The position numbers and the translations under genes were made by a program. A stretch of 64,000 nt of DNA, from assembly GCA_902625945.1 (NCBI GenBank), contig CACODG010000005.1:1-64000 (forward strand). Direction: 5' to 3'. Numbering within the stretch: the first letter of the stretch is position 1; each line of letters begins with the position of its first letter. This DNA is from an uncultured Pelagibacteraceae bacterium (GTDB taxonomy: Bacteria > Pseudomonadota > Alphaproteobacteria > Pelagibacterales > Pelagibacteraceae). Below are positions 1 to 64,000 of the stretch, one piece after another. The notes beneath the pieces are model-generated. The model made no database searches. It was not told the origin of the DNA and saw only the letters and a list, made by a program, of their open reading frames with translations.

Positions 1-2
1 TT

Positions 3-167
3 GAAATTACTGAAGCCGCAAAGAAAGAAAATCAAGAAATAATTAATGATTTAATCATTGCGGTTTATAATAATGCGAAAGAAAATTTGAAAAAAAAATC
101 TGCGGAAGAACTATCAAAAGTAACTGGAGGTTTAAATCTGCCACTAGATTTTAAGCTACCTTTTTAA
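3..167 (+). CDS. ybaB: YbaB/EbfC family nucleoid-associated protein, C-terminal part (truncated by window start)
   Basis: Frame 3 reads EITEAAKKENQEIINDLIIAVYNNAKENLKKKSAEELSKVTGGLNLPLDFKLPF*, a typical YbaB C-terminus; TAATG overlap with recR. Confidence 0.8.
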   Translation, partial: EITEAAKKENQEIINDLIIAVYNNAKENLKKKSAEELSKVTGGLNLPLDFKLPF

Positions 168-769
168 TGGATAATGATATTCCTGAAATTAATGAACTAA
201 TTAAGCAATTTTCAAAGTTGCCTGGTTTAGGGCCTAAATCTGCTAAAAGAATTATTTTAAAACTAATAAATAATAAAGATAGTATGGTAAAGCCTCTAGC
301 TAAATCTTTAGCAGAAGTTTACAAAAAAGTAGTTCGCTGCCCTAATTGTGGAAACTTAAAAATTCTCGATAAGATTTGTATTTGTACCAAAGATAATTCT
401 TATGATAAAATTTGTGTTGTAGAAAATTTAGCTGATATGTGGGTAATTGACTCTGCTAATATTTACAAAGGCCATTATCATATTTTAGGAGGCACTCTGA
501 ATTCAAATGAAAATTATGAACAAAAAAATTTACTAATAGAATCTTTGGTCAAAAGAATAAAAAAAAATAATTTAAAAGAAGTTATAATCGCAACTAGTGC
601 AACTGTTGAAGGCCAAACAACTGCCCATTATATAGAAGATACAATTAAGAATGATAGAATAAAAATAACTAAACTAGCGCAAGGTCTTCCAGTTGGAGGA
701 GAAATCGAACAACTTGATGATGGAACTTTATTTTCTGCCTTTAAAAATAGAGTTCCGGTTACCGATTAA
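167..769 (+). CDS. recR: Recombination protein RecR
   Basis: [12 protein letters not shown] helix-hairpin-helix, C4 zinc motif [16 protein letters not shown], Toprim region; follows ybaB. Confidence 0.95.
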
Positions 770-2911
770 TTTAGAGATTTTTTCTTTAATCTTTTTTTGA
801 TGCAAAAGTGGCTCAGTGTACCCTGATGGTTGAATTCTTCCCTTGAAAACAAGATCGCATGCAGCTGAAAATGCAACAGATTTATCAAAGTCGTCCGACA
901 TCTTTTGATAAACAGGATCATCTTTGTTTTGTTCATCTACGGTTTTCGCCATTTTTTTCATAATCTTCATTACTTGCTCTTTATTACAAATTCCATGATG
1001 AAGCCAATTGGCAATATGTTGAGATGAAATCCTAAGAGTTGCTCTATCTTCCATTAGTCCCACATTATTTATATCAAGAACTTTGGAGCAACCTACTCCT
1101 TGGTCAACCCATCTTACAACATAACCTAAAATTCCTTGTGCATTATTTTCTAATTCACGATTTATATCTTCCACAGACCAGTTAGGTCTATCGGCTTTTG
1201 GAATCTCTAAAATATTTTCCAATTTAGCTCGATCTCTCGATCTTATTTTATCTTGTTCATCAAACACATTGACTTTGTGATAGTGAAGAGAATGTAAAGT
1301 TGCTGCAGTAGGAGAAGGAACCCATGCGCAGTTTGCTCCAGATTTTGGATGACCAATTTTCTGTTCCATCATGTTTGCCATTTGATCTGGCATCGCCCAC
1401 ATTCCTTTTCCAATTTGAGCTTTTCCTGAAAAACCACATCTCAAACCTATATCTACATTCCAATTTTCGTACGTGGCCAACCAAGTTGATTTCTTCATTT
1501 CACCTTTAAAAATCATTGGACCCGCCTCGAAAGAAGTATGCATTTCATCTCCTGTTCTATCTAGAAACCCAGTATTGATAAAAACAATTCTGTTTTTAAC
1601 CTTTCTGATACACTCTTTTAAATTTACGGTAGTTCTTCTCTCTTCATCCATAATTCCAACTTTAATAGAATATTTTTCTATACCTAGCGTCTCCTCTACT
1701 TTTTCGAACAAAGTATTTGTAAAAGCCACTTCATCTGGGCCGTGCATTTTTGGTTTAACAATATAAACTGAGCCGGTTCTTGAATTTTTTTTATTTTTAA
1801 AATCATGTAAAGCGCATAAAGTAGATATAAATGCATCCATGATGCCTTCGGGTATTTCAGATCCATCTTTTAACAAAATAGATGGGTTTGTCATAAGATG
1901 ACCCACATTTCTATTTAACAATAAAGCTCTTCCGTGTAGAACAATTTTTTTCCCCCTTTTAGAAGTATAAGTTCTATCTTGATTTAGTTTTCTGATAATT
2001 TTTTTTCCTTTTTTTTCAAAAGTTGAGGTCAAATCTCCTTTCATCAGACCTAGCCAATTTTTGTAACATTTAACTTTGTCTTCAGCATCAACTGCTGCAA
2101 CTGAATCCTCATTATCAACTATAGTTGATAAAGCTGATTCTACAATAACATCTGAAATAGATGCTTTGTCTACTGATCCAACTTCTGAATTTGATTTAAT
2201 TATAATATCTACATGTAGGTTATTATTTTTAATTAAGATTGAACTAGGATTTTCTTTATCACCGTTAAAACCAATGAACTGATCAGTATATTTAAGGTTT
2301 TCTATATTAGTTCCCAAAAATAAAGCGAGCCTGTCTTCATCTATTTTAATTTTTGTAACATCTTTCCAGCTTCCTTTAGATAAAGGAAATTTTTCATCTA
2401 AAAACTCTCTAACAAAATTAATAACTTTTAAGGCTCTCTCTTTGTCCCAACTTTCTCCAATTTTTCCAGGTATAACATCAGTACCATATAAAGCATTGTA
2501 CAAACTCCCCCAACGTGCATTAGCGGCATTCAAAGCATATCTTGCATTATCAACTGGAACTACAAGTTGCGGACCTGCAATCGACGATATTTCTTCATCA
2601 ACATCTGCAGTTTCTATTTTGAAATCTTTTTCCTCCTCAAATAAATATCCAATAGATTTTAAAAATTTTATATATTCTGTCTTATTAAAGTCTTTTTCTT
2701 TATTTGACTGATGCCATTCATCTATTTTTTTTTGAATTGACTCTCTTTTTTGAATTAAAGCTTGATTAATTGGCGCTAATTCATGAACAACATTTGAAAA
2801 TTTTTCCCAAAATTCCTCAATATCAATATTTGTATTAGGAATTACGTCTTTATTAATAAATTCAAACAAAGTTGAACTGATTTTTAAGCCTTTTTTATCT
2901 ATTATTTTCAT
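728..2911 (-). CDS. glcB: Malate synthase G
   Basis: 727 aa with malate synthase G motifs ([80 protein letters not shown]). Confidence 0.95.
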
Positions 2912-2973
2912 TACGAGCTGATCTTTACAATATTTTATAATATAATAATACTAGTATAATTGTATCATTTTAT

Positions 2974-4081
2974 ATGAAAAATTATTTAGATTTTGAAAAA
3001 GAAATCAAAGCATTAGAGCAAGAAGTAGACAATTTAAAAAGCCCTTTTGGTTCTGAAGGGATCTCAGAAGTAGATACAAATAAAATTAAAAAACACTCAA
3101 CAAGAAATTAATCAAAAATTAGATGAAATTTATTCAAACCTTAATAGCTGGCAAAGAACACAAGTTGCAAGGCACGAGGATCGACCTAAAGCAAATTATT
3201 ATATTAAGAAAATTTTTTCTCAGTTTACCCTACTTTCAGGTGATAGATATTTTGGTGATGATAAATCAGTAATAGCTGGATTTGGTTTAATTGATAACAA
3301 ATCGGTTTTAATTATTGGCCAAGAAAAAGGTGAGGATTTGAATAGTAGAATTGAAAGAAATTTTGGAATGATGAGACCTGAGGGTTATCGTAAATGTATA
3401 AGATTAATGAAACTTGCAGATAGATTCCAGATACCAGTAATCAGTTTTATTGATACGCCAGGCGCTTATCCAGGTCTAGGTGCAGAACAAAGAGGGCAAG
3501 CATCTGCTATTGCTAATTCGATAGAATGTTGCATGTCTTTAACTGTTCCAAATATTTCAATTATAATTGGCGAAGGTGGTTCAGGAGGGGCTATCGCTTT
3601 GGCATCTTCAAACAAAGTGATTATGTTAGAGAATTCAATTTATTCTGTCATATCTCCCGAAGGGTGTGCTTCAATACTTTGGCGAGATCCAAGTAAATCA
3701 CTTCAAGCAGCAGAGGCAATGAAACTGACTGCAAAAGATTTATTAAAACTTAAAATCATTGACGAAATTATACCTGAACCATTGGGAGGTGCTCATCGTG
3801 ACCCAGAAAGTATTGCTAAAGATATAAAATTTTCAATTATTAAAAATTTAAAGAATTTTGAGAATTTCAGCAAAAATGAAATTTATGATCATAGAAAATC
3901 TAAATTTCTTGAAATCGGTAGAGATCAAGGTTTTAGCAAGTCATCAAATGTTAATGAGGGAAGTCTCTCTTATAAAGATAATGGCTTAAGAAAAATACAA
4001 GCTGTGCTTAATAAAAATAAGTACGTAGTTATAGGTTTAGTTTTAGTTGTAATATCGGGATTAATAGCAACATTATCTTAG
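2974..4081 (+). CDS. accA: Acetyl-CoA carboxylase carboxyltransferase subunit alpha (interrupted by +1 frameshift near 3088-3093)
   Basis: N-terminus MKNYLDFEKEIKALEQEVDNLKS in frame 1, then QQEINQKLDEIYSNLNSWQRTQVARHEDRPKANYYIKKIF...IDTPGAYPGLGAEQRGQ...GEGGSGGAIAL in frame 2. Confidence 0.9.
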
Positions 4082-4126
4082 CATTGTTGCAAAAAAACCA
4101 TTGCGTCAAATAATATAAATCTTCTA

Positions 4127-4182
4127 TTGACTTTCATCGTCCAAATCTATTAAAGGATCTACAAGACTAGCTAATGGCTAGT
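4127..4182 (+). promoter_or_regulatory. Possible promoter (TTGACT-17-TTAAAG) and 5'UTR hairpin (ACTAGC-TAATG-GCTAGT, 4166-4182) upstream of the cold shock gene
   Basis: -35-like hexamer 4127-4132, 17-nt spacer, -10-like hexamer 4150-4155; perfect 6-bp stem just upstream of the AAGGAAAC ribosome-binding region. Confidence 0.35.
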
Positions 4183-4214
4183 TAAAGTTAATAATAATAA
4201 GGAAACAAGTAAAT

Positions 4215-4427
4215 ATGAGTACACTAAAAGGTAAAGTAAAGTGGTTCAATGGTACTAAAGGATATGGTTTCATTGAAAGAGAAGACAAAGAAAAAGACGT
4301 GTTCGTTCATTCTTCAGCTGTTAGGGAAGCAGGTTTAAAATATTTAAACGAAGGTGATGAGTTAACGTTTGAAGTGGAGAGCACGGAAAAAGGTCCTTCA
4401 GCAGTAAAACTGCAGAAAACATCTTAA
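4215..4427 (+). CDS. Cold shock protein (CspA family)
   Basis: [31 protein letters not shown]. Confidence 0.95.
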
Positions 4428-4454
4428 TCTAAATTTCCAAAAATCACTGGTTAA

Positions 4455-4492
4455 CGGGGCATTAAGATAAGCTTAGCTTTTTTATTGTCCCG
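4455..4492 (+). other. Imperfect hairpin downstream of the csp gene (CGGGGCA/TGTCCCG stem, inner AAGC/GCTT stem and T-run)
   Basis: Stem 4455-4461 with 4486-4492 (one G-T pair); loop holds AAGCTTAGCTTTTTT. Confidence 0.4.
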
Positions 4493-4540
4493 CTAATTCC
4501 ATCTTGAAATAGACACATTTATTTATTAAATAATAATTAA

Positions 4541-4620
4541 TGATTATAAAAAAGAAATTATCTACACTTAGATCACATTCTCACAGAATGCACGCTAAGC
4601 TTTTGCTTAGCTTATAATCA
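4541..4620 (+). ncRNA. Candidate structured RNA with cloverleaf-like arrangement of perfect stems (strand inferred)
   Basis: Closing stem TGATTATAA 4541-4549 / TTATAATCA 4612-4620 encloses ATCTA/TAGAT (4560-4573), CATTCT/AGAATG (4576-4590) and GCTAAGC/GCTTAGC (4594-4611). Confidence 0.4.
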
Positions 4621-4665
4621 AAAATATATAAATTTTACAAAAATTAAGATAAATATAACTAGGAT

Positions 4666-4742
4666 GCAGCAGTAGCTCAGTTGGTTAGAGCACTAGTTTG
4701 TGGAACTAGGGGTCGGTGGTTCGAATCCACCCTGCTGTACCA
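4666..4742 (+). tRNA. tRNA-His (anticodon GTG), CCA encoded
   Basis: Cloverleaf: acceptor GCAGCAG/CTGCTGT, anticodon arm CTAGT-TTGTGGA-ACTAG, T arm GGTGG-TTCGAAT-CCACC, A73 then CCA. Confidence 0.95.
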
Positions 4743-4746
4743 AAAA

Positions 4747-6081
4747 ATGATAAAAGAAAAAAAAAACAAACCTTCTAAAGAACTACCATTAGGGTTTGTG
4801 GACAGACAAGAAAAAGAATTACTCGTAAGAGATTTCATAATTTCTAATATTAAAGAAGTTATGATCAAATATGGTTTTCAGTATCTCGAAACTCCTAGTT
4901 TTGAGTATTCAGATAGTATTGGAAAATTTTTACCAGATAAAGATAGACCTGATGAAGGTGTATTTTCATTTAAAGATGAAAATAAGTGGTTGTCTCTAAG
5001 GTATGATCTTACAGCACCGCTGGCGAGATATGTGGCAAAAAATTATTTAGAAATTCCTAAACCGTTTAAAAGATATCAATTAGGAACTGTTTGGAGAAAT
5101 GAAAAACCAGGGCCTGGAAGATTTAGAGAATTTTTACAATTTGACGCAGACTTTGTAGGAACAGAAAGCTTACAGGCAGATGCTGAGTTATGTGTCATGA
5201 CTTCAGAAATTCTTGAAAAGTGTGGTCTTACAAAATCAGAATATATAATTAAGATTTCATCTAGGAAAATCACTGAAGAATTATTTAAAAAAATTAATAT
5301 AAATGACATTCAACAAAAACTTACTGCCCTTAGAGCACTAGATAAAATTGATAGACTTGGTTGGAATGGAGTGAAAGAATTATTAGGTGAGGGAAGAAAA
5401 GATAAATCTGGTGATTTCACAAAAGGTGCAAATTTAAAGCCAGAGGATATTAAAACGATAGAAGAAACACTTAAGAAGAATGCACCTGAAACAGAAGATT
5501 TAGTTGAGATATTGAAAATTTTTAAAGATTACAATTTTAATAATTTTGAATTCGATCCTTCAGTTATTCGAGGACTAGAATATTATACCGGAGCAATTTT
5601 TGAGGTGAATTTAAAATTCGATATAACAAATAATAAAGGGCAAGTAATTCAATTTGGATCCATAGGAGGCGGTGGAAGGTACGATAATTTGATAAATAAT
5701 TTTGGTAATTACGATGCTCCTGCTACAGGAATATCTATTGGCCTAGATCGTTTAGTTTATGCTTTAATGCAAAAAAAAGAATTTAAAGTAAAACAATCTA
5801 AACCAGTTGTAATTTGTGTATTCGATAAAAATTCAATGAAAGATTATATAGATGTTCAAACAATATTAAGAAAGGGTGGCATTAGTGCTGAAATTTACCC
5901 TGGAGAAAGTAAACTAAAAAAACAAATGGAGTATGCGAATAAAATAAAATCCCCAGCAGTTGTTTTATACGGTGAGAATGAAATTAAATCAGGGAAGCCG
6001 ACGTTAAGGAATCTAAGTTCAGGTGAAGAAAAATCAATTGAGATAAAAGAATTAATTAATGAAATCAAAAAAATTATCTGA
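4747..6081 (+). CDS. hisS: Histidyl-tRNA synthetase
   Basis: LRYDLTAPLARYVAKN, FKRYQLGTVWRNEKPGPGRFREFLQFDAD, RGLEYYTGAIFEV, GGGGRYDNLI, ATGISIGLDRL; ATG 4747 is in frame with the ORF-track entry. Confidence 0.95.
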   Translation: MIKEKKNKPSKELPLGFVDRQEKELLVRDFIISNIKEVMIKYGFQYLETPSFEYSDSIGKFLPDKDRPDEGVFSFKDENKWLSLRYDLTAPLARYVAKNYLEIPKPFKRYQLGTVWRNEKPGPGRFREFLQFDADFVGTESLQADAELCVMTSEILEKCGLTKSEYIIKISSRKITEELFKKININDIQQKLTALRALDKIDRLGWNGVKELLGEGRKDKSGDFTKGANLKPEDIKTIEETLKKNAPETEDLVEILKIFKDYNFNNFEFDPSVIRGLEYYTGAIFEVNLKFDITNNKGQVIQFGSIGGGGRYDNLINNFGNYDAPATGISIGLDRLVYALMQKKEFKVKQSKPVVICVFDKNSMKDYIDVQTILRKGGISAEIYPGESKLKKQMEYANKIKSPAVVLYGENEIKSGKPTLRNLSSGEEKSIEIKELINEIKKII

Positions 6082-7097
6082 AGTTATAATTAAAACCTTT
6101 AAGAATAATGGTTTTGTTTTATCGGAACCTGATGTTCTTTTAGACTCAGATTATATCATTGAAAGGTCTGGAGAAAAATTTAGAAGTTCAATGCTTACTT
6201 TTGATAGAGAAGATGGAAAAACTATGTGTTTAAGACCAGACCTAACAGTCGCTTCATGTATAAATTTCTTGCAAAAAAAAACTTCCTCAAAAATTTATTA
6301 TTCTGGTCAAGCATATAGAAGATCAGCCGGCAAAGGTACAAGCTTTATAAATGATCAATTAGGTATCGAAATTCTAGGTTCAAAAAATCTTATTAAAGAT
6401 GATTTTAAAGTAATTAGCACAATCTTAAGTTCAGCCAAAAAAATTAAAATGAAAAAAATTAAAATTAAAGTCAGTGACATAGGTTTATTTAAGAGCTTAA
6501 TTGACGCTCTTGAGATGCCTGAAAGATGGAAGTTAAGATTAATTAGACACTTTTGGAGACCAAGCTACTTTGAGGAACTTTTAAAGAGATTAGAAAAAAA
6601 TACAGATATTGATGCGGTAACTTTTGATACAGATAAAAAAAGATTTTATGAAATGAAAAAACTAGACCAAGACAAAGTGATTGCTGGAAGATCAGTATTG
6701 GAAATTTTAAAAAGATTTGAAAAAAAGATAAAAGATCCAAGATCTTTTGAAGACGGGAAAAAAATTGTAAAAATTATCAAAACCTTTTTAAAAATTAATT
6801 GCAAACTTTCAAAACTTGATGATGAGCTATTAAATTTTGCAAAAAAGAATAACCTTAAAAAAAAATATATTTAAAAATTTTAAATCTATTCAAAATTTAA
6901 AAAAACTTAATCAAAACATTAATTTTGTTACAAATTTTGGTAGAGATGTTGAATATTATACTGGAATTGTATTTGAGGTATTTTCAGGCACAAAAGAAAT
7001 TGCCTCGGGAGGTCGTTATGATGACTTGCTTCAAAGTTTAGGTGCTAAAAAGAGTATCCCTGCCGTTGGGGCAGCAATAAACTTAAAAAATATATGA
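6059..7097 (+). CDS. hisZ: ATP phosphoribosyltransferase regulatory subunit HisZ (interrupted by frameshift at the A9 run 6857-6865)
   Basis: HisRS-like: CLRPDLTVASCINFL, YYSGQAYRRS, then in the next frame GRDVEYYTGIVFEVFSG...IASGGRYDDLLQSLG; followed by hisG. Confidence 0.85.
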
Positions 7098-7771
7098 AAA
7101 ATTTAATTACAATAGGTTTACCAAGTAAAGGGCGATTAAAAGAAAAATCATTGTCATTTTTTAGTGATAGAAGGTTGAATATTTTACAAAGCGAAAAAGA
7201 AAGAAATTATTTTGGCACCATCGAAAACAATGCCAATATTAAGATTATATTTCTACATGCTAAAGAGATTATTCAAAGATTAGGAGACGGTACTTTAGAT
7301 ATTGGTATTTCTGGTCTAGATCTTTTTAAAGAGTCAGACAAAAATTTACAAGGCAAAATAAATATCCAAAAAAAACTTGATTATGGAAATGCGAACCTAG
7401 TTATTGCTGTACCAGATGACTGGATAGATGTGCAGACTATCGCTGATCTTGAAGAAATATCATTTGATATAAGATCCAAAAGAAATACTAGGTTGAGAGT
7501 AGCAACTAAGTATCCAAATTTAACTAATGATTTTTTGATTTCAAAAGGAGTTACTCAATACAAATTAATACCTAGTCTTGGTGCTACAGAGACGTATCCT
7601 TTTATAGGCTCTTCAGAGATAATTACTGATATTACATCTACAGGGAAAACTTTGGCTGATAATAATCTAAGAGTTCTTAAAGATGGATTGATACTTAGTT
7701 CAAGAGCATGTTTGTTTATTGCAAAAAAAAAAGGCTGCAAAATTGCAGCCTTTTTTAAAATCTTTGGGTAG
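7094..7771 (+). CDS. hisG: ATP phosphoribosyltransferase catalytic subunit (short form)
   Basis: ITIGLPSKGRLKEKSL, RLGDGTLDIGISGLDLF, EISFDIRSKRNTRLRVATKYPNLT, ATETYPFIGSSEIITDITSTGKTL; ATGA overlap with hisZ. Confidence 0.95.
   Translation: MKNLITIGLPSKGRLKEKSLSFFSDRRLNILQSEKERNYFGTIENNANIKIIFLHAKEIIQRLGDGTLDIGISGLDLFKESDKNLQGKINIQKKLDYGNANLVIAVPDDWIDVQTIADLEEISFDIRSKRNTRLRVATKYPNLTNDFLISKGVTQYKLIPSLGATETYPFIGSSEIITDITSTGKTLADNNLRVLKDGLILSSRACLFIAKKKGCKIAAFFKIFG
7723..7756. terminator. Bidirectional intrinsic terminator, A10-GGCTGCA-AAAT-TGCAGCC-T6, inside the 3' end of hisG
   Basis: Perfect 7-bp GC-rich stem flanked by A10 and T6 at the convergent hisG/groEL junction. Confidence 0.85.
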
Positions 7772-7775
7772 ATGA

Positions 7776-9443
<1,668 letters not shown>

Positions 9444-9452
9444 CTATAAAAG

Positions 9453-9749
9453 TTATTTTTTACCTTTTGAAATTCCCATTATGTCTGACTCTTTCATTAT
9501 GCTGTATTCTTTGCCATCAATTTTAACTTCAGTGCCAGACCATTTTCCGAAAAGAACTATATCTCCAACTTTTACGTCCATTGCAGAAACTTTCCCGTCT
9601 TCATTTTTGGCACCTGGTCCGACAGCTACTACTTCACCCTCTTGAGGTTTTTCTTTAGCAGTATCCGGTATGATAATTCCGCCAGCAGTTTTTTCCTCAC
9701 TGTCTAGCACTTTAATAAGCACACGATCGTGCAGAGGTCTAAATTTCAT
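9453..9749 (-). CDS. groES: Co-chaperonin GroES
   Basis: [45 protein letters not shown]. Confidence 0.98.
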
Positions 9750-9783
9750 ATGTTTTTCTCCTATAAATTTTTACGTAGTGTTG

Positions 9784-9811
9784 ATATGGTAAGTTTTAAC
9801 TATATTTCAAG
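9784..9811 (-). promoter_or_regulatory. Putative sigma-32 (RpoH) heat-shock promoter of groESL
   Basis: Reverse strand reads CTTGAAA - 15 nt - CCATAT, close to the RpoH consensus, upstream of groES. Confidence 0.55.
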
Positions 9812-9878
9812 AGGCAAAAATCATTAAAAAACCATTAAATACTATATTATTAAGCATTAAAAGGAGATAAATAGCACA

Positions 9879-10685
9879 TTGAAAGAACTAAACCATCTAG
9901 CAGATATTTTCGAAAACTACGACACGTTTATTATAGACTTATGGGGAGTAATACATAACGGTGTTGCACTTAATCCTAACGCTATAGAGGCAGTAGACAA
10001 ACTGAAAAAAAATTCAAAAAAGATAGTATTTTTATCTAATGCACCAAGGCCTAGTTCAAAAGTAATTAATTTTTTACTTAAAATGAAAATGAATAAAAAG
10101 TATCTAGATCATGTAATGACCTCAGGTGAAGCAGCAATGCATGCAATAAACCAAAAAAAATTTGGAAAGACATTTTTTCACCTTGGACCAGCCAGAGATA
10201 TTTCTGTATTTGAAAAAGTAAAAGATAATAGAACCGATCTTAAGAGTTGTGATTTTATTTTATGCACCGGACTGTTTGATGAATATGATAATAATTTGGA
10301 TTACTATAAAAAATTTTTGTCAAATCATGTTTCAAAAAAATTAATTTGTACTAATCCAGATTTAATAGTTCATAGAGGTAGTGTTGAAGAATTATGTGCA
10401 GGCTCAGTAGCAAAAGTTTTTGAGGATCTCGGAGGAGAAGTTATTTATTTCGGCAAACCACATAGAGAGGTTTATAATATGTGCTTTGGTTCTAATGAAA
10501 AAGTTTTAGCCATCGGTGACAATTTAAGAACAGATATTAAAGGAGCGAATAATTTAAAAATAGACTGTATATTTATATCTGAAGGTGTGCACAGGAAAGA
10601 ATTTAACAACTTTTCTGAACTGAAAAAACTTTTAAAAAAATATGATGTAGAAGCAAATTTTTTTCAAAATGAATTAAAATGGTAA
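9879..10685 (+). CDS. HAD superfamily (class IIA) hydrolase, TTG start
   Basis: DTFIIDLWGVIHNGVALNPNAIEAV, FLSNAPRPS, CTNPDLIVHRG, AIGDNLRTDIKGANN; AAGGAGAT upstream. Confidence 0.85.
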   Translation: MKELNHLADIFENYDTFIIDLWGVIHNGVALNPNAIEAVDKLKKNSKKIVFLSNAPRPSSKVINFLLKMKMNKKYLDHVMTSGEAAMHAINQKKFGKTFFHLGPARDISVFEKVKDNRTDLKSCDFILCTGLFDEYDNNLDYYKKFLSNHVSKKLICTNPDLIVHRGSVEELCAGSVAKVFEDLGGEVIYFGKPHREVYNMCFGSNEKVLAIGDNLRTDIKGANNLKIDCIFISEGVHRKEFNNFSELKKLLKKYDVEANFFQNELKW

Positions 10686-10686
10686 A

Positions 10687-11574
10687 ATGAAAATTTATAA
10701 AAATCCAAATTTAATTAATAAACATTGTAACGGTGTAATAGCTATAGGAAATTTTGATGGTTTACATTTAGGTCATCAAAAAGTTATAAAAGAAGCAAAT
10801 CAAAAAGCTAAAAAAAATAAGATACCTTTTGGGGTTATGACTTTTGAACCTGTACCAGTAATGTTTTTTAATAATAAAATTAAAAATCATAGAATAAATT
10901 CTTTAGAACAGAAAAAAAATCAATTAAAAAAATTTAAATTAGATTTCTTAATTATTATTAAATTTGATAAAAAGTTTTCATCTCTATCTGCAGAAGAGTT
11001 TATAAAGAAAATAATTTTTAAAAAAACAAAATGTAAATATTTATATGTAAGTAAAAATTTTAAGTTTGGTTTTAAAAGACAAGGAAACATAAAAACACTT
11101 AAAAAATTTGAAAAAAAATATAACTTTAAAAATATTGTTACTAAACCTTATAAACAAGGTAACAAAACAATTTCATCCACGTTTTTAAGAGAGAAAATAA
11201 GATTAGGTAAAATAGATGAAGTAAATAAATTATTAAATCGTAATTGGAGTATTTATGGCAAAGTAATCAAGGGAGAGAGAAGAGGACGTAAAATTGGCTT
11301 TCCAACATGTAATTTAAAATTGAGTGATTATGTTGTTCCTAAACTCGGAGTCTACGCCGTTAAAGTTAAAAGTAAGAATTTTTATAAAAACGGTATTGCA
11401 AATATAGGTTATAGACCTACATTTAAAGGACAAAATATATTATTAGAAACAAATATCTTTGGAATTAATAAAAACTTATATAATAAAGTAATTAGTGTTA
11501 ACTTTAAAAAGTTTATAAGACCAGAAAAAAGATTTAGAAATTTGAAACAATTAAAAAAAACAAATCAATCTTGA
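10687..11574 (+). CDS. ribF: Bifunctional riboflavin kinase/FAD synthetase
   Basis: AIGNFDGLHLGHQKVI, VMTFEPVPVMFF, SSTFLREKIRLG, GKVIKGERRGRKIGFPTCNL, GVYAVKV. Confidence 0.92.
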   Translation: MKIYKNPNLINKHCNGVIAIGNFDGLHLGHQKVIKEANQKAKKNKIPFGVMTFEPVPVMFFNNKIKNHRINSLEQKKNQLKKFKLDFLIIIKFDKKFSSLSAEEFIKKIIFKKTKCKYLYVSKNFKFGFKRQGNIKTLKKFEKKYNFKNIVTKPYKQGNKTISSTFLREKIRLGKIDEVNKLLNRNWSIYGKVIKGERRGRKIGFPTCNLKLSDYVVPKLGVYAVKVKSKNFYKNGIANIGYRPTFKGQNILLETNIFGINKNLYNKVISVNFKKFIRPEKRFRNLKQLKKTNQS

Positions 11575-11595
11575 TATAAAAAAGGCAAAGAAATA

Positions 11596-14329
11596 ATGTC
11601 CAAAGACACTCTACAACTTCCTAAGACGGCTTTTTCAATGAAAGCAAGTTTACCACTTAAAGAGCCTGAGATTTTAAAAAAATGGGAAAAAAATAAAATC
11701 TTTGAAAAACTCAGAAAAAAGTCTAAAGGAAAAGAAAAATTTGTTCTTCATGATGGCCCACCTTATGCAAATGGTCATATACATATGGGCACTGCGCTAA
11801 ATAAAATTTTGAAAGATATGATTACGCGATTTCATCAAATGAATGGAAAAGACTCTGTCTATGTTCCAGGTTGGGACTGTCACGGACTACCAATAGAGTG
11901 GAAAATAGAAGAACAGTACAAAAAAAAAGAAAAAAAATAAAAGATGAGGTGCCCATTAAAGATTTTAGGCAAGAATGTAGAGAATTTGCAAAAAGCTGGA
12001 TAGATGTTCACATTAAAGAGTTTAAGCGACTAGGAGTAGTTGGAGACTTTGAAAATTATTATTCTACAATGAGTTATGAAGCCGAGGCTCAAATTGTAAG
12101 AGAACTAGGAAAATTCCTTATTGACGGAAGTTTGTATCAAGGTTTTAAACCGGTTCTTTGGTCAACTGTTGAAAAAACTGCTTTAGCTGATGCTGAAGTA
12201 GAATATTTAGATCACACTTCCAATACAATCTATGTCGCATTTAAAGTTAAGGAGACCAACAAAGACTTTCTAAAGAACACAAGTATAATAATTTGGACAA
12301 CTACACCATGGACTATACCTGCTAATAAAGCATTAGCTTTTAACAGTAATATCGAATACTCAGTTTTGGAAATCGATAATCTTGAACATTTTAAAGATAA
12401 AAAAATTGTAGTTGCAAAAAATTTAATTGATACGATAACTAAAGAGTGTGAAATCAAAAGCTATAAAGAAATAGAGACCTTTAAGGGAACTGAATTTAAA
12501 GGAACATTATGCAGTCATCCATTTGCCAAAATGGGTTTTGATTATGATGTTCCCATGTTGGATGCTCAGTTTGTTAATTTGGATCAGGGAACAGGTATTG
12601 TTCATTGTGCCCCTAGCCACGGTCCAGACGATTTTAATTTATGTTTAAATAATAATATACCTTCACTTTATACAGTTGATAACTCAGGAGTTTATACTAA
12701 AGAGGTACCGTATTTTACAAATACACACGTATTTAAAGCCGACCCAATTGTTATAGACAAACTGAAAGAACAAAAACAATTACTTAAAAAACGATAAACT
12801 TAATCATAGTTACCCTCATTCTTGGAGATCTAAGGCTCCATTAATTTACAGAGCAACACCTCAATGGTTCATATCTATGCAAAAAAAACAAACTAAGAGA
12901 TAAAGCCGTTAAAGCAATAAATGAAACAACTTTTTATCCGAATAAAGGTAAAGATAGGCTTTTATCAATGATTGAAGGGAGGCCGGATTGGTGTGTTTCA
13001 AGACAAAGAGTTTGGGGAGTACCATTGCCAATATTCATTAATAAAAGAACAAAAGAACCATTAAGAGACCAAAAAATTATAGACAGAATCGCTTCTATTT
13101 ACGAAAAGCAAGGATCTGACTGTTGGTTTACTGATGATGCGAAAATTTTTTTAGGTAAAGATTATAATGTTGAAGAGTATGAAAAATTAAATGACATTGT
13201 TGAAGTGTGGTTCGATAGTGGTTCAACGCACAGTTTTGTTTTAGAAAAAAGAAAAGATTTAAAATGGCCTGCAGATATGTATCTAGAAGGATCAGATCAG
13301 CATAGAGGCTGGTTTCATTCTTCTTTGTTAGAGTCATGTGGAACTAGAGGTAAGGCACCTTTCAAAAGCATTTTATCCCATGGGTTTGTTGTAGACGGCA
13401 AAGGTATGAAAATGTCAAAATCTATGGGTAACGTCATCTCTCCGGAGGATATATTGAAGAATTATGGTGCAGATATACTTAGAGTTTGGGCGTCAGCATC
13501 CGATTATGCTGAGGATTTAAGAATCGATAAAAATATTTTAATTCAACACGCAGAATCGTATAGAAAAATAAGGAACACTTTTAGGTTCATGCTTGGAAAT
13601 CTAAAAGATAATTTCGAAAAACAAAACTTTGAAAAAATTAAACTCAATGAATTTGACGAATTAGAGCAATTTATTTTACATAAATTATTTTTATTAAATA
13701 AATCTGTTGATGAAAATTTAAAAAATTATAATTTTCACAAACTATATAAAGAGCTTTTAAATTTTTGTACACTTGATCTTTCCTCTTTTTATTTTGATAT
13801 TAGAAAAGATGTTCTTTACTGTGATAGTATAAATTCTAAAAAAAGAAAAAACTGTGTAATTGTTCTGAACATAGTTTTAGAAAGTTTATTAACATGGTTC
13901 GCTCCAATTTTAGTTTTTACCACTGAGGAAATCTACAGCTTGGTTAATAAAGGTAATAATGAAAGTATTCATGAAAATAACTTTATAAAAATTCCAGCCT
14001 TTTGGAATAATGATAAGCTACATGAAAAATGGTCAAATCTATTTCAAATTAAACAACTGGCTAATATTGCGATTGAAGAAAAAAGAGCCAGCAAGGAGAT
14101 TGGATCTAGTTTAGAGGCTGAAATAAAATTAATTTTAAAGAAAAATAAATTCGAACTTCTTGATAAGCTAGACTTGGCAGATTACTTTATCGTTTCAAAA
14201 GCAGAAAAAGAATTGTCTAATCGTGATGAAATAAAGATTGAAGTAAAAAAAGCCAAAGGTCAAAAATGTGAAAGATGCTGGAAAATTTTAGAAAAAAAAT
14301 GCGAAAGATGTTCTAAAGTGCTCCAGTAA
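11596..14329 (+). CDS. ileS: Isoleucyl-tRNA synthetase (three frameshifts: ~11920-11937, ~12786-12791, ~12891-12898)
   Basis: [24 protein letters not shown] (HIGH), [63 protein letters not shown] (KMSKS). Confidence 0.92.
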
Positions 14330-14346
14330 AATAGAAAGTCAATATA

Positions 14347-14835
14347 TTGATTAATCTAAAAGAAATAAAAAATAAAATTTTAAAAAAAAATAATATCTTA
14401 ATCTTAATAATTATTTGTTTAATCTTTTTTTTAGATAGATATACCAAATTAATTGTTTTAAATAATTTCAGCGAAAATTTATATTATTTTAATAATTACA
14501 TAAATTTTGATTTAACCTGGAATACAGGAATAGGTTTTGGATTATTCACCACGGCTAATAACATGATATATAATGTTACTTCTTTAGTAATTGCTTTGGT
14601 AATAGGTGTTATAATTTATATAGGTTTAAAATCAGAAACATCTGATAAAATTATTTTTTCAATAATTATTGGAGGAGCTATTGGAAATTTTTATGACAGG
14701 TTACTGTTCAAAGGTGTGCCAGATTTTATAGACTTACATTACGGTAATTTTCATTGGTTTACATTTAATGTTGCTGATATTTTTATAACAATTGGAATTA
14801 TTATATTTTTAATGAAAGAATTTTTTGTTAAATAA
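14347..14835 (+). CDS. lspA: Lipoprotein signal peptidase (TTG start)
   Basis: FDLTWNTGIGFGLF, IIGGAIGNFYDRLLFKGVPDFIDLHYGNFHWFTFNVADIFITIG. Confidence 0.92.
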   Translation: MINLKEIKNKILKKNNILILIIICLIFFLDRYTKLIVLNNFSENLYYFNNYINFDLTWNTGIGFGLFTTANNMIYNVTSLVIALVIGVIIYIGLKSETSDKIIFSIIIGGAIGNFYDRLLFKGVPDFIDLHYGNFHWFTFNVADIFITIGIIIFLMKEFFVK

Positions 14836-14841
14836 TAAAAA

Positions 14842-15150
14842 ATGAAAAAAAATTATATTTATTTAATTTTTATTATATTTCTTTCTTCATGCGCAAGCAT
14901 GAAAGAAGCTGGTAAAGTTATCAGAAACGAGAAAGTTTCAACTACAGATGAATTTTTAGTGAAAAAAAAAGAACCATTAGTTCTACCCCCTGACTACAAT
15001 ATAATACCCGAGCCAGAGTCTTTAAAAAAATCAAAACAAAATGAAGATCAAAAAATAAGAAAGATACTAAAAGCACCTTTAGAAAAGTCATCTGGAAAAA
15101 GCAAATCTCTTTCGATTGAAGAAAAAATATTAGAAAATATTAGAAAGTGA
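14842..15150 (+). CDS. DUF3035 lipoprotein (BamF-like)
   Basis: Lipobox LSSC; RNEKVSTTDEFLVKKKEPLVLPPDYNIIPEP. Confidence 0.7.
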   Translation: MKKNYIYLIFIIFLSSCASMKEAGKVIRNEKVSTTDEFLVKKKEPLVLPPDYNIIPEPESLKKSKQNEDQKIRKILKAPLEKSSGKSKSLSIEEKILENIRK

Positions 15151-16350
15151 AAAATAAAAATTTTATCCCAATCAAATACTTAGATAAAAGAATTTCAAAC
15201 AAACTAAATTTAGATTTTGAAATTATTTTAAAAAAGATAAATAAAAAAATTGAAGATGCCCAAAGTATTTTCAATCTTTTTAGCAAAAATTATAAATTTA
15301 ATTTTAATATTAAAGACTTAAAAAGATTTGAAAAATATAATTCAATTTTGATAATAGGTATGGGCGGATCTATACTTGGAGCAGAAGCGATCTACCAGTT
15401 TTTAAAAAAAAAGATTGATAAGAATATATATTTTTTAGATGATTTAGATGAGGAGAACATAAACAAATTGAAAAAACAATTGATGTTCAAAAAAACATTA
15501 TTTGTTGTAATATCAAAATCGGGAAATACTATAGAGACTTTATCCAACCTATTTCATTTAAAGATTCTAAAAAACAAAGCTAAGAATATTATTGTTATTT
15601 CAGAAAAGAAAAATAACGTCCTATATAATCTATCCAAACAATATAAGTTATTTTATATTGAACACAAAAAACATATAGGAGGCAGATATTCAGTTTTATC
15701 AGAGGTAGGTATTGTCCCTGCTTATTTAATGGGCCTTGATGTAATTAATTTTAGAAAAAAAATACGCGAATTTTTAAAGAGTGAAAATAAAACCTTATTA
15801 AAAGAAAATACAGTAAAACTAGCAAATTTGATTATACAAAAAAAAATACTCAAATCAAATATTATTAAATTATTCACCGCAATTAGATAAATTTTTATAT
15901 TGGAAACAGCAATTAATTGCAGAAAGTTTAGGAAAAAATGGAAAAGGTTTTTTACCAGTAGTTTCAAAAGCTCCAAAAGATCATCATAGTTTATTACAAT
16001 TATATTTAGATGGCCCAAAAAATAAATTTTTTACTATTTTTAGTTTTGATCAGACAAAAAATACAAAAATTAAAGTATCTAAAAGAAATAAAGAAATAAG
16101 CTTTATTAATAATAGAAGCCTGAATGAAGTGAAAAATTCACAGAAAAATGCTTTAATTTTAGCTCTAAAAAAAAATAAAATCCCTTATAGAGAGTTTATC
16201 ATAAAAAATTCTAGTGAAAATTCTTTAGGGTCGTTATTCTCATACTTCATGATGGAAACTATAATTCTTGGAAAACTGGCAAAAATCAATCCTTTTAGTC
16301 AACCAGCTGTTGAGCAGGTAAAAAAATTAACAAAAAAACTTCTTAGTTAA
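15147..16350 (+). CDS. pgi: Glucose-6-phosphate isomerase (frameshift near 15866-15876)
   Basis: IIGMGGSILGAEAIYQFL, VISKSGNTIETLSN, GGRYSVLSEVGIVPAYLMGLD; next frame PQLDKFLYWKQQLIAESLGKNGKGFLPVVSKAPKDHHSLLQLYLDGPK. Confidence 0.88.
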
Positions 16351-16900
16351 AAGTTCCAAAAATTATTTTGGATCTACCATATATTTTTTCAAATATTATG
16401 TTTAATTCTTCAAAATTATCTCTAGAATTTTTTTCTCTATGAATTATTACAATATGATTATTCTTAAAAAATTTTTTTTTAAAAATAATAGACAAATCAT
16501 CAATAAATGTTTTATCCATAAAGGGTGGGTCTAAAAAAAAAATTTCATATCGCTCTCTCAATAAGTTATTGAAAATATTTTGAACACTATCATTAATTAA
16601 TTTAGTACTTTTTGTTAAAGACAGTTGATTTACATTTCTAAAAAGTAATTCAAAAGCATTCTTATTTTTTTCCACAAACGTAACCTTTTTAGCTCCTCGA
16701 GATAAACACTCTATGCCGAAAGATCCTACGCCTGAATATAGATCCAAAACATTAGCATTATTAATCTCAATGTTTATTTTTAAAGAATGAATGATAATAT
16801 TGAATATATTTTCTTTTACCGAATCCTTCAAAGGCCTGGTAGATGATAACTTCAAAAATTCAATTTTTTTTCCTTTTAATTTTCCACTTATAACCCGCAT
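16343..16900 (-). CDS. rsmD: 16S rRNA (guanine966-N2)-methyltransferase
   Basis: MRVISGKLKGKKIEF, STRPLKDSVKENIFNII, VLDLYSGVGSFGIECLSRGAKKVTFVEKN, FLDPPF. Confidence 0.9.
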   Translation of the reverse strand: MRVISGKLKGKKIEFLKLSSTRPLKDSVKENIFNIIIHSLKINIEINNANVLDLYSGVGSFGIECLSRGAKKVTFVEKNKNAFELLFRNVNQLSLTKSTKLINDSVQNIFNNLLRERYEIFFLDPPFMDKTFIDDLSIIFKKKFFKNNHIVIIHREKNSRDNFEELNIIFEKIYGRSKIIFGTFN

Positions 16901-18163
16901 CTAATCTATTGCTCTCCAACCAATATCTTTTCTATAAAAACCATATTTCCAATTGAGATTTTTTAAAACCCTAATAATATTCTTTCTAACTTTTAAAAAA
17001 CTTTTTCCTAATGAGGTAATATTCAATACCCTACCACCATTTGAGTAAATCTGATTATTAATTATCTTTGTCCCAGCGTGATAAACAATATCACTTTTCC
17101 GTAATTTAATTTTTTTGATATTTTCTAAAAGTTTACCTTTTTTATAATATCCTGGATATCCTTTCGAACACAAAACAATTGTCATACATTTTTCTTTTTT
17201 CCATTTTATCTTAATATTTTTAAGATTATCCTGAACGCAACTCTTAATTATTTTTACTATATCTGTTTTCAATCTTGGTAAAATTACTTGACACTCCGGA
17301 TCACCCATTCTTACGTTATATTCAATTAAATAAGGCTCTTTATTTTTTATCATCAATCCTACGTATAAAAAACCTTTATAGGGATTGTTACCTTTTTTTA
17401 GGGCACGTAATGTTGGTTTAACAATTTTTTCAATAATCTTTTTCTCAAGTTCTTTATTTATCAATGGTGCTGGAGAGTAAGCTCCCATACCACCAGTATT
17501 AGGACCTCTATCTTTCTCTTTTACGCGTTTATGATCTTGCGCTGTTCCAAAAAACTTAAAATTATTTTTATCAACAACTAAAAAATAACTTACTTCCTCA
17601 CCTTCTAAAAATTCTTCGAGAACAATTTTTTTTGATGATTTAAATTTTCCTTTAAATATTTCCTCTGAAATATTTAATACTTGTTTTTTATTTTCACAAA
17701 TAGTTACACCTTTACCTGCAGCAAGGCCATCGGCCTTAATAACAACAGGGAATTTATTTTTATTTAAAAAATCATAAACTTGCTTTTTTGAAGTACAAAC
17801 TTTGAAACCTGCGGTAGGAATATTATTTTGTTTACATAATTTTTTCATAAATGCCTTTGAGCCTTCTAATTTTGAGGCAAATTTGTTAGGCCCAAACACC
17901 TTAATTCTATTTTTATGTAAGAAATCAACCAAACCTCTCACCAGTGGTTCCTCGGGCCCTACAATTACAAGCTCTATCCTAAATTTTCTTATTAATTTTA
18001 ATAATTTTTTAAAATCAAGAATATCTACTTCAACATTTTTAGCTAATTGAGCTGTACCAGCATTACCAGGAAAACAAATTATATTGTTTGTAATTTTTGA
18101 CTCGTATATTTTTTGACATAGTGCATGCTCCCTTCCACCACTTCCTATTAATCCAATATTCAT
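16901..18163 (-). CDS. purD: Phosphoribosylamine-glycine ligase
   Basis: MNIGLIGSGGREHALCQKI, VVIKADGLAAGKGVTIC, DRGPNTGGMGAYSPAPL, YNVRMGDPECQVILPRL; start moved to internal ATG at 18163. Confidence 0.95.
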   Translation of the reverse strand: MNIGLIGSGGREHALCQKIYESKITNNIICFPGNAGTAQLAKNVEVDILDFKKLLKLIRKFRIELVIVGPEEPLVRGLVDFLHKNRIKVFGPNKFASKLEGSKAFMKKLCKQNNIPTAGFKVCTSKKQVYDFLNKNKFPVVIKADGLAAGKGVTICENKKQVLNISEEIFKGKFKSSKKIVLEEFLEGEEVSYFLVVDKNNFKFFGTAQDHKRVKEKDRGPNTGGMGAYSPAPLINKELEKKIIEKIVKPTLRALKKGNNPYKGFLYVGLMIKNKEPYLIEYNVRMGDPECQVILPRLKTDIVKIIKSCVQDNLKNIKIKWKKEKCMTIVLCSKGYPGYYKKGKLLENIKKIKLRKSDIVYHAGTKIINNQIYSNGGRVLNITSLGKSFLKVRKNIIRVLKNLNWKYGFYRKDIGWRAID

Positions 18164-18191
18164 GTCTAATTTTATATTGTATAATTTATTG

Positions 18192-18389
18192 ATGATAAAA
18201 AAAAAAGCTAAACTTATATTTAAGCACAACTCTTTTGAGATAATAGAGGAGGGTGACCATGTTATATGTGCAGTGTCAGGAAAAGAAATTTTACTTAATA
18301 ACTTAAATTATTGGAGTGTAGATCTACAAGAAGCTTATTTTTCTCCAGTTGAAGTTAACAAAAAACTGAAAAAAATTAAACTGGAATAG
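18192..18389 (+). CDS. DUF2093 family small protein
   Basis: AKLIFKHNSFEIIEEGDHVICAVSGKEILLNNLNYWSVDLQEAYFSPVEV. Confidence 0.7.
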   Translation: MIKKKAKLIFKHNSFEIIEEGDHVICAVSGKEILLNNLNYWSVDLQEAYFSPVEVNKKLKKIKLE

Positions 18390-18391
18390 AA

Positions 18392-19250
18392 TTATTTCCA
18401 CCTATTATGAGACCAAATCCATTGATTAGGGTTTCTTTTGATCATTTCTTCAAGAACTTTATTTAGCTTGTTGGTTAAATCTAATTTATTTCCATACTCT
18501 GATGAATTTATTTGATTCTTAAATTCGATACTGAAGTTGTCATCTTCTGTTCTTTCTATATATACTGGAATTATAGGTAAATTATATTTAAAAGCTAGTT
18601 GTGCAGGTAAAGTTGTTGTTAAAGCAGGTCTGCCAAAAAAAATTTATTTTCTCACCTTCGCTCACTCTTTGATCAATCATCAAAGCTATACTAAAATCTT
18701 TTTTAATATATATTATCGCATCTCTAACGCCATTTATACCTTTTTTAATTTGATTTTTACATACATATTTTTCTCTTAAAAACTCCATTAGGGGATTTAG
18801 AAAAAAATTATTTAAAGGTCTATATATTGTAGCTAGTTTTATTTTTCTTTTTGTTATTTCCATAGACATCAACTCATAATTTGCAAAGTGTCCAGAGATA
18901 AAAATTACTTTTTTTTTATTGATAATAATATTTTTTAAAATTTCTTCACCTTTAATTTTTACGTGAGAATTATTTTTTTTAAAAAATCCTAAAAAAATAT
19001 ATTCGATAAATGTCATGCCGTAGTTTTTCCACATATTTTTTTCTATAAGTAATTTTTTCTCTACAGAGATTTTTTTATCGAAAATTTCAAGATTTTTATC
19101 AATAATATTTCTAGATTTAAAAAAAGGAGCAAGTTTTACAAATAAAAAAGAAAAAATTTTTCTACTTATTTTTAATCCAACAATTCTTCCAATCAAAAAG
19201 AAAAAATAAATAAAAATAGACTGGACGAAATATTTAAATATTTTTATCAT
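18392..19250 (-). CDS. Lipid A biosynthesis lauroyl acyltransferase family (frameshift at the A8 run 18635-18642)
   Basis: ISGHFANYELM, TIYRPLNN, MIDQRVSEGEKINFFG(RPALTTTLPAQLAFKYNLPIIPVYIERTEDDN...NQWIWSHNRWK*) after removing one base. Confidence 0.85.
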
Positions 19251-20178
19251 AAAATTTTAAAATTTCTTCTATTAATTGCTCTTTTTTCTCGATTACTAAT
19301 TTTATCTTTAGATATTTGATTTCATTAAATTTAAAATTTCTAATCCTAAAAAAATCTTTTTCAGTAGTAATTATCTCGAGATTTCTTTTTTTTGCAATAT
19401 CAATAATATCTTCTAACTCTTTTCTTTTAAATTTATAATGATCTGGAAATATTAATTTTTCGTCAACTCGAAAGCCATAATCTATGAGTGTTTGAAAAAA
19501 ATTATCTGGATTTCCAATCCCTGCAAATGCAAATAAATTTTTATTTTTGATTTCTTGAATATTTGTTGGAACATATTTTGAATAAAAAAATTTTAAGTTT
19601 TCATTTATTTTTATTAGTTTTTTTTCAAATATATTATCTTTCTTTCCATTGATTATAACAAATTTAGTATCTTTGATCGCTTCTAAACTTTCTCTTAATG
19701 GTCCTGATGGGAAAACAAGTCCATTTCCTAGTAATTGTTTTTGGTTAAAACAAATAATTTTTACATCTTTTTTAATTTTGTAGTCCTGTAACCCATCATC
19801 TAAAATTACTGAGTCTATTTCTTTGTCTTTTTCCGCCATGAGAATTGCATTAATTCTATTTTTATTCAAAATTAAGTCTTTAAAATATTTTTTTATCAAT
19901 TGATGTTCGTCTATATGATCCTCATAAAATTTTTTAACAATAGCGGGATTTTTTCTTTTTTCCTTAAGTTCTTTTGCTAAAAAAATAGATAATGGAGTTT
20001 TTCCAGTTCCCCCAATATAAATATTACCTATGCAAATTACTGGTAAATTAAAACTCTTGGATGACGTAAATTTTCTTTTTAAAAAAATTAAACAAATTAT
20101 TATCAAAGTTATTGGATAAAAAATTAATGAGTAAATACTAGTATTACTATCCCAAAATTTAGGTTTAAATATTTTCAT
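19234..20178 (-). CDS. lpxK: Tetraacyldisaccharide 4'-kinase
   Basis: PVICIGNIYIGGTGKTPLSIFLAKEL, VILDDGLQDYKIKKDVKIICF, GPLRE. Confidence 0.92.
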   Translation of the reverse strand: MKIFKPKFWDSNTSIYSLIFYPITLIIICLIFLKRKFTSSKSFNLPVICIGNIYIGGTGKTPLSIFLAKELKEKRKNPAIVKKFYEDHIDEHQLIKKYFKDLILNKNRINAILMAEKDKEIDSVILDDGLQDYKIKKDVKIICFNQKQLLGNGLVFPSGPLRESLEAIKDTKFVIINGKKDNIFEKKLIKINENLKFFYSKYVPTNIQEIKNKNLFAFAGIGNPDNFFQTLIDYGFRVDEKLIFPDHYKFKRKELEDIIDIAKKRNLEIITTEKDFFRIRNFKFNEIKYLKIKLVIEKKEQLIEEILKFYDKNI

Positions 20179-21443
20179 TAAATAAAAAATTGTTAATATG
20201 TTTCATCGTATTATTTAAAGTCTGTTCCCTTAATCTGCTCATTATTGAAGAATATTTTTTTATATCTTTATCTGAACTTTCAAGATCGTAAAAAATTTTC
20301 TCTGCTAGTTCATCTGGATTCATAATAATTTCAGAAATATTATTTTGTTGGAATATTTCATAAATTTCGGAAAAATTATAAACATACGGACCGTGATAAA
20401 TTTTACATCCTAGATTTGCAGCATCAATAGGATTTTGACCTCCTTCGTTTTTGAGTCTGCTTATGTTAGATTTACCTATAAAAACACTCTTTGCATATTT
20501 AAAATAATCATTTAGATCACCAAATGAATTGATAATAATAATATCTTTATTTTTCTCGATTTTTTCATTTTTACTTAATATTTGTGGAATTAAATTCAAA
20601 TCTAAACACAATTTATTAATTTCATTTGTTCTATCAATATGTCTTGGGGCAATAATTGTAACAATATCTTTAATTTTTTCTTTCAATTTTAAGTGGGTTT
20701 TCAAACAAAATATCTCCTCATCTTTATGTGTGCTTGCAGCAATCCAAAACTTTTTTGAGTTTAATATCCTTTCATTTTGAAAATTGCTACTAAAAGAAGG
20801 AGTGCTTATTAATTTAATATTTCCAGTGAAGTACGTATTTTTTACTTTGAGTTTAGATAAATAATTATGAGTTTCATTATTTGAAGATAAACTAAATTCA
20901 ATATTTGAAAAAATCGAATAAGCAAATCTTGGAAAAATCATCCATCTCTTGAAGGTTTTTTTTTGTTAATCTTCCGTTAATAATTCCAATAGGAATTTTT
21001 TTCTTTTTTGCACAATAAATTAAATTAGGCCAAATTTCAGAATCTACTAAAAGAATGACACTTGGCTTCCATGCTAAAATAAATTTTCTAATTAAAAATT
21101 CAACATCTAATGGAAAAAATCTATGAAAAACATTACCAAATTTTTTTAATTCAATTTGAGCCAAATTACTTGAACTTAAAGTAACTGTTGTTACTAATAT
21201 TTCTATTTTTTTTTCCTTTTTATTAATTTCCTTTATTATTGGAATTATACTTTTCATTTCACCTATACTAGCAGCATGAAACCAGAAAAGTTTAAGTTTA
21301 AAATTTCTTGAAATATTAAAGTGTGAGGGAAAGATCTTCTCTTTATACCTTTTTACGTCTTCTTTTTTTATCAGTCTTCTAAAAAAAATTAACAAAATAA
21401 GTAGGGGATATAAAATGAAAGTAAGAAATCTATAAATTTGCAT
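20165..21443 (-). CDS. kdtA: 3-deoxy-D-manno-octulosonic acid transferase (frameshift at the T9 run 20956-20964)
   Basis: FWFHAASIGEMKSIIPII, VTTVTLSSSNLAQ, DSEIWPNLI, INGRLTKK, then ...STPSFSSNFQNERILNSKKFWIAASTHKDEE, APRHIDR. Confidence 0.9.
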
Positions 21444-21451
21444 TAATAAAT

Positions 21452-23194
21452 TTATTTCAATTGCTTTTCATATAATAATTTATATTCTTCACAATTTTTA
21501 ATTAGATAATCGTGATTTCCAGATTCAACAATATGTCCTTTTTTGAGAACAAAAATTTTATCAGCGTTATGGATAGTGGACAGTCTATGTGCTATTACTA
21601 AAGTAGTTTTATTCTTAGTCAAATTACGAATAGCATTTTGCACTATCTTTTCAGACTCAGTATCTAAAGATGAAGTCGCTTCATCAAGCAGTATTATCGG
21701 AGACTCCTTTAACATTGCTCTAGCAATAGAAATTCTTTGTTTTTGGCCTCCAGAAAGCCTAATACCATTCTCACCAATAACAGTATCATAGCCATTAGGG
21801 AGCTGTTTTATAAACTCATCTGCTGCTGAAAATTTACAGGCTTTAATTATTTCATCTTGTTTTGCACTGCTTTTAGCATAGGCTATATTATTTTTAATAG
21901 TGTCATCAAACAAGATCACATCCTGACTGACTAAGGAAATGTTTTTTCTTAAAGAGTTTAGTCTTATTTTTTTGATATTTTGATTATCAATTTTAATTTC
22001 ACCTTCTTGAGGATCATAAAATCTTGGTAACAAGTTAATTATGGTGCTTTTTCCTGCGCCGCTGTGACCTACAAAAGCCGCCATAGTATTTTCCTCAATT
22101 TTGATATTGATATTTTTTATTGCCCTTTCATTAGTATTTTCATATTTAAAGCCAACATTTTCAAAAACTATATTAGATTTTTTTATATTTATTTCAGGAC
22201 TTAATTTATCCTCTTTAATCTTTATTTCTTTATCAAAAATATTGCTTAATCTTTTAAAAGCTGCTGCACCTTGATATACGACTAAATTTAAAGTGGCTAA
22301 AGCCCTTATCGGTTGGTAAGCTAACATCATTGCAGCTAAGAAAGAGAAAAAATTATTTACTCCAATTTCACCAGTGGATATTAATTTACCTGAAAAAATA
22401 ATAAAACCTGCGATCATAATTCCTGTTGCAGTTTCCATAATTGGGGTGGCTCTTATCATTACACTATTAATTTTGATATTTTTTTCTACAAGATCGTTTA
22501 TTGCTAATTCTGCTTTTTTATTTTCATCGTTTTCTTTCTGGTATATTCTAATCATTCTTGATCCCTTAAAAATTTCTGAAAGAAAAGTTGCTAAATTTCC
22601 CGAAGACTCCCCAGCTTTTGTAGTCGCTTTACCGATTCTTTTACCTAAAGATTTTGCTAATCCACCTGCTAAAGGCATCATTATTAGGGCAAATAAAGCA
22701 AGCTTCCAATTTTGATAAAACATCAAAGATACCAAAGCAATTACTGAAAAAGTATCTTTCATTAAATTTAAAACTCCAGTACTTACCAAAGCATGAACAT
22801 GGTGAGTATCGTACATTACATTAGAAATATACTTTCCTGAATGTCTGTTATCTAAAGTTTGTATATCTGATAATAAAATATTGTTTGCAATTTTTTTCTG
22901 TAGCTCACCTCCTACTTCTTCGCCAACTCTAATAAGGTTCAGTCTTGCAAGATATAAGGATAAACCTTTACTTGTAAAGGCAACTATTATTAAGATAGGA
23001 ATGGTCCAAGCAAAAACTTTATCTTTTTCAACAAATATTTTTTTTACCGCAGGATCTAATAGCCAAGCAATTCCCGATGTACTTCCAGCAACTATTAAAG
23101 ATAAAATAAGGGCTAATAAAATTCTTTTAATATGCTTTTTGATATACTCCTTAAATAATCTTTTTAATATTGATTTAATTTCTTTGGGTTCCAT
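21452..23194 (-). CDS. msbA: ABC transporter, ATPase plus permease (MsbA-like lipid exporter)
   Basis: GHSGAGKSTIINLLPRFYDP, LSGGQKQRISIARAML, ILLDEATSSLD; next to lpxK/kdtA. Confidence 0.85.
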   Translation of the reverse strand: MEPKEIKSILKRLFKEYIKKHIKRILLALILSLIVAGSTSGIAWLLDPAVKKIFVEKDKVFAWTIPILIIVAFTSKGLSLYLARLNLIRVGEEVGGELQKKIANNILLSDIQTLDNRHSGKYISNVMYDTHHVHALVSTGVLNLMKDTFSVIALVSLMFYQNWKLALFALIMMPLAGGLAKSLGKRIGKATTKAGESSGNLATFLSEIFKGSRMIRIYQKENDENKKAELAINDLVEKNIKINSVMIRATPIMETATGIMIAGFIIFSGKLISTGEIGVNNFFSFLAAMMLAYQPIRALATLNLVVYQGAAAFKRLSNIFDKEIKIKEDKLSPEINIKKSNIVFENVGFKYENTNERAIKNINIKIEENTMAAFVGHSGAGKSTIINLLPRFYDPQEGEIKIDNQNIKKIRLNSLRKNISLVSQDVILFDDTIKNNIAYAKSSAKQDEIIKACKFSAADEFIKQLPNGYDTVIGENGIRLSGGQKQRISIARAMLKESPIILLDEATSSLDTESEKIVQNAIRNLTKNKTTLVIAHRLSTIHNADKIFVLKKGHIVESGNHDYLIKNCEEYKLLYEKQLK

Positions 23195-23195
23195 A

Positions 23196-24053
23196 TCAGT
23201 CTATAAACATAATTGTTAAAAACAAAAGTAATCCAGATAAATTATTTGACTTAAATATATTTAAACAATTTTTCGCATCCCTCTCATCAAATTTATAAAT
23301 TTGATAAATTAAACTTATAATAAAACACGTCAGTAAACCCGAAAATAAATCATAACTTAATTTATTTCTAAACAAATATATCAGCACGCATGAGGTTAAA
23401 ATATAATTCGATGCAACAAACAGCTTTATATTTTTTTTAAACTTTATTGATGTAGACTTTAGTCCAATTATTTCATCATCCGACATATCTTGAGCTCCAT
23501 AAATCGTGTCATAGCCCAATGTCCAAAATATGGCTGATACGTATAAGATAATGATTTCATAGGAAATAGTATTATTTATTGACGCCCAAGCCATAATTAT
23601 CCCCCAGTTAAAAGTAAGACCTAAAAAAAATTGGGGCCAATATGTTATTCTTTTCATATAAGGATATGAAAAAGCTAAAACCATAGAACCTAGACCTAGC
23701 AAAATAGTAAATAAATTAAATTGAATAAGAATTAAAAATGCTAATGAACATATTAACACAACATAAGATAAAGCAAGTTTTACAGATATTTTTCCAGAGG
23801 GCAAAGGTCTTTTCTTTGTTCTCATAACTTTTTTATCGAAATCTTTGTCAACAATGTCATTGAAAATACATCCAGCACTTCTCATTAAAACTGAGCCTAA
23901 AAAAAATAGAATCAAATAATAAATAAATAGATTTAAATCTTTACTATAACTAAATGCGTAAGCCAGCCCCCAAGAACATGGCCAAAATAAAAGCATAAAG
24001 CCAATTGGCTTATTTAATCTTGTTAATTCTATGAAAATTTTTATTTGCTTCAT
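23196..24053 (-). CDS. ubiA: 4-hydroxybenzoate polyprenyltransferase
   Basis: LTRLNKPIGFMLLFWPCSWGLA, RSAGCIFNDIVDKDFD, TKKRPLPSGKIS, YDTIYGAQDMSDDEIIGLKSTSI. Confidence 0.93.
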   Translation of the reverse strand: MKQIKIFIELTRLNKPIGFMLLFWPCSWGLAYAFSYSKDLNLFIYYLILFFLGSVLMRSAGCIFNDIVDKDFDKKVMRTKKRPLPSGKISVKLALSYVVLICSLAFLILIQFNLFTILLGLGSMVLAFSYPYMKRITYWPQFFLGLTFNWGIIMAWASINNTISYEIIILYVSAIFWTLGYDTIYGAQDMSDDEIIGLKSTSIKFKKNIKLFVASNYILTSCVLIYLFRNKLSYDLFSGLLTCFIISLIYQIYKFDERDAKNCLNIFKSNNLSGLLLFLTIMFID

Positions 24054-24106
24054 TAAATATTACTTGTAAATATCAAACACTATCTACATAATCAATTTGA
24101 TTCGCC

Positions 24107-24517
24107 ATGGATATCGACTATACAGTTGCAGCTCTGATGTTTCCTGCTATACCCTTAATGATGACGATGTATAGTAATCGTTTCCATACTTTAAGTGCTT
24201 TAATCAGAAAAATACATGATCAATATACTTTTGAAAAAAAAATACCTCCCGAATGGGAGAACCAACTTCACGTACTTAACAAACGCACAAACTATCTTAA
24301 GTTTGTAATGGGATTTTCTGCTTTTGGATTTTTATTCAATATGCTAACAGTTTTACTTCTTTATTTAGACCTAGTTTTTTACGCCAGACTAAGTTTCGCT
24401 TTGTGTTGTATTTGTATGATTTTTTCTATCTTTTTATTTTTACAAGAAATAAGGCTTTCAAATGAGGCACTAAAATTTCATTTAAGTGATATGGACTCTA
24501 TGAAAAAAGATTTATAA
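24107..24517 (+). CDS. DUF2721 family membrane protein
   Basis: ALMFPAIPLMMTMYSNRFHTLSALIRKIHD and C-terminal transmembrane segments. Confidence 0.65.
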   Translation: MDIDYTVAALMFPAIPLMMTMYSNRFHTLSALIRKIHDQYTFEKKIPPEWENQLHVLNKRTNYLKFVMGFSAFGFLFNMLTVLLLYLDLVFYARLSFALCCICMIFSIFLFLQEIRLSNEALKFHLSDMDSMKKDL

Positions 24518-24781
24518 TTTATTTTTTTTTAAAAAATCTTTTTTAAAAAGAGAAATTCCCTCTCTAATCTTATGTTTGTAAGACTCTTCGAATGTTTTAA
24601 GCTGCCAACCTTCCATTCTAGTAAGAATTACCTCCAAATTTTTTGTTTTCCACTCATTAGTTGTGTTCGCCTCTTTCCACATCTTTTTTTCTTGGTTGGT
24701 TCTAGCACATCCGTAACAAAATCCCGTTATCGGGTCTGTTTTACAAATACTAATACATGGTGAAATTACTTTCTCGGACAT
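24512..24781 (-). CDS. DUF1289 family small Cys-rich protein
   Basis: SPCISICKTDPITGFCYGCARTNQEKKMW. Confidence 0.75.
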   Translation of the reverse strand: MSEKVISPCISICKTDPITGFCYGCARTNQEKKMWKEANTTNEWKTKNLEVILTRMEGWQLKTFEESYKHKIREGISLFKKDFLKKNKL

Positions 24782-25755
24782 TATGGAATTAAAATAGCAG
24801 GGCCAATTAATTTTCTTCCCTCTAAATCAGAATGAGCTTGTTTAGCATCGGAAAGTTTATATCTTTGGGCAATTCTAATCTTAATTTTTCCAAATTTTAT
24901 TTTTTCGAAAATCGAATCAGCTCCAGCTTGAAGCTCTTTTCTGTTAGTGAAATATTGTGCAATTGACGGTCTTGTTAGGTAAAGACCTTTAGGTTGAATA
25001 TCTTTAGGTACATTAACAGGATCTAATGGTCCTGATGCATTACCAAAGCTAACCATCATACCTCTAGTTTTAAGACAAGCTAGAGATTGATGAAAAGTTT
25101 TTTTTCCTACTCCATCGAACACAGCATTAACTCCTTCATTTTTAGTTATTTTCATAACCTCTTTTGAAAAGTCATCTTTTGAGTAATTAATAACGTGAGT
25201 ATATCCATTATCCTCAGCAATTTTTATTTTTTCATCTGAACCAACTGTTCCAATTACTTTTGCACCAATACTATTAGCCCATTGAGCAAAAATTTGTCCA
25301 ACACCTCCAGCAGCAGCATGAAATAATACTGTCTCACCAGCTTTAAGATTATAGGTTTTAGTAATTAAATAATTTGTAGTTAAGCCTTTTGTCATTAAAG
25401 CTGCAGCTTGTTCATGTGAAATCCCAACAGGAACTTTTACTGCTATTTTAGCTGGAATAATTCTTTGTTGTGCATAAGCACCAAGTGGAACAGATGCGTA
25501 AGCTATGTTATCACCTTTGTTAAATTCTGTAACATCAGATCCTACTTCTTCAATTTTCCCAGCAGCCTCTAAACCTATTCCACTTGGTAATTTAATCGGG
25601 TACAAACCCGATCTATGGTAGGTATCAATATAATTTAGGCCAATTGCGTGATTAGTAACTTTAATTTCATTTGGACCAGGGGATCCAACCTCAACATCTT
25701 GAAGTTCTAAAACTTCAGGACCTCCATTTTTTTTTAAAATTACAGATTTTGGCAT
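24781..25755 (-). CDS. NADPH:quinone oxidoreductase (zinc-less MDR family)
   Basis: GIGLEAAGKIEEVGSDV, VLFHAAAGGVGQIFAQWANSIGAKVIGTVGS, FDGVGKKTF. Confidence 0.85.
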   Translation of the reverse strand: MPKSVILKKNGGPEVLELQDVEVGSPGPNEIKVTNHAIGLNYIDTYHRSGLYPIKLPSGIGLEAAGKIEEVGSDVTEFNKGDNIAYASVPLGAYAQQRIIPAKIAVKVPVGISHEQAAALMTKGLTTNYLITKTYNLKAGETVLFHAAAGGVGQIFAQWANSIGAKVIGTVGSDEKIKIAEDNGYTHVINYSKDDFSKEVMKITKNEGVNAVFDGVGKKTFHQSLACLKTRGMMVSFGNASGPLDPVNVPKDIQPKGLYLTRPSIAQYFTNRKELQAGADSIFEKIKFGKIKIRIAQRYKLSDAKQAHSDLEGRKLIGPAILIP

Positions 25756-25778
25756 TTTTTAGGAACGTACTTTAACTT

Positions 25779-26622
25779 TTAATATTTAGCAAATGTTCCG
25801 TTATTATAATCTTGTATAGCTTCAAGTATTTCGGCTTTCGTATTCATAACAAATGGACCACCTCTTGCAATTGGTTCACCAATTGGTTTACCAGCTATGA
25901 ATAGAAACTCTGATTTTTTGCTTGCTGTGATTTTAAGTTTATTACCTCGCTCTAATAAAATTAAGTTTGAATCAGCCGTTATGTGATGTTTTTTTTTCTC
26001 CTATTTTCAATTCCCCTTTTAGCAAATATATAAAAGAATTATGCCCATCGGGTACATCACAACTAAATTTTTTTTCATCATTTAAAACAATATGGAAATA
26101 AATTGGATCAACATTATGATTTTTTTCAGGTCCCTCTGCTTTTTCGTATTTACCAGCTATTACCTTTACAATTTTCTCACTATCTTTATGTGTACCAAGC
26201 TCACTTCCTTTAATATAAAGATATTCTGGCTTATTCTTTTTCATTTTAGCTGGCATGTTAATCCAAAGTTGAAAGCCTAATAATTTACCTTCCTTCATTG
26301 CTGGCATTTCAGAATGAATTATTCCTCGGCCTGTTTTCATCCACTGCACATCGCCTGATGTCATAATTCCTTTAGCACCTGTGCTGTCTTGGTGTTCAAA
26401 TTCTCCATTTAACATGTAAGTGACTGTTTCGATTCCTCTATGTGGATGAGCGGGAAAACCTGCAACATAATCATCTTTATTTTCAGACCCAAATTCATCA
26501 AGCATCAAGAATGGATCAATATAATCTGCTTCCGGGGTTCCTATACTTCTCTTTAATTTAACTCCTGCTCCATCGGAGGCGCTTAATGCTTTGACAATTT
26601 TTTTTACTTCAATTTGAGACAT
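25779..26622 (-). CDS. Pirin family protein (frameshift at the T9 run 25989-25997)
   Basis: DPFLMLDEFGS, GFPAHPHRGIETVTYMLNGEFEHQDSTGAKGIMTSGDVQWMKTGRGIIHSEMP; next frame ITADSNLILLERGNKLKITASKKSEFLFIAGKPIGEPIARGGPFVMNTKAEILEAIQDYNNGTFAKY*. Confidence 0.88.
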
Positions 26623-26643
26623 ATTCGTAAATATAATAAATGT

Positions 26644-27303
26644 TTAAACTATATCAAGTAGTTGAGTTAGATTATTTATTTCATTTTTTGGTTGATAGTC
26701 AAGTATATCGAAGTGAGATTGGTTTCTATTTACCCAAATTGAATTATATCCATAGTTTCCTCCTCCCGAAACATCCCATGTATTTGCGCTTAAGAAAATA
26801 ATTTCATTAGGCTTAACATTGTATTTTTTAATAGGTATTTCATATACTCTTGAGTCAGGCTTATAAACTTTTACCTCCTCAATAGAAAAAAGATCATCAA
26901 ACAAGTTGTTTAAATTATTATTTGTTACTAACTCATTCAAAAGAGTAGGTGTTCCATTTGAAAGTATGCTGAGTTTGAATTCTTTTTTTTTTAAGTTCTC
27001 TAAGACACTTTTTACCTCTGGATATGTTGATAAAGCTCTGTAAAGTTTAAGCAAATCATTCCTCATACTTTTATCGATGTTAAAAACTCTCATGGACTTA
27101 TCCAAACTATCCTCTGTAACTTTCCAGAAATCTTTATGCCTTTTCATTAAACTTCTAAGCCAAGTATACTCAAGCTGAGTAGTCCTCCAAAAATTTGCAA
27201 ATGTTTCCCACTTATTTCCAATTCTACCTTTACACTTTTCAGCAGCTGAATTTACATCGAACAATGTACCATAAGCATCAAACACGATTGACTTTATTTT
27301 CAT
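26644..27303 (-). CDS. HAD hydrolase, (S)-2-haloacid dehalogenase type
   Basis: VFDAYGTLFDVNSAAEKC, LSILSNGTPTLL, YKPDSRVYEIPIKKYNVKPNEIIFLSANTWDVSGGGNYGYNSIWVNR. Confidence 0.85.
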   Translation of the reverse strand: MKIKSIVFDAYGTLFDVNSAAEKCKGRIGNKWETFANFWRTTQLEYTWLRSLMKRHKDFWKVTEDSLDKSMRVFNIDKSMRNDLLKLYRALSTYPEVKSVLENLKKKEFKLSILSNGTPTLLNELVTNNNLNNLFDDLFSIEEVKVYKPDSRVYEIPIKKYNVKPNEIIFLSANTWDVSGGGNYGYNSIWVNRNQSHFDILDYQPKNEINNLTQLLDIV

Positions 27304-27306
27304 AAT

Positions 27307-27546
27307 TTATTTTATATTATGTGAGCCATCACATAGTGGTTGATCATTAGTTTGTTTACACGCACAGAAAAAAACTTTTTTAGATTGATCAGCTAAATAT
27401 TTTAAAGGATTAAAATCAGTTCCTTTATGTGAACCATCACAAAAAGGTTGTTTAGAACTTATCCCGCAAGTACACCAAAAATAAGATTTTCCCTCTACCA
27501 CATCAATCCCTATTGGGGAATCTCCAGCTCTTTTACCTTTTTTCAT
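27307..27546 (-). CDS. Tandem CDGSH iron-sulfur domain protein
   Basis: CTCGISSKQPFCDGSH and CACKQTNDQPLCDGSH within 79 aa. Confidence 0.88.
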   Translation of the reverse strand: MKKGKRAGDSPIGIDVVEGKSYFWCTCGISSKQPFCDGSHKGTDFNPLKYLADQSKKVFFCACKQTNDQPLCDGSHNIK

Positions 27547-27592
27547 TAATGCTCCTTTATATTTTTTAAATTTATTTATATTATAGATACTA

Positions 27593-28303
27593 ATGAATAT
27601 TAGATTATATCATCCAGACAGTATACTAGAAAATAGCACAAGTTTGTTAAGTAAAGAACGAACTCATTATGTTGTTAACGTTATGCGACTTAAAAGAGGC
27701 TCTAGCTTAAATTTTTTTAATGAAAGTGGGGAATGGAAAAGTGAAATAATTTTTTTAAATAAAGATAGAGTCGAAGTTAGATTTTTAGAAAAAATTAAAG
27801 AAGCTAATAATTTATCTAAAATCGAAATAGCGATTTGTTTAGTTAAAAAAAATCCAATGGACGCTATTTTACAAAAAGCTACAGAGCTTGGCGTTAGCAA
27901 AATAATTCCAATAATTTCGGAGAGGACAGAGGTGAAAGAATTAAATATTGATAGGGCAAAAAAAATTGTGGTTGAGGCAACTGAACAATCTAATCAACTT
28001 GTTCCTCCAGAAATTACCGATGTAATTAAATTAAAAGATTTTATAAAAACCTTTGATGAAACCTCAATACTTTTATTCGCCGATGTTAATTCAAAAGATA
28101 ATTTAAAAGCTGATGATCTTAAAAATTTTAAGTCCTTGTGTATATTAATTGGTCCTGAAGGGGATTTCTCTCCGACGGAGCGTGAATCCATTCTTCAAAA
28201 TAGAGCAGTTAAACCTTTTACGTTATCTAGAAACATTCTAAGGTCCGATACCGCTGTAATAAGCGCGATTTCATTAGTAAATTTTATCAATAACTTTAAT
28301 TAA
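27593..28303 (+). CDS. rsmE: 16S rRNA (uracil1498-N3)-methyltransferase
   Basis: HYVVNVMRLKRGSSLNFFNESGEW, KKNPMDAILQKATELGVSKIIPIISERTEVK, ILIGPEGDFSPTE, LSRNILRSDTAVISAI. Confidence 0.9.
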   Translation: MNIRLYHPDSILENSTSLLSKERTHYVVNVMRLKRGSSLNFFNESGEWKSEIIFLNKDRVEVRFLEKIKEANNLSKIEIAICLVKKNPMDAILQKATELGVSKIIPIISERTEVKELNIDRAKKIVVEATEQSNQLVPPEITDVIKLKDFIKTFDETSILLFADVNSKDNLKADDLKNFKSLCILIGPEGDFSPTERESILQNRAVKPFTLSRNILRSDTAVISAISLVNFINNFN

Positions 28304-28354
28304 TTGTCGCATTAATTGAAATTGTGAAATCATCTAAAAGCTGTATAAAAACTC

Positions 28355-30783
<2,429 letters not shown>

Positions 30784-30784
30784 A

Positions 30785-31699
30785 TTGAGCCAGATAATTA
30801 CAAAAACTAGAAATTCTAAATTTAGTTTAACTTTAGATCTAAGTTCATTTTTTAACTTAATGAAACCTAGAGTTATGTCTCTTGTCCTATTTACTTGTAT
30901 GGTTGGCTTGTTAATAGCTCCAAAAAATGTAGGTTTTGCATCAGCTTTTATTTCTCTCTTAGCCGTAGCTATAGGTTCTGGAGCTGCAGGGACACTTAAT
31001 ATGTGGTATGAATCTGATCTAGACGCTTTGATGAGCAGAACTTGTCTAAGACCAATCCCAACTGGAAAAGTCAAAAAAGATCAAGCTTTATACTTTGGTG
31101 TAACCTTATCAGCTTTGTCGGTAAGTATGATTTATTTTTCAGCTAATTTAATTTCTGCAATTTTATTAGCATCGACAATCGCTTTTTATTTTTTTATTTA
31201 TACAATTTGGTTAAAAAGGAAAACTCCTCAAAACATCGTAATTGGTGGAGCAGCTGGAGCATTACCTCCAGTGATTGGCTGGACTATAGCAACAGGAAAT
31301 ATTTCTATTGAGCCATTAATATTATTTTTAATTATTTTTTTGTGGACCCCATCACATTTTTGGGCACTAAGTTTATACAAAACGAGTGATTATAAAAAAG
31401 CAAATATTCCTATGCTTCCTATAATTTCTGGAACTAAGACAACAAAGATAAATATTCTTGCATATGCATTGATTATGTCACCAGCAGTAATTGCACCATA
31501 TTTTTTTAACTTCGCCAGCATATTTTATTTAATCGTATCTTCAATAATGACTGCGTATTATATTTACTTATGTTTTAAATTGTATAACTCAAAAATAGCT
31601 AAATTTTCAAACAAAATTGCAAGAAAAATATTTATTTACTCAATTTTTTATTTATTTTTAATTTTTTTAATTTTATTAATCGATAATATTTTAAGATAA
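30785..31699 (+). CDS. ctaB: Protoheme IX farnesyltransferase (TTG start)
   Basis: LMKPRVMSLVLFTCMVGL, GTLNMWYESDLDALMSRTCLRPIPTGKV, WTPSHFWALSLYKTSDYKKANIPMLP. Confidence 0.95.
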   Translation: MSQIITKTRNSKFSLTLDLSSFFNLMKPRVMSLVLFTCMVGLLIAPKNVGFASAFISLLAVAIGSGAAGTLNMWYESDLDALMSRTCLRPIPTGKVKKDQALYFGVTLSALSVSMIYFSANLISAILLASTIAFYFFIYTIWLKRKTPQNIVIGGAAGALPPVIGWTIATGNISIEPLILFLIIFLWTPSHFWALSLYKTSDYKKANIPMLPIISGTKTTKINILAYALIMSPAVIAPYFFNFASIFYLIVSSIMTAYYIYLCFKLYNSKIAKFSNKIARKIFIYSIFYLFLIFLILLIDNILR

Positions 31700-31700
31700 G

Positions 31701-31814
31701 ATGATGGATAAAAAGAAAAAAAATTTAATCACTGCTTTGATATTAATCTTGTTTATGATTTTTTTATTTGTGTTAACTTTTTACAATATTGGAATTTACA
31801 ATAGAGAAATATAA
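31701..31814 (+). CDS. Single-TM small protein between ctaB and ctaG (CoxF-like position)
   Basis: MMDKKKKNLITALILILFMIFLFVLTFYNIGIYNREI*, 37 aa, below the ORF-track cutoff; TAATG overlap with the ctaG start. Confidence 0.65.
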   Translation: MMDKKKKNLITALILILFMIFLFVLTFYNIGIYNREI

Positions 31815-32365
31815 TGAATATCAGCAAAAAAAAATTAACACCTATCGCTTTAGTAACGATATTTTTATTTATGCTAGGCTTATCTTTTGCAGCCGTCCCG
31901 TTATACGATTTATTTTGTAGAGTAACAGGATTTGGAGGAACTACTCAAAACGCTTCTAATAAAGAAATTCCAAAACTTATAGTAAATCAAGAATATAAAA
32001 TGAGATTTGATACAAATATCAATACTACTTTAGATTGGAAATTTTATCCTGAAATGAATACTTTAGACTTGAAACCAGGGGAAGTGCATACAGTTAAATT
32101 TAACGTTGAAAATCCAAGTGATCAAATTTCTTCAGGGTCAGCAACATTTAATGTGTCTCCATCACCATTTGGTATTTATTTAAATAAGATAGGTTGTTTT
32201 TGTTTCGAAAAACAAACTTTACAACCAGGAGAAAAAAAAGAATTTGTATTAACATTTTTCTTGGATCCTAAAGTAGTTGATGATAATAAAACTAAAAATA
32301 TGTCTGATGTAACTTTGTCTTTTACTTTTTTCTCATCAGGCTATTACGAAAAGAGTAACACATAA
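31814..32365 (+). CDS. ctaG: Cytochrome c oxidase assembly protein CtaG (Cox11)
   Basis: FAAVPLYDLFCRVTGFGGTTQNA, GSATFNVSPSPFGIYLNKIGCFCFEKQTLQPGE. Confidence 0.95.
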   Translation: MNISKKKLTPIALVTIFLFMLGLSFAAVPLYDLFCRVTGFGGTTQNASNKEIPKLIVNQEYKMRFDTNINTTLDWKFYPEMNTLDLKPGEVHTVKFNVENPSDQISSGSATFNVSPSPFGIYLNKIGCFCFEKQTLQPGEKKEFVLTFFLDPKVVDDNKTKNMSDVTLSFTFFSSGYYEKSNT

Positions 32366-33156
32366 TGTCAGCAGAAAAACCAAAACATGATTATCATTTA
32401 GTTGATCCAAGTCCTTGGCCGATCTATGTTTCATTCGCAACTTTAGTCTTAGCTTTTGGAGCAGTTTATTACTTTCACTCTAAAGCCCTTTGGTTATTAT
32501 TAATTGGTTTCGCTTTGGTAGTTTATGGTGCATTTATGTGGTGGAGAGATGTTATAGAAGAAGCAGAACATCAAGGTCATCATACTCCTATAGTTCAAAT
32601 TGGACATAGGTACGGTATGACATTATTTATCGCCTCTGAAGTAATGTTTTTTGTTGCATGGTTCTGGGCTTTTTTTAATGCAAGTTTATTTCCACCTGAC
32701 TCTATTGGAGGTATTTGGCCTCCGGCAGATATTAAAACTTTTGATCCTTGGGATATACCTCTAATTAATACCCTAATTTTATTATTATCAGGGACTACTG
32801 TTACTTGGGCGCATCATGCAATGTTAGAAAATGACAGAAAAGGATTAGTAAATGGTTTGATCGCAACAGTATTTTTAGGATTTATATTTTCTTGTTTTCA
32901 AGCTTATGAGTACCATCACGCGACATTTACTCTAGATGGAGGAATTTATGGTTCTACATTTTATATGTCAACCGGTTTTCATGGTTTTCACGTAATAGTC
33001 GGAACTATTTTTCTTGCGGTTTGTTTGTTTCGATCAATGAAAGGACACTCGACGCCTCAACACCATTTTGGATTTGAAGCAGCAGCCTGGTACTGGCATT
33101 TTGTCGATGTAGTATGGTTATTCTTGTTTGCTGCGATCTATATTTGGGGAAGTTAA
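32365..33156 (+). CDS. coxC: Cytochrome c oxidase subunit III
   Basis: HDYHLVDPSPWPIYVSFATL, GMTLFIASEVMFFVAWFWAFFNASLFP, TGFHGFHVIVGTIFL, AAAWYWHFVDVVWLFLFAAIYIWGS. Confidence 0.97.
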   Translation: MSAEKPKHDYHLVDPSPWPIYVSFATLVLAFGAVYYFHSKALWLLLIGFALVVYGAFMWWRDVIEEAEHQGHHTPIVQIGHRYGMTLFIASEVMFFVAWFWAFFNASLFPPDSIGGIWPPADIKTFDPWDIPLINTLILLLSGTTVTWAHHAMLENDRKGLVNGLIATVFLGFIFSCFQAYEYHHATFTLDGGIYGSTFYMSTGFHGFHVIVGTIFLAVCLFRSMKGHSTPQHHFGFEAAAWYWHFVDVVWLFLFAAIYIWGS

Positions 33157-33163
33157 TCTCAAA

Positions 33164-33826
33164 TTGAAAAGTTCATTTTTATTTCAACTATTTGTAATTC
33201 TATTTGTAACAATATTTTGTGCATTAGGAACTTGGCAACTTTATAGATTGCAATGGAAGCTAGAGCTTATAAGTGAAATAACTTTCGGATTAGATTCTAA
33301 ACCAATAGAATACTCTAATTCAATTAAGAAAAATTATCAGAGAGTAAGTGCCAAAGGTAAATTTAATTTCGATAAACAAATTTATCTTTATAGCTTGAAT
33401 GATAGCGGAAAACCTGGATACGATGTAGTTACCCCTTTTAGAACTGATAAAAATCAAAATATTTTAATTAATAGAGGATGGATTAAGAAAGAACTTAAAG
33501 ATAGTTCAAGCATAAACTTTAAAGCAGAAACCGATAAAGAGATAATTGGTCTTTTAAGAGAAATATATGAACCAAGTATATTTAAACCAGATAATGATAT
33601 TAAAAATAATATTTGGTTTTCATTAAATTTAGAAGATTTAAAAGAAGCTACAGGTGAGCAATTTAACAATTTTGTAATTTTTCTTGAGGATAATCAGGCC
33701 AAGTTACCTTTGCCTAAAAAGATAAGTATAGATGTGCCAAACAATCACCTTAAATATGCTATAACATGGTATGCAATATCAATCTCGATAATTTTTTATT
33801 ATTTATATTTTAGAAGAAAAAAATGA
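33164..33826 (+). CDS. SURF1 family cytochrome oxidase biogenesis protein (probable TTG start)
   Basis: LGTWQLYRLQWKLELI, VSAKGKFNFDKQIYLYSLNDSGKPGYDVVTPFRTDKNQNILINRGWI, NNHLKYAITWYAISISIIFYYLYFRRKK. Confidence 0.88.
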   Translation: MKSSFLFQLFVILFVTIFCALGTWQLYRLQWKLELISEITFGLDSKPIEYSNSIKKNYQRVSAKGKFNFDKQIYLYSLNDSGKPGYDVVTPFRTDKNQNILINRGWIKKELKDSSSINFKAETDKEIIGLLREIYEPSIFKPDNDIKNNIWFSLNLEDLKEATGEQFNNFVIFLEDNQAKLPLPKKISIDVPNNHLKYAITWYAISISIIFYYLYFRRKK

Positions 33827-35199
33827 ATTATTTTAGCACCAGGGATAAATCTTTAAAATTTAGTTTTAAAGATATTTTCTTAAGAGGACTTGCTCCAGGA
33901 GGAGGGCTATTTTTACCTGCTGAAATAAAGAAGTATAATCAAAAAGAACTAAATAATTTAAGTCAATTAAATTATAATGAACTTGCTACAGAAATTATCT
34001 TTAATTTTTGTTCAGGTGAAATTAAAAAGGAAGAACTTAGCTCACTGATACAAAAATCTTACAGTAGTTTTAAAGATAAAGAAGTAGTTAATTTAAAAAA
34101 GATTGGAGAGATCAACCTTCTTGAACTTTATCATGGGCCTACTTTAGCTTTTAAGGATATTGCAATGCAGGTAATTGGTAATATGTATGATTACTTAGAA
34201 ATCGCTAAAGATAAAAATGTAAATGTCGTAGTAGCTACATCAGGAGATACTGGTTCAGCAGCTATTGCAGCATTGAATAATAGAAAAAATATAAACCTTT
34301 TTGTTCTGCATCCGCATAATAAAATTTCTACTATTCAAAGAAAAATAATGACAACAATTGGTGGAGCTAATATTTACAATATCGCTATTGAAGGTTCTTT
34401 TGATGATTGTCAAAAGATTGTAAAAGAGCTTTTTAATGAAGATAGTTTTAGATCAAAAATAAATATGTCTGGCGTAAATTCTATCAATTGGGCAAGAATT
34501 GTTTGTCAAATTGTTTATTATTTTTATTCTTTTTTTAAATTAAAAAAAAACAATATTAGCTTTTCTGTGCCAACTGGTAATTTTGGAGATATCTACGCTG
34601 GATATGTAGCGAAAAAGATGGGTTTACCAATTAATAAACTTATAGTTGCTACAAATAAAAATGATATTTTACAAAGAGTTATTAATACAGGTGAATATAA
34701 ACCAGATACAGTCAAACCAACCATTACACCAAGTATGGATATTCAAGTTGCCAGTAACTTTGAAAGACTGCTTTATTATATATTAGATGAAAGTGATAGT
34801 AAGGTAGGGTCGTTAATGAATGATCTGTCATCAAAAAGTTTATTTAATTTAGAAAAAAAAGAAATTGATAAAATAAAAAAAGATTTTGAATCAGTAAAAG
34901 TTACAGATGAAGAGACAATCAGTATAATTGAAGAGATATACAAGGAACACGAATTTATAATTGATCCTCACACTGCTACTGGCGTAGGAGCAGCAAAAAG
35001 TTTTAAAAATTTAGGAGATATGGTTGTTCTTGGCACAGCTCATCCTTATAAGTTTAACGATACTATTAAAAAAGCAATAGGAAAAAATTTAGACTCACCT
35101 AAACATTTAAAGTTGAATATAGATAAAAAGGAAAAATTTGATATTATTGGGAATTCATATTTAGAAGTTAAAAATTATATTTTGGGCAAAATACAATGA
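33823..35199 (+). CDS. thrC: Threonine synthase
   Basis: YFSTRDKSLKFSFKDIFLRGLAPGGGLFLP, YHGPTLAFKDIAMQ, VATSGDTGSAAIAAL, SVPTGNFGDIYAGYVAKKMGLP. Confidence 0.96.
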   Translation: MNYFSTRDKSLKFSFKDIFLRGLAPGGGLFLPAEIKKYNQKELNNLSQLNYNELATEIIFNFCSGEIKKEELSSLIQKSYSSFKDKEVVNLKKIGEINLLELYHGPTLAFKDIAMQVIGNMYDYLEIAKDKNVNVVVATSGDTGSAAIAALNNRKNINLFVLHPHNKISTIQRKIMTTIGGANIYNIAIEGSFDDCQKIVKELFNEDSFRSKINMSGVNSINWARIVCQIVYYFYSFFKLKKNNISFSVPTGNFGDIYAGYVAKKMGLPINKLIVATNKNDILQRVINTGEYKPDTVKPTITPSMDIQVASNFERLLYYILDESDSKVGSLMNDLSSKSLFNLEKKEIDKIKKDFESVKVTDEETISIIEEIYKEHEFIIDPHTATGVGAAKSFKNLGDMVVLGTAHPYKFNDTIKKAIGKNLDSPKHLKLNIDKKEKFDIIGNSYLEVKNYILGKIQ

Positions 35200-35681
35200 G
35201 AATTAAAATAGGAGATAAGCTGCCTAACTCGGAACTATTTTATCTTGATCAAAATAATGATGTAAAAAAAATTGATATTTTAGATCTTTGTAAAGGCAAA
35301 ACTATTATTTTGGGTATGCCTGGTGCTTTTACAAAAACTTGCTCGGCTCTTCATCTTCCTGGGTATATAAAAAATTATGAACTAGCTAATAAAAAAGGAA
35401 TTTCTAAAATTGTTTGTGTTGCTGTGAATGATCCAAATGTAATGAAGGCCTGGGGTGAAAATCAAAATACTGGAAGTAAAATTTTCATGGCTGGTGATCC
35501 CTTTCTTAAATTTACAAAAGCTATCGGAGCAGAAGTAGATAAATCCGAAAAAGGATTAGGAATCAGATCTAATCGCTACACTATGTTGGTGGAGAATGGT
35601 GAAGTTAAAAAAGTAGAGGAAGAAAAAGAAACAGCTACTTGTGAATTATCTTCAGCTGAAAACTTTTTAAAATCTATTTAG
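35196..35681 (+). CDS. Peroxiredoxin (Prx5/AhpE-like, redoxin family)
   Basis: IILGMPGAFTKTCSALHLPGYI, VNDPNVMKAWGENQ. Confidence 0.92.
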   Translation: MRIKIGDKLPNSELFYLDQNNDVKKIDILDLCKGKTIILGMPGAFTKTCSALHLPGYIKNYELANKKGISKIVCVAVNDPNVMKAWGENQNTGSKIFMAGDPFLKFTKAIGAEVDKSEKGLGIRSNRYTMLVENGEVKKVEEEKETATCELSSAENFLKSI

Positions 35682-36099
35682 TTTTCGAAACTGCCAATTC
35701 ATCAACAAGATTATTATATTTGTTACCAGCGTGTGCCTTAACCCATTTCCAAGTTACCTTATGTTTTAGACAAGCATTATCCAATTTAATCCAAAGATCT
35801 TTATTTTTAACTGGTTTCTTACTTGAACTTTTCCAATTATTAACTTTCCACTTTTTAATCCAATCGGTAATTCCATCTTTGACGTATTTTGAATCGGTAA
35901 AAATTGTTATTTCAGAATTTTTTTTTACTTTTTTTAATGCCATGATTGGAGCCATTAATTCCATCCTATTATTAGTTGTATTACTTTCACTTCCAGAAAT
36001 ATTTGATTGATTAGAATCATTTAATATAATTGCCGCCCAACCTCCTTTCCCAGGATTTCCAGAGCAAGCACCATCAGTATAAATTTTTAATTTCATCAA
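35674..36099 (-). CDS. rnhA: Ribonuclease HI
   Basis: LKIYTDGACSGNPGKGGWAAII, TTNNRMELMAPIMAL, TDSKYVKDGI, VKAHAGNKYNNLVDELA. Confidence 0.96.
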   Translation of the reverse strand: MMKLKIYTDGACSGNPGKGGWAAIILNDSNQSNISGSESNTTNNRMELMAPIMALKKVKKNSEITIFTDSKYVKDGITDWIKKWKVNNWKSSSKKPVKNKDLWIKLDNACLKHKVTWKWVKAHAGNKYNNLVDELAVSKTK

Positions 36100-37064
36100 A
36101 AGAAATAATCCTCATGATTTTTTGAGCTTTTATGAAATTCTAATCTCATCAAGTATTCCATCGGATCTTTTATTTTAACAATCGCTCCTTCTACTTTGTT
36201 TAAAGAGTCGAAAACTCGAGTTAGTAAGAATCTCAATGCAGCTCCTTGAGATAAGACTTTTATACTATCCAGTTCCTCATTAGTTAATTTTCTAATAGAT
36301 GTATACCCATCTATAAAATTTTTTGCTTTAGTGACATTAAAACTTAAATTATTTTTTAAACCGTCAAAACATAAGGCATTAAAGCAAATAGCTATCTCAA
36401 AAGCAAAAAAATCTTCACACGAGAAATAAAAGTCGATTACTCCGCTAAATTTATCTTGTATAAAAAAAATATTATCATGAAATAAGTCAGCATGAATAAT
36501 TCCTCTTGGTAAATTTTTTGGCCAATTTTTTTCAACATCATTAAGATTTTGCTCTATCAGTTTTGGAAGATCTTTATGTATACTCTCACATTTATCTTTG
36601 ACAGAATTAAATAACTTTCTCCATGAATTAATAGACAAATCATTTTGCCGACTTAATTTAAGATTCTTTGTGAGCTCGTGCATTTTAGCAACTTCAGTTC
36701 CAACTAATTTACAATTAGTTGGTGATAAATTTTGCTTTGCCTTTCCCTCAAGAAAAGAGACAATCATTAGTTTTTTCCCTTCAAAATCTGTAATAGTTTC
36801 ATTGTTCTTGTTAGATATTGGAGCAGGACATTTGAAGTTTGCTTTATTTAATGATGTCATCAGATTTGAAAAAAAAGGAAGATCTGCAGATTTAACTCTT
36901 TTTTCATAAATAGTAAGTATAAATTTTTTCTTGTCGATAGATAAAAAATAATTAGTATTTTCAATTCCTTCTTCAATTCCTTTGAACATATCTAGCTTAC
37001 CTAATTTGTAATTAGACAAAATTTTTTCAATTTTATTTTGATTTAACTTTGTATAGACAGCCAT
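36096..37064 (-). CDS. thrB: Homoserine kinase
   Basis: GIENTNYFLSIDKKKFILTIYEKR, GIIHADLFHDNIFFIQDKFSGVIDFYFSCEDFFAFEIAICFNALCFD. Confidence 0.93.
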   Translation of the reverse strand: MAVYTKLNQNKIEKILSNYKLGKLDMFKGIEEGIENTNYFLSIDKKKFILTIYEKRVKSADLPFFSNLMTSLNKANFKCPAPISNKNNETITDFEGKKLMIVSFLEGKAKQNLSPTNCKLVGTEVAKMHELTKNLKLSRQNDLSINSWRKLFNSVKDKCESIHKDLPKLIEQNLNDVEKNWPKNLPRGIIHADLFHDNIFFIQDKFSGVIDFYFSCEDFFAFEIAICFNALCFDGLKNNLSFNVTKAKNFIDGYTSIRKLTNEELDSIKVLSQGAALRFLLTRVFDSLNKVEGAIVKIKDPMEYLMRLEFHKSSKNHEDYFF

Positions 37065-38008
37065 TAATTAAGTTCTTTTGGTAATTTAAAAATTACCTTT
37101 TCTTCTGCAACTATAACTTCTTGAATTGAAACTTTTCTATTTTTTCTTATATTATTCAATAAAGTTTGAACTAGCTTCTCTGGAGCAGATGCTCCTGAGG
37201 ATATTCCGATAGTTTCAGAATTTTCTATTTCGTTAAAAGGAATTTCTTTCTCGGAATGCATTAAATGAGAATTATTACAACCAGCTTTTTTTGCAACCTC
37301 AACTAACCTAACAGAGTTAGATGAGTTACGACTACCAACTACAAAAAACATATCACACTTAGAAGCTATCTTTTTAACTGCAGACTGTCTATTTGTAGTT
37401 GCATAACATATATCTTCTTTAACAGGGCCTTTAATTTTTGGAAACTTGTTTCTAAGAGCTTCAATTATTTCAGCTGTATCATCTACAGACAGAGTTGTTT
37501 GAGTTATGTATGCTAAAGGTTTTTTAAAATTCTCTTCTTTAAGTAGCTCAACATCATTTCTTGTCTCAATTAGTTTAATTGATCCTTTTGGAAGTTGGCC
37601 CATTGTACCAATAACTTCTGGGTGATTTTTATGTCCAATTAATAATATATCAAATCCATTTTTACTTAATTGTTCAGACTCTCTGTGTACTTTAGAAACT
37701 AATGGACATGTAGCATCCACAAAGGACAAATTCTTTAATTTAGCCTCTTCCGGAACTGACTTTGGAACACCATGGGCTGAGAAAATTACAGGCCTACTTA
37801 CGTCATCTACATCAGATAATTCATCAACGAAAATAGCACCTTTTTCTTTTAATTCTTCAACAACTTGCTTATTGTGTACAATTTCATGACGAACATATAC
37901 TGGAGCTCCAAATTTGTTGATTGATTTTTCAACTATTTCAATTGCTCTTTTTACGCCGGCACAAAATCCTCTTGGTGATGCTAAATAAATTTTAAGTTCT
38001 TTTTTCAT
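37064..38008 (-). CDS. ispH: 4-hydroxy-3-methylbut-2-enyl diphosphate reductase
   Basis: LASPRGFCAGVKRAIEIVE, YVRHEIVHNKQVVEELKEKGAIFVDEL, VIFSAHGVPKSV, DATCPLVSKVH. Confidence 0.97.
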   Translation of the reverse strand: MKKELKIYLASPRGFCAGVKRAIEIVEKSINKFGAPVYVRHEIVHNKQVVEELKEKGAIFVDELSDVDDVSRPVIFSAHGVPKSVPEEAKLKNLSFVDATCPLVSKVHRESEQLSKNGFDILLIGHKNHPEVIGTMGQLPKGSIKLIETRNDVELLKEENFKKPLAYITQTTLSVDDTAEIIEALRNKFPKIKGPVKEDICYATTNRQSAVKKIASKCDMFFVVGSRNSSNSVRLVEVAKKAGCNNSHLMHSEKEIPFNEIENSETIGISSGASAPEKLVQTLLNNIRKNRKVSIQEVIVAEEKVIFKLPKELN

Positions 38009-38897
38009 TTTTTTCTAAAAAATATTCTAACAATATATGCGGAAAAGTAAGCGACGCCAAACCAATAAATATAACCTTATAAATAGCCTCATCAAGCTTA
38101 TAAAAATTATTTAAAAAATATATTGCAAATGAAAATATTATTGCAGTAGTAAAAGTTAAGGGGATAGCTTTAGTTATAAATTTTTTAAGACCTGGATTGA
38201 AAGAATTGTCTAATTCAAAAATCAGTGAGATAGAATGCCTGATTGAGTGCAAAAAACAAAAATAAAGAGTGAAGGCTAAAACTGGCGATAAAAAAAGATT
38301 TAGTATAATTAAAGAAAAAAAGTCCATGATCATGACACCTTTTAGGTTTATATTTTCTCTCTTTGAAATATACAAAGATGACAAAAAACCTAGACATAAA
38401 AATGTAATTAAAAATTCATTACTAAAAAAACCTGCCTCGAAAACATTGAAATTTAGAATCCTGAATATTGCATTTGTCTCATCTCGCTTTAATAATAATG
38501 GAGCTACAATGACTGTAGAACCTTTTAAGAAGAATAAAAACTCGGATACGAAAAATTTTCTTCTGAAAGAAAATACCGTATCCTCTTTTCCAAAGTGGTA
38601 AGCAGCGACAATCAAAAATAACAACAAGACTGTATTAGGAAATATTAACCAAAAAGTTATTATTAATAATGAAATTAATATATACGTAATATAAAAAGAC
38701 ATAGTTTTTTTATATCCAAATAATTTTAAAAGTTTTTTTCCTTTGATATTATCTAATGCACCATGCGAAATTCCCAAGATTAAAATTAAAAATAAGCAAA
38801 ATATTACAGGTTCAAAATTGAGCATTAGATTAAGAGGGCTTATTAAAATACAAAAATTAAAAAATATTATTGAGTGTTTAAAGTTTATATTTTCCAT
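37992..38897 (-). CDS. blh: Brp/Blh family beta-carotene 15,15'-dioxygenase
   Basis: LGISHGALDNIKGKKL, AAYHFGKEDTVFSF, FCFLHSIRHSISLI; polytopic membrane protein after crtY. Confidence 0.88.
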   Translation of the reverse strand: MENINFKHSIIFFNFCILISPLNLMLNFEPVIFCLFLILILGISHGALDNIKGKKLLKLFGYKKTMSFYITYILISLLIITFWLIFPNTVLLLFLIVAAYHFGKEDTVFSFRRKFFVSEFLFFLKGSTVIVAPLLLKRDETNAIFRILNFNVFEAGFFSNEFLITFLCLGFLSSLYISKRENINLKGVMIMDFFSLIILNLFLSPVLAFTLYFCFLHSIRHSISLIFELDNSFNPGLKKFITKAIPLTFTTAIIFSFAIYFLNNFYKLDEAIYKVIFIGLASLTFPHILLEYFLEKNEKRT

Positions 38898-39964
38898 TAA
38901 CTAAATAAGGCTTTTAAAAAAATTAATTTTGGCATTTTGTTAATAATACTTATGTCTTCAATCATATTACTTTTATTTGATAAAAATTTTATAATTGTAT
39001 TTGAGGAAGTTTTAAACATATTAAAGAATATTTTAGGCATCTTTTCAGGGTATTTTTCTAATACTTTAAGAAATATATTATCTAAAAATTTATATTTCTT
39101 TCCTATAGTGAATATTTTTACTTTATCAATATTATCTATATTTTTTACAATATACTTACTATGTTCTTGAATATTTAAAAAAGTATAACCTGTGCTTAAT
39201 CGAGTCATCCCTCCAGCTGATCCAATATTGATTATTTTTTTATCATTTTTTAATGAAGGAGAAAAAAGGGGTATGGCTCCTTTTTCAGTAAAATTTATTT
39301 TATAGTTTTTTATACCTAGATTATTCTTAATATAATTCTCTAGTTGAAGATCATAATCTCTGAGGCTATGATCTTCTAAATTCGATAACCAAGTTGTCTC
39401 AACCAAAGCTTTATTTTTACTAAATGGTAATGTGTAAAAAAAATGTACATCATTTCTCTGATCACAATTAAAATCCATTAAATTTATTATTTCTTCATCA
39501 AAAATATTCTTTTGGGTTTCTATTTCGATACCTTGGAAATGTTGCCATAACTCAGATTTATCAGGATCTTGTTCAAAAATACTATTAAAAATTATTGAAT
39601 TTTCTGAGTTAATTTCACTTAAACTTTTAAAAAAACTAATGTTAGAATTTTTGGAAATTATAGAATTTATTTTTTTATAAAATTTTCCACTATCAATACT
39701 TTGATAAGGAAATTTTTTATTAGTCAACTCATTAGAACTGTCTGAAGTATTAATTGTAAAATTGTTCCAACTTTTAATTACACAGTCGTCAAAATTGTGA
39801 TTAAAAACTTTCCAGAATGACCACGTTTTGTCTCTCTTGTATTCTAGACGAGTTTCAATAATAGCTAAAGTTTTTTCTTTTAACTTATCATTAATTTCAA
39901 GTTCATATGCTAAAGATAGACCTGCACACCCACCCCCGATAATTATATAATCAAATTCTTTCAT
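38897..39964 (-). CDS. crtY: Lycopene beta-cyclase
   Basis: FDYIIIGGGCAGLSLAYEL, ETRLEYKRDKTWSFWK, NIGSAGGMTRLSTGYTFLNIQEHS. Confidence 0.9.
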   Translation of the reverse strand: MKEFDYIIIGGGCAGLSLAYELEINDKLKEKTLAIIETRLEYKRDKTWSFWKVFNHNFDDCVIKSWNNFTINTSDSSNELTNKKFPYQSIDSGKFYKKINSIISKNSNISFFKSLSEINSENSIIFNSIFEQDPDKSELWQHFQGIEIETQKNIFDEEIINLMDFNCDQRNDVHFFYTLPFSKNKALVETTWLSNLEDHSLRDYDLQLENYIKNNLGIKNYKINFTEKGAIPLFSPSLKNDKKIINIGSAGGMTRLSTGYTFLNIQEHSKYIVKNIDNIDKVKIFTIGKKYKFLDNIFLKVLEKYPEKMPKIFFNMFKTSSNTIIKFLSNKSNMIEDISIINKMPKLIFLKALFS

Positions 39965-40799
39965 TCAAATTAATCTCTTGTTCTAAAATATTATGATTTA
40001 CTTGATTGTCGTAATCTAAATTTTTAATAAATAGTAACTTAATAAAGTCGAAAATTGATAAAAAGGTTTGAATTACTTTTTCAAATACTGGGACATAGAT
40101 TTTGCCAGCTTTATTATAATTATTTATGTTTTTTTGTTTGAGAATGTAATCGCCAATTTTTCTATAAATTCGTCTAGCTACAATTACTGAAAATCTATAT
40201 TTTATCGGTATGCTACTAATAGATTTAAATGATTTTTCGTAGAATGCTTGAGACTCATTTATAATAGCTCTAATTGACGAAAAATCGTGTTGAACATATT
40301 GTCTATTACGTGCTTTATCTTCACAAACATCTCTAGCAATATTAGTAAGTTGCATAGCTATTCCAAGATCTATTGCACCTTTAAGAGCTTCTTTATTTTT
40401 AACTCTCAATATTTTCGACATCATTAATCCGACTGTTCCAGCAACTCTATAAGAGTAAACTAGTAAATCTTTTTTTGAATTAATTATAACTTTTTCTTCT
40501 AAGTCTGTTTCAACTCCATCAAATAAATCTATTATTATTTGTTTAGAAATATTTTCACTATCAATAACTGACCACATGTCTTTTATGATTTGGTTCTGTA
40601 GATTTTTATTATTAAAATTATTCTTAAATTCTGAGAAAATTTTTTTTTTTTCAACTAGATTTTTATTATCGTCAACTATGTCGTCCAAAGTTCTACAGAA
40701 ATTATATAAAGATGAGCACTTATCTAAAATACTATTTGGTAGGAAAAAACTTGCCCAATAAAAAGATTTAGCATGTTTTTTTAGTAAATTACTTTTCAT
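39951..40799 (-). CDS. crtB: Phytoene synthase
   Basis: HAKSFYWASFFLP, LYNFCRTLDDIVDD, YSYRVAGTVGLMMSKIL, DLGIAMQLTNIARDVCEDKARNRQYV. Confidence 0.94.
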   Translation of the reverse strand: MKSNLLKKHAKSFYWASFFLPNSILDKCSSLYNFCRTLDDIVDDNKNLVEKKKIFSEFKNNFNNKNLQNQIIKDMWSVIDSENISKQIIIDLFDGVETDLEEKVIINSKKDLLVYSYRVAGTVGLMMSKILRVKNKEALKGAIDLGIAMQLTNIARDVCEDKARNRQYVQHDFSSIRAIINESQAFYEKSFKSISSIPIKYRFSVIVARRIYRKIGDYILKQKNINNYNKAGKIYVPVFEKVIQTFLSIFDFIKLLFIKNLDYDNQVNHNILEQEINLNERI

Positions 40800-42265
40800 T
40801 AAAATAATTTATCTAAAACTTTTGCCGATGAAAGAACACCAGGCATTCCAGCTCCTGGATGTGTTCCAGCACCCACAAAGTACAAGTTTTTATATATTTC
40901 AGATTGATTATGGAATCTAAAATAAGCTGATTGAGAAAATTTTGGTTGAATTGAAAATCCAGATCCATAAAGGGTTGCTAGATCGATTTCGAAGTAATCT
41001 GGCGTTAGATAAAAATCACTCACCACATTTTCTTTAATACCAGGCAATACCGTTTTATCCATTTTATCTAAAACTAAATCTTTGAATTTATCACCTTCTT
41101 CAATCCAATTAACTTTAGACAAATTATTTGGTACTGGAACTAAAACATAAAAAGCATCCTGGCCTTCAGGAGCCATATTAGGATCTGTTGCAGATGGTCT
41201 ATGTAGATAATAACTTATATCATCAGAAAGTATTTTCTTTTCAAAAATTTTATCAAGATGTTTTTCATAAGCTTCTCCAAAATAAATTGTATGATGAGCA
41301 ACGTTGCTATATTTCTTTTTAGAGCCAAAATAATAAACAAATAACCCCATTGAATAATCCATTCTTTTCATTTTTTGCTTAAATAAAAAATTATAATCTT
41401 CCTTTGATTTTATTAAGTTGTTGTAAACATTTGGGGGATCAGAATTACAAATCACATAATCACTATTGATTATTTTTGAATTATTAATTTTAACGCCTTT
41501 TACCTTTTTATTTTCTGTAAGTATTTCTGTGACTTCAGCGTCTTTAATAATTTTAATATTTTCTTCTCTCATCAATTTTTCTAAAGCTTTGACAACACTG
41601 CCCGTTCCTCCCATTGAGTAATGTATGCCCCATTTTTTCTCTAAAAATAAAATTAAAGTATATATAGATGTAGTACTGAAAGGATTACCGCCAACCAATA
41701 AAGGATGCATACTAAACACTCTTCTTAATTTCTCATTAGATATGTAATTTGAAACTAAACCATATACAGATTTATAACTTTTTAATTTTAGTAAAGATGG
41801 AATTTGCTTCATCATAAAAACAAAATTATTAAAAGGTTTATCAGAAAGATCTGTAAAACCTTTGTCAAAAATTTTTTCAGTAAAATTTACTAAATTTTTA
41901 TATCCATCATAATCAGAAGGGTTAAATTTTTTTACTTGTTGCTCCATAGATTTATCATTTCCGTTGTAATCGAATGTTTCTCCATTATTGAATACGAAGC
42001 GGTACCATAAGTCTAATGGTACAATTTTTACGTAATCAGAAATTTTTTTATTAAATAATGAAAATAATTCTTCAAATAAATATGGAGCAGTTATAACTGT
42101 AGGGCCTCCATCGTAAATAAATTGATCTTTTTTAAAAACTCTAGCTCGACCACCAAGGTCATGATGTTTTTCAACTAATGTGACCTTATATCCTTTAGCT
42201 TTTAATCTTAAAGATGCAGCCAAACCTCCAAAACCTGAGCCTATTACTATTATTTTTTTTGCCAT
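40799..42265 (-). CDS. crtI: Phytoene desaturase
   Basis: IIVIGSGFGGLAASLRLKAKGYKVTLVEKHHDLGGRARVFKKDQFIYDGGPTVIT; YFVGAGTHPGAGMPGVLSSAKV. Confidence 0.95.
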   Translation of the reverse strand: MAKKIIVIGSGFGGLAASLRLKAKGYKVTLVEKHHDLGGRARVFKKDQFIYDGGPTVITAPYLFEELFSLFNKKISDYVKIVPLDLWYRFVFNNGETFDYNGNDKSMEQQVKKFNPSDYDGYKNLVNFTEKIFDKGFTDLSDKPFNNFVFMMKQIPSLLKLKSYKSVYGLVSNYISNEKLRRVFSMHPLLVGGNPFSTTSIYTLILFLEKKWGIHYSMGGTGSVVKALEKLMREENIKIIKDAEVTEILTENKKVKGVKINNSKIINSDYVICNSDPPNVYNNLIKSKEDYNFLFKQKMKRMDYSMGLFVYYFGSKKKYSNVAHHTIYFGEAYEKHLDKIFEKKILSDDISYYLHRPSATDPNMAPEGQDAFYVLVPVPNNLSKVNWIEEGDKFKDLVLDKMDKTVLPGIKENVVSDFYLTPDYFEIDLATLYGSGFSIQPKFSQSAYFRFHNQSEIYKNLYFVGAGTHPGAGMPGVLSSAKVLDKLF

Positions 42266-42282
42266 TTTATTTATGGCCTATT

Positions 42283-42780
42283 CTAACTGGATTTTTTCTT
42301 AAGTGCTAATTTAGTTTCCTCAATACTAGAGTTATAAATTTTATCTAATTTGCTTTTATCTAGAGAGTTTTTAATCAATTTTTCCACAGACTCTATGGCT
42401 ATTTTAACTGATGCATTTTTAATATCCTTTTGTGCTTGATTTTTAAGTTGTCTAATTCTTTCTTCAGCATTTTTTTTTCTATTTTCCATCAAGTTGTGAA
42501 ATTCTTTATTTACTTTAATGACATTTTTTTCTGCCTCTTCACTAGCTTTATTTAACATTTCTTCAACTTCTTTTTTTGAACTGCTTATTTTTTTTTCATG
42601 TTCTGTTAAGATATTTTTAGCATCTTCTTTCAGTTTTTCGGCCTCACTAATTTGACTTTTAATTTTTAGAATATTCTGTTCAAGAGCATCTTTAATTTTT
42701 TGAGGTACTTTGAAGTATATTAATACTCCTAAAAAAATCAAAAATGAAATAGTGACCCAAAAAGTTGCATCTAATGTCAT
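42283..42780 (-). CDS. atpF: ATP synthase F0 subunit b
   Basis: ATFWVTISFLIFLGVLIYFKVPQKIKDALEQ plus coiled coil; in atp cluster. Confidence 0.9.
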   Translation of the reverse strand: MTLDATFWVTISFLIFLGVLIYFKVPQKIKDALEQNILKIKSQISEAEKLKEDAKNILTEHEKKISSSKKEVEEMLNKASEEAEKNVIKVNKEFHNLMENRKKNAEERIRQLKNQAQKDIKNASVKIAIESVEKLIKNSLDKSKLDKIYNSSIEETKLALKKKSS

Positions 42781-43373
42781 AAGTATTTATTAATATTTTT
42801 TTTTGAAATTTCTTCAACAGCAGCCTTTATACTGCTTTCATTAAGTTTGTCGCCTGAGATATTTTCAATTATTTTTGATGATATATTTTCTGAAATATTT
42901 TGAATAGTAGATATAGAATTTTTTTTAAGTTCAGAGATTTCTTTTTGTACTTTTGATATCTCTACTTCAATTTCTTTTTCCATAGTTGCTTTTTTTAGCT
43001 GAATTTCTTTACTTAAATTATTTTTTGACTCAAAATGAATTTTGGATACCTCTTTTTTAGCATTTTCTAAAATATGTTCATATTCTTTTACTTTTGCCTC
43101 GGATTGTTCTTTAAATTTATTTGCGTATTCTAAATCTTCCTCAATTTTATTTTTTCTATTGTCTAAATTTTCCTTAATTTTTGGTAAGTAGAATTTTGAT
43201 ATTGAAACGTAAAGTATAGTAAAAACTAATATTAACCAAAACGCTTGAGATGCCCAATAGGTTGGGTCCAGCTGAGGCATACCAGCCTCAGCTGCAAATA
43301 AATTCGTATTTATAACGAATACCGTTATCAAAAAACTTACATATCTTTTCATATTGAATTTACTAAAATGCAA
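42777..43373 (-). CDS. ATP synthase F0 subunit b'
   Basis: MPQLDPTYWASQAFWLILVFTILYVSISKFYLPKIKENLDNRKNKIEEDLEYA. Confidence 0.9.
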   Translation of the reverse strand: MHFSKFNMKRYVSFLITVFVINTNLFAAEAGMPQLDPTYWASQAFWLILVFTILYVSISKFYLPKIKENLDNRKNKIEEDLEYANKFKEQSEAKVKEYEHILENAKKEVSKIHFESKNNLSKEIQLKKATMEKEIEVEISKVQKEISELKKNSISTIQNISENISSKIIENISGDKLNESSIKAAVEEISKKNINKYL

Positions 43374-43590
43374 ATAAAATAATCAAAGCCACTACAAGCC
43401 CAAACAATCCTGTTGCTTCTGCTAAAGCAAAACCTAATAACAAGTTAGGGAATTGTTTTTGAGCTGCAGATGGATTTCTCATTGCGCCAGATAAGTAGTT
43501 ACCGAATATAATTCCAATACCTACTCCTGCTCCAGCTAATGCGATTGCTGCAAGACCTGCCCCAATCATTTTTGCCGCTTCTAACTCCAT
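43363..43590 (-). CDS. atpE: ATP synthase F0 subunit c
   Basis: MELEAAKMIGAGLAAIALAGAGVGIGIIFGNYLSGAMRNPSA...GFALAEATGLFGLVVALIILFAF. Confidence 0.97.
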   Translation of the reverse strand: MELEAAKMIGAGLAAIALAGAGVGIGIIFGNYLSGAMRNPSAAQKQFPNLLLGFALAEATGLFGLVVALIILFAF

Positions 43591-43603
43591 TTTTCCTCCT
43601 TTA

Positions 43604-44338
43604 TTAATGGTGTAAATTTAATGCATCATTTAAATAAATGCAGGTTAATATTGCAAAAACATAAGCTTGTAAAAACGCTACTAGAATTTCCAAACCTGTT
43701 AGTGCTACTGAAAAACTAAGTGGTAACCATCCACCTAGCACTCCTAAGCTAACAACAAACCCGCCAAAAACTTTTAACATTGTATGGCCTGCCATCATGT
43801 TAGCGAACAATCGAACAGATAAACTTACTGGTCTACTTAAATAAGAAATAATTTCGATTATAGTAATTAATGGCAACAAAATAGTCGGAACACCGCTTGG
43901 TACAAAAATACTTAAATATTTGAAACCATGTTTAATAAAACCAATGATTGTCACAGCTACAAAAATAAATAAAGCCATGATCAATGTAACAATAATGTGA
44001 CTTGTAACTGTAAATGAGTAGGGGAGCATACCAACCATATTACAAAATAAAACAAACATAAATAAACTAAATATAAATGGAAAGTAAGGTTTAGCTTTCG
44101 AGCCTGCGGTGTCACTGATCATCTTTGCTACAAAAGTGTAAAACATTTCTGTAATTAATTGAATTTTGTTTGGGATAATCTTTTTTTCTTTTGAGCCCAT
44201 AAACAGAAATAAAAGAATTATAGATGCGCTTATCACCATAAATAAACTTGCGTTGGTAAATGATAAATCAATACCTGCGATTTTTATTTCAGGTCCAATT
44301 CTATGGACTGTAAATTGCTGCATCGGATTGCTTGCCAT
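43604..44338 (-). CDS. atpB: ATP synthase F0 subunit a
   Basis: SLSVRLFANMMAGHTMLKVF, LEILVAFLQAYVFAILTCIYLNDALNLHH. Confidence 0.97.
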   Translation of the reverse strand: MASNPMQQFTVHRIGPEIKIAGIDLSFTNASLFMVISASIILLFLFMGSKEKKIIPNKIQLITEMFYTFVAKMISDTAGSKAKPYFPFIFSLFMFVLFCNMVGMLPYSFTVTSHIIVTLIMALFIFVAVTIIGFIKHGFKYLSIFVPSGVPTILLPLITIIEIISYLSRPVSLSVRLFANMMAGHTMLKVFGGFVVSLGVLGGWLPLSFSVALTGLEILVAFLQAYVFAILTCIYLNDALNLHH

Positions 44339-44347
44339 ATAAACTTT

Positions 44348-44632
44348 CTAGTCCTCATTCTGCATTTTGTTAGCTGCTTTAATTACATTTAACATTCCAG
44401 CTGCAGCTCCCAAAAAAAAGAAAATTATTATTAACCAAGGTTTAGTACCAAACCAGTTATCTAAAATAAACCCAATAATTGTCCCAACTGCTACTGAGGC
44501 GACTAGTTCAGTGCCTAATTTAAATGCGCTACCCATAAATGAACCGCGTTTTAAGCCATCATTATCTAATTGTTTTTTTATTTTTGATTTTGCAATTTTT
44601 AGGCGAGTTTTAAATTCTTCAGGAATTGTCAT
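44348..44632 (-). CDS. atpI: AtpI/AtpZ family F0F1 assembly protein
   Basis: ASVAVGTIIGFILDNWFGTKPWLIIIFFFLGAAAGMLNVIKAA. Confidence 0.85.
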   Translation of the reverse strand: MTIPEEFKTRLKIAKSKIKKQLDNDGLKRGSFMGSAFKLGTELVASVAVGTIIGFILDNWFGTKPWLIIIFFFLGAAAGMLNVIKAANKMQNED

Positions 44633-44641
44633 TCTGATTAT

Positions 44642-47086
44642 TTAAGCAACTAGTTCTTCAGCTCTCTGTAAATCTACTGAAACTAGCTGGCTTACTCCTT
44701 GTTCGGCCATCGTAACACCATAAAGTCTATCCATTCTTGACATCGTTAAAGCATGGTGAGTAATTATTATAAATTTAGTATTAGTAATTTTTGTAAGTTC
44801 ATCAAGTAGCCCACAAAATCTAGTTACATTCGCGTCATCAAGAGGAGCGTCAACTTCATCTAAAACGCATATTGGTGATGGGTTTACTAAAAAAACAGCA
44901 AAAACTAGAGATAAAGCGGTTAAGGCCTGTTCTCCGCCTGAAAGTAAAGTAATGGATTGAAGTCTTTTTCCTGGCGGAGAAACAAACATTTCCAATCCCG
45001 CTTCAAGTGGATCATCTGAGTCAACTAGTTCGATTTTCGCAGTGCCCCCATTGAAAAGTTTTGTATAAACTTCATTAAATTTTCTATTAACTTTAGAGTA
45101 CGCTTCAAGCAATCTTTCCCTTCCCTTTTGATTCAATTCATCAATACTTGTTTTTAACTTTACTATAGCTGAGTATAGATCCGCTCTGTCATCTTCCATC
45201 TTCTTTATATCAGTTTCATATTTTTTAGTTTCCTCGTCTGCTCTTAAGTTTACTGAACCAAGAGACTCTCTTGTTTTCTTAGTTTTTTCTATCTTTTCAG
45301 TTTGTTGCTCAATAGTTGGAAAATTTTCAATTTCTATATCACTAAGATCTGAAAAAGGTAATAAAGATTGTTCATTATCTATGTTTAGCTCATTTTTAAC
45401 TGAATACATTAAATCTTTTTTTCTATTTTCAATACCTTCAATCGTAGCTTCATTTCTAGCTTTATTTTCTTTTAGGTCTGAGAGCTTTGACTGAATCTCT
45501 TTTAGATTTTCATTAATTGCACCATATTTTTTTTCAGCCTTAATTAATTCATTTTCAATTTCTTCATTTCTTTTTTTGATATTTTCCAGATTTTGCAAAT
45601 TTTGTCCTTTGGAAGTCGCTATTCGTTCAGGATTTTTTTGATTTTCACCTATTTCTAAAAGAATTTTATTTTTTCTATTATTTAGTTCAGAGATCATTTT
45701 TTCCGAATTGGTTTTCAAATTTCTCCAGTTTTCTAATTCAATATCAATATTTTTTATTCTTTCTTTTCTTTTAATTGAGTCGCTTTCTATAGATTTATTC
45801 TTTCCATATTTTTCTGCATATTCCTCTTGAGAAAAAGTAATTTTTTTTACAAGCTTTTTAAGTTCTTGAAAACTTTCCTTTGAGAGTTTTACATCTTGAT
45901 CAATATCTTTTTCAATTTGGTCTAATATTGATTCCAATTGACCTTGAAGTTTATTAAGCTCAGCCTTAGATAATTGAAGTTCTTTAGATGAATTTTTTTC
46001 TACATCCAGTAATTTATTTTCTGTATTTAACAATTCCTCTTTCTCTTTAGAAATTCTTTTTTCATTTAGATCTGCATCTAAGGATATACTTTTTTCTCTT
46101 TCGAGATCTGATCCAACAGTTCTAATAGATTTCTCAAGTTTTTCTTGGAGAGATTTTACCCTCTTTTCTTCCTCAACAAGACTAGACATGTCTAGATTTA
46201 ATTTTTGAAGAGAAGCAGCACTCTCCATCTTTTTATCTCTTAATGGTGAAAGTTTTCTTCTCTCTTCCTCCAATAAAGTATTATTATGGTTATAGTCTAT
46301 ATTTATCGCACTTATTTCATCATCAAGTTCGTTAAGCTTTTCAAGTATCTGTTTTTTGTCTTTTTCAATTTCTTTTATCTTTAAATAATATAGTCCAGCT
46401 TCTAGTCTCTTTATTTCCTTTGAAATCTCTTTATATCTGGTTGCTTCTTGCGCTTGTTTTTTTAAATTATCTAGCTGCTTTTGCTGTTGTCTTTTGAGTT
46501 CATCTGCTCGTTTAAGATTGTTTTCCGCAGCATTTAATCTACTTTCAGCTTCTTGTCTTCTTGCGTGAATACCTGAAATTCCAGCAGCTTCCTCTAAAAT
46601 AGATTTTCTTTCAATGGGTTTTGCCGTTACTAACTGTCCAATTCTTCCTTGACTTATCAGAGAGGGGGAGTGAGCGCCTGTAGAAAGGTCAGCAAAAAAT
46701 GTTTGCACATCTCTAGCTCTCACCTCTTTATCATTAATGAAGTATTTTGATCCTTTATCTTTTTCAATTTTTCTTCTAATAGATATTTCATCAAATTCTT
46801 TGTATTGTAATGGACCGTTTTTTTCCAAATTATCTAAGAGTAAAGCAACTTCTGAGATATTCTTAGATGGACGATTAGATGTTCCTGAAAAAATCACATC
46901 CTCCATTCCAGATCCGCGCATGCTTTTCGCTGAATTTTCTCCCATACACCATCTTAATGCCTCAACTATGTTTGATTTCCCACATCCATTAGGCCCAACG
47001 ATTCCCGTCAATCCTTTTTCAATTAAAATAGAAGTTTTTTCATTGAAAGATTTAAATCCAGTCATTTCTAAATTTTTAAATTTCAT
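44642..47086 (-). CDS. smc: Short chromosome-segregation SMC ATPase (814 aa)
   Basis: Walker A GIVGPNGCGKSNIVEALRWCMGENSAKSMRG, signature LLSGGEQALTALSLVFAVFL, Walker B CVLDEVDAPLDDANVTRF; coiled coil between; no recognisable hinge. Confidence 0.93.
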   Translation of the reverse strand: MKFKNLEMTGFKSFNEKTSILIEKGLTGIVGPNGCGKSNIVEALRWCMGENSAKSMRGSGMEDVIFSGTSNRPSKNISEVALLLDNLEKNGPLQYKEFDEISIRRKIEKDKGSKYFINDKEVRARDVQTFFADLSTGAHSPSLISQGRIGQLVTAKPIERKSILEEAAGISGIHARRQEAESRLNAAENNLKRADELKRQQQKQLDNLKKQAQEATRYKEISKEIKRLEAGLYYLKIKEIEKDKKQILEKLNELDDEISAINIDYNHNNTLLEEERRKLSPLRDKKMESAASLQKLNLDMSSLVEEEKRVKSLQEKLEKSIRTVGSDLEREKSISLDADLNEKRISKEKEELLNTENKLLDVEKNSSKELQLSKAELNKLQGQLESILDQIEKDIDQDVKLSKESFQELKKLVKKITFSQEEYAEKYGKNKSIESDSIKRKERIKNIDIELENWRNLKTNSEKMISELNNRKNKILLEIGENQKNPERIATSKGQNLQNLENIKKRNEEIENELIKAEKKYGAINENLKEIQSKLSDLKENKARNEATIEGIENRKKDLMYSVKNELNIDNEQSLLPFSDLSDIEIENFPTIEQQTEKIEKTKKTRESLGSVNLRADEETKKYETDIKKMEDDRADLYSAIVKLKTSIDELNQKGRERLLEAYSKVNRKFNEVYTKLFNGGTAKIELVDSDDPLEAGLEMFVSPPGKRLQSITLLSGGEQALTALSLVFAVFLVNPSPICVLDEVDAPLDDANVTRFCGLLDELTKITNTKFIIITHHALTMSRMDRLYGVTMAEQGVSQLVSVDLQRAEELVA

Positions 47087-47680
47087 CTAAAGTTTTCTTT
47101 CTATAGCTTTTTTAAATTGTTTATATTCCATTGATCCAGTATATTTTTTTTCATTTATAATAATTGTAGGCGTTGACTCAATTTTATATTTTTTTTGAGC
47201 CTCAATTCTCTGATTCAGTATATTGTCTTGAACTCTTTCGTCGCTTAAACATTTATCCATTTTTTTGTTATTAAGATTAATTTCAGAACCAATTTTTTTT
47301 ATAGAGTCATTAATTTTATTTATATTAGATCCCACGGCCCATATTTTTTGTTTTTGGTAAATTTTATCTAAAAGCTCAAACTTTTTATCGTTATCACCAT
47401 GACATCTTACTATGATTTCAGCATTTAAAGCAGCAAGGTCTAGTGGGAAGGCGTGGTGCTCAAATTTCACTAAACCTTTATCTATAAACTCTCTCTTCAA
47501 ATTATTAAAAATTGAATTGTGAAAACTTGCACAATGAGGACATGTCAGAGATGAAAATACCTTTACAGTAACTTTGGCGTCAGGATTTCCTGTTGTTAAA
47601 ATTTTACTTTCAACATTTGTTGAAAAAAATATTAAAATTAAAAAAAAAGTAGAATATAATATTTTATTTATTTCTATCAT
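47087..47680 (-). CDS. DsbA-like thiol:disulfide oxidoreductase (thioredoxin_4 family)
   Basis: Signal peptide; VKVFSSLTCPHCASFHNSIF (CPHC); ESTPTIIINEKKYTG. Confidence 0.9.
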   Translation of the reverse strand: MIEINKILYSTFFLILIFFSTNVESKILTTGNPDAKVTVKVFSSLTCPHCASFHNSIFNNLKREFIDKGLVKFEHHAFPLDLAALNAEIIVRCHGDNDKKFELLDKIYQKQKIWAVGSNINKINDSIKKIGSEINLNNKKMDKCLSDERVQDNILNQRIEAQKKYKIESTPTIIINEKKYTGSMEYKQFKKAIERKL

Positions 47681-48149
47681 TATATGCCTTTAAAAAATTA
47701 TTTAGAGAACTTTTAATTTGGTGATCATCAACTTTTCTCATTTTTTCATGAACACTTTTAAGATTTTTAATTTTAGGAAAAGTAGTAAATTCTTTTTTTA
47801 ATTTTTCTTGAGCAATTTTTAACTTAATGTTTTCGATTAAATTGTACCCAAAAAAACTATTAATTTTCTCAATTATTTCATTTTTTTCGTATTCAATCTC
47901 TAGCTCTTTTCCATGAATTACATTTAATATAAGAGTGCCATTTTTCATTTCTTTATCCATTTTTACTGAAACAGGATAGCACGAGTTTGAAATATTTTTA
48001 CTTACCATTTTTGTCCAATTATCAACTATGTTAGAATAATTATAACCTCCTTTTTTCAAATACTTCTTTAAGGTTTTTGGAATTGAATTTGAAAATGGAC
48101 GAAGTCCTTGAATGAACGTCTTTGTTTTATTATTATTTTTGTTATGCAT
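47664..48149 (-). CDS. DUF721/DciA-like protein
   Basis: GLRPFSNSIPKTLKKYLKKGGYNYSNIVDNWTKMVSKNISNSCYPVSV ... GTLILNVIHGKELEIEYEKNEIIEKINSFFGYNLIENIKL. Confidence 0.75.
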   Translation of the reverse strand: MHNKNNNKTKTFIQGLRPFSNSIPKTLKKYLKKGGYNYSNIVDNWTKMVSKNISNSCYPVSVKMDKEMKNGTLILNVIHGKELEIEYEKNEIIEKINSFFGYNLIENIKLKIAQEKLKKEFTTFPKIKNLKSVHEKMRKVDDHQIKSSLNNFLKAYNDRNK

Positions 48150-49145
48150 ATTAATTTGAGTTTACCAAAAAAAATTTTAGCTTGGTATGATAATAGCAGA
48201 AGGAAATTGCCTTGGCGTGTTGGCAAAAAGTCACCAAAAAAGGTGTATTATAGGCTTTTAAGTGAATTTATGTTGCAACAAACTCAGGTAAAAACAGTTA
48301 TTCCCTATTTCAACAAATTTACAAAAAAATTTAAAACTTTAAATGATTTATCAAAAAGCAATGATTCAGAAATATTAAAATTATGGGAAGGTCTAGGTTA
48401 TTATAAAAGAGCTAAAAATCTTTTAGCTTGCTCAAAAATATTGGTAAATAAATATTTTTCCAAACTTCCAGACTCTCTTGAAGAGATTAAAAAACTACCA
48501 GGTATTGGAGATTATACTGGTAATGCATTGTTAGGCTTAATTTATAATAAACCTACAATTGCCATCGACGGAAATGTGAAAAGGGTTTTTTCAAGAATAC
48601 TAAATAAGGAGGAAAAAAAAATAGATTTTAACAAATTTATAAAAAAAAATAAAAAAAAGCTTTTTAGTACTAATCGAAATGCAGATTTTGTTGAAGCTTT
48701 AATGGAATTCGGTGCTTTGGTATGTAAACCAAAAAACCCAAATTGTTTTGCTTGTTGTTTGAATAAATCTTGCAAGTATTTTAAATCTAATAATAAAATT
48801 GAAAGTATAAGAGAAAGAATGATTAAAAATAAAAATTTTGATATTTTTTGTTATATAAATAAAAAAAAACAAATTGCTTTGACCAAAGATAATGAAATTA
48901 GTTTTTTGAAAAACTTCAATCTACCAATTATAAGAGAGACTAATAAGACCTTTCCAAATCAAAGTTGGAAATTTCTTAAAAACTATAAAAATTCTATTTC
49001 AAATTTAAAATTAAATATAAACTTATATTATAAATTTACAGATAAGATACCTCCATCTTATAGATGGTATTCGTTAGGAAGAAATAAAGAATTTATTCCA
49101 AGTTTTACAAAAAAAATCTTTAAACAAGTTTCAACTTTATTTTAA
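48144..49145 (+). CDS. mutY: A/G-specific adenine glycosylase
   Basis: WYDNSRRKLPWR, YRLLSEFMLQQTQVKTVIPYFNKF, LPGIGDYTGNALLGL, AIDGNVKRVFSRI, FeS cysteines CKPKNPNCFACCLNKSC. Confidence 0.93.
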   Translation: MHINLSLPKKILAWYDNSRRKLPWRVGKKSPKKVYYRLLSEFMLQQTQVKTVIPYFNKFTKKFKTLNDLSKSNDSEILKLWEGLGYYKRAKNLLACSKILVNKYFSKLPDSLEEIKKLPGIGDYTGNALLGLIYNKPTIAIDGNVKRVFSRILNKEEKKIDFNKFIKKNKKKLFSTNRNADFVEALMEFGALVCKPKNPNCFACCLNKSCKYFKSNNKIESIRERMIKNKNFDIFCYINKKKQIALTKDNEISFLKNFNLPIIRETNKTFPNQSWKFLKNYKNSISNLKLNINLYYKFTDKIPPSYRWYSLGRNKEFIPSFTKKIFKQVSTLF

Positions 49146-50275
49146 TGAAAAAAAAATTAGCAATCATAGGAGCTGGTATAGCAGGGTTGACCCTAGCAAA
49201 CTTGATCAAAAAAAATTCAGATCACGACTTTATGTTATACGAAAAACAAGAAAGCTTATCCCTCGACGAAGGCTATGGAATACAATTGTCGACGAATTGT
49301 ATAAAAATTTTGAACAATATTGGATTTGAAAAAATTGACAAAGGAAAAATCTTTTGTCCCAAAGGTGTAGAATTTTATAATATAAAAAATAAAAAAATTT
49401 GTGATTTAGATCTTACACAGTTTAATAAGGAAAAAATTAAATATACAACATTACAAAGATCAACTTTGATTGAGTTTTTAAAGGATGATATATACACTCA
49501 ACACATAAGATTTGGTAAACGAATTAAAGAAGTTTCAGAACTTAAAGGAAAAATTCTTGTTAAATTTGACGATAACACAAATGATCTCGTGGATATTGTA
49601 GTTGGAGCTGATGGTATTTTTTCAAATACTAGAACTTTTTTTGAAAAGAAAAAAAATGTACCAAAGTTTAAAAAAGCAGTTGCAGTAAGAACAATATTGA
49701 AGTCAAAATCTGAGTTAAATATCAATGAAGAAAATATAAGTATTATGATGGGCGTCGACTGTCATATAGTTATTTATCCAATAAATAAGAATAAAGAACT
49801 AAATGTAGTTTGTGTTATTCGAGATAATAAATATGATCCAGACAATATTAAATTTTTATTAGAGAAAGTTTTGCAACAAAACACAAATTTGACAAAAGTT
49901 TTTGATGGAGATTTAAGATCTTGGCCATTGTATTCAACTCCTAAAATACTACCTTCTTCAAATAGCAAAGTATTTTATATAGGAGATGCATTTAATGGTT
50001 TTTTGCCAACTCTAGCTCAGGGCGCAGGACAATCCATAGAAAGTGCTAACGAATTATTTAATCTTTTGAATGTGGAAAAAAAAGATATTCAAAATATCTA
50101 TTTTCAAGAAAGGTTAAAAAGAGCAAAAATAGTGAGAAAAAGAGCAAATCTTAATTTTTTTGTTTTTCACTTTTCATCGTCGATCATGCAATTAGTTAGA
50201 AATATATTTATGAAATTCTTTGTAAAAAGAAAGAGCTTTGTAAACTCATACTTAGGAACAGTTTATAAAAACTAG
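49145..50275 (+). CDS. FAD-dependent monooxygenase (UbiH/PHBH-like)
   Basis: KLAIIGAGIAGLTLANLIKKN, VVGADGIFSNTR, FYIGDAFNGFLPTLAQGAGQSIESANELFNLL. Confidence 0.85.
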   Translation: MKKKLAIIGAGIAGLTLANLIKKNSDHDFMLYEKQESLSLDEGYGIQLSTNCIKILNNIGFEKIDKGKIFCPKGVEFYNIKNKKICDLDLTQFNKEKIKYTTLQRSTLIEFLKDDIYTQHIRFGKRIKEVSELKGKILVKFDDNTNDLVDIVVGADGIFSNTRTFFEKKKNVPKFKKAVAVRTILKSKSELNINEENISIMMGVDCHIVIYPINKNKELNVVCVIRDNKYDPDNIKFLLEKVLQQNTNLTKVFDGDLRSWPLYSTPKILPSSNSKVFYIGDAFNGFLPTLAQGAGQSIESANELFNLLNVEKKDIQNIYFQERLKRAKIVRKRANLNFFVFHFSSSIMQLVRNIFMKFFVKRKSFVNSYLGTVYKN

Positions 50276-51345
50276 ATTTGACCTTCTGATATAAATTTTT
50301 GTCTAAGACTGTCTATTAAAACGTTTGTACCATTTAAATTATAATGCCAATAAGTCCATCCATTACAACTTTCTGCACCCATAATTTTCGCTGCAATTTT
50401 ATGAATCGATCCCTCTATATTTTTATATTTAATACTCCCATCAGCCATTATCTTTGCATTAATTTTTTTCTTAGGATCTATAAGAGACGTTCCTGGTTTA
50501 ATTATTCCTAACTCAACTAAAGAACCGAAAGGAATTCTTGGTTTTGACTTATTATTTTCAATTGTATCAAGGTAACTATCCTCGATTTTAAGGACTTTGT
50601 TAATCCTTTCTTTAGCCGCAAGAAAATAATTTTTGTTTTTTTCAATTCCATAATAATTTCTACCTAATTTTTTTGATACAACTGCAGTTGTACCAGTGCC
50701 CAAGAAAGGATCGAAAACTGTATCCCCTTTATTTGTTGTAGCTAAAATGACTCTATGAAGTAAAGCCTCTGGTTTTTGCGTTGAGTGAATTTTTTTTCCA
50801 TTTTTTTTTAACCTTTCCTTTCCATTGCAGATAGGAAAAGACCAGTCCGATCTCATTTGTAAATCATCATTCAAGCATTTTAAAGATTGATAATTAAAAG
50901 TATATTTAGATTTTTTATTTTTTGAGGCCCAAATTAAAGTTTCATGTGCATTAGTGAATCTTGTACCTCTAAAATTAGGCATAGGATTATTTTTTCTCCA
51001 AATTACATCATTGAGCAACCAATAACCTAAATTTTGTAAATGATAACCCAATCTAAAAATATTATGATAGGAGCCTATTACCCAAATACTTCCATTGTCT
51101 TTTAAAACTCTTTTACACTCTATTAACCAAGCTTTAGTAAAGTCGTCGTAATGTTTAAAATTTTTAAACTTATCCCATTTGTCATTAACACCATTGACTT
51201 TAGATGAGTCAGGACGAGTTAATTTTTCACCAATTTGCATGTTGTAAGGAGGGTCAGCAAAAACTAAATCAAAAGTTTTATCTGGAATTTTTTTTAATTG
51301 CCTCAAGCAATCTCCGTTATAAATTTGATTTAAAAAATTTAACAT
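50272..51345 (-). CDS. ccrM: CcrM-type adenine-N6 DNA methyltransferase (GANTC specificity inferred)
   Basis: FADPPYNMQIG, FDPFLGTGTTAVVSKKLGRNYYGIE, CcrM-type C-terminal region GSLVELGIIKPGTSLIDPKKKINAKIMADGSI...AAKIMGAESCNGWTYWHY. Confidence 0.93.
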   Translation of the reverse strand: MLNFLNQIYNGDCLRQLKKIPDKTFDLVFADPPYNMQIGEKLTRPDSSKVNGVNDKWDKFKNFKHYDDFTKAWLIECKRVLKDNGSIWVIGSYHNIFRLGYHLQNLGYWLLNDVIWRKNNPMPNFRGTRFTNAHETLIWASKNKKSKYTFNYQSLKCLNDDLQMRSDWSFPICNGKERLKKNGKKIHSTQKPEALLHRVILATTNKGDTVFDPFLGTGTTAVVSKKLGRNYYGIEKNKNYFLAAKERINKVLKIEDSYLDTIENNKSKPRIPFGSLVELGIIKPGTSLIDPKKKINAKIMADGSIKYKNIEGSIHKIAAKIMGAESCNGWTYWHYNLNGTNVLIDSLRQKFISEGQI

Positions 51346-51350
51346 CTCAT

Positions 51351-51422
51351 GATTCAACCCGAAATTGAATCCATGGTCAAACCATTTTAGAGGAAAATTG
51401 TATCTTCTTGTGTTTTAGATTC
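51351..51422. promoter_or_regulatory. Cluster of three GANTC sites upstream of ccrM
   Basis: GATTC 51351-51355, GAATC 51367-51371, GATTC 51418-51422 in the 77-bp rnhB-ccrM gap. Confidence 0.6.
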
Positions 51423-51992
51423 CTAATTCGACAATATCTTGTGTACTGGTTTAAAACTTTTTCTGTGGTGTACTGTAACGCCAAACTTTTTTAAACTTTT
51501 TAAATGAGCTTTAGTGCCGTAACCATAATTTCTTTCCCAAGCATAATTAGAGAATTTTTTTGATAGTTTAATCATAAATCTATCCCTATAAACTTTTGCT
51601 ATTATAGAAGCTGCGCTTATGACTTTAATTTTTTCATCGCCATTAATAATTGTTTTATAATTTTTTAATCCTTTTGGTGCGAAGTTTCCATCTATCAAAG
51701 TAACATCTGGCTTTATAGAAAGGTTTTTTATCGCTCTTTTCATAGAAAGCAAAGAAGCCTGCAAAATATTAAGATTAAAGATTTCATCTACAGAAGCAAT
51801 TCCGATAGCAAAATATGACTTACTTTTGATATGTTCGGAAATTTCTTCTCTTTTATGAAATGTAATTTTTTTTGAGTCTTTTAAAAGTCTTAAATTAATA
51901 CCTTTTTTTAATATAACAGCTGCTGAGATAACCGGTCCTGCAAGGCACCCTCTACCAACCTCGTCAACGCCAGCTGTTATAATTTTTCTCAA
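51423..51992 (-). CDS. rnhB: Ribonuclease HII
   Basis: AGVDEVGRGCLAGPVISAAVIL, DSKKITFHKREE, DGNFAPKGL, GYGTKAHLKSLKKFGVTVHHRKSFKPV. Confidence 0.95.
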   Translation of the reverse strand: MRKIITAGVDEVGRGCLAGPVISAAVILKKGINLRLLKDSKKITFHKREEISEHIKSKSYFAIGIASVDEIFNLNILQASLLSMKRAIKNLSIKPDVTLIDGNFAPKGLKNYKTIINGDEKIKVISAASIIAKVYRDRFMIKLSKKFSNYAWERNYGYGTKAHLKSLKKFGVTVHHRKSFKPVHKILSN

Positions 51993-51999
51993 TAAATCC

Positions 52000-52686
52000 T
52001 TAAAGTTGTTTTTTTTTATCTCTTATCATTTTCAAGTCAATCCAAGACATTTTTTTTTGTGCTGGTTGCCTCATTAAAAATGCAGGATGAAAAGTGATAA
52101 TCACCGAAGTCATGCAGTTTCCAAATTTTTTATCTATCCATTTACCTCTCATTTTTGAAATAACAATATCTTTTCCAATTAGAGCATTCATTGCCGTACT
52201 GCCCAGTAAAACAAGTATCTTTGGATTAATTATTTCAATATGCTTTGTGATAAACGGTAAATATCGTTTTATTTCTTCCTCAGAAGGTCTTCTATTGTCT
52301 GGAGGGCGATAGTTTATTATATTAGAAATATATACCTTATTTCTATCCAACTCGATAGCAGATAACATTTTATCTAGGAGCTGACCCGCTCTCCCAACAA
52401 ATGGTAATCCTTCTTGATCTTCGTTAGCACCCGGTGCTTCTCCAATAAGCATAATTCTTGAATTAGGATTTCCATCACTAAAAACAATATTTTGTGCATG
52501 TTTTTTTAAATCACAATTTTTTAAACTTAAAATTCTTTTCTTTAATAAATCTAGGTTTTTAACTTTATCTTGTGGTATTTCGAAATTATCTTTCTTATAC
52601 CTATTAATTGCTTTATTGTTATAGATTAAATTGTGATTTATAAATTTATAATATTCTATTAATTTTAATGATTTATTTTTAAACAC
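52000..52686 (-). CDS. Uracil-DNA glycosylase, family 4 type (GTG start likely)
   Basis: IMLIGEAPGANEDQEGLPFVGRAGQLLDKML, YISNIINYRPPDNRRPSEEEI, LGSTAMNALIG, VIITFHPAFLMRQPAQK. Confidence 0.9.
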   Translation of the reverse strand: MFKNKSLKLIEYYKFINHNLIYNNKAINRYKKDNFEIPQDKVKNLDLLKKRILSLKNCDLKKHAQNIVFSDGNPNSRIMLIGEAPGANEDQEGLPFVGRAGQLLDKMLSAIELDRNKVYISNIINYRPPDNRRPSEEEIKRYLPFITKHIEIINPKILVLLGSTAMNALIGKDIVISKMRGKWIDKKFGNCMTSVIITFHPAFLMRQPAQKKMSWIDLKMIRDKKKQL

Positions 52687-52689
52687 TAT

Positions 52690-54390
52690 ATGCCTATTTA
52701 TAAAATTCTTTTAAATTCTACAGGACGTATTTTATTTGTCACTTTTTTAATTTTTTTTTCCACACTTGAGGCCAAAAATTTAGATAAATATAACAAAGCT
52801 GATAAAATAGCTGATTATTTTACAGGGATATTGCTTTTAAATCAAAGTAAGTATGAAGACTCACTAAAACATTTGAGCAAACTTGATGGTTTAGAGGAAA
52901 CGCACGCAGCTTTTGCAAAAAAATACTTATATTCATTAGTTAATTCTGGGAATTTGAAAAAAGGATTTAGCTTTTCAAAGAAATTAGAGAAAGAAAAACA
53001 AGATAGTTTCGAGAGCAATTTGATAAGCGGACTATTTTTTCTTAAAAATTCAAAATTTAATACTTCAAAAGCGTATTTTTCTAAAGCAAAAGAGAGAAAT
53101 TCTGGATCTATATTAGATATCTATATTGCTAATACCTTGTACATTTGGTCAAACTTAAAAAATAGTGATTTAGATGAAGCTAAAAAAGCTTTGGATAATT
53201 TAGATAATAGATTTGAAAATCTTAAAAAAATACAAACGGCTTTTCTGAACTGTTATTTTGGAACAGATGAAACAGATATTCTTTTTAATGAACTTGTAAA
53301 AAATCAAAACACCGATTTTTCACGATACAATTATTTTTATGCAAAATTTTTAGAAAAATCTGGAAAAAAAGATAAAGCAAAAAAAATTGTTGAAACTTCT
53401 CTAGAGAGATTTCCCAGAAATATATTACTCAATCAATACAAAATTGATCTAAATAAACCTACAACCAATATTGATTTTGATTGTAAAAATGAAAAAGATG
53501 TTATTGCAGAATTACTTTACATAGCAGCAAACGCGTTATCATCTCAATCAATTTACTCTTTATCTAATTTCTATTTAAATTTATCAAAATATTTAAATGA
53601 GGATTTTCATGCTTTTGATACTTTAATGGCAGAAAATTTTTATAATATTGATGACTATTTTAGTGCAAAAAAAGTTTACAAAAGATTAAGAAACCAAGGA
53701 AGTGCTTTTAAATGGTACGCTGATAAACAAATTTCAAGAATTTTAATTTTAGAGGAAAAAAAAGAAAAGGCATTAAAGTTATTAAACGCTTCATATAACG
53801 AATTCAAAGGAAAAGGAGTTTATGAAATTTATGATTATGCTGAGTTTTTAAAAAATAATGAAAAGTTTGAACAGTCTATTGCATATTATTCTGAGATTTT
53901 AAAAAGGATTGATAAAAAGCACCCTCTTTTTCCAGAGGTAAGTGACAGTAGAGGAGTGGCTTATGAAAGAATTGGAAAATGGGATAACGCTGAAAAAGAT
54001 CTTCTTGCATCTTTAGAAGTAAGTCCGGATCAAGCTTATGTTATAAATTATCTCGCTTATTCATGGATAGAACAAGGAGTAAAAATTGAAAAATCTTTAA
54101 GTATGTTAGAAAAAGCTAACAGACTTAAGTCTAACGATCCTTATATTATTGACTCACTAGGCTGGGCTTTATTTAAACTTAAAAGATACACAGAGTCTAA
54201 AGACTATCTTCAATTAGCTGTGAAATTAATGCCGTCGGATCCAATAGTAAACGATCATTATGGTGATGTGCTTTGGAAAAATGGAGATGAAATTCAAGCA
54301 AGATATTATTGGAGTTATGTTCTAAATCTTGAAAAAGCGGAAAAGAATTTAAAAGAAAAAATTAAAAAAAAATTGATCAAAGGCCTATAA
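52690..54390 (+). CDS. TPR-repeat protein, probably exported
   Basis: N-terminal hydrophobic segment; repeats such as AYVINYLAYSWIEQGVKIEKSLSMLEKANRLKSNDPYIIDSLGWALFKLKRYTESKDYLQLAVKLMPSDPIVNDHYGDVLWKNG. Confidence 0.85.
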   Translation: MPIYKILLNSTGRILFVTFLIFFSTLEAKNLDKYNKADKIADYFTGILLLNQSKYEDSLKHLSKLDGLEETHAAFAKKYLYSLVNSGNLKKGFSFSKKLEKEKQDSFESNLISGLFFLKNSKFNTSKAYFSKAKERNSGSILDIYIANTLYIWSNLKNSDLDEAKKALDNLDNRFENLKKIQTAFLNCYFGTDETDILFNELVKNQNTDFSRYNYFYAKFLEKSGKKDKAKKIVETSLERFPRNILLNQYKIDLNKPTTNIDFDCKNEKDVIAELLYIAANALSSQSIYSLSNFYLNLSKYLNEDFHAFDTLMAENFYNIDDYFSAKKVYKRLRNQGSAFKWYADKQISRILILEEKKEKALKLLNASYNEFKGKGVYEIYDYAEFLKNNEKFEQSIAYYSEILKRIDKKHPLFPEVSDSRGVAYERIGKWDNAEKDLLASLEVSPDQAYVINYLAYSWIEQGVKIEKSLSMLEKANRLKSNDPYIIDSLGWALFKLKRYTESKDYLQLAVKLMPSDPIVNDHYGDVLWKNGDEIQARYYWSYVLNLEKAEKNLKEKIKKKLIKGL

Positions 54391-54393
54391 TCA

Positions 54394-55239
54394 ATGTTTT
54401 TAAAATCTTACGCAAAAATTAATTTATCTTTATCTGTCAACAAAAAATTAATGAACGGCTTTCATGATCTACAATCTATTTATTGTTTAATAGATTTATT
54501 TGATAAGATATGGATAAAAAAAATAAGTAAAAAAAATATTAATAATGATCAAGTTTTTTTTGAAGGGCCTTACTCAAAAAATCTTAATCATAGAAATAAC
54601 TCCTTATTGAAGTGTCTTATTATTTTGAGAAAACATAAACTAATTTCTAATTACTATTCAATAAAGGTATACAAAAAAATTCCCGTATATGCTGGTTTAG
54701 GAGGAGGCACAAGTAATGCAGCTACAATATTAAGGTATTTAGTCAAAAAAAAAATTAGAAAAAAATTATTTACCCAAATTATTAAATATATTGGATCAGA
54801 CCTAATACTCTTCTTTCAAAATCAAGGTTTTCTTCATAATCTTAAAAAAGTTATTAAGCTTGATAAAAAATATAATTTACATTTTTTATTAGTTAATCCA
54901 AAGTTTAAATGTTCTACAAAAGAAATTTTTTCAAAAGTGAGAAAATATACTCGAAAGAAGAAATTGCCGCAGGGAGTATTCAAAAAAAAAAGCAAATTTG
55001 TTAAATACCTGATGAATTCTAACAACGATTTACAATCAATTGTTGAAAAAAAATATCCTGTAATAAAAAAACTTTTAAAAGACATTAGTATGTTTAAAGG
55101 CTGTTATTTATCAAGAATGACAGGTTCTGGTTCTACTTGTTATGGTTTTTTTACCGATAAAAATAGCTCAAAAAATGCTTTAAAATATCTAAGAAAAAAA
55201 TACCCTAAATTTTCATTTTCAATTGCAAAAACTATTTAA
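54394..55239 (+). CDS. ispE: 4-diphosphocytidyl-2-C-methyl-D-erythritol kinase
   Basis: LKSYAKINLSLSVNKKLMNGFHDLQSIY, IPVYAGLGGGTSNAATILRYL, CYLSRMTGSGSTCYGFF. Confidence 0.92.
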   Translation: MFLKSYAKINLSLSVNKKLMNGFHDLQSIYCLIDLFDKIWIKKISKKNINNDQVFFEGPYSKNLNHRNNSLLKCLIILRKHKLISNYYSIKVYKKIPVYAGLGGGTSNAATILRYLVKKKIRKKLFTQIIKYIGSDLILFFQNQGFLHNLKKVIKLDKKYNLHFLLVNPKFKCSTKEIFSKVRKYTRKKKLPQGVFKKKSKFVKYLMNSNNDLQSIVEKKYPVIKKLLKDISMFKGCYLSRMTGSGSTCYGFFTDKNSSKNALKYLRKKYPKFSFSIAKTI

Positions 55240-55274
55240 ATTTATTTATTTATGATATATCAGTCATCTGTAAA

Positions 55275-55348
55275 TGGGGCATAGCCAAGCGGTAAGGCAG
55301 CGGTTTTTGATACCGCCATCCTAGGTTCGAATCCTAGTGCCCCAGCCA
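55275..55348 (+). tRNA. tRNA-Gln (anticodon TTG), CCA encoded
   Basis: TGGGGCA...TGCCCCA acceptor, anticodon arm GCGGT-TTTTGAT-ACCGC, T arm CTAGG-TTCGAAT-CCTAG, GCCA 3' end. Confidence 0.95.
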
Positions 55349-55355
55349 TAGTTAT

Positions 55356-56618
55356 ATGCTTAGTCAAAGTCTTAATTTTATAGAAAAACTCAAAAGAACC
55401 TTTTTTCCTTTTTATAAAAATAAAGATTTAAAATTTATTTTTAAAACATTACAAGATGGAATTCCTGAGGAAAAAATAGTTGCTAGATTTGTAGGAGGAT
55501 GTGTAAGAAAATATCTATCTAATGAAAAAATAGATGATATTGATATTGCTTCAATTTTAACATCAGATCAAATTAAAGAAAAATTTAAAAACACAAGCCT
55601 TAAAGTGATTGATACAGGCATAAAACACGGAACCGTAACAGTAGTATCAAATAATCAAAAAGTAGAAATAACGACATTAAGAAAAGACGTCAAAACAGAT
55701 GGAAGGCATGCCGAGGTGGAGTATACGGATGATTGGAAAAAAGATTCAGAGAGAAGAGATTTTACTATTAACGCAATCTATTTGGATATAAATGGAAAAA
55801 TTTTTGACCCGCAAAAGGGCAAAGATGATCTTAAAAATAATAATGTTAAATTTATTGGCGATCCCCAAAAAAGAATTGAGGAAGACTATCTTAGAATTAT
55901 CAGATTTATTAGATTTAAAATTATGTATGATATTAATGTAGAACCTTCCACAAGTGATGCTATTAAACAAAATTTAGACGGTATCAAAAAAATTTCTAGA
56001 GAAAGAATTCTTATTGAGCTGCTTAAAATTTTAAGTCTTAAAAATTTTTTACAAATTAATCAAAGTAAAAATTTGAAAGAAATATTTTCAATGATATTTC
56101 CTGAATTTTTATACCTGGATAGATTAGAACGACTTAAAAAAGTATATGACCAATCAGAACTGAATAGAGATATTTTGCTTGGGGTATTATTAATTGATGA
56201 TAAAGAGAATCAAGAATATTTTTTACATAAGTATAAACCCTCAAATAAAATTAAGGAGATACTTGAAAAATTTAGTAAAAATTTACTAAAAATTAAAAAT
56301 GATCGAGATTTTTTCGAAAAAGATTTAATAAAAAATGTTTATTTAAATGGTAAAAATCATCTAATTGCACTAAATTTAATAAATTTTTCAATGAGTACAA
56401 AAGTAAAATCTTACGATTTTACAAAAAATTTGAACAAAATTTTAAAAATCAAAGTTCCTTTGTTTCCAATAGATGGTAAGCTTTTAAAGCAAAGAGGCAT
56501 GAAAGAAGGACAGACTATAGGAAAAGTTTTAAAAATATTAGAAAAAGAATGGATGAATAATAATTTTAAAATTTCAGATCAAAGAGTAAATGAATTAATT
56601 CAAATTAATTCAAATTAA
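55356..56618 (+). CDS. CCA-adding tRNA nucleotidyltransferase / poly(A) polymerase family
   Basis: ARFVGGCVRKYLSNEKIDDIDIAS, TLRKDVKTDGRHAEVEYTDDWKKDSERRDFTINAIYLDINGKIFDPQKGKDDL, RIEEDYLRIIRFIRF. Confidence 0.93.
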   Translation: MLSQSLNFIEKLKRTFFPFYKNKDLKFIFKTLQDGIPEEKIVARFVGGCVRKYLSNEKIDDIDIASILTSDQIKEKFKNTSLKVIDTGIKHGTVTVVSNNQKVEITTLRKDVKTDGRHAEVEYTDDWKKDSERRDFTINAIYLDINGKIFDPQKGKDDLKNNNVKFIGDPQKRIEEDYLRIIRFIRFKIMYDINVEPSTSDAIKQNLDGIKKISRERILIELLKILSLKNFLQINQSKNLKEIFSMIFPEFLYLDRLERLKKVYDQSELNRDILLGVLLIDDKENQEYFLHKYKPSNKIKEILEKFSKNLLKIKNDRDFFEKDLIKNVYLNGKNHLIALNLINFSMSTKVKSYDFTKNLNKILKIKVPLFPIDGKLLKQRGMKEGQTIGKVLKILEKEWMNNNFKISDQRVNELIQINSN

Positions 56619-57091
56619 ACGTACTCAACTTCTAAAATTTCAAAATTCCTTTCTCCAGAAGGAGTATTTACACTTATCATTTCACCTTTATTTTTACCTA
56701 TTAAAGCTCTTCCAATAGGACTTTTGAAAAAAATTAAATTTTTCTTAATATCTGCTTCGTCTTGACCAACTAATCTATATGAAATTTTTTTATCTGTTTC
56801 TAGGTCTTGAACTTTCACTGTAGATCCAAAAATTACTTTTCCATTATTTTCAATTTTTGTTACATCAATTACATTCGCCCTTGCAATTATATCATTTATA
56901 GCAATCACACGACTTTCAATTAAAGCTTGTTGCTCTTTTGCAGCGTGATATTCAGCATTCTCTTTTAAATCTCCATGGGATCTTGCTTCAGCTATTGCTT
57001 CAACTATTTTAGGCCTTTGAATATTTTTTAAATCTTCTAATTCTGACTTTAAATTCTGAAGACCATTTACTGTAATTGGTTCTTTTTCCAT
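56615..57091 (-). CDS. greA: Transcription elongation factor GreA
   Basis: EKEPITVNGLQNLKSELEDLKNIQRPKIVEAIAEARSHGDLKENAEYHAAKEQQ; SPIGRALIGKNKGE. Confidence 0.96.
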   Translation of the reverse strand: MEKEPITVNGLQNLKSELEDLKNIQRPKIVEAIAEARSHGDLKENAEYHAAKEQQALIESRVIAINDIIARANVIDVTKIENNGKVIFGSTVKVQDLETDKKISYRLVGQDEADIKKNLIFFKSPIGRALIGKNKGEMISVNTPSGERNFEILEVEYV

Positions 57092-57093
57092 AA

Positions 57094-57918
57094 TTATTTC
57101 CACTTTGCTTCAGGAGGAAGTGACATCAATATTGAGTCAATATTTCCTCCAGAGTTTAATCCAAATCTTGTACCTCTGTCATATAAAAGATTGAACTCTA
57201 CATATCTCCCGCGCTTAAACAGCTGTTTTTCTTTATCTTTTTTTGTCCACTTAAATTTTTCTTTTCTCTTAATAATTTTTTTCGAAATGTTGATAAAAGA
57301 GAGACCAAGTTCTCTCACAAATCTAAAATTTTTAATCCAATCTTTAGTTTCATAGTCAAAGAAAATACCTCCTATTCCTCTAGCTTCACCTCTATGCGGT
57401 AAATAAAAATATTCATCACACCATTTTTTATATTTTTTATAATTTTTATTATTTTGAGCACAAATTTTTTTTAAATCATTATGTACCATCTTTTTTTCTA
57501 TATTATCCTCAAAACTCGGGGTTACGTCTATGCCTCCACCAAACCATTCTTTAGACGTTACTATAAACCTAGTATTAAAATGTATTGCAGGAATCTTTGG
57601 ATTTCTCATATGGGCAACAACAGAAACACCCGATGCCCAATATCCACCTTTTCTTTCTGCTCCCAGGATTTTCGATCTAAATTTTTTAGGAAAAACTCCT
57701 GACACAGTAGATTTGTTAACACCAACTTTATCAAATATTTTACCTTTTGATAACAGGTATGAAGTCCCTCCTCCTTCATTTTTTTTACTTTTAGTCCAAT
57801 CTCTTTTTAAAAATTTCACTTTGTTTTTTTCAAGAAACTCAAATTCTTTACAAATTTGACTTTGTAAATAAGAAAACCAACTATCGGTCATTTTTTTTTT
57901 GAAATCAATTGAATTCAT
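57094..57918 (-). CDS. hemF: Oxygen-dependent coproporphyrinogen III oxidase
   Basis: GGGTSYLLSKGKIFDKVGVNKSTVSG, NPKIPAIHFNTRFI, WFGGGIDVTPSF, YLPHRGEARGIGGIFFD, GRYVEFNLLYDRGTRFGLNSGGNIDSILMSLPPEAKW. Confidence 0.97.
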   Translation of the reverse strand: MNSIDFKKKMTDSWFSYLQSQICKEFEFLEKNKVKFLKRDWTKSKKNEGGGTSYLLSKGKIFDKVGVNKSTVSGVFPKKFRSKILGAERKGGYWASGVSVVAHMRNPKIPAIHFNTRFIVTSKEWFGGGIDVTPSFEDNIEKKMVHNDLKKICAQNNKNYKKYKKWCDEYFYLPHRGEARGIGGIFFDYETKDWIKNFRFVRELGLSFINISKKIIKRKEKFKWTKKDKEKQLFKRGRYVEFNLLYDRGTRFGLNSGGNIDSILMSLPPEAKWK

Positions 57919-58364
57919 TTTAGCAAATTATTCTGCCTTAAAGCCTCAGCAGCGATTATAGCTACACTCATAGCTACATTTAGTGATCTAGTTTTTTTAT
58001 TCATTGGAACTTTGATTTTGTTTTTTAATATTTGATGTACCTCCTTTGGTACCCCTGCACTCTCTTTACCAAATAAAAGCATATCATTTTTTTTAAATTT
58101 AAACTTATAATATTTTTTTTTTGCTTTTGTTGTCATTAAAACTACTCTAGATTTTTTATATTTTCTTAAAAATGACTTGAAGTCATTATGGCGTATAACT
58201 TCACATAAACCTTCATAATCCATAACAACTCTTTTAAACCTTCTATCATTTAAATTAAACCCACATGGTTCTATCAAGTGAATTTTCAAATTTAGGCAAG
58301 CACCCAATCTGATTATTGCCGCCGTATTTTGAGGGATATCAGGTTTGTAAAGAACTATGTGCAT
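57915..58364 (-). CDS. trmL: tRNA (cytidine/uridine-2'-O-)-methyltransferase, TrmL-like SPOUT
   Basis: MHIVLYKPDIPQNTAAIIRLGACLNLKIHLIEPCGF, LLFGKESAGVPKEVHQ, SLNVAMSVAIIAAEALRQ. Confidence 0.9.
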   Translation of the reverse strand: MHIVLYKPDIPQNTAAIIRLGACLNLKIHLIEPCGFNLNDRRFKRVVMDYEGLCEVIRHNDFKSFLRKYKKSRVVLMTTKAKKKYYKFKFKKNDMLLFGKESAGVPKEVHQILKNKIKVPMNKKTRSLNVAMSVAIIAAEALRQNNLLK

Positions 58365-58453
58365 TATTTGAGCATAATTTATGTGTCATTCTGACCCTAG
58401 AAATTTTTATAATATGGTTTTATTTAATAATTACATTATAAGCACTTACATAA

Positions 58454-58975
58454 ATGAGCAAAGAAGAAAAAAAAGTTAATCGGAGAGATTTTATATTTAC
58501 AGCTAGTTATACGGTAGGAGCGGTAGGAATAGGGGCAGTTATTTGGCCAATGATTGATCAAATGAATCCTGATAAAGCTCAACAAGCTTTAGCCACTACA
58601 GAAGTTGACATTAGTAGCATAGAACCTGGTAAGTCCATTACTGTTTTATGGAGAGGTAAGCCAATATTTATAAAAAAAAGGACTTCAGAAGAAATAGCTG
58701 AGGCTAGGGCGGTAAAATTGGACGATTTGCCTGATCCTCAAAAAGATGAAGATAGAGTAAAAGAGGGTAAAGATGAATGGTTAGTCATGTTAGGAGTTTG
58801 TACACATCTTGGATGTGTCCCTTTAAAAGATAAAGGAGACTTCAATGGTTGGTTTTGTCCTTGTCATGGTTCACATTACGATGTATCAGGCAGAATAAGA
58901 AAAGGACCAGCTCCAACAAACATGGAAATACCAAAGTTTGAATTTGTAGACAGTAATACGATTAAGATTGGTTAA
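58454..58975 (+). CDS. petA: Ubiquinol-cytochrome c reductase Rieske iron-sulfur subunit
   Basis: Tat-like [25 protein letters not shown] and CPCHGSHYD. Confidence 0.97.
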
Positions 58976-60242
58976 AAAAATTATGAGTGAGCAAGAATAT
59001 ACACCGAAATCTAAAGCCGGAAAATGGTTTAACGATCGTTTGCCATTGCTTACTCTTGGAGCACATCTTACAGATTACCCAACACCTAAAAATCTAAATT
59101 ATTGGTGGACCTTTGGTGGAATTTTAACTTTTTGTTTAATCACTCAAATAGTTACAGGAATTGTTTTAGCAATGCATTACGTCGCTCATGCTGATTTAGC
59201 TTTTGCGAGTGTAGAACACATAATGAGAGATGTAAATTATGGTTGGTTAATAAGATATATTCACAGCAATGGTGCATCTATGTTTTTCCTAGCAGTTTAT
59301 ATTCATATTTTTAGGTCTTTATTTTATGGATCATATAAATCACCAAGAGAAGTAATTTGGATAATTGGTTTGATGATTTATTTATTAATGATGGCTGCAG
59401 CTTTTATGGGTTATGTTTTGCCTTGGGGTCAAATGAGTTTCTGGGGCGCTACAGTAATAACTAATTTATTTAGTGCGATCCCACTAGTTGGAGATAGTAT
59501 AACAACTTGGTTATGGGGAGCATATTCTGTAGATAATCCAACACTAAATAGATTCTTTAGTTTACATTATTTAATTCCATTTTTGATTTTAGGATTAGTA
59601 GTTTTACACATTTGGGCTTTACATGTTCCAGGAAATAATAACCCTGTAGGTATTGATATAAAGAAACCGTCTAAAGATACAGTGCCATTTCATCCTTATA
59701 TTACAATTAAAGACGCTTTTGCACTTTTAGTTTTTATGATCATATTTGCTGGATTTGTATTCTTCACTCCTAATGTTTTGGGACACTCAGACAATTACAT
59801 ACCCGCTAATCCGTTAGTTACACCTGCACACATAGTACCTGAATGGTATTTATTACCATTTTACGCAATTTTAAGATCTGTCCCTGATAAATTAGGTGGT
59901 GTAATTTTAATGTTCAGTGCAATTTTTATTTTATTTGTCCTACCTTGGTTAGATACATCAAAAGTTAGATCGGCTGTTTTTAGACCGATTTATAGACAGT
60001 TCTTTTGGATATTAGTAATAGACGTTCTAATGCTTGGTTATGTTGGTGCGATGCCAGCTGAAGGAATTTACTTAGTATTAGCTAGAGTGGGAACTATTTA
60101 TTACTTCTTACATTTTATAGTAGTCATGCCTGTTGTCGGTTATTTGGAAAAAACAGATCCGATTCCTATGAGCATATCTGAGCCAGTATTAACTGGAGGA
60201 ACAGAACCATCTTTAGCTAGGAAGGTTAATGATAAAGTCTAA
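58968..60242 (+). CDS. petB: Cytochrome b of bc1 complex
   Basis: [68 protein letters not shown]. Confidence 0.97.
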
Positions 60243-61011
60243 TATAAAACTACTCTTTTTATCTTTTTTGTTACTTATCTCACTTAGACCACTACAAAGT
60301 GCTGAAATGATCGATCCAATTAAAGTGGATTGGAGTTTTAAAGGTTTAACAGGAACTTTTGATAGAGCCTCATTACAGAGGGGTTTTCAAGTATATAAAG
60401 AAGTCTGTGCTTCTTGTCATTCAATGCAATACCTTAGCTATAGAAATCTAGGAGAACCTGGTGGACCTGAGTTTTCAGAACAAGAGGTAAAAGCTATTGC
60501 AGCTAGTTTCGAAATAGAGGATGGTCCAGACTCTCAAGGAGAAATGTTTACTCGACCAGGAAAACCTTCAGATAAATTTAAGAGCCCATACCCTAATGTT
60601 CAGGCAGCAACAGCTGCCAATGGTGGGGCATACCCGCCTGATATGTCAGTTTTAGTCAAAGCAAGAAAAGGAGGAGCTAATTACATTTATTCAGTTCTTG
60701 TTGGTTATGAAGACCCTCCTGCAGGTGTTACTCTTGATGATGGTGTTTATTACAATAAATATATGGCCGGTAATAAGATTAAAATGCCAAATAATTTAAT
60801 GGATGGTTTAGTTGAATATGCAGATGGCACGGAGTCTACGGTTGATCAAATGGCTAAAGATGTAACAACTTTTTTGGCTTGGGCCGCAGAGCCAGAATTA
60901 GAGGAAAGACATAGAACTGGCGTTAAAGTAATTATTTACTTAATTCTTTTAACTATTCTTGTTTATTTAAGCATGAAAAAAATTTGGTCAAGGGTTGACT
61001 CTGAAGTATAA
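60229..61011 (+). CDS. petC: Cytochrome c1
   Basis: Signal peptide; [33 protein letters not shown]-terminal TM. Confidence 0.95.
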
Positions 61012-62058
61012 AACATCTCCATCTTTAACAATATAGTCTTTACCCTCAATTCTAAGTTTACCGTTTTCTTTACATTTTTCAGCACTACCGTATTTTATAA
61101 AATCTTCACAGGTAATAGTTTCTGCTCGTATAAAATTTTTTTCGAAATCTGTGTGAATTACACTGGCTGCCTTAGGAGCTGTTGTATTTTTTTTTATAGT
61201 CCAAGCTCGACTTTCTTCCGGACCAGAAGTAAAAAAAGTATCCAATTTTAAAAGATCATAACCTTCTTTAATAAGTTTATTTATACCAGTTTTATGCAGC
61301 CCAATATCTTGCATAAACATTTCTTTTTCTTTTTTATCTAACCCTGAAAGTTGGTCTTCTATATCAGCACAAATATTAATAACTTTTTCATTTGGATATT
61401 TATCTTTTACCTGATTAGTATATGAATTACCTTTGGATAGATCGTTTTCACCTACATTACAAACAATTATTCTTGGTTTAATACTCAGCAAACCAATACT
61501 TGTGAGAAATTTTTCTTCATCATAGTTGTTAATTTCTACCTCTTTTCCACGATCAAGATTTTTAGTTATTTTCTCTAAAATTTTGATTTCCTTTTCATTA
61601 AGTAATTTTTTTTTGCCTTTTTCTAATTTCTTATGAACAATATCTAAATCAGAGAGAATTATTTCTGTTTTTATGGTTTCTAAATCATCTATGGGATTAA
61701 TCTTTGAATTTACATGGGTAATTTTTTCAGACTCAAAACACCTTACCAAATGTATTATTGCATCAACTTCTCTTATATGGGATAAGAATTTATTACCTAA
61801 TCCCTCACCTTTTGAGGCTCCCTTTACCAAGCCAGCAATATCAACAAACGTAATATTTGTATAAATTTTTTTTTTTGAGTTAGAAAGAGAGGTTAATTTA
61901 TCAAGTCTTTCATCTACTACATCTACAATGCCAATATTAGGGTCAATAGTGCAAAAAGGAAAGTTAGCAGCTTCAGCATTTTTAGAAGCAGTTAATGCAT
62001 TAAACAATGTTGACTTACCGACATTTGGCAGTCCAACTATTCCACATTTAAATCCCAT
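60988..62058 (-). CDS. ychF: Redox-regulated ATPase YchF (Obg-like)
   Basis: KCGIVGLPNVGKSTLFNALTAS, NFPFCTIDPNIGIVDVVDERL, GASKGEGLGNKFLSHIREVDAIIHLVRCFE. Confidence 0.97.
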   Translation of the reverse strand: MGFKCGIVGLPNVGKSTLFNALTASKNAEAANFPFCTIDPNIGIVDVVDERLDKLTSLSNSKKKIYTNITFVDIAGLVKGASKGEGLGNKFLSHIREVDAIIHLVRCFESEKITHVNSKINPIDDLETIKTEIILSDLDIVHKKLEKGKKKLLNEKEIKILEKITKNLDRGKEVEINNYDEEKFLTSIGLLSIKPRIIVCNVGENDLSKGNSYTNQVKDKYPNEKVINICADIEDQLSGLDKKEKEMFMQDIGLHKTGINKLIKEGYDLLKLDTFFTSGPEESRAWTIKKNTTAPKAASVIHTDFEKNFIRAETITCEDFIKYGSAEKCKENGKLRIEGKDYIVKDGDVLYFRVNP

Positions 62059-62620
62059 TAAGATTTTGATTAACTTTGCTTGAAAATAAATCTATCTTTT
62101 TATCAATAAGTGTAGGTATTTGTTTTACTATATTCTCAGTAATTTCTTTTATTTTCTCTTCTTCATCTTCTTTGAAATCCTCTAGAACGTGATTATTAAC
62201 CTTTTTTTTTTGCTTTGGATGACCTATTCCAATTCTAACTCTTGAATAATCTTTACCAATAAATTTATCAATTGACTCGATACCATTATGACCTGCGCTG
62301 CTACCTCCGAATTTCGCCTTGATCTTTCCAAAATCAATATCCATATCGTCATGAAAAACTATTACATCTTTCGCATCTATTTTAAAGTAATCAATCAATT
62401 CTTTAATAGCAGTTCCAGAATTATTCATAAACGTTAATGGTTTGATTGCATAAATTTTCTTCTCATCAATGTTACCAGTTGTAAGCAGTCCTTTAAATTT
62501 TGGTTTCTGTTTTGAAAGTTTAAAATGTAGGTTTATGGCGTCTATAATTTTAAAGCCTATATTGTGTCTGGTATTTGTATAATTAGAACCTGGATTTCCT
62601 AATCCAACTAGTAGAAGCAT
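62048..62620 (-). CDS. pth: Peptidyl-tRNA hydrolase
   Basis: LLVGLGNPGSNYTNTRHNIGF, KPLTFMNNSGTAI, VFHDDMDIDFGKIKAKFGGSSAGHNGIESI, YSRVRIGIGHP. Confidence 0.96.
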   Translation of the reverse strand: MLLLVGLGNPGSNYTNTRHNIGFKIIDAINLHFKLSKQKPKFKGLLTTGNIDEKKIYAIKPLTFMNNSGTAIKELIDYFKIDAKDVIVFHDDMDIDFGKIKAKFGGSSAGHNGIESIDKFIGKDYSRVRIGIGHPKQKKKVNNHVLEDFKEDEEEKIKEITENIVKQIPTLIDKKIDLFSSKVNQNLNGI

Positions 62621-62625
62621 ATTAA

Positions 62626-63363
62626 TTATTTCTTTTCAGCAGGTTTTTTTTCTTCAGGTTTTTTCTCTGCGCCGCCTTCTTTTCCTTTTTCCTCTTTTTT
62701 AGCAGCATCTCCATCTTTAGTTGCTGCTTCTGCACCTTCCGCTGGTGTTTCTCCCTCTGCTCCTTCAGCAGGTGTTTCCTCTGCTGGTTTTTCTGGCTCT
62801 TTAATTATTGTTGGAGCTGCGACTGTTGCTACAACGAAATCACGGTCTACAATAGTCGGCAAAACATTTTCAGGTAATTTAACTGAAGAAATCTTTATAC
62901 TAGTCCCAATATCAGTTCCTGTAAGATCAACTACTATCTCATCTGGAATATTTTCAGCTGGACATTTTAATTCAACTTTCCTCCTCACAATATTTAGTAC
63001 ACCTCCTTTTTTTAATCCAGGAGAGTCAGGATGGTTGATAAATTTTACTGGAATCTCTAAGATAATTTTCTTTCCTATTACTATTCTCATAAAATCAATA
63101 TGAATAGGTTCTTCAGAAACAACGTGATAAGCAACCTCCCTTGGTATAACTTTTTCCTTCTTTCCATCTACGTCTAGTTCCAAAACCTTAGATAAGAAAG
63201 TGTCAGAGTTTATTATGCCGGAAATTTCTTTTTTACTTACTGAAATATTTTTGTTTGGATCTTTACCTCCATATAAGATTGCAGGTATCAAACCTTGAGC
63301 CCGTAATTTGCTATTTGAGCCTGATGTTAAATTTTCTCTTTTAATTGCTTTTAGGTTATTCAT
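62626..63363 (-). CDS. rplY: Ribosomal protein L25/Ctc family with extended C-terminal tail
   Basis: GLIPAILYGGKDPNKNISVSKKEI, EPIHIDFMRI, HPDSPGLKKGGVLNIVRRKVELKCPAENIPDEIVVDLTGTDIGTSIKIS. Confidence 0.93.
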   Translation of the reverse strand: MNNLKAIKRENLTSGSNSKLRAQGLIPAILYGGKDPNKNISVSKKEISGIINSDTFLSKVLELDVDGKKEKVIPREVAYHVVSEEPIHIDFMRIVIGKKIILEIPVKFINHPDSPGLKKGGVLNIVRRKVELKCPAENIPDEIVVDLTGTDIGTSIKISSVKLPENVLPTIVDRDFVVATVAAPTIIKEPEKPAEETPAEGAEGETPAEGAEAATKDGDAAKKEEKGKEGGAEKKPEEKKPAEKK

Positions 63364-63412
63364 AAGTTTATTGAAAAGCGTATATAACTCAAGATGTATA
63401 CTAAAACAAGTG

Positions 63413-63985
63413 TTAATTGAATAAATCTGATACTGAATTAGAATTAGCTATTCTTTTAATAGCCTCTGACATTAGTGAGGCAATAGATAACACCTCAATT
63501 TTATTATTATTTTTAATTTTTTGTGAATTATCGATTGTATCAGTAATTATCAGTTTCTTGATCTTGGAATTTTTTATCTTTTTAACAGCGTCCCCACTTA
63601 AAACAGCGTGGGTAATGAATACGTAAACTTCGTTTGCTCCATTTTTTTTTAATGCATCAACCGCATTTACTATTGTTCCTCCACTGTCAATTATATCATC
63701 CACAATGATACAAGTTTTGTTTTTTACATTTCCAATAATATTCATTACTTCAGATTTTCCAGGAGACGGTCTTCTTTTATCAATAATAGCTAGATCTGCT
63801 TTGATCCTTGTGGCTAAAGCTCTTGTTCTAGCAACGCCGCCTACATCAGGAGAAACACATATTAATTTTTTACTATTCAATTTTTTTTTAATGTATTTTG
63901 CAAATAATGGAGCTGTATATAAGTTATCAACCGGCATATCAAAAAAACCCTGAATCTGACCTGCATGTAAATCCACAGTTACCAC
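63413..63985 (-). CDS. prs: Ribose-phosphate pyrophosphokinase (visible C-terminal portion; N-terminus probably beyond window)
   Basis: VDLHAGQIQGFFDMPVDNLYTAPLFA, VSPDVGGVARTRALA, IVDDIIDSGGTIVNAVDALKKNGANEVYVFITHAVLSGDA. Confidence 0.95.
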   Translation of the reverse strand: MVTVDLHAGQIQGFFDMPVDNLYTAPLFAKYIKKKLNSKKLICVSPDVGGVARTRALATRIKADLAIIDKRRPSPGKSEVMNIIGNVKNKTCIIVDDIIDSGGTIVNAVDALKKNGANEVYVFITHAVLSGDAVKKIKNSKIKKLIITDTIDNSQKIKNNNKIEVLSIASLMSEAIKRIANSNSVSDLFN

Positions 63986-64000
63986 TCTAGTTGCACCAGC

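Follow-up and report, generated by a model that had tools for sequence, protein, structure and literature searches.

A putative histidine leader peptide within a conserved RNA structure upstream of tRNA-His, hisS, hisZ and hisG in SAR11 bacteria

Locus and data set

The window, a stretch of 64,000 nucleotides, is part of a SAR11 (Pelagibacteraceae) genome. The leader described here, its promoter and the genes that follow are on its forward strand; the leader lies in the gap between csp and a tRNA-His. The first downstream gene is a tRNA-His (GTG) at 4666-4742, which is placed there by ARAGORN and recovered by the Rfam tRNA model; the genuine tRNA-His noted nearby in the original prediction is thus confirmed. 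It is followed by hisS, which encodes histidine--tRNA ligase (4747-6081, TIGR00442 above cut-off), hisZ, for the ATP phosphoribosyltransferase regulatory subunit (6059-7097), and hisG, for ATP phosphoribosyltransferase (7094-7771, TIGR00070 above cut-off). In the window hisZ consists of two overlapping frames, both of which match HisZ models, and the split falls at a run of nine A (6857-6865). Since most of the relatives checked carry hisZ as one unbroken frame of 345 codons, the split is attributed to a sequencing or assembly error or to a recent frameshift.

The csp/tRNA-His gaps of relatives were collected via DNA similarity and via hisS, which yielded 101 loci and 87 distinct sequences, with gaps of approximately 227-244 bases. 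A promoter conserved in the aligned gaps is located at 4504-4532, with TTGAAA (4504-4509), a 17-base spacer and TAAATA (4527-4532). An ATG follows at 4540, seven bases after TAAATA, and the promoter-to-ATG spacing is conserved among relatives, the distance from TTGAAA to the ATG being 34-36 bases where scored. With the usual geometry of such promoters, transcription would begin within a base or two of this ATG. Hence, the transcription start is predicted at about 4539-4540, and a leaderless or near-leaderless message is expected.

Two further elements were observed in the gap. The hairpin at 4457-4494, after csp, is conserved with compensated changes (CGGGACA...TGTCCCG); it has no U-tract in the window genus, and an ordinary U-tract terminator is found there in genus g6. 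A conserved -10-like element at 4645-4650, about 15-20 bases 5' of the tRNA, reads TAAGAT, TAATAT or TAGTAT in relatives; it has no clear -35, and may be a second promoter for tRNA-His.

Folding and conservation of the helices

A cloverleaf-like arrangement at 4541-4620, in which a closing helix encloses three hairpins, had been proposed as a novel structured RNA. The four helices are present exactly where they had been placed, and that structure is precisely what energy minimization yields for 4541-4620. Its energy is -21.8 kcal/mol, against a mean of -8.2 (sd 2.5) for dinucleotide-shuffled sequences (z -5.5), and 0/200 shuffles fold as well. In this region ARAGORN and Rfam detect no tRNA or tRNA-like RNA besides tRNA-His at 4666-4742. 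No Rfam family matches the structured element, a permissive threshold returning only the tRNA and chance matches. In particular, the Rfam His_leader (RF00514) has no match in 3800-5200 with E up to 10, nor in 14 related loci with E up to 1.

Conservation differs among the helices. Hairpin P3 (4594-4611), which in the reading frame described below directly follows the last His codon and ends immediately 5' of the final codon, is fully paired in 87/87 close relatives. It is also present, with changed sequence, in 145/146 leaders from eight genera, its arms including GCTARGC/GCTTAGC, GCTGGC/GCTAGC, ATAGCC/GGCTAT and GCTAAGC/GCTTGGC. In 127 of 145 leaders, the first base of P3 comes immediately after a His codon. 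Hairpin P2 (4576-4590), which lies on the His codons, is paired in 94% of cells and presents the compensated changes CACTC/GAGTG and CACAC/GTGTG, both of which alter the peptide; the form of P2 seen in the window is confined to two genera.

The closing helix P1 is formed by 4541-4549, which overlaps the start codon, and 4612-4620, which overlaps the stop codon. It is paired in 85% of cells, being complete in 50 and incomplete in 37 of the 87 close relatives. Across genera its mean duplex energy is -5.20 kcal/mol. Exchanging strands between genera weakens this to -3.32 (sd 0.20, 300 trials), and exchanging them within genera to -4.58 (sd 0.18). The two strands thus change together across genera, although in g9 and g10 P1 is weak or missing altogether. 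Only 2/87 relatives have hairpin 1 (4560-4573) complete, and a shift by one base yields pairing that is at least as good; it is therefore a chance feature. Hence, comparative analysis supports hairpins 2 and 3 and the closing helix, with compensatory changes in hairpin 2 and covariation in the closing helix, but not hairpin 1.

A conserved reading frame with histidine codons

Judging from its conservation among relatives, the stretch 4540-4617 is a protein-coding leader ORF with His codons, a feature that the original prediction had overlooked. It comprises 25 codons, MIIKKKLSTLRSHSHRMHAKLLLSL, and ends with the stop TAA at 4615-4617; the His codons are at 4576-4578, 4582-4584 and 4591-4593. 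The ATG and the frame are intact in 87/87 distinct relatives, with 23-26 codons and neither stops nor frameshifts, and the frame ends in HSHRMHARLLLS(L) or a near-identical sequence. Frame 0 contains 0 stops in 2190 codons, whereas the other two frames contain 205 and 249, and are broken in 85/87 and 87/87 of the distinct relatives. In the alignment of the gaps, indels occur in steps of three and the variation is wobble-like.

The nucleotide sequence appears to be under selection as RNA in addition to peptide. In a tally made from the codon table for the window genus, in which the outermost pair of P2 was classed with the outside positions, the wobble bases inside P2 and P3 show about 4 changes over seven sites, against 58 changes over four sites outside them. 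It is this near-absence of change at paired wobble positions that points to selection on the RNA.

These data bear on the possibility that the ORF specifies a small protein that is functional in itself, its place before tRNA-His being secondary. The C-terminal part, HSHRMHARLLLS, is very conserved in the window genus, as such a protein would have it. Between genera, however, the peptide sequence is almost wholly different, while the His codons, P3 and the position are retained, and the constraint on paired wobble bases is one on RNA. We consider a small protein unlikely.

Distribution of the leader in SAR11

A short His-bearing ORF precedes tRNA-His-hisS or hisS in every SAR11 genus examined. 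It is found at the same place in all 39 further loci of the window's family and in all 21 loci of a second SAR11 family. In the window's family the His codons are clustered yet non-consecutive. The leader ORFs of other genera adjoin promoter-like sequence, examples being MIKKTETSRITHRHHFHAGCTLAI, MTKKNISTHRHHSHAGHTLGQ and MKNIVLNHTHHHTHAKHGLGN. When enrichment is defined as three His in nine residues and compared with shuffled sequences, 73 of the 80 loci reach the threshold: 52/59 (shuffles 1.2%) and, in the second family, 21/21 (shuffles 0%). The loci below this threshold that were inspected carry two His.

A profile search with the leader peptide matches 48 genomes of the same genus and members of one further genus. 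Three listed genomes of this genus gave no match, and their assemblies lack hisS as well. Across the whole class, the profile search returned nothing convincing beyond SAR11, and among 28 other alphaproteobacterial hisS upstream regions inspected there is one His-rich frame, which may be due to chance.

In the second family, an example of the leader is MFKFKHHHYHI, directly before hisS. Between the 11-codon leader of this family (L174, L175, L280-L298) and hisS lie a further hairpin and a conserved ACCCC(C) motif, but no tRNA. Judged on these sequences, the leader design of this family seems to differ from that of the window.

The distribution is also relevant to a reading in which the leader peptide has no part in histidine regulation and the leader serves only the processing or stability of the tRNA-bearing transcript. 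The missing terminator and the position of tRNA-His as first downstream gene are consistent with it. However, His codons are specifically enriched before His genes in every genus examined, and this enrichment includes the second family, in which no tRNA-His intervenes. Such a role alone is thus quite improbable.

A further reading is the non-coding one of the original prediction, a stand-alone structured RNA of about 80 bases in which the frame is incidental. It would account for the strong fold, the conserved P3, the covarying P2 and P1 and the presence of a dedicated promoter. Nevertheless, it requires that no reading frame be conserved, and is rejected because frame 0 is free of stops and frameshifts in 87/87 relatives while the other frames are broken. 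Moreover, His codons are kept in other genera despite different peptides, and the window has no U-tract terminator with which a discrete RNA would end. We regard a stand-alone RNA as very improbable: what stands of the proposed novel structured RNA is a conserved structured element without an Rfam match, and what lacks support is its tRNA-like, non-coding character. The cloverleaf look would be the shape the mRNA adopts with no ribosome on it. Direct binding of a ligand or of uncharged tRNA-His by the RNA, as in a riboswitch or T-box-like element with a passive ORF, would suit a structured leader 5' of tRNA, synthetase and biosynthetic genes, but it is highly improbable, given no T-box or known riboswitch model in Rfam matches 3800-5200 or the related loci, and it leaves the conservation of the ORF and its His codons unexplained.

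Proposed mechanism

The leader sits between the promoter and the His genes tRNA-His, hisS, hisZ and hisG. From the sequence comparisons, it is most probably a histidine leader peptide that controls these four genes through ribosome stalling. It would be the leader of a tRNA-His-hisS-hisZ-hisG transcription unit, its peptide being read from a leaderless or near-leaderless transcript with the start predicted above, and the ribosome would be what senses charged tRNA-His.

When charged tRNA-His is scarce, the ribosome would stall on the His codons within the loop, leaving P1 free to form; a stall at the last His codon would cover the 5' arm of P3. When charged tRNA-His is plentiful, the ribosome would reach the stop at 4615 and cover the 3' arm of P3 together with the 3' strand of P1. 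The shape of the RNA would hence report the histidine supply and set the output of tRNA-His, HisRS and HisZ/HisG.

Folding with the bases under a ribosome masked, either on the His codons or at the stop codon, was performed for the window and for L179, L170, L161, L172 and L168. In the window, P1 is still possible around a ribosome on the His codons, and a ribosome at the stop removes both P1 and P3. L179 behaves as the window does, and L170 matches it where the ribosome is on the last His codon. L161 does not form P1, L172 forms it in a single stalled fold only, and in L168 the presence of a ribosome leads to its replacement. The masked folds of other genera thus agree only in part with those of the window. 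From these folds we propose that the position of the ribosome, as set by charged tRNA-His, selects the fold.

Classical transcription attenuation, in which a terminator competes with an antiterminator, does not describe the window. An intrinsic terminator is absent in 136/145 leaders; terminator-like sites with a U-tract occur in the remaining 9/145, all from one genus other than the window's, so this mechanism is unavailable in the window, and P3 was rejected as an intrinsic terminator there. Given the absence of an intrinsic terminator in the window, the output is probably operon read-through that depends on Rho or pausing, or else a processing step on the tRNA-bearing transcript. Rho is encoded in the genome.

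A more specific model is offered tentatively, as a possibility with somewhat less than an even chance of being right. The leader would be a terminator-free, ribosome-controlled switch in which a leaderless ORF lies in a loop closed by pairing between its start region and sequence that surrounds and follows its stop. Whether the ribosome stays in the loop (starved) or sits at its exit (fed) would decide the fold, and thereby the action of Rho on, or the processing of, a transcript headed by the tRNA that is itself being sensed.

Comparison with known systems

A leaderless start is known for the trpL of Sinorhizobium meliloti. This system (peTrpL, PMC7298713) resembles the present one in being an alphaproteobacterial leader peptide before an amino-acid operon, but it concerns Trp, has an attenuator terminator, and its peptide acts in trans too. 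Gamma-proteobacteria and some Firmicutes are well known to have His leader peptides and attenuators (PMC9413887, PMC2965389), and the leader/attenuator mechanism of the his operon has been described in enteric bacteria (PMC9413887). Like the enteric his leader, that of SAR11 is a short ORF with clustered His codons between the promoter and the his genes, overlapping RNA hairpins, and we infer that sensing is by ribosome stalling as in that system. Unlike it, the window has neither an intrinsic terminator/antiterminator pair nor an Rfam match, the ORF is predicted to be leaderless inside a closing helix, and the first downstream gene is tRNA-His. In bacilli, histidine leader peptides precede hisS* and hisZ (Naville and Gautheret 2010, PMC2965389). 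There too the leader stands before synthetase-family genes, although these bacteria belong to another phylum and the candidates were found via premature Rho-independent terminators.

Structured intergenic RNAs that are conserved in the same organism group were reported by a Pelagibacter ubique screen (Meyer et al. 2009, PMC2704228). Given this screen dropped tRNA-containing intergenic regions from its table, the csp/tRNA-His locus lies outside it. A literature search that covered few subscription papers returned no report of the leader in SAR11; earlier proteobacterial attenuator surveys could hold one.

SAR11 rank among the ocean's most abundant cells, and have streamlined genomes and few known regulators. 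The retention of such a leader in all genera examined would imply that they still pay for ribosome-based histidine sensing, with one sensor in front of the tRNA, the cognate synthetase and the initial step of histidine synthesis. With a single sensor ahead of these genes and the usual terminator missing, the mechanism is directly testable. The locus is also a warning for structured-RNA screens, in which leader ORFs can pass for non-coding RNAs, and which miss leaders of this sort when they discard tRNA-bearing gaps.

Features of tRNA-His

The tRNA-His of the window has T at position -1 and A73 (4664-4666 and 4739). A tRNA-His with T-1/A73 and no encoded G-1 is of the derived alphaproteobacterial type (PMC3937112). 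In some g6 genomes (L176, L177, L180, L181), an odd tRNA-His precedes a divergent hisS, which is 45-47% identical to that of the window. This tRNA is missed by ARAGORN and has the T loop AGCGTAA and a short D loop; the L176 copy obtains an Rfam tRNA score of 48 bits. In several genera (L161-L167), AAGGAGTTATG is found just 5' of tRNA-His; in the fold of L161 its partner is the D-arm strand TAGCTC, so that an anti-tRNA fold is possible.
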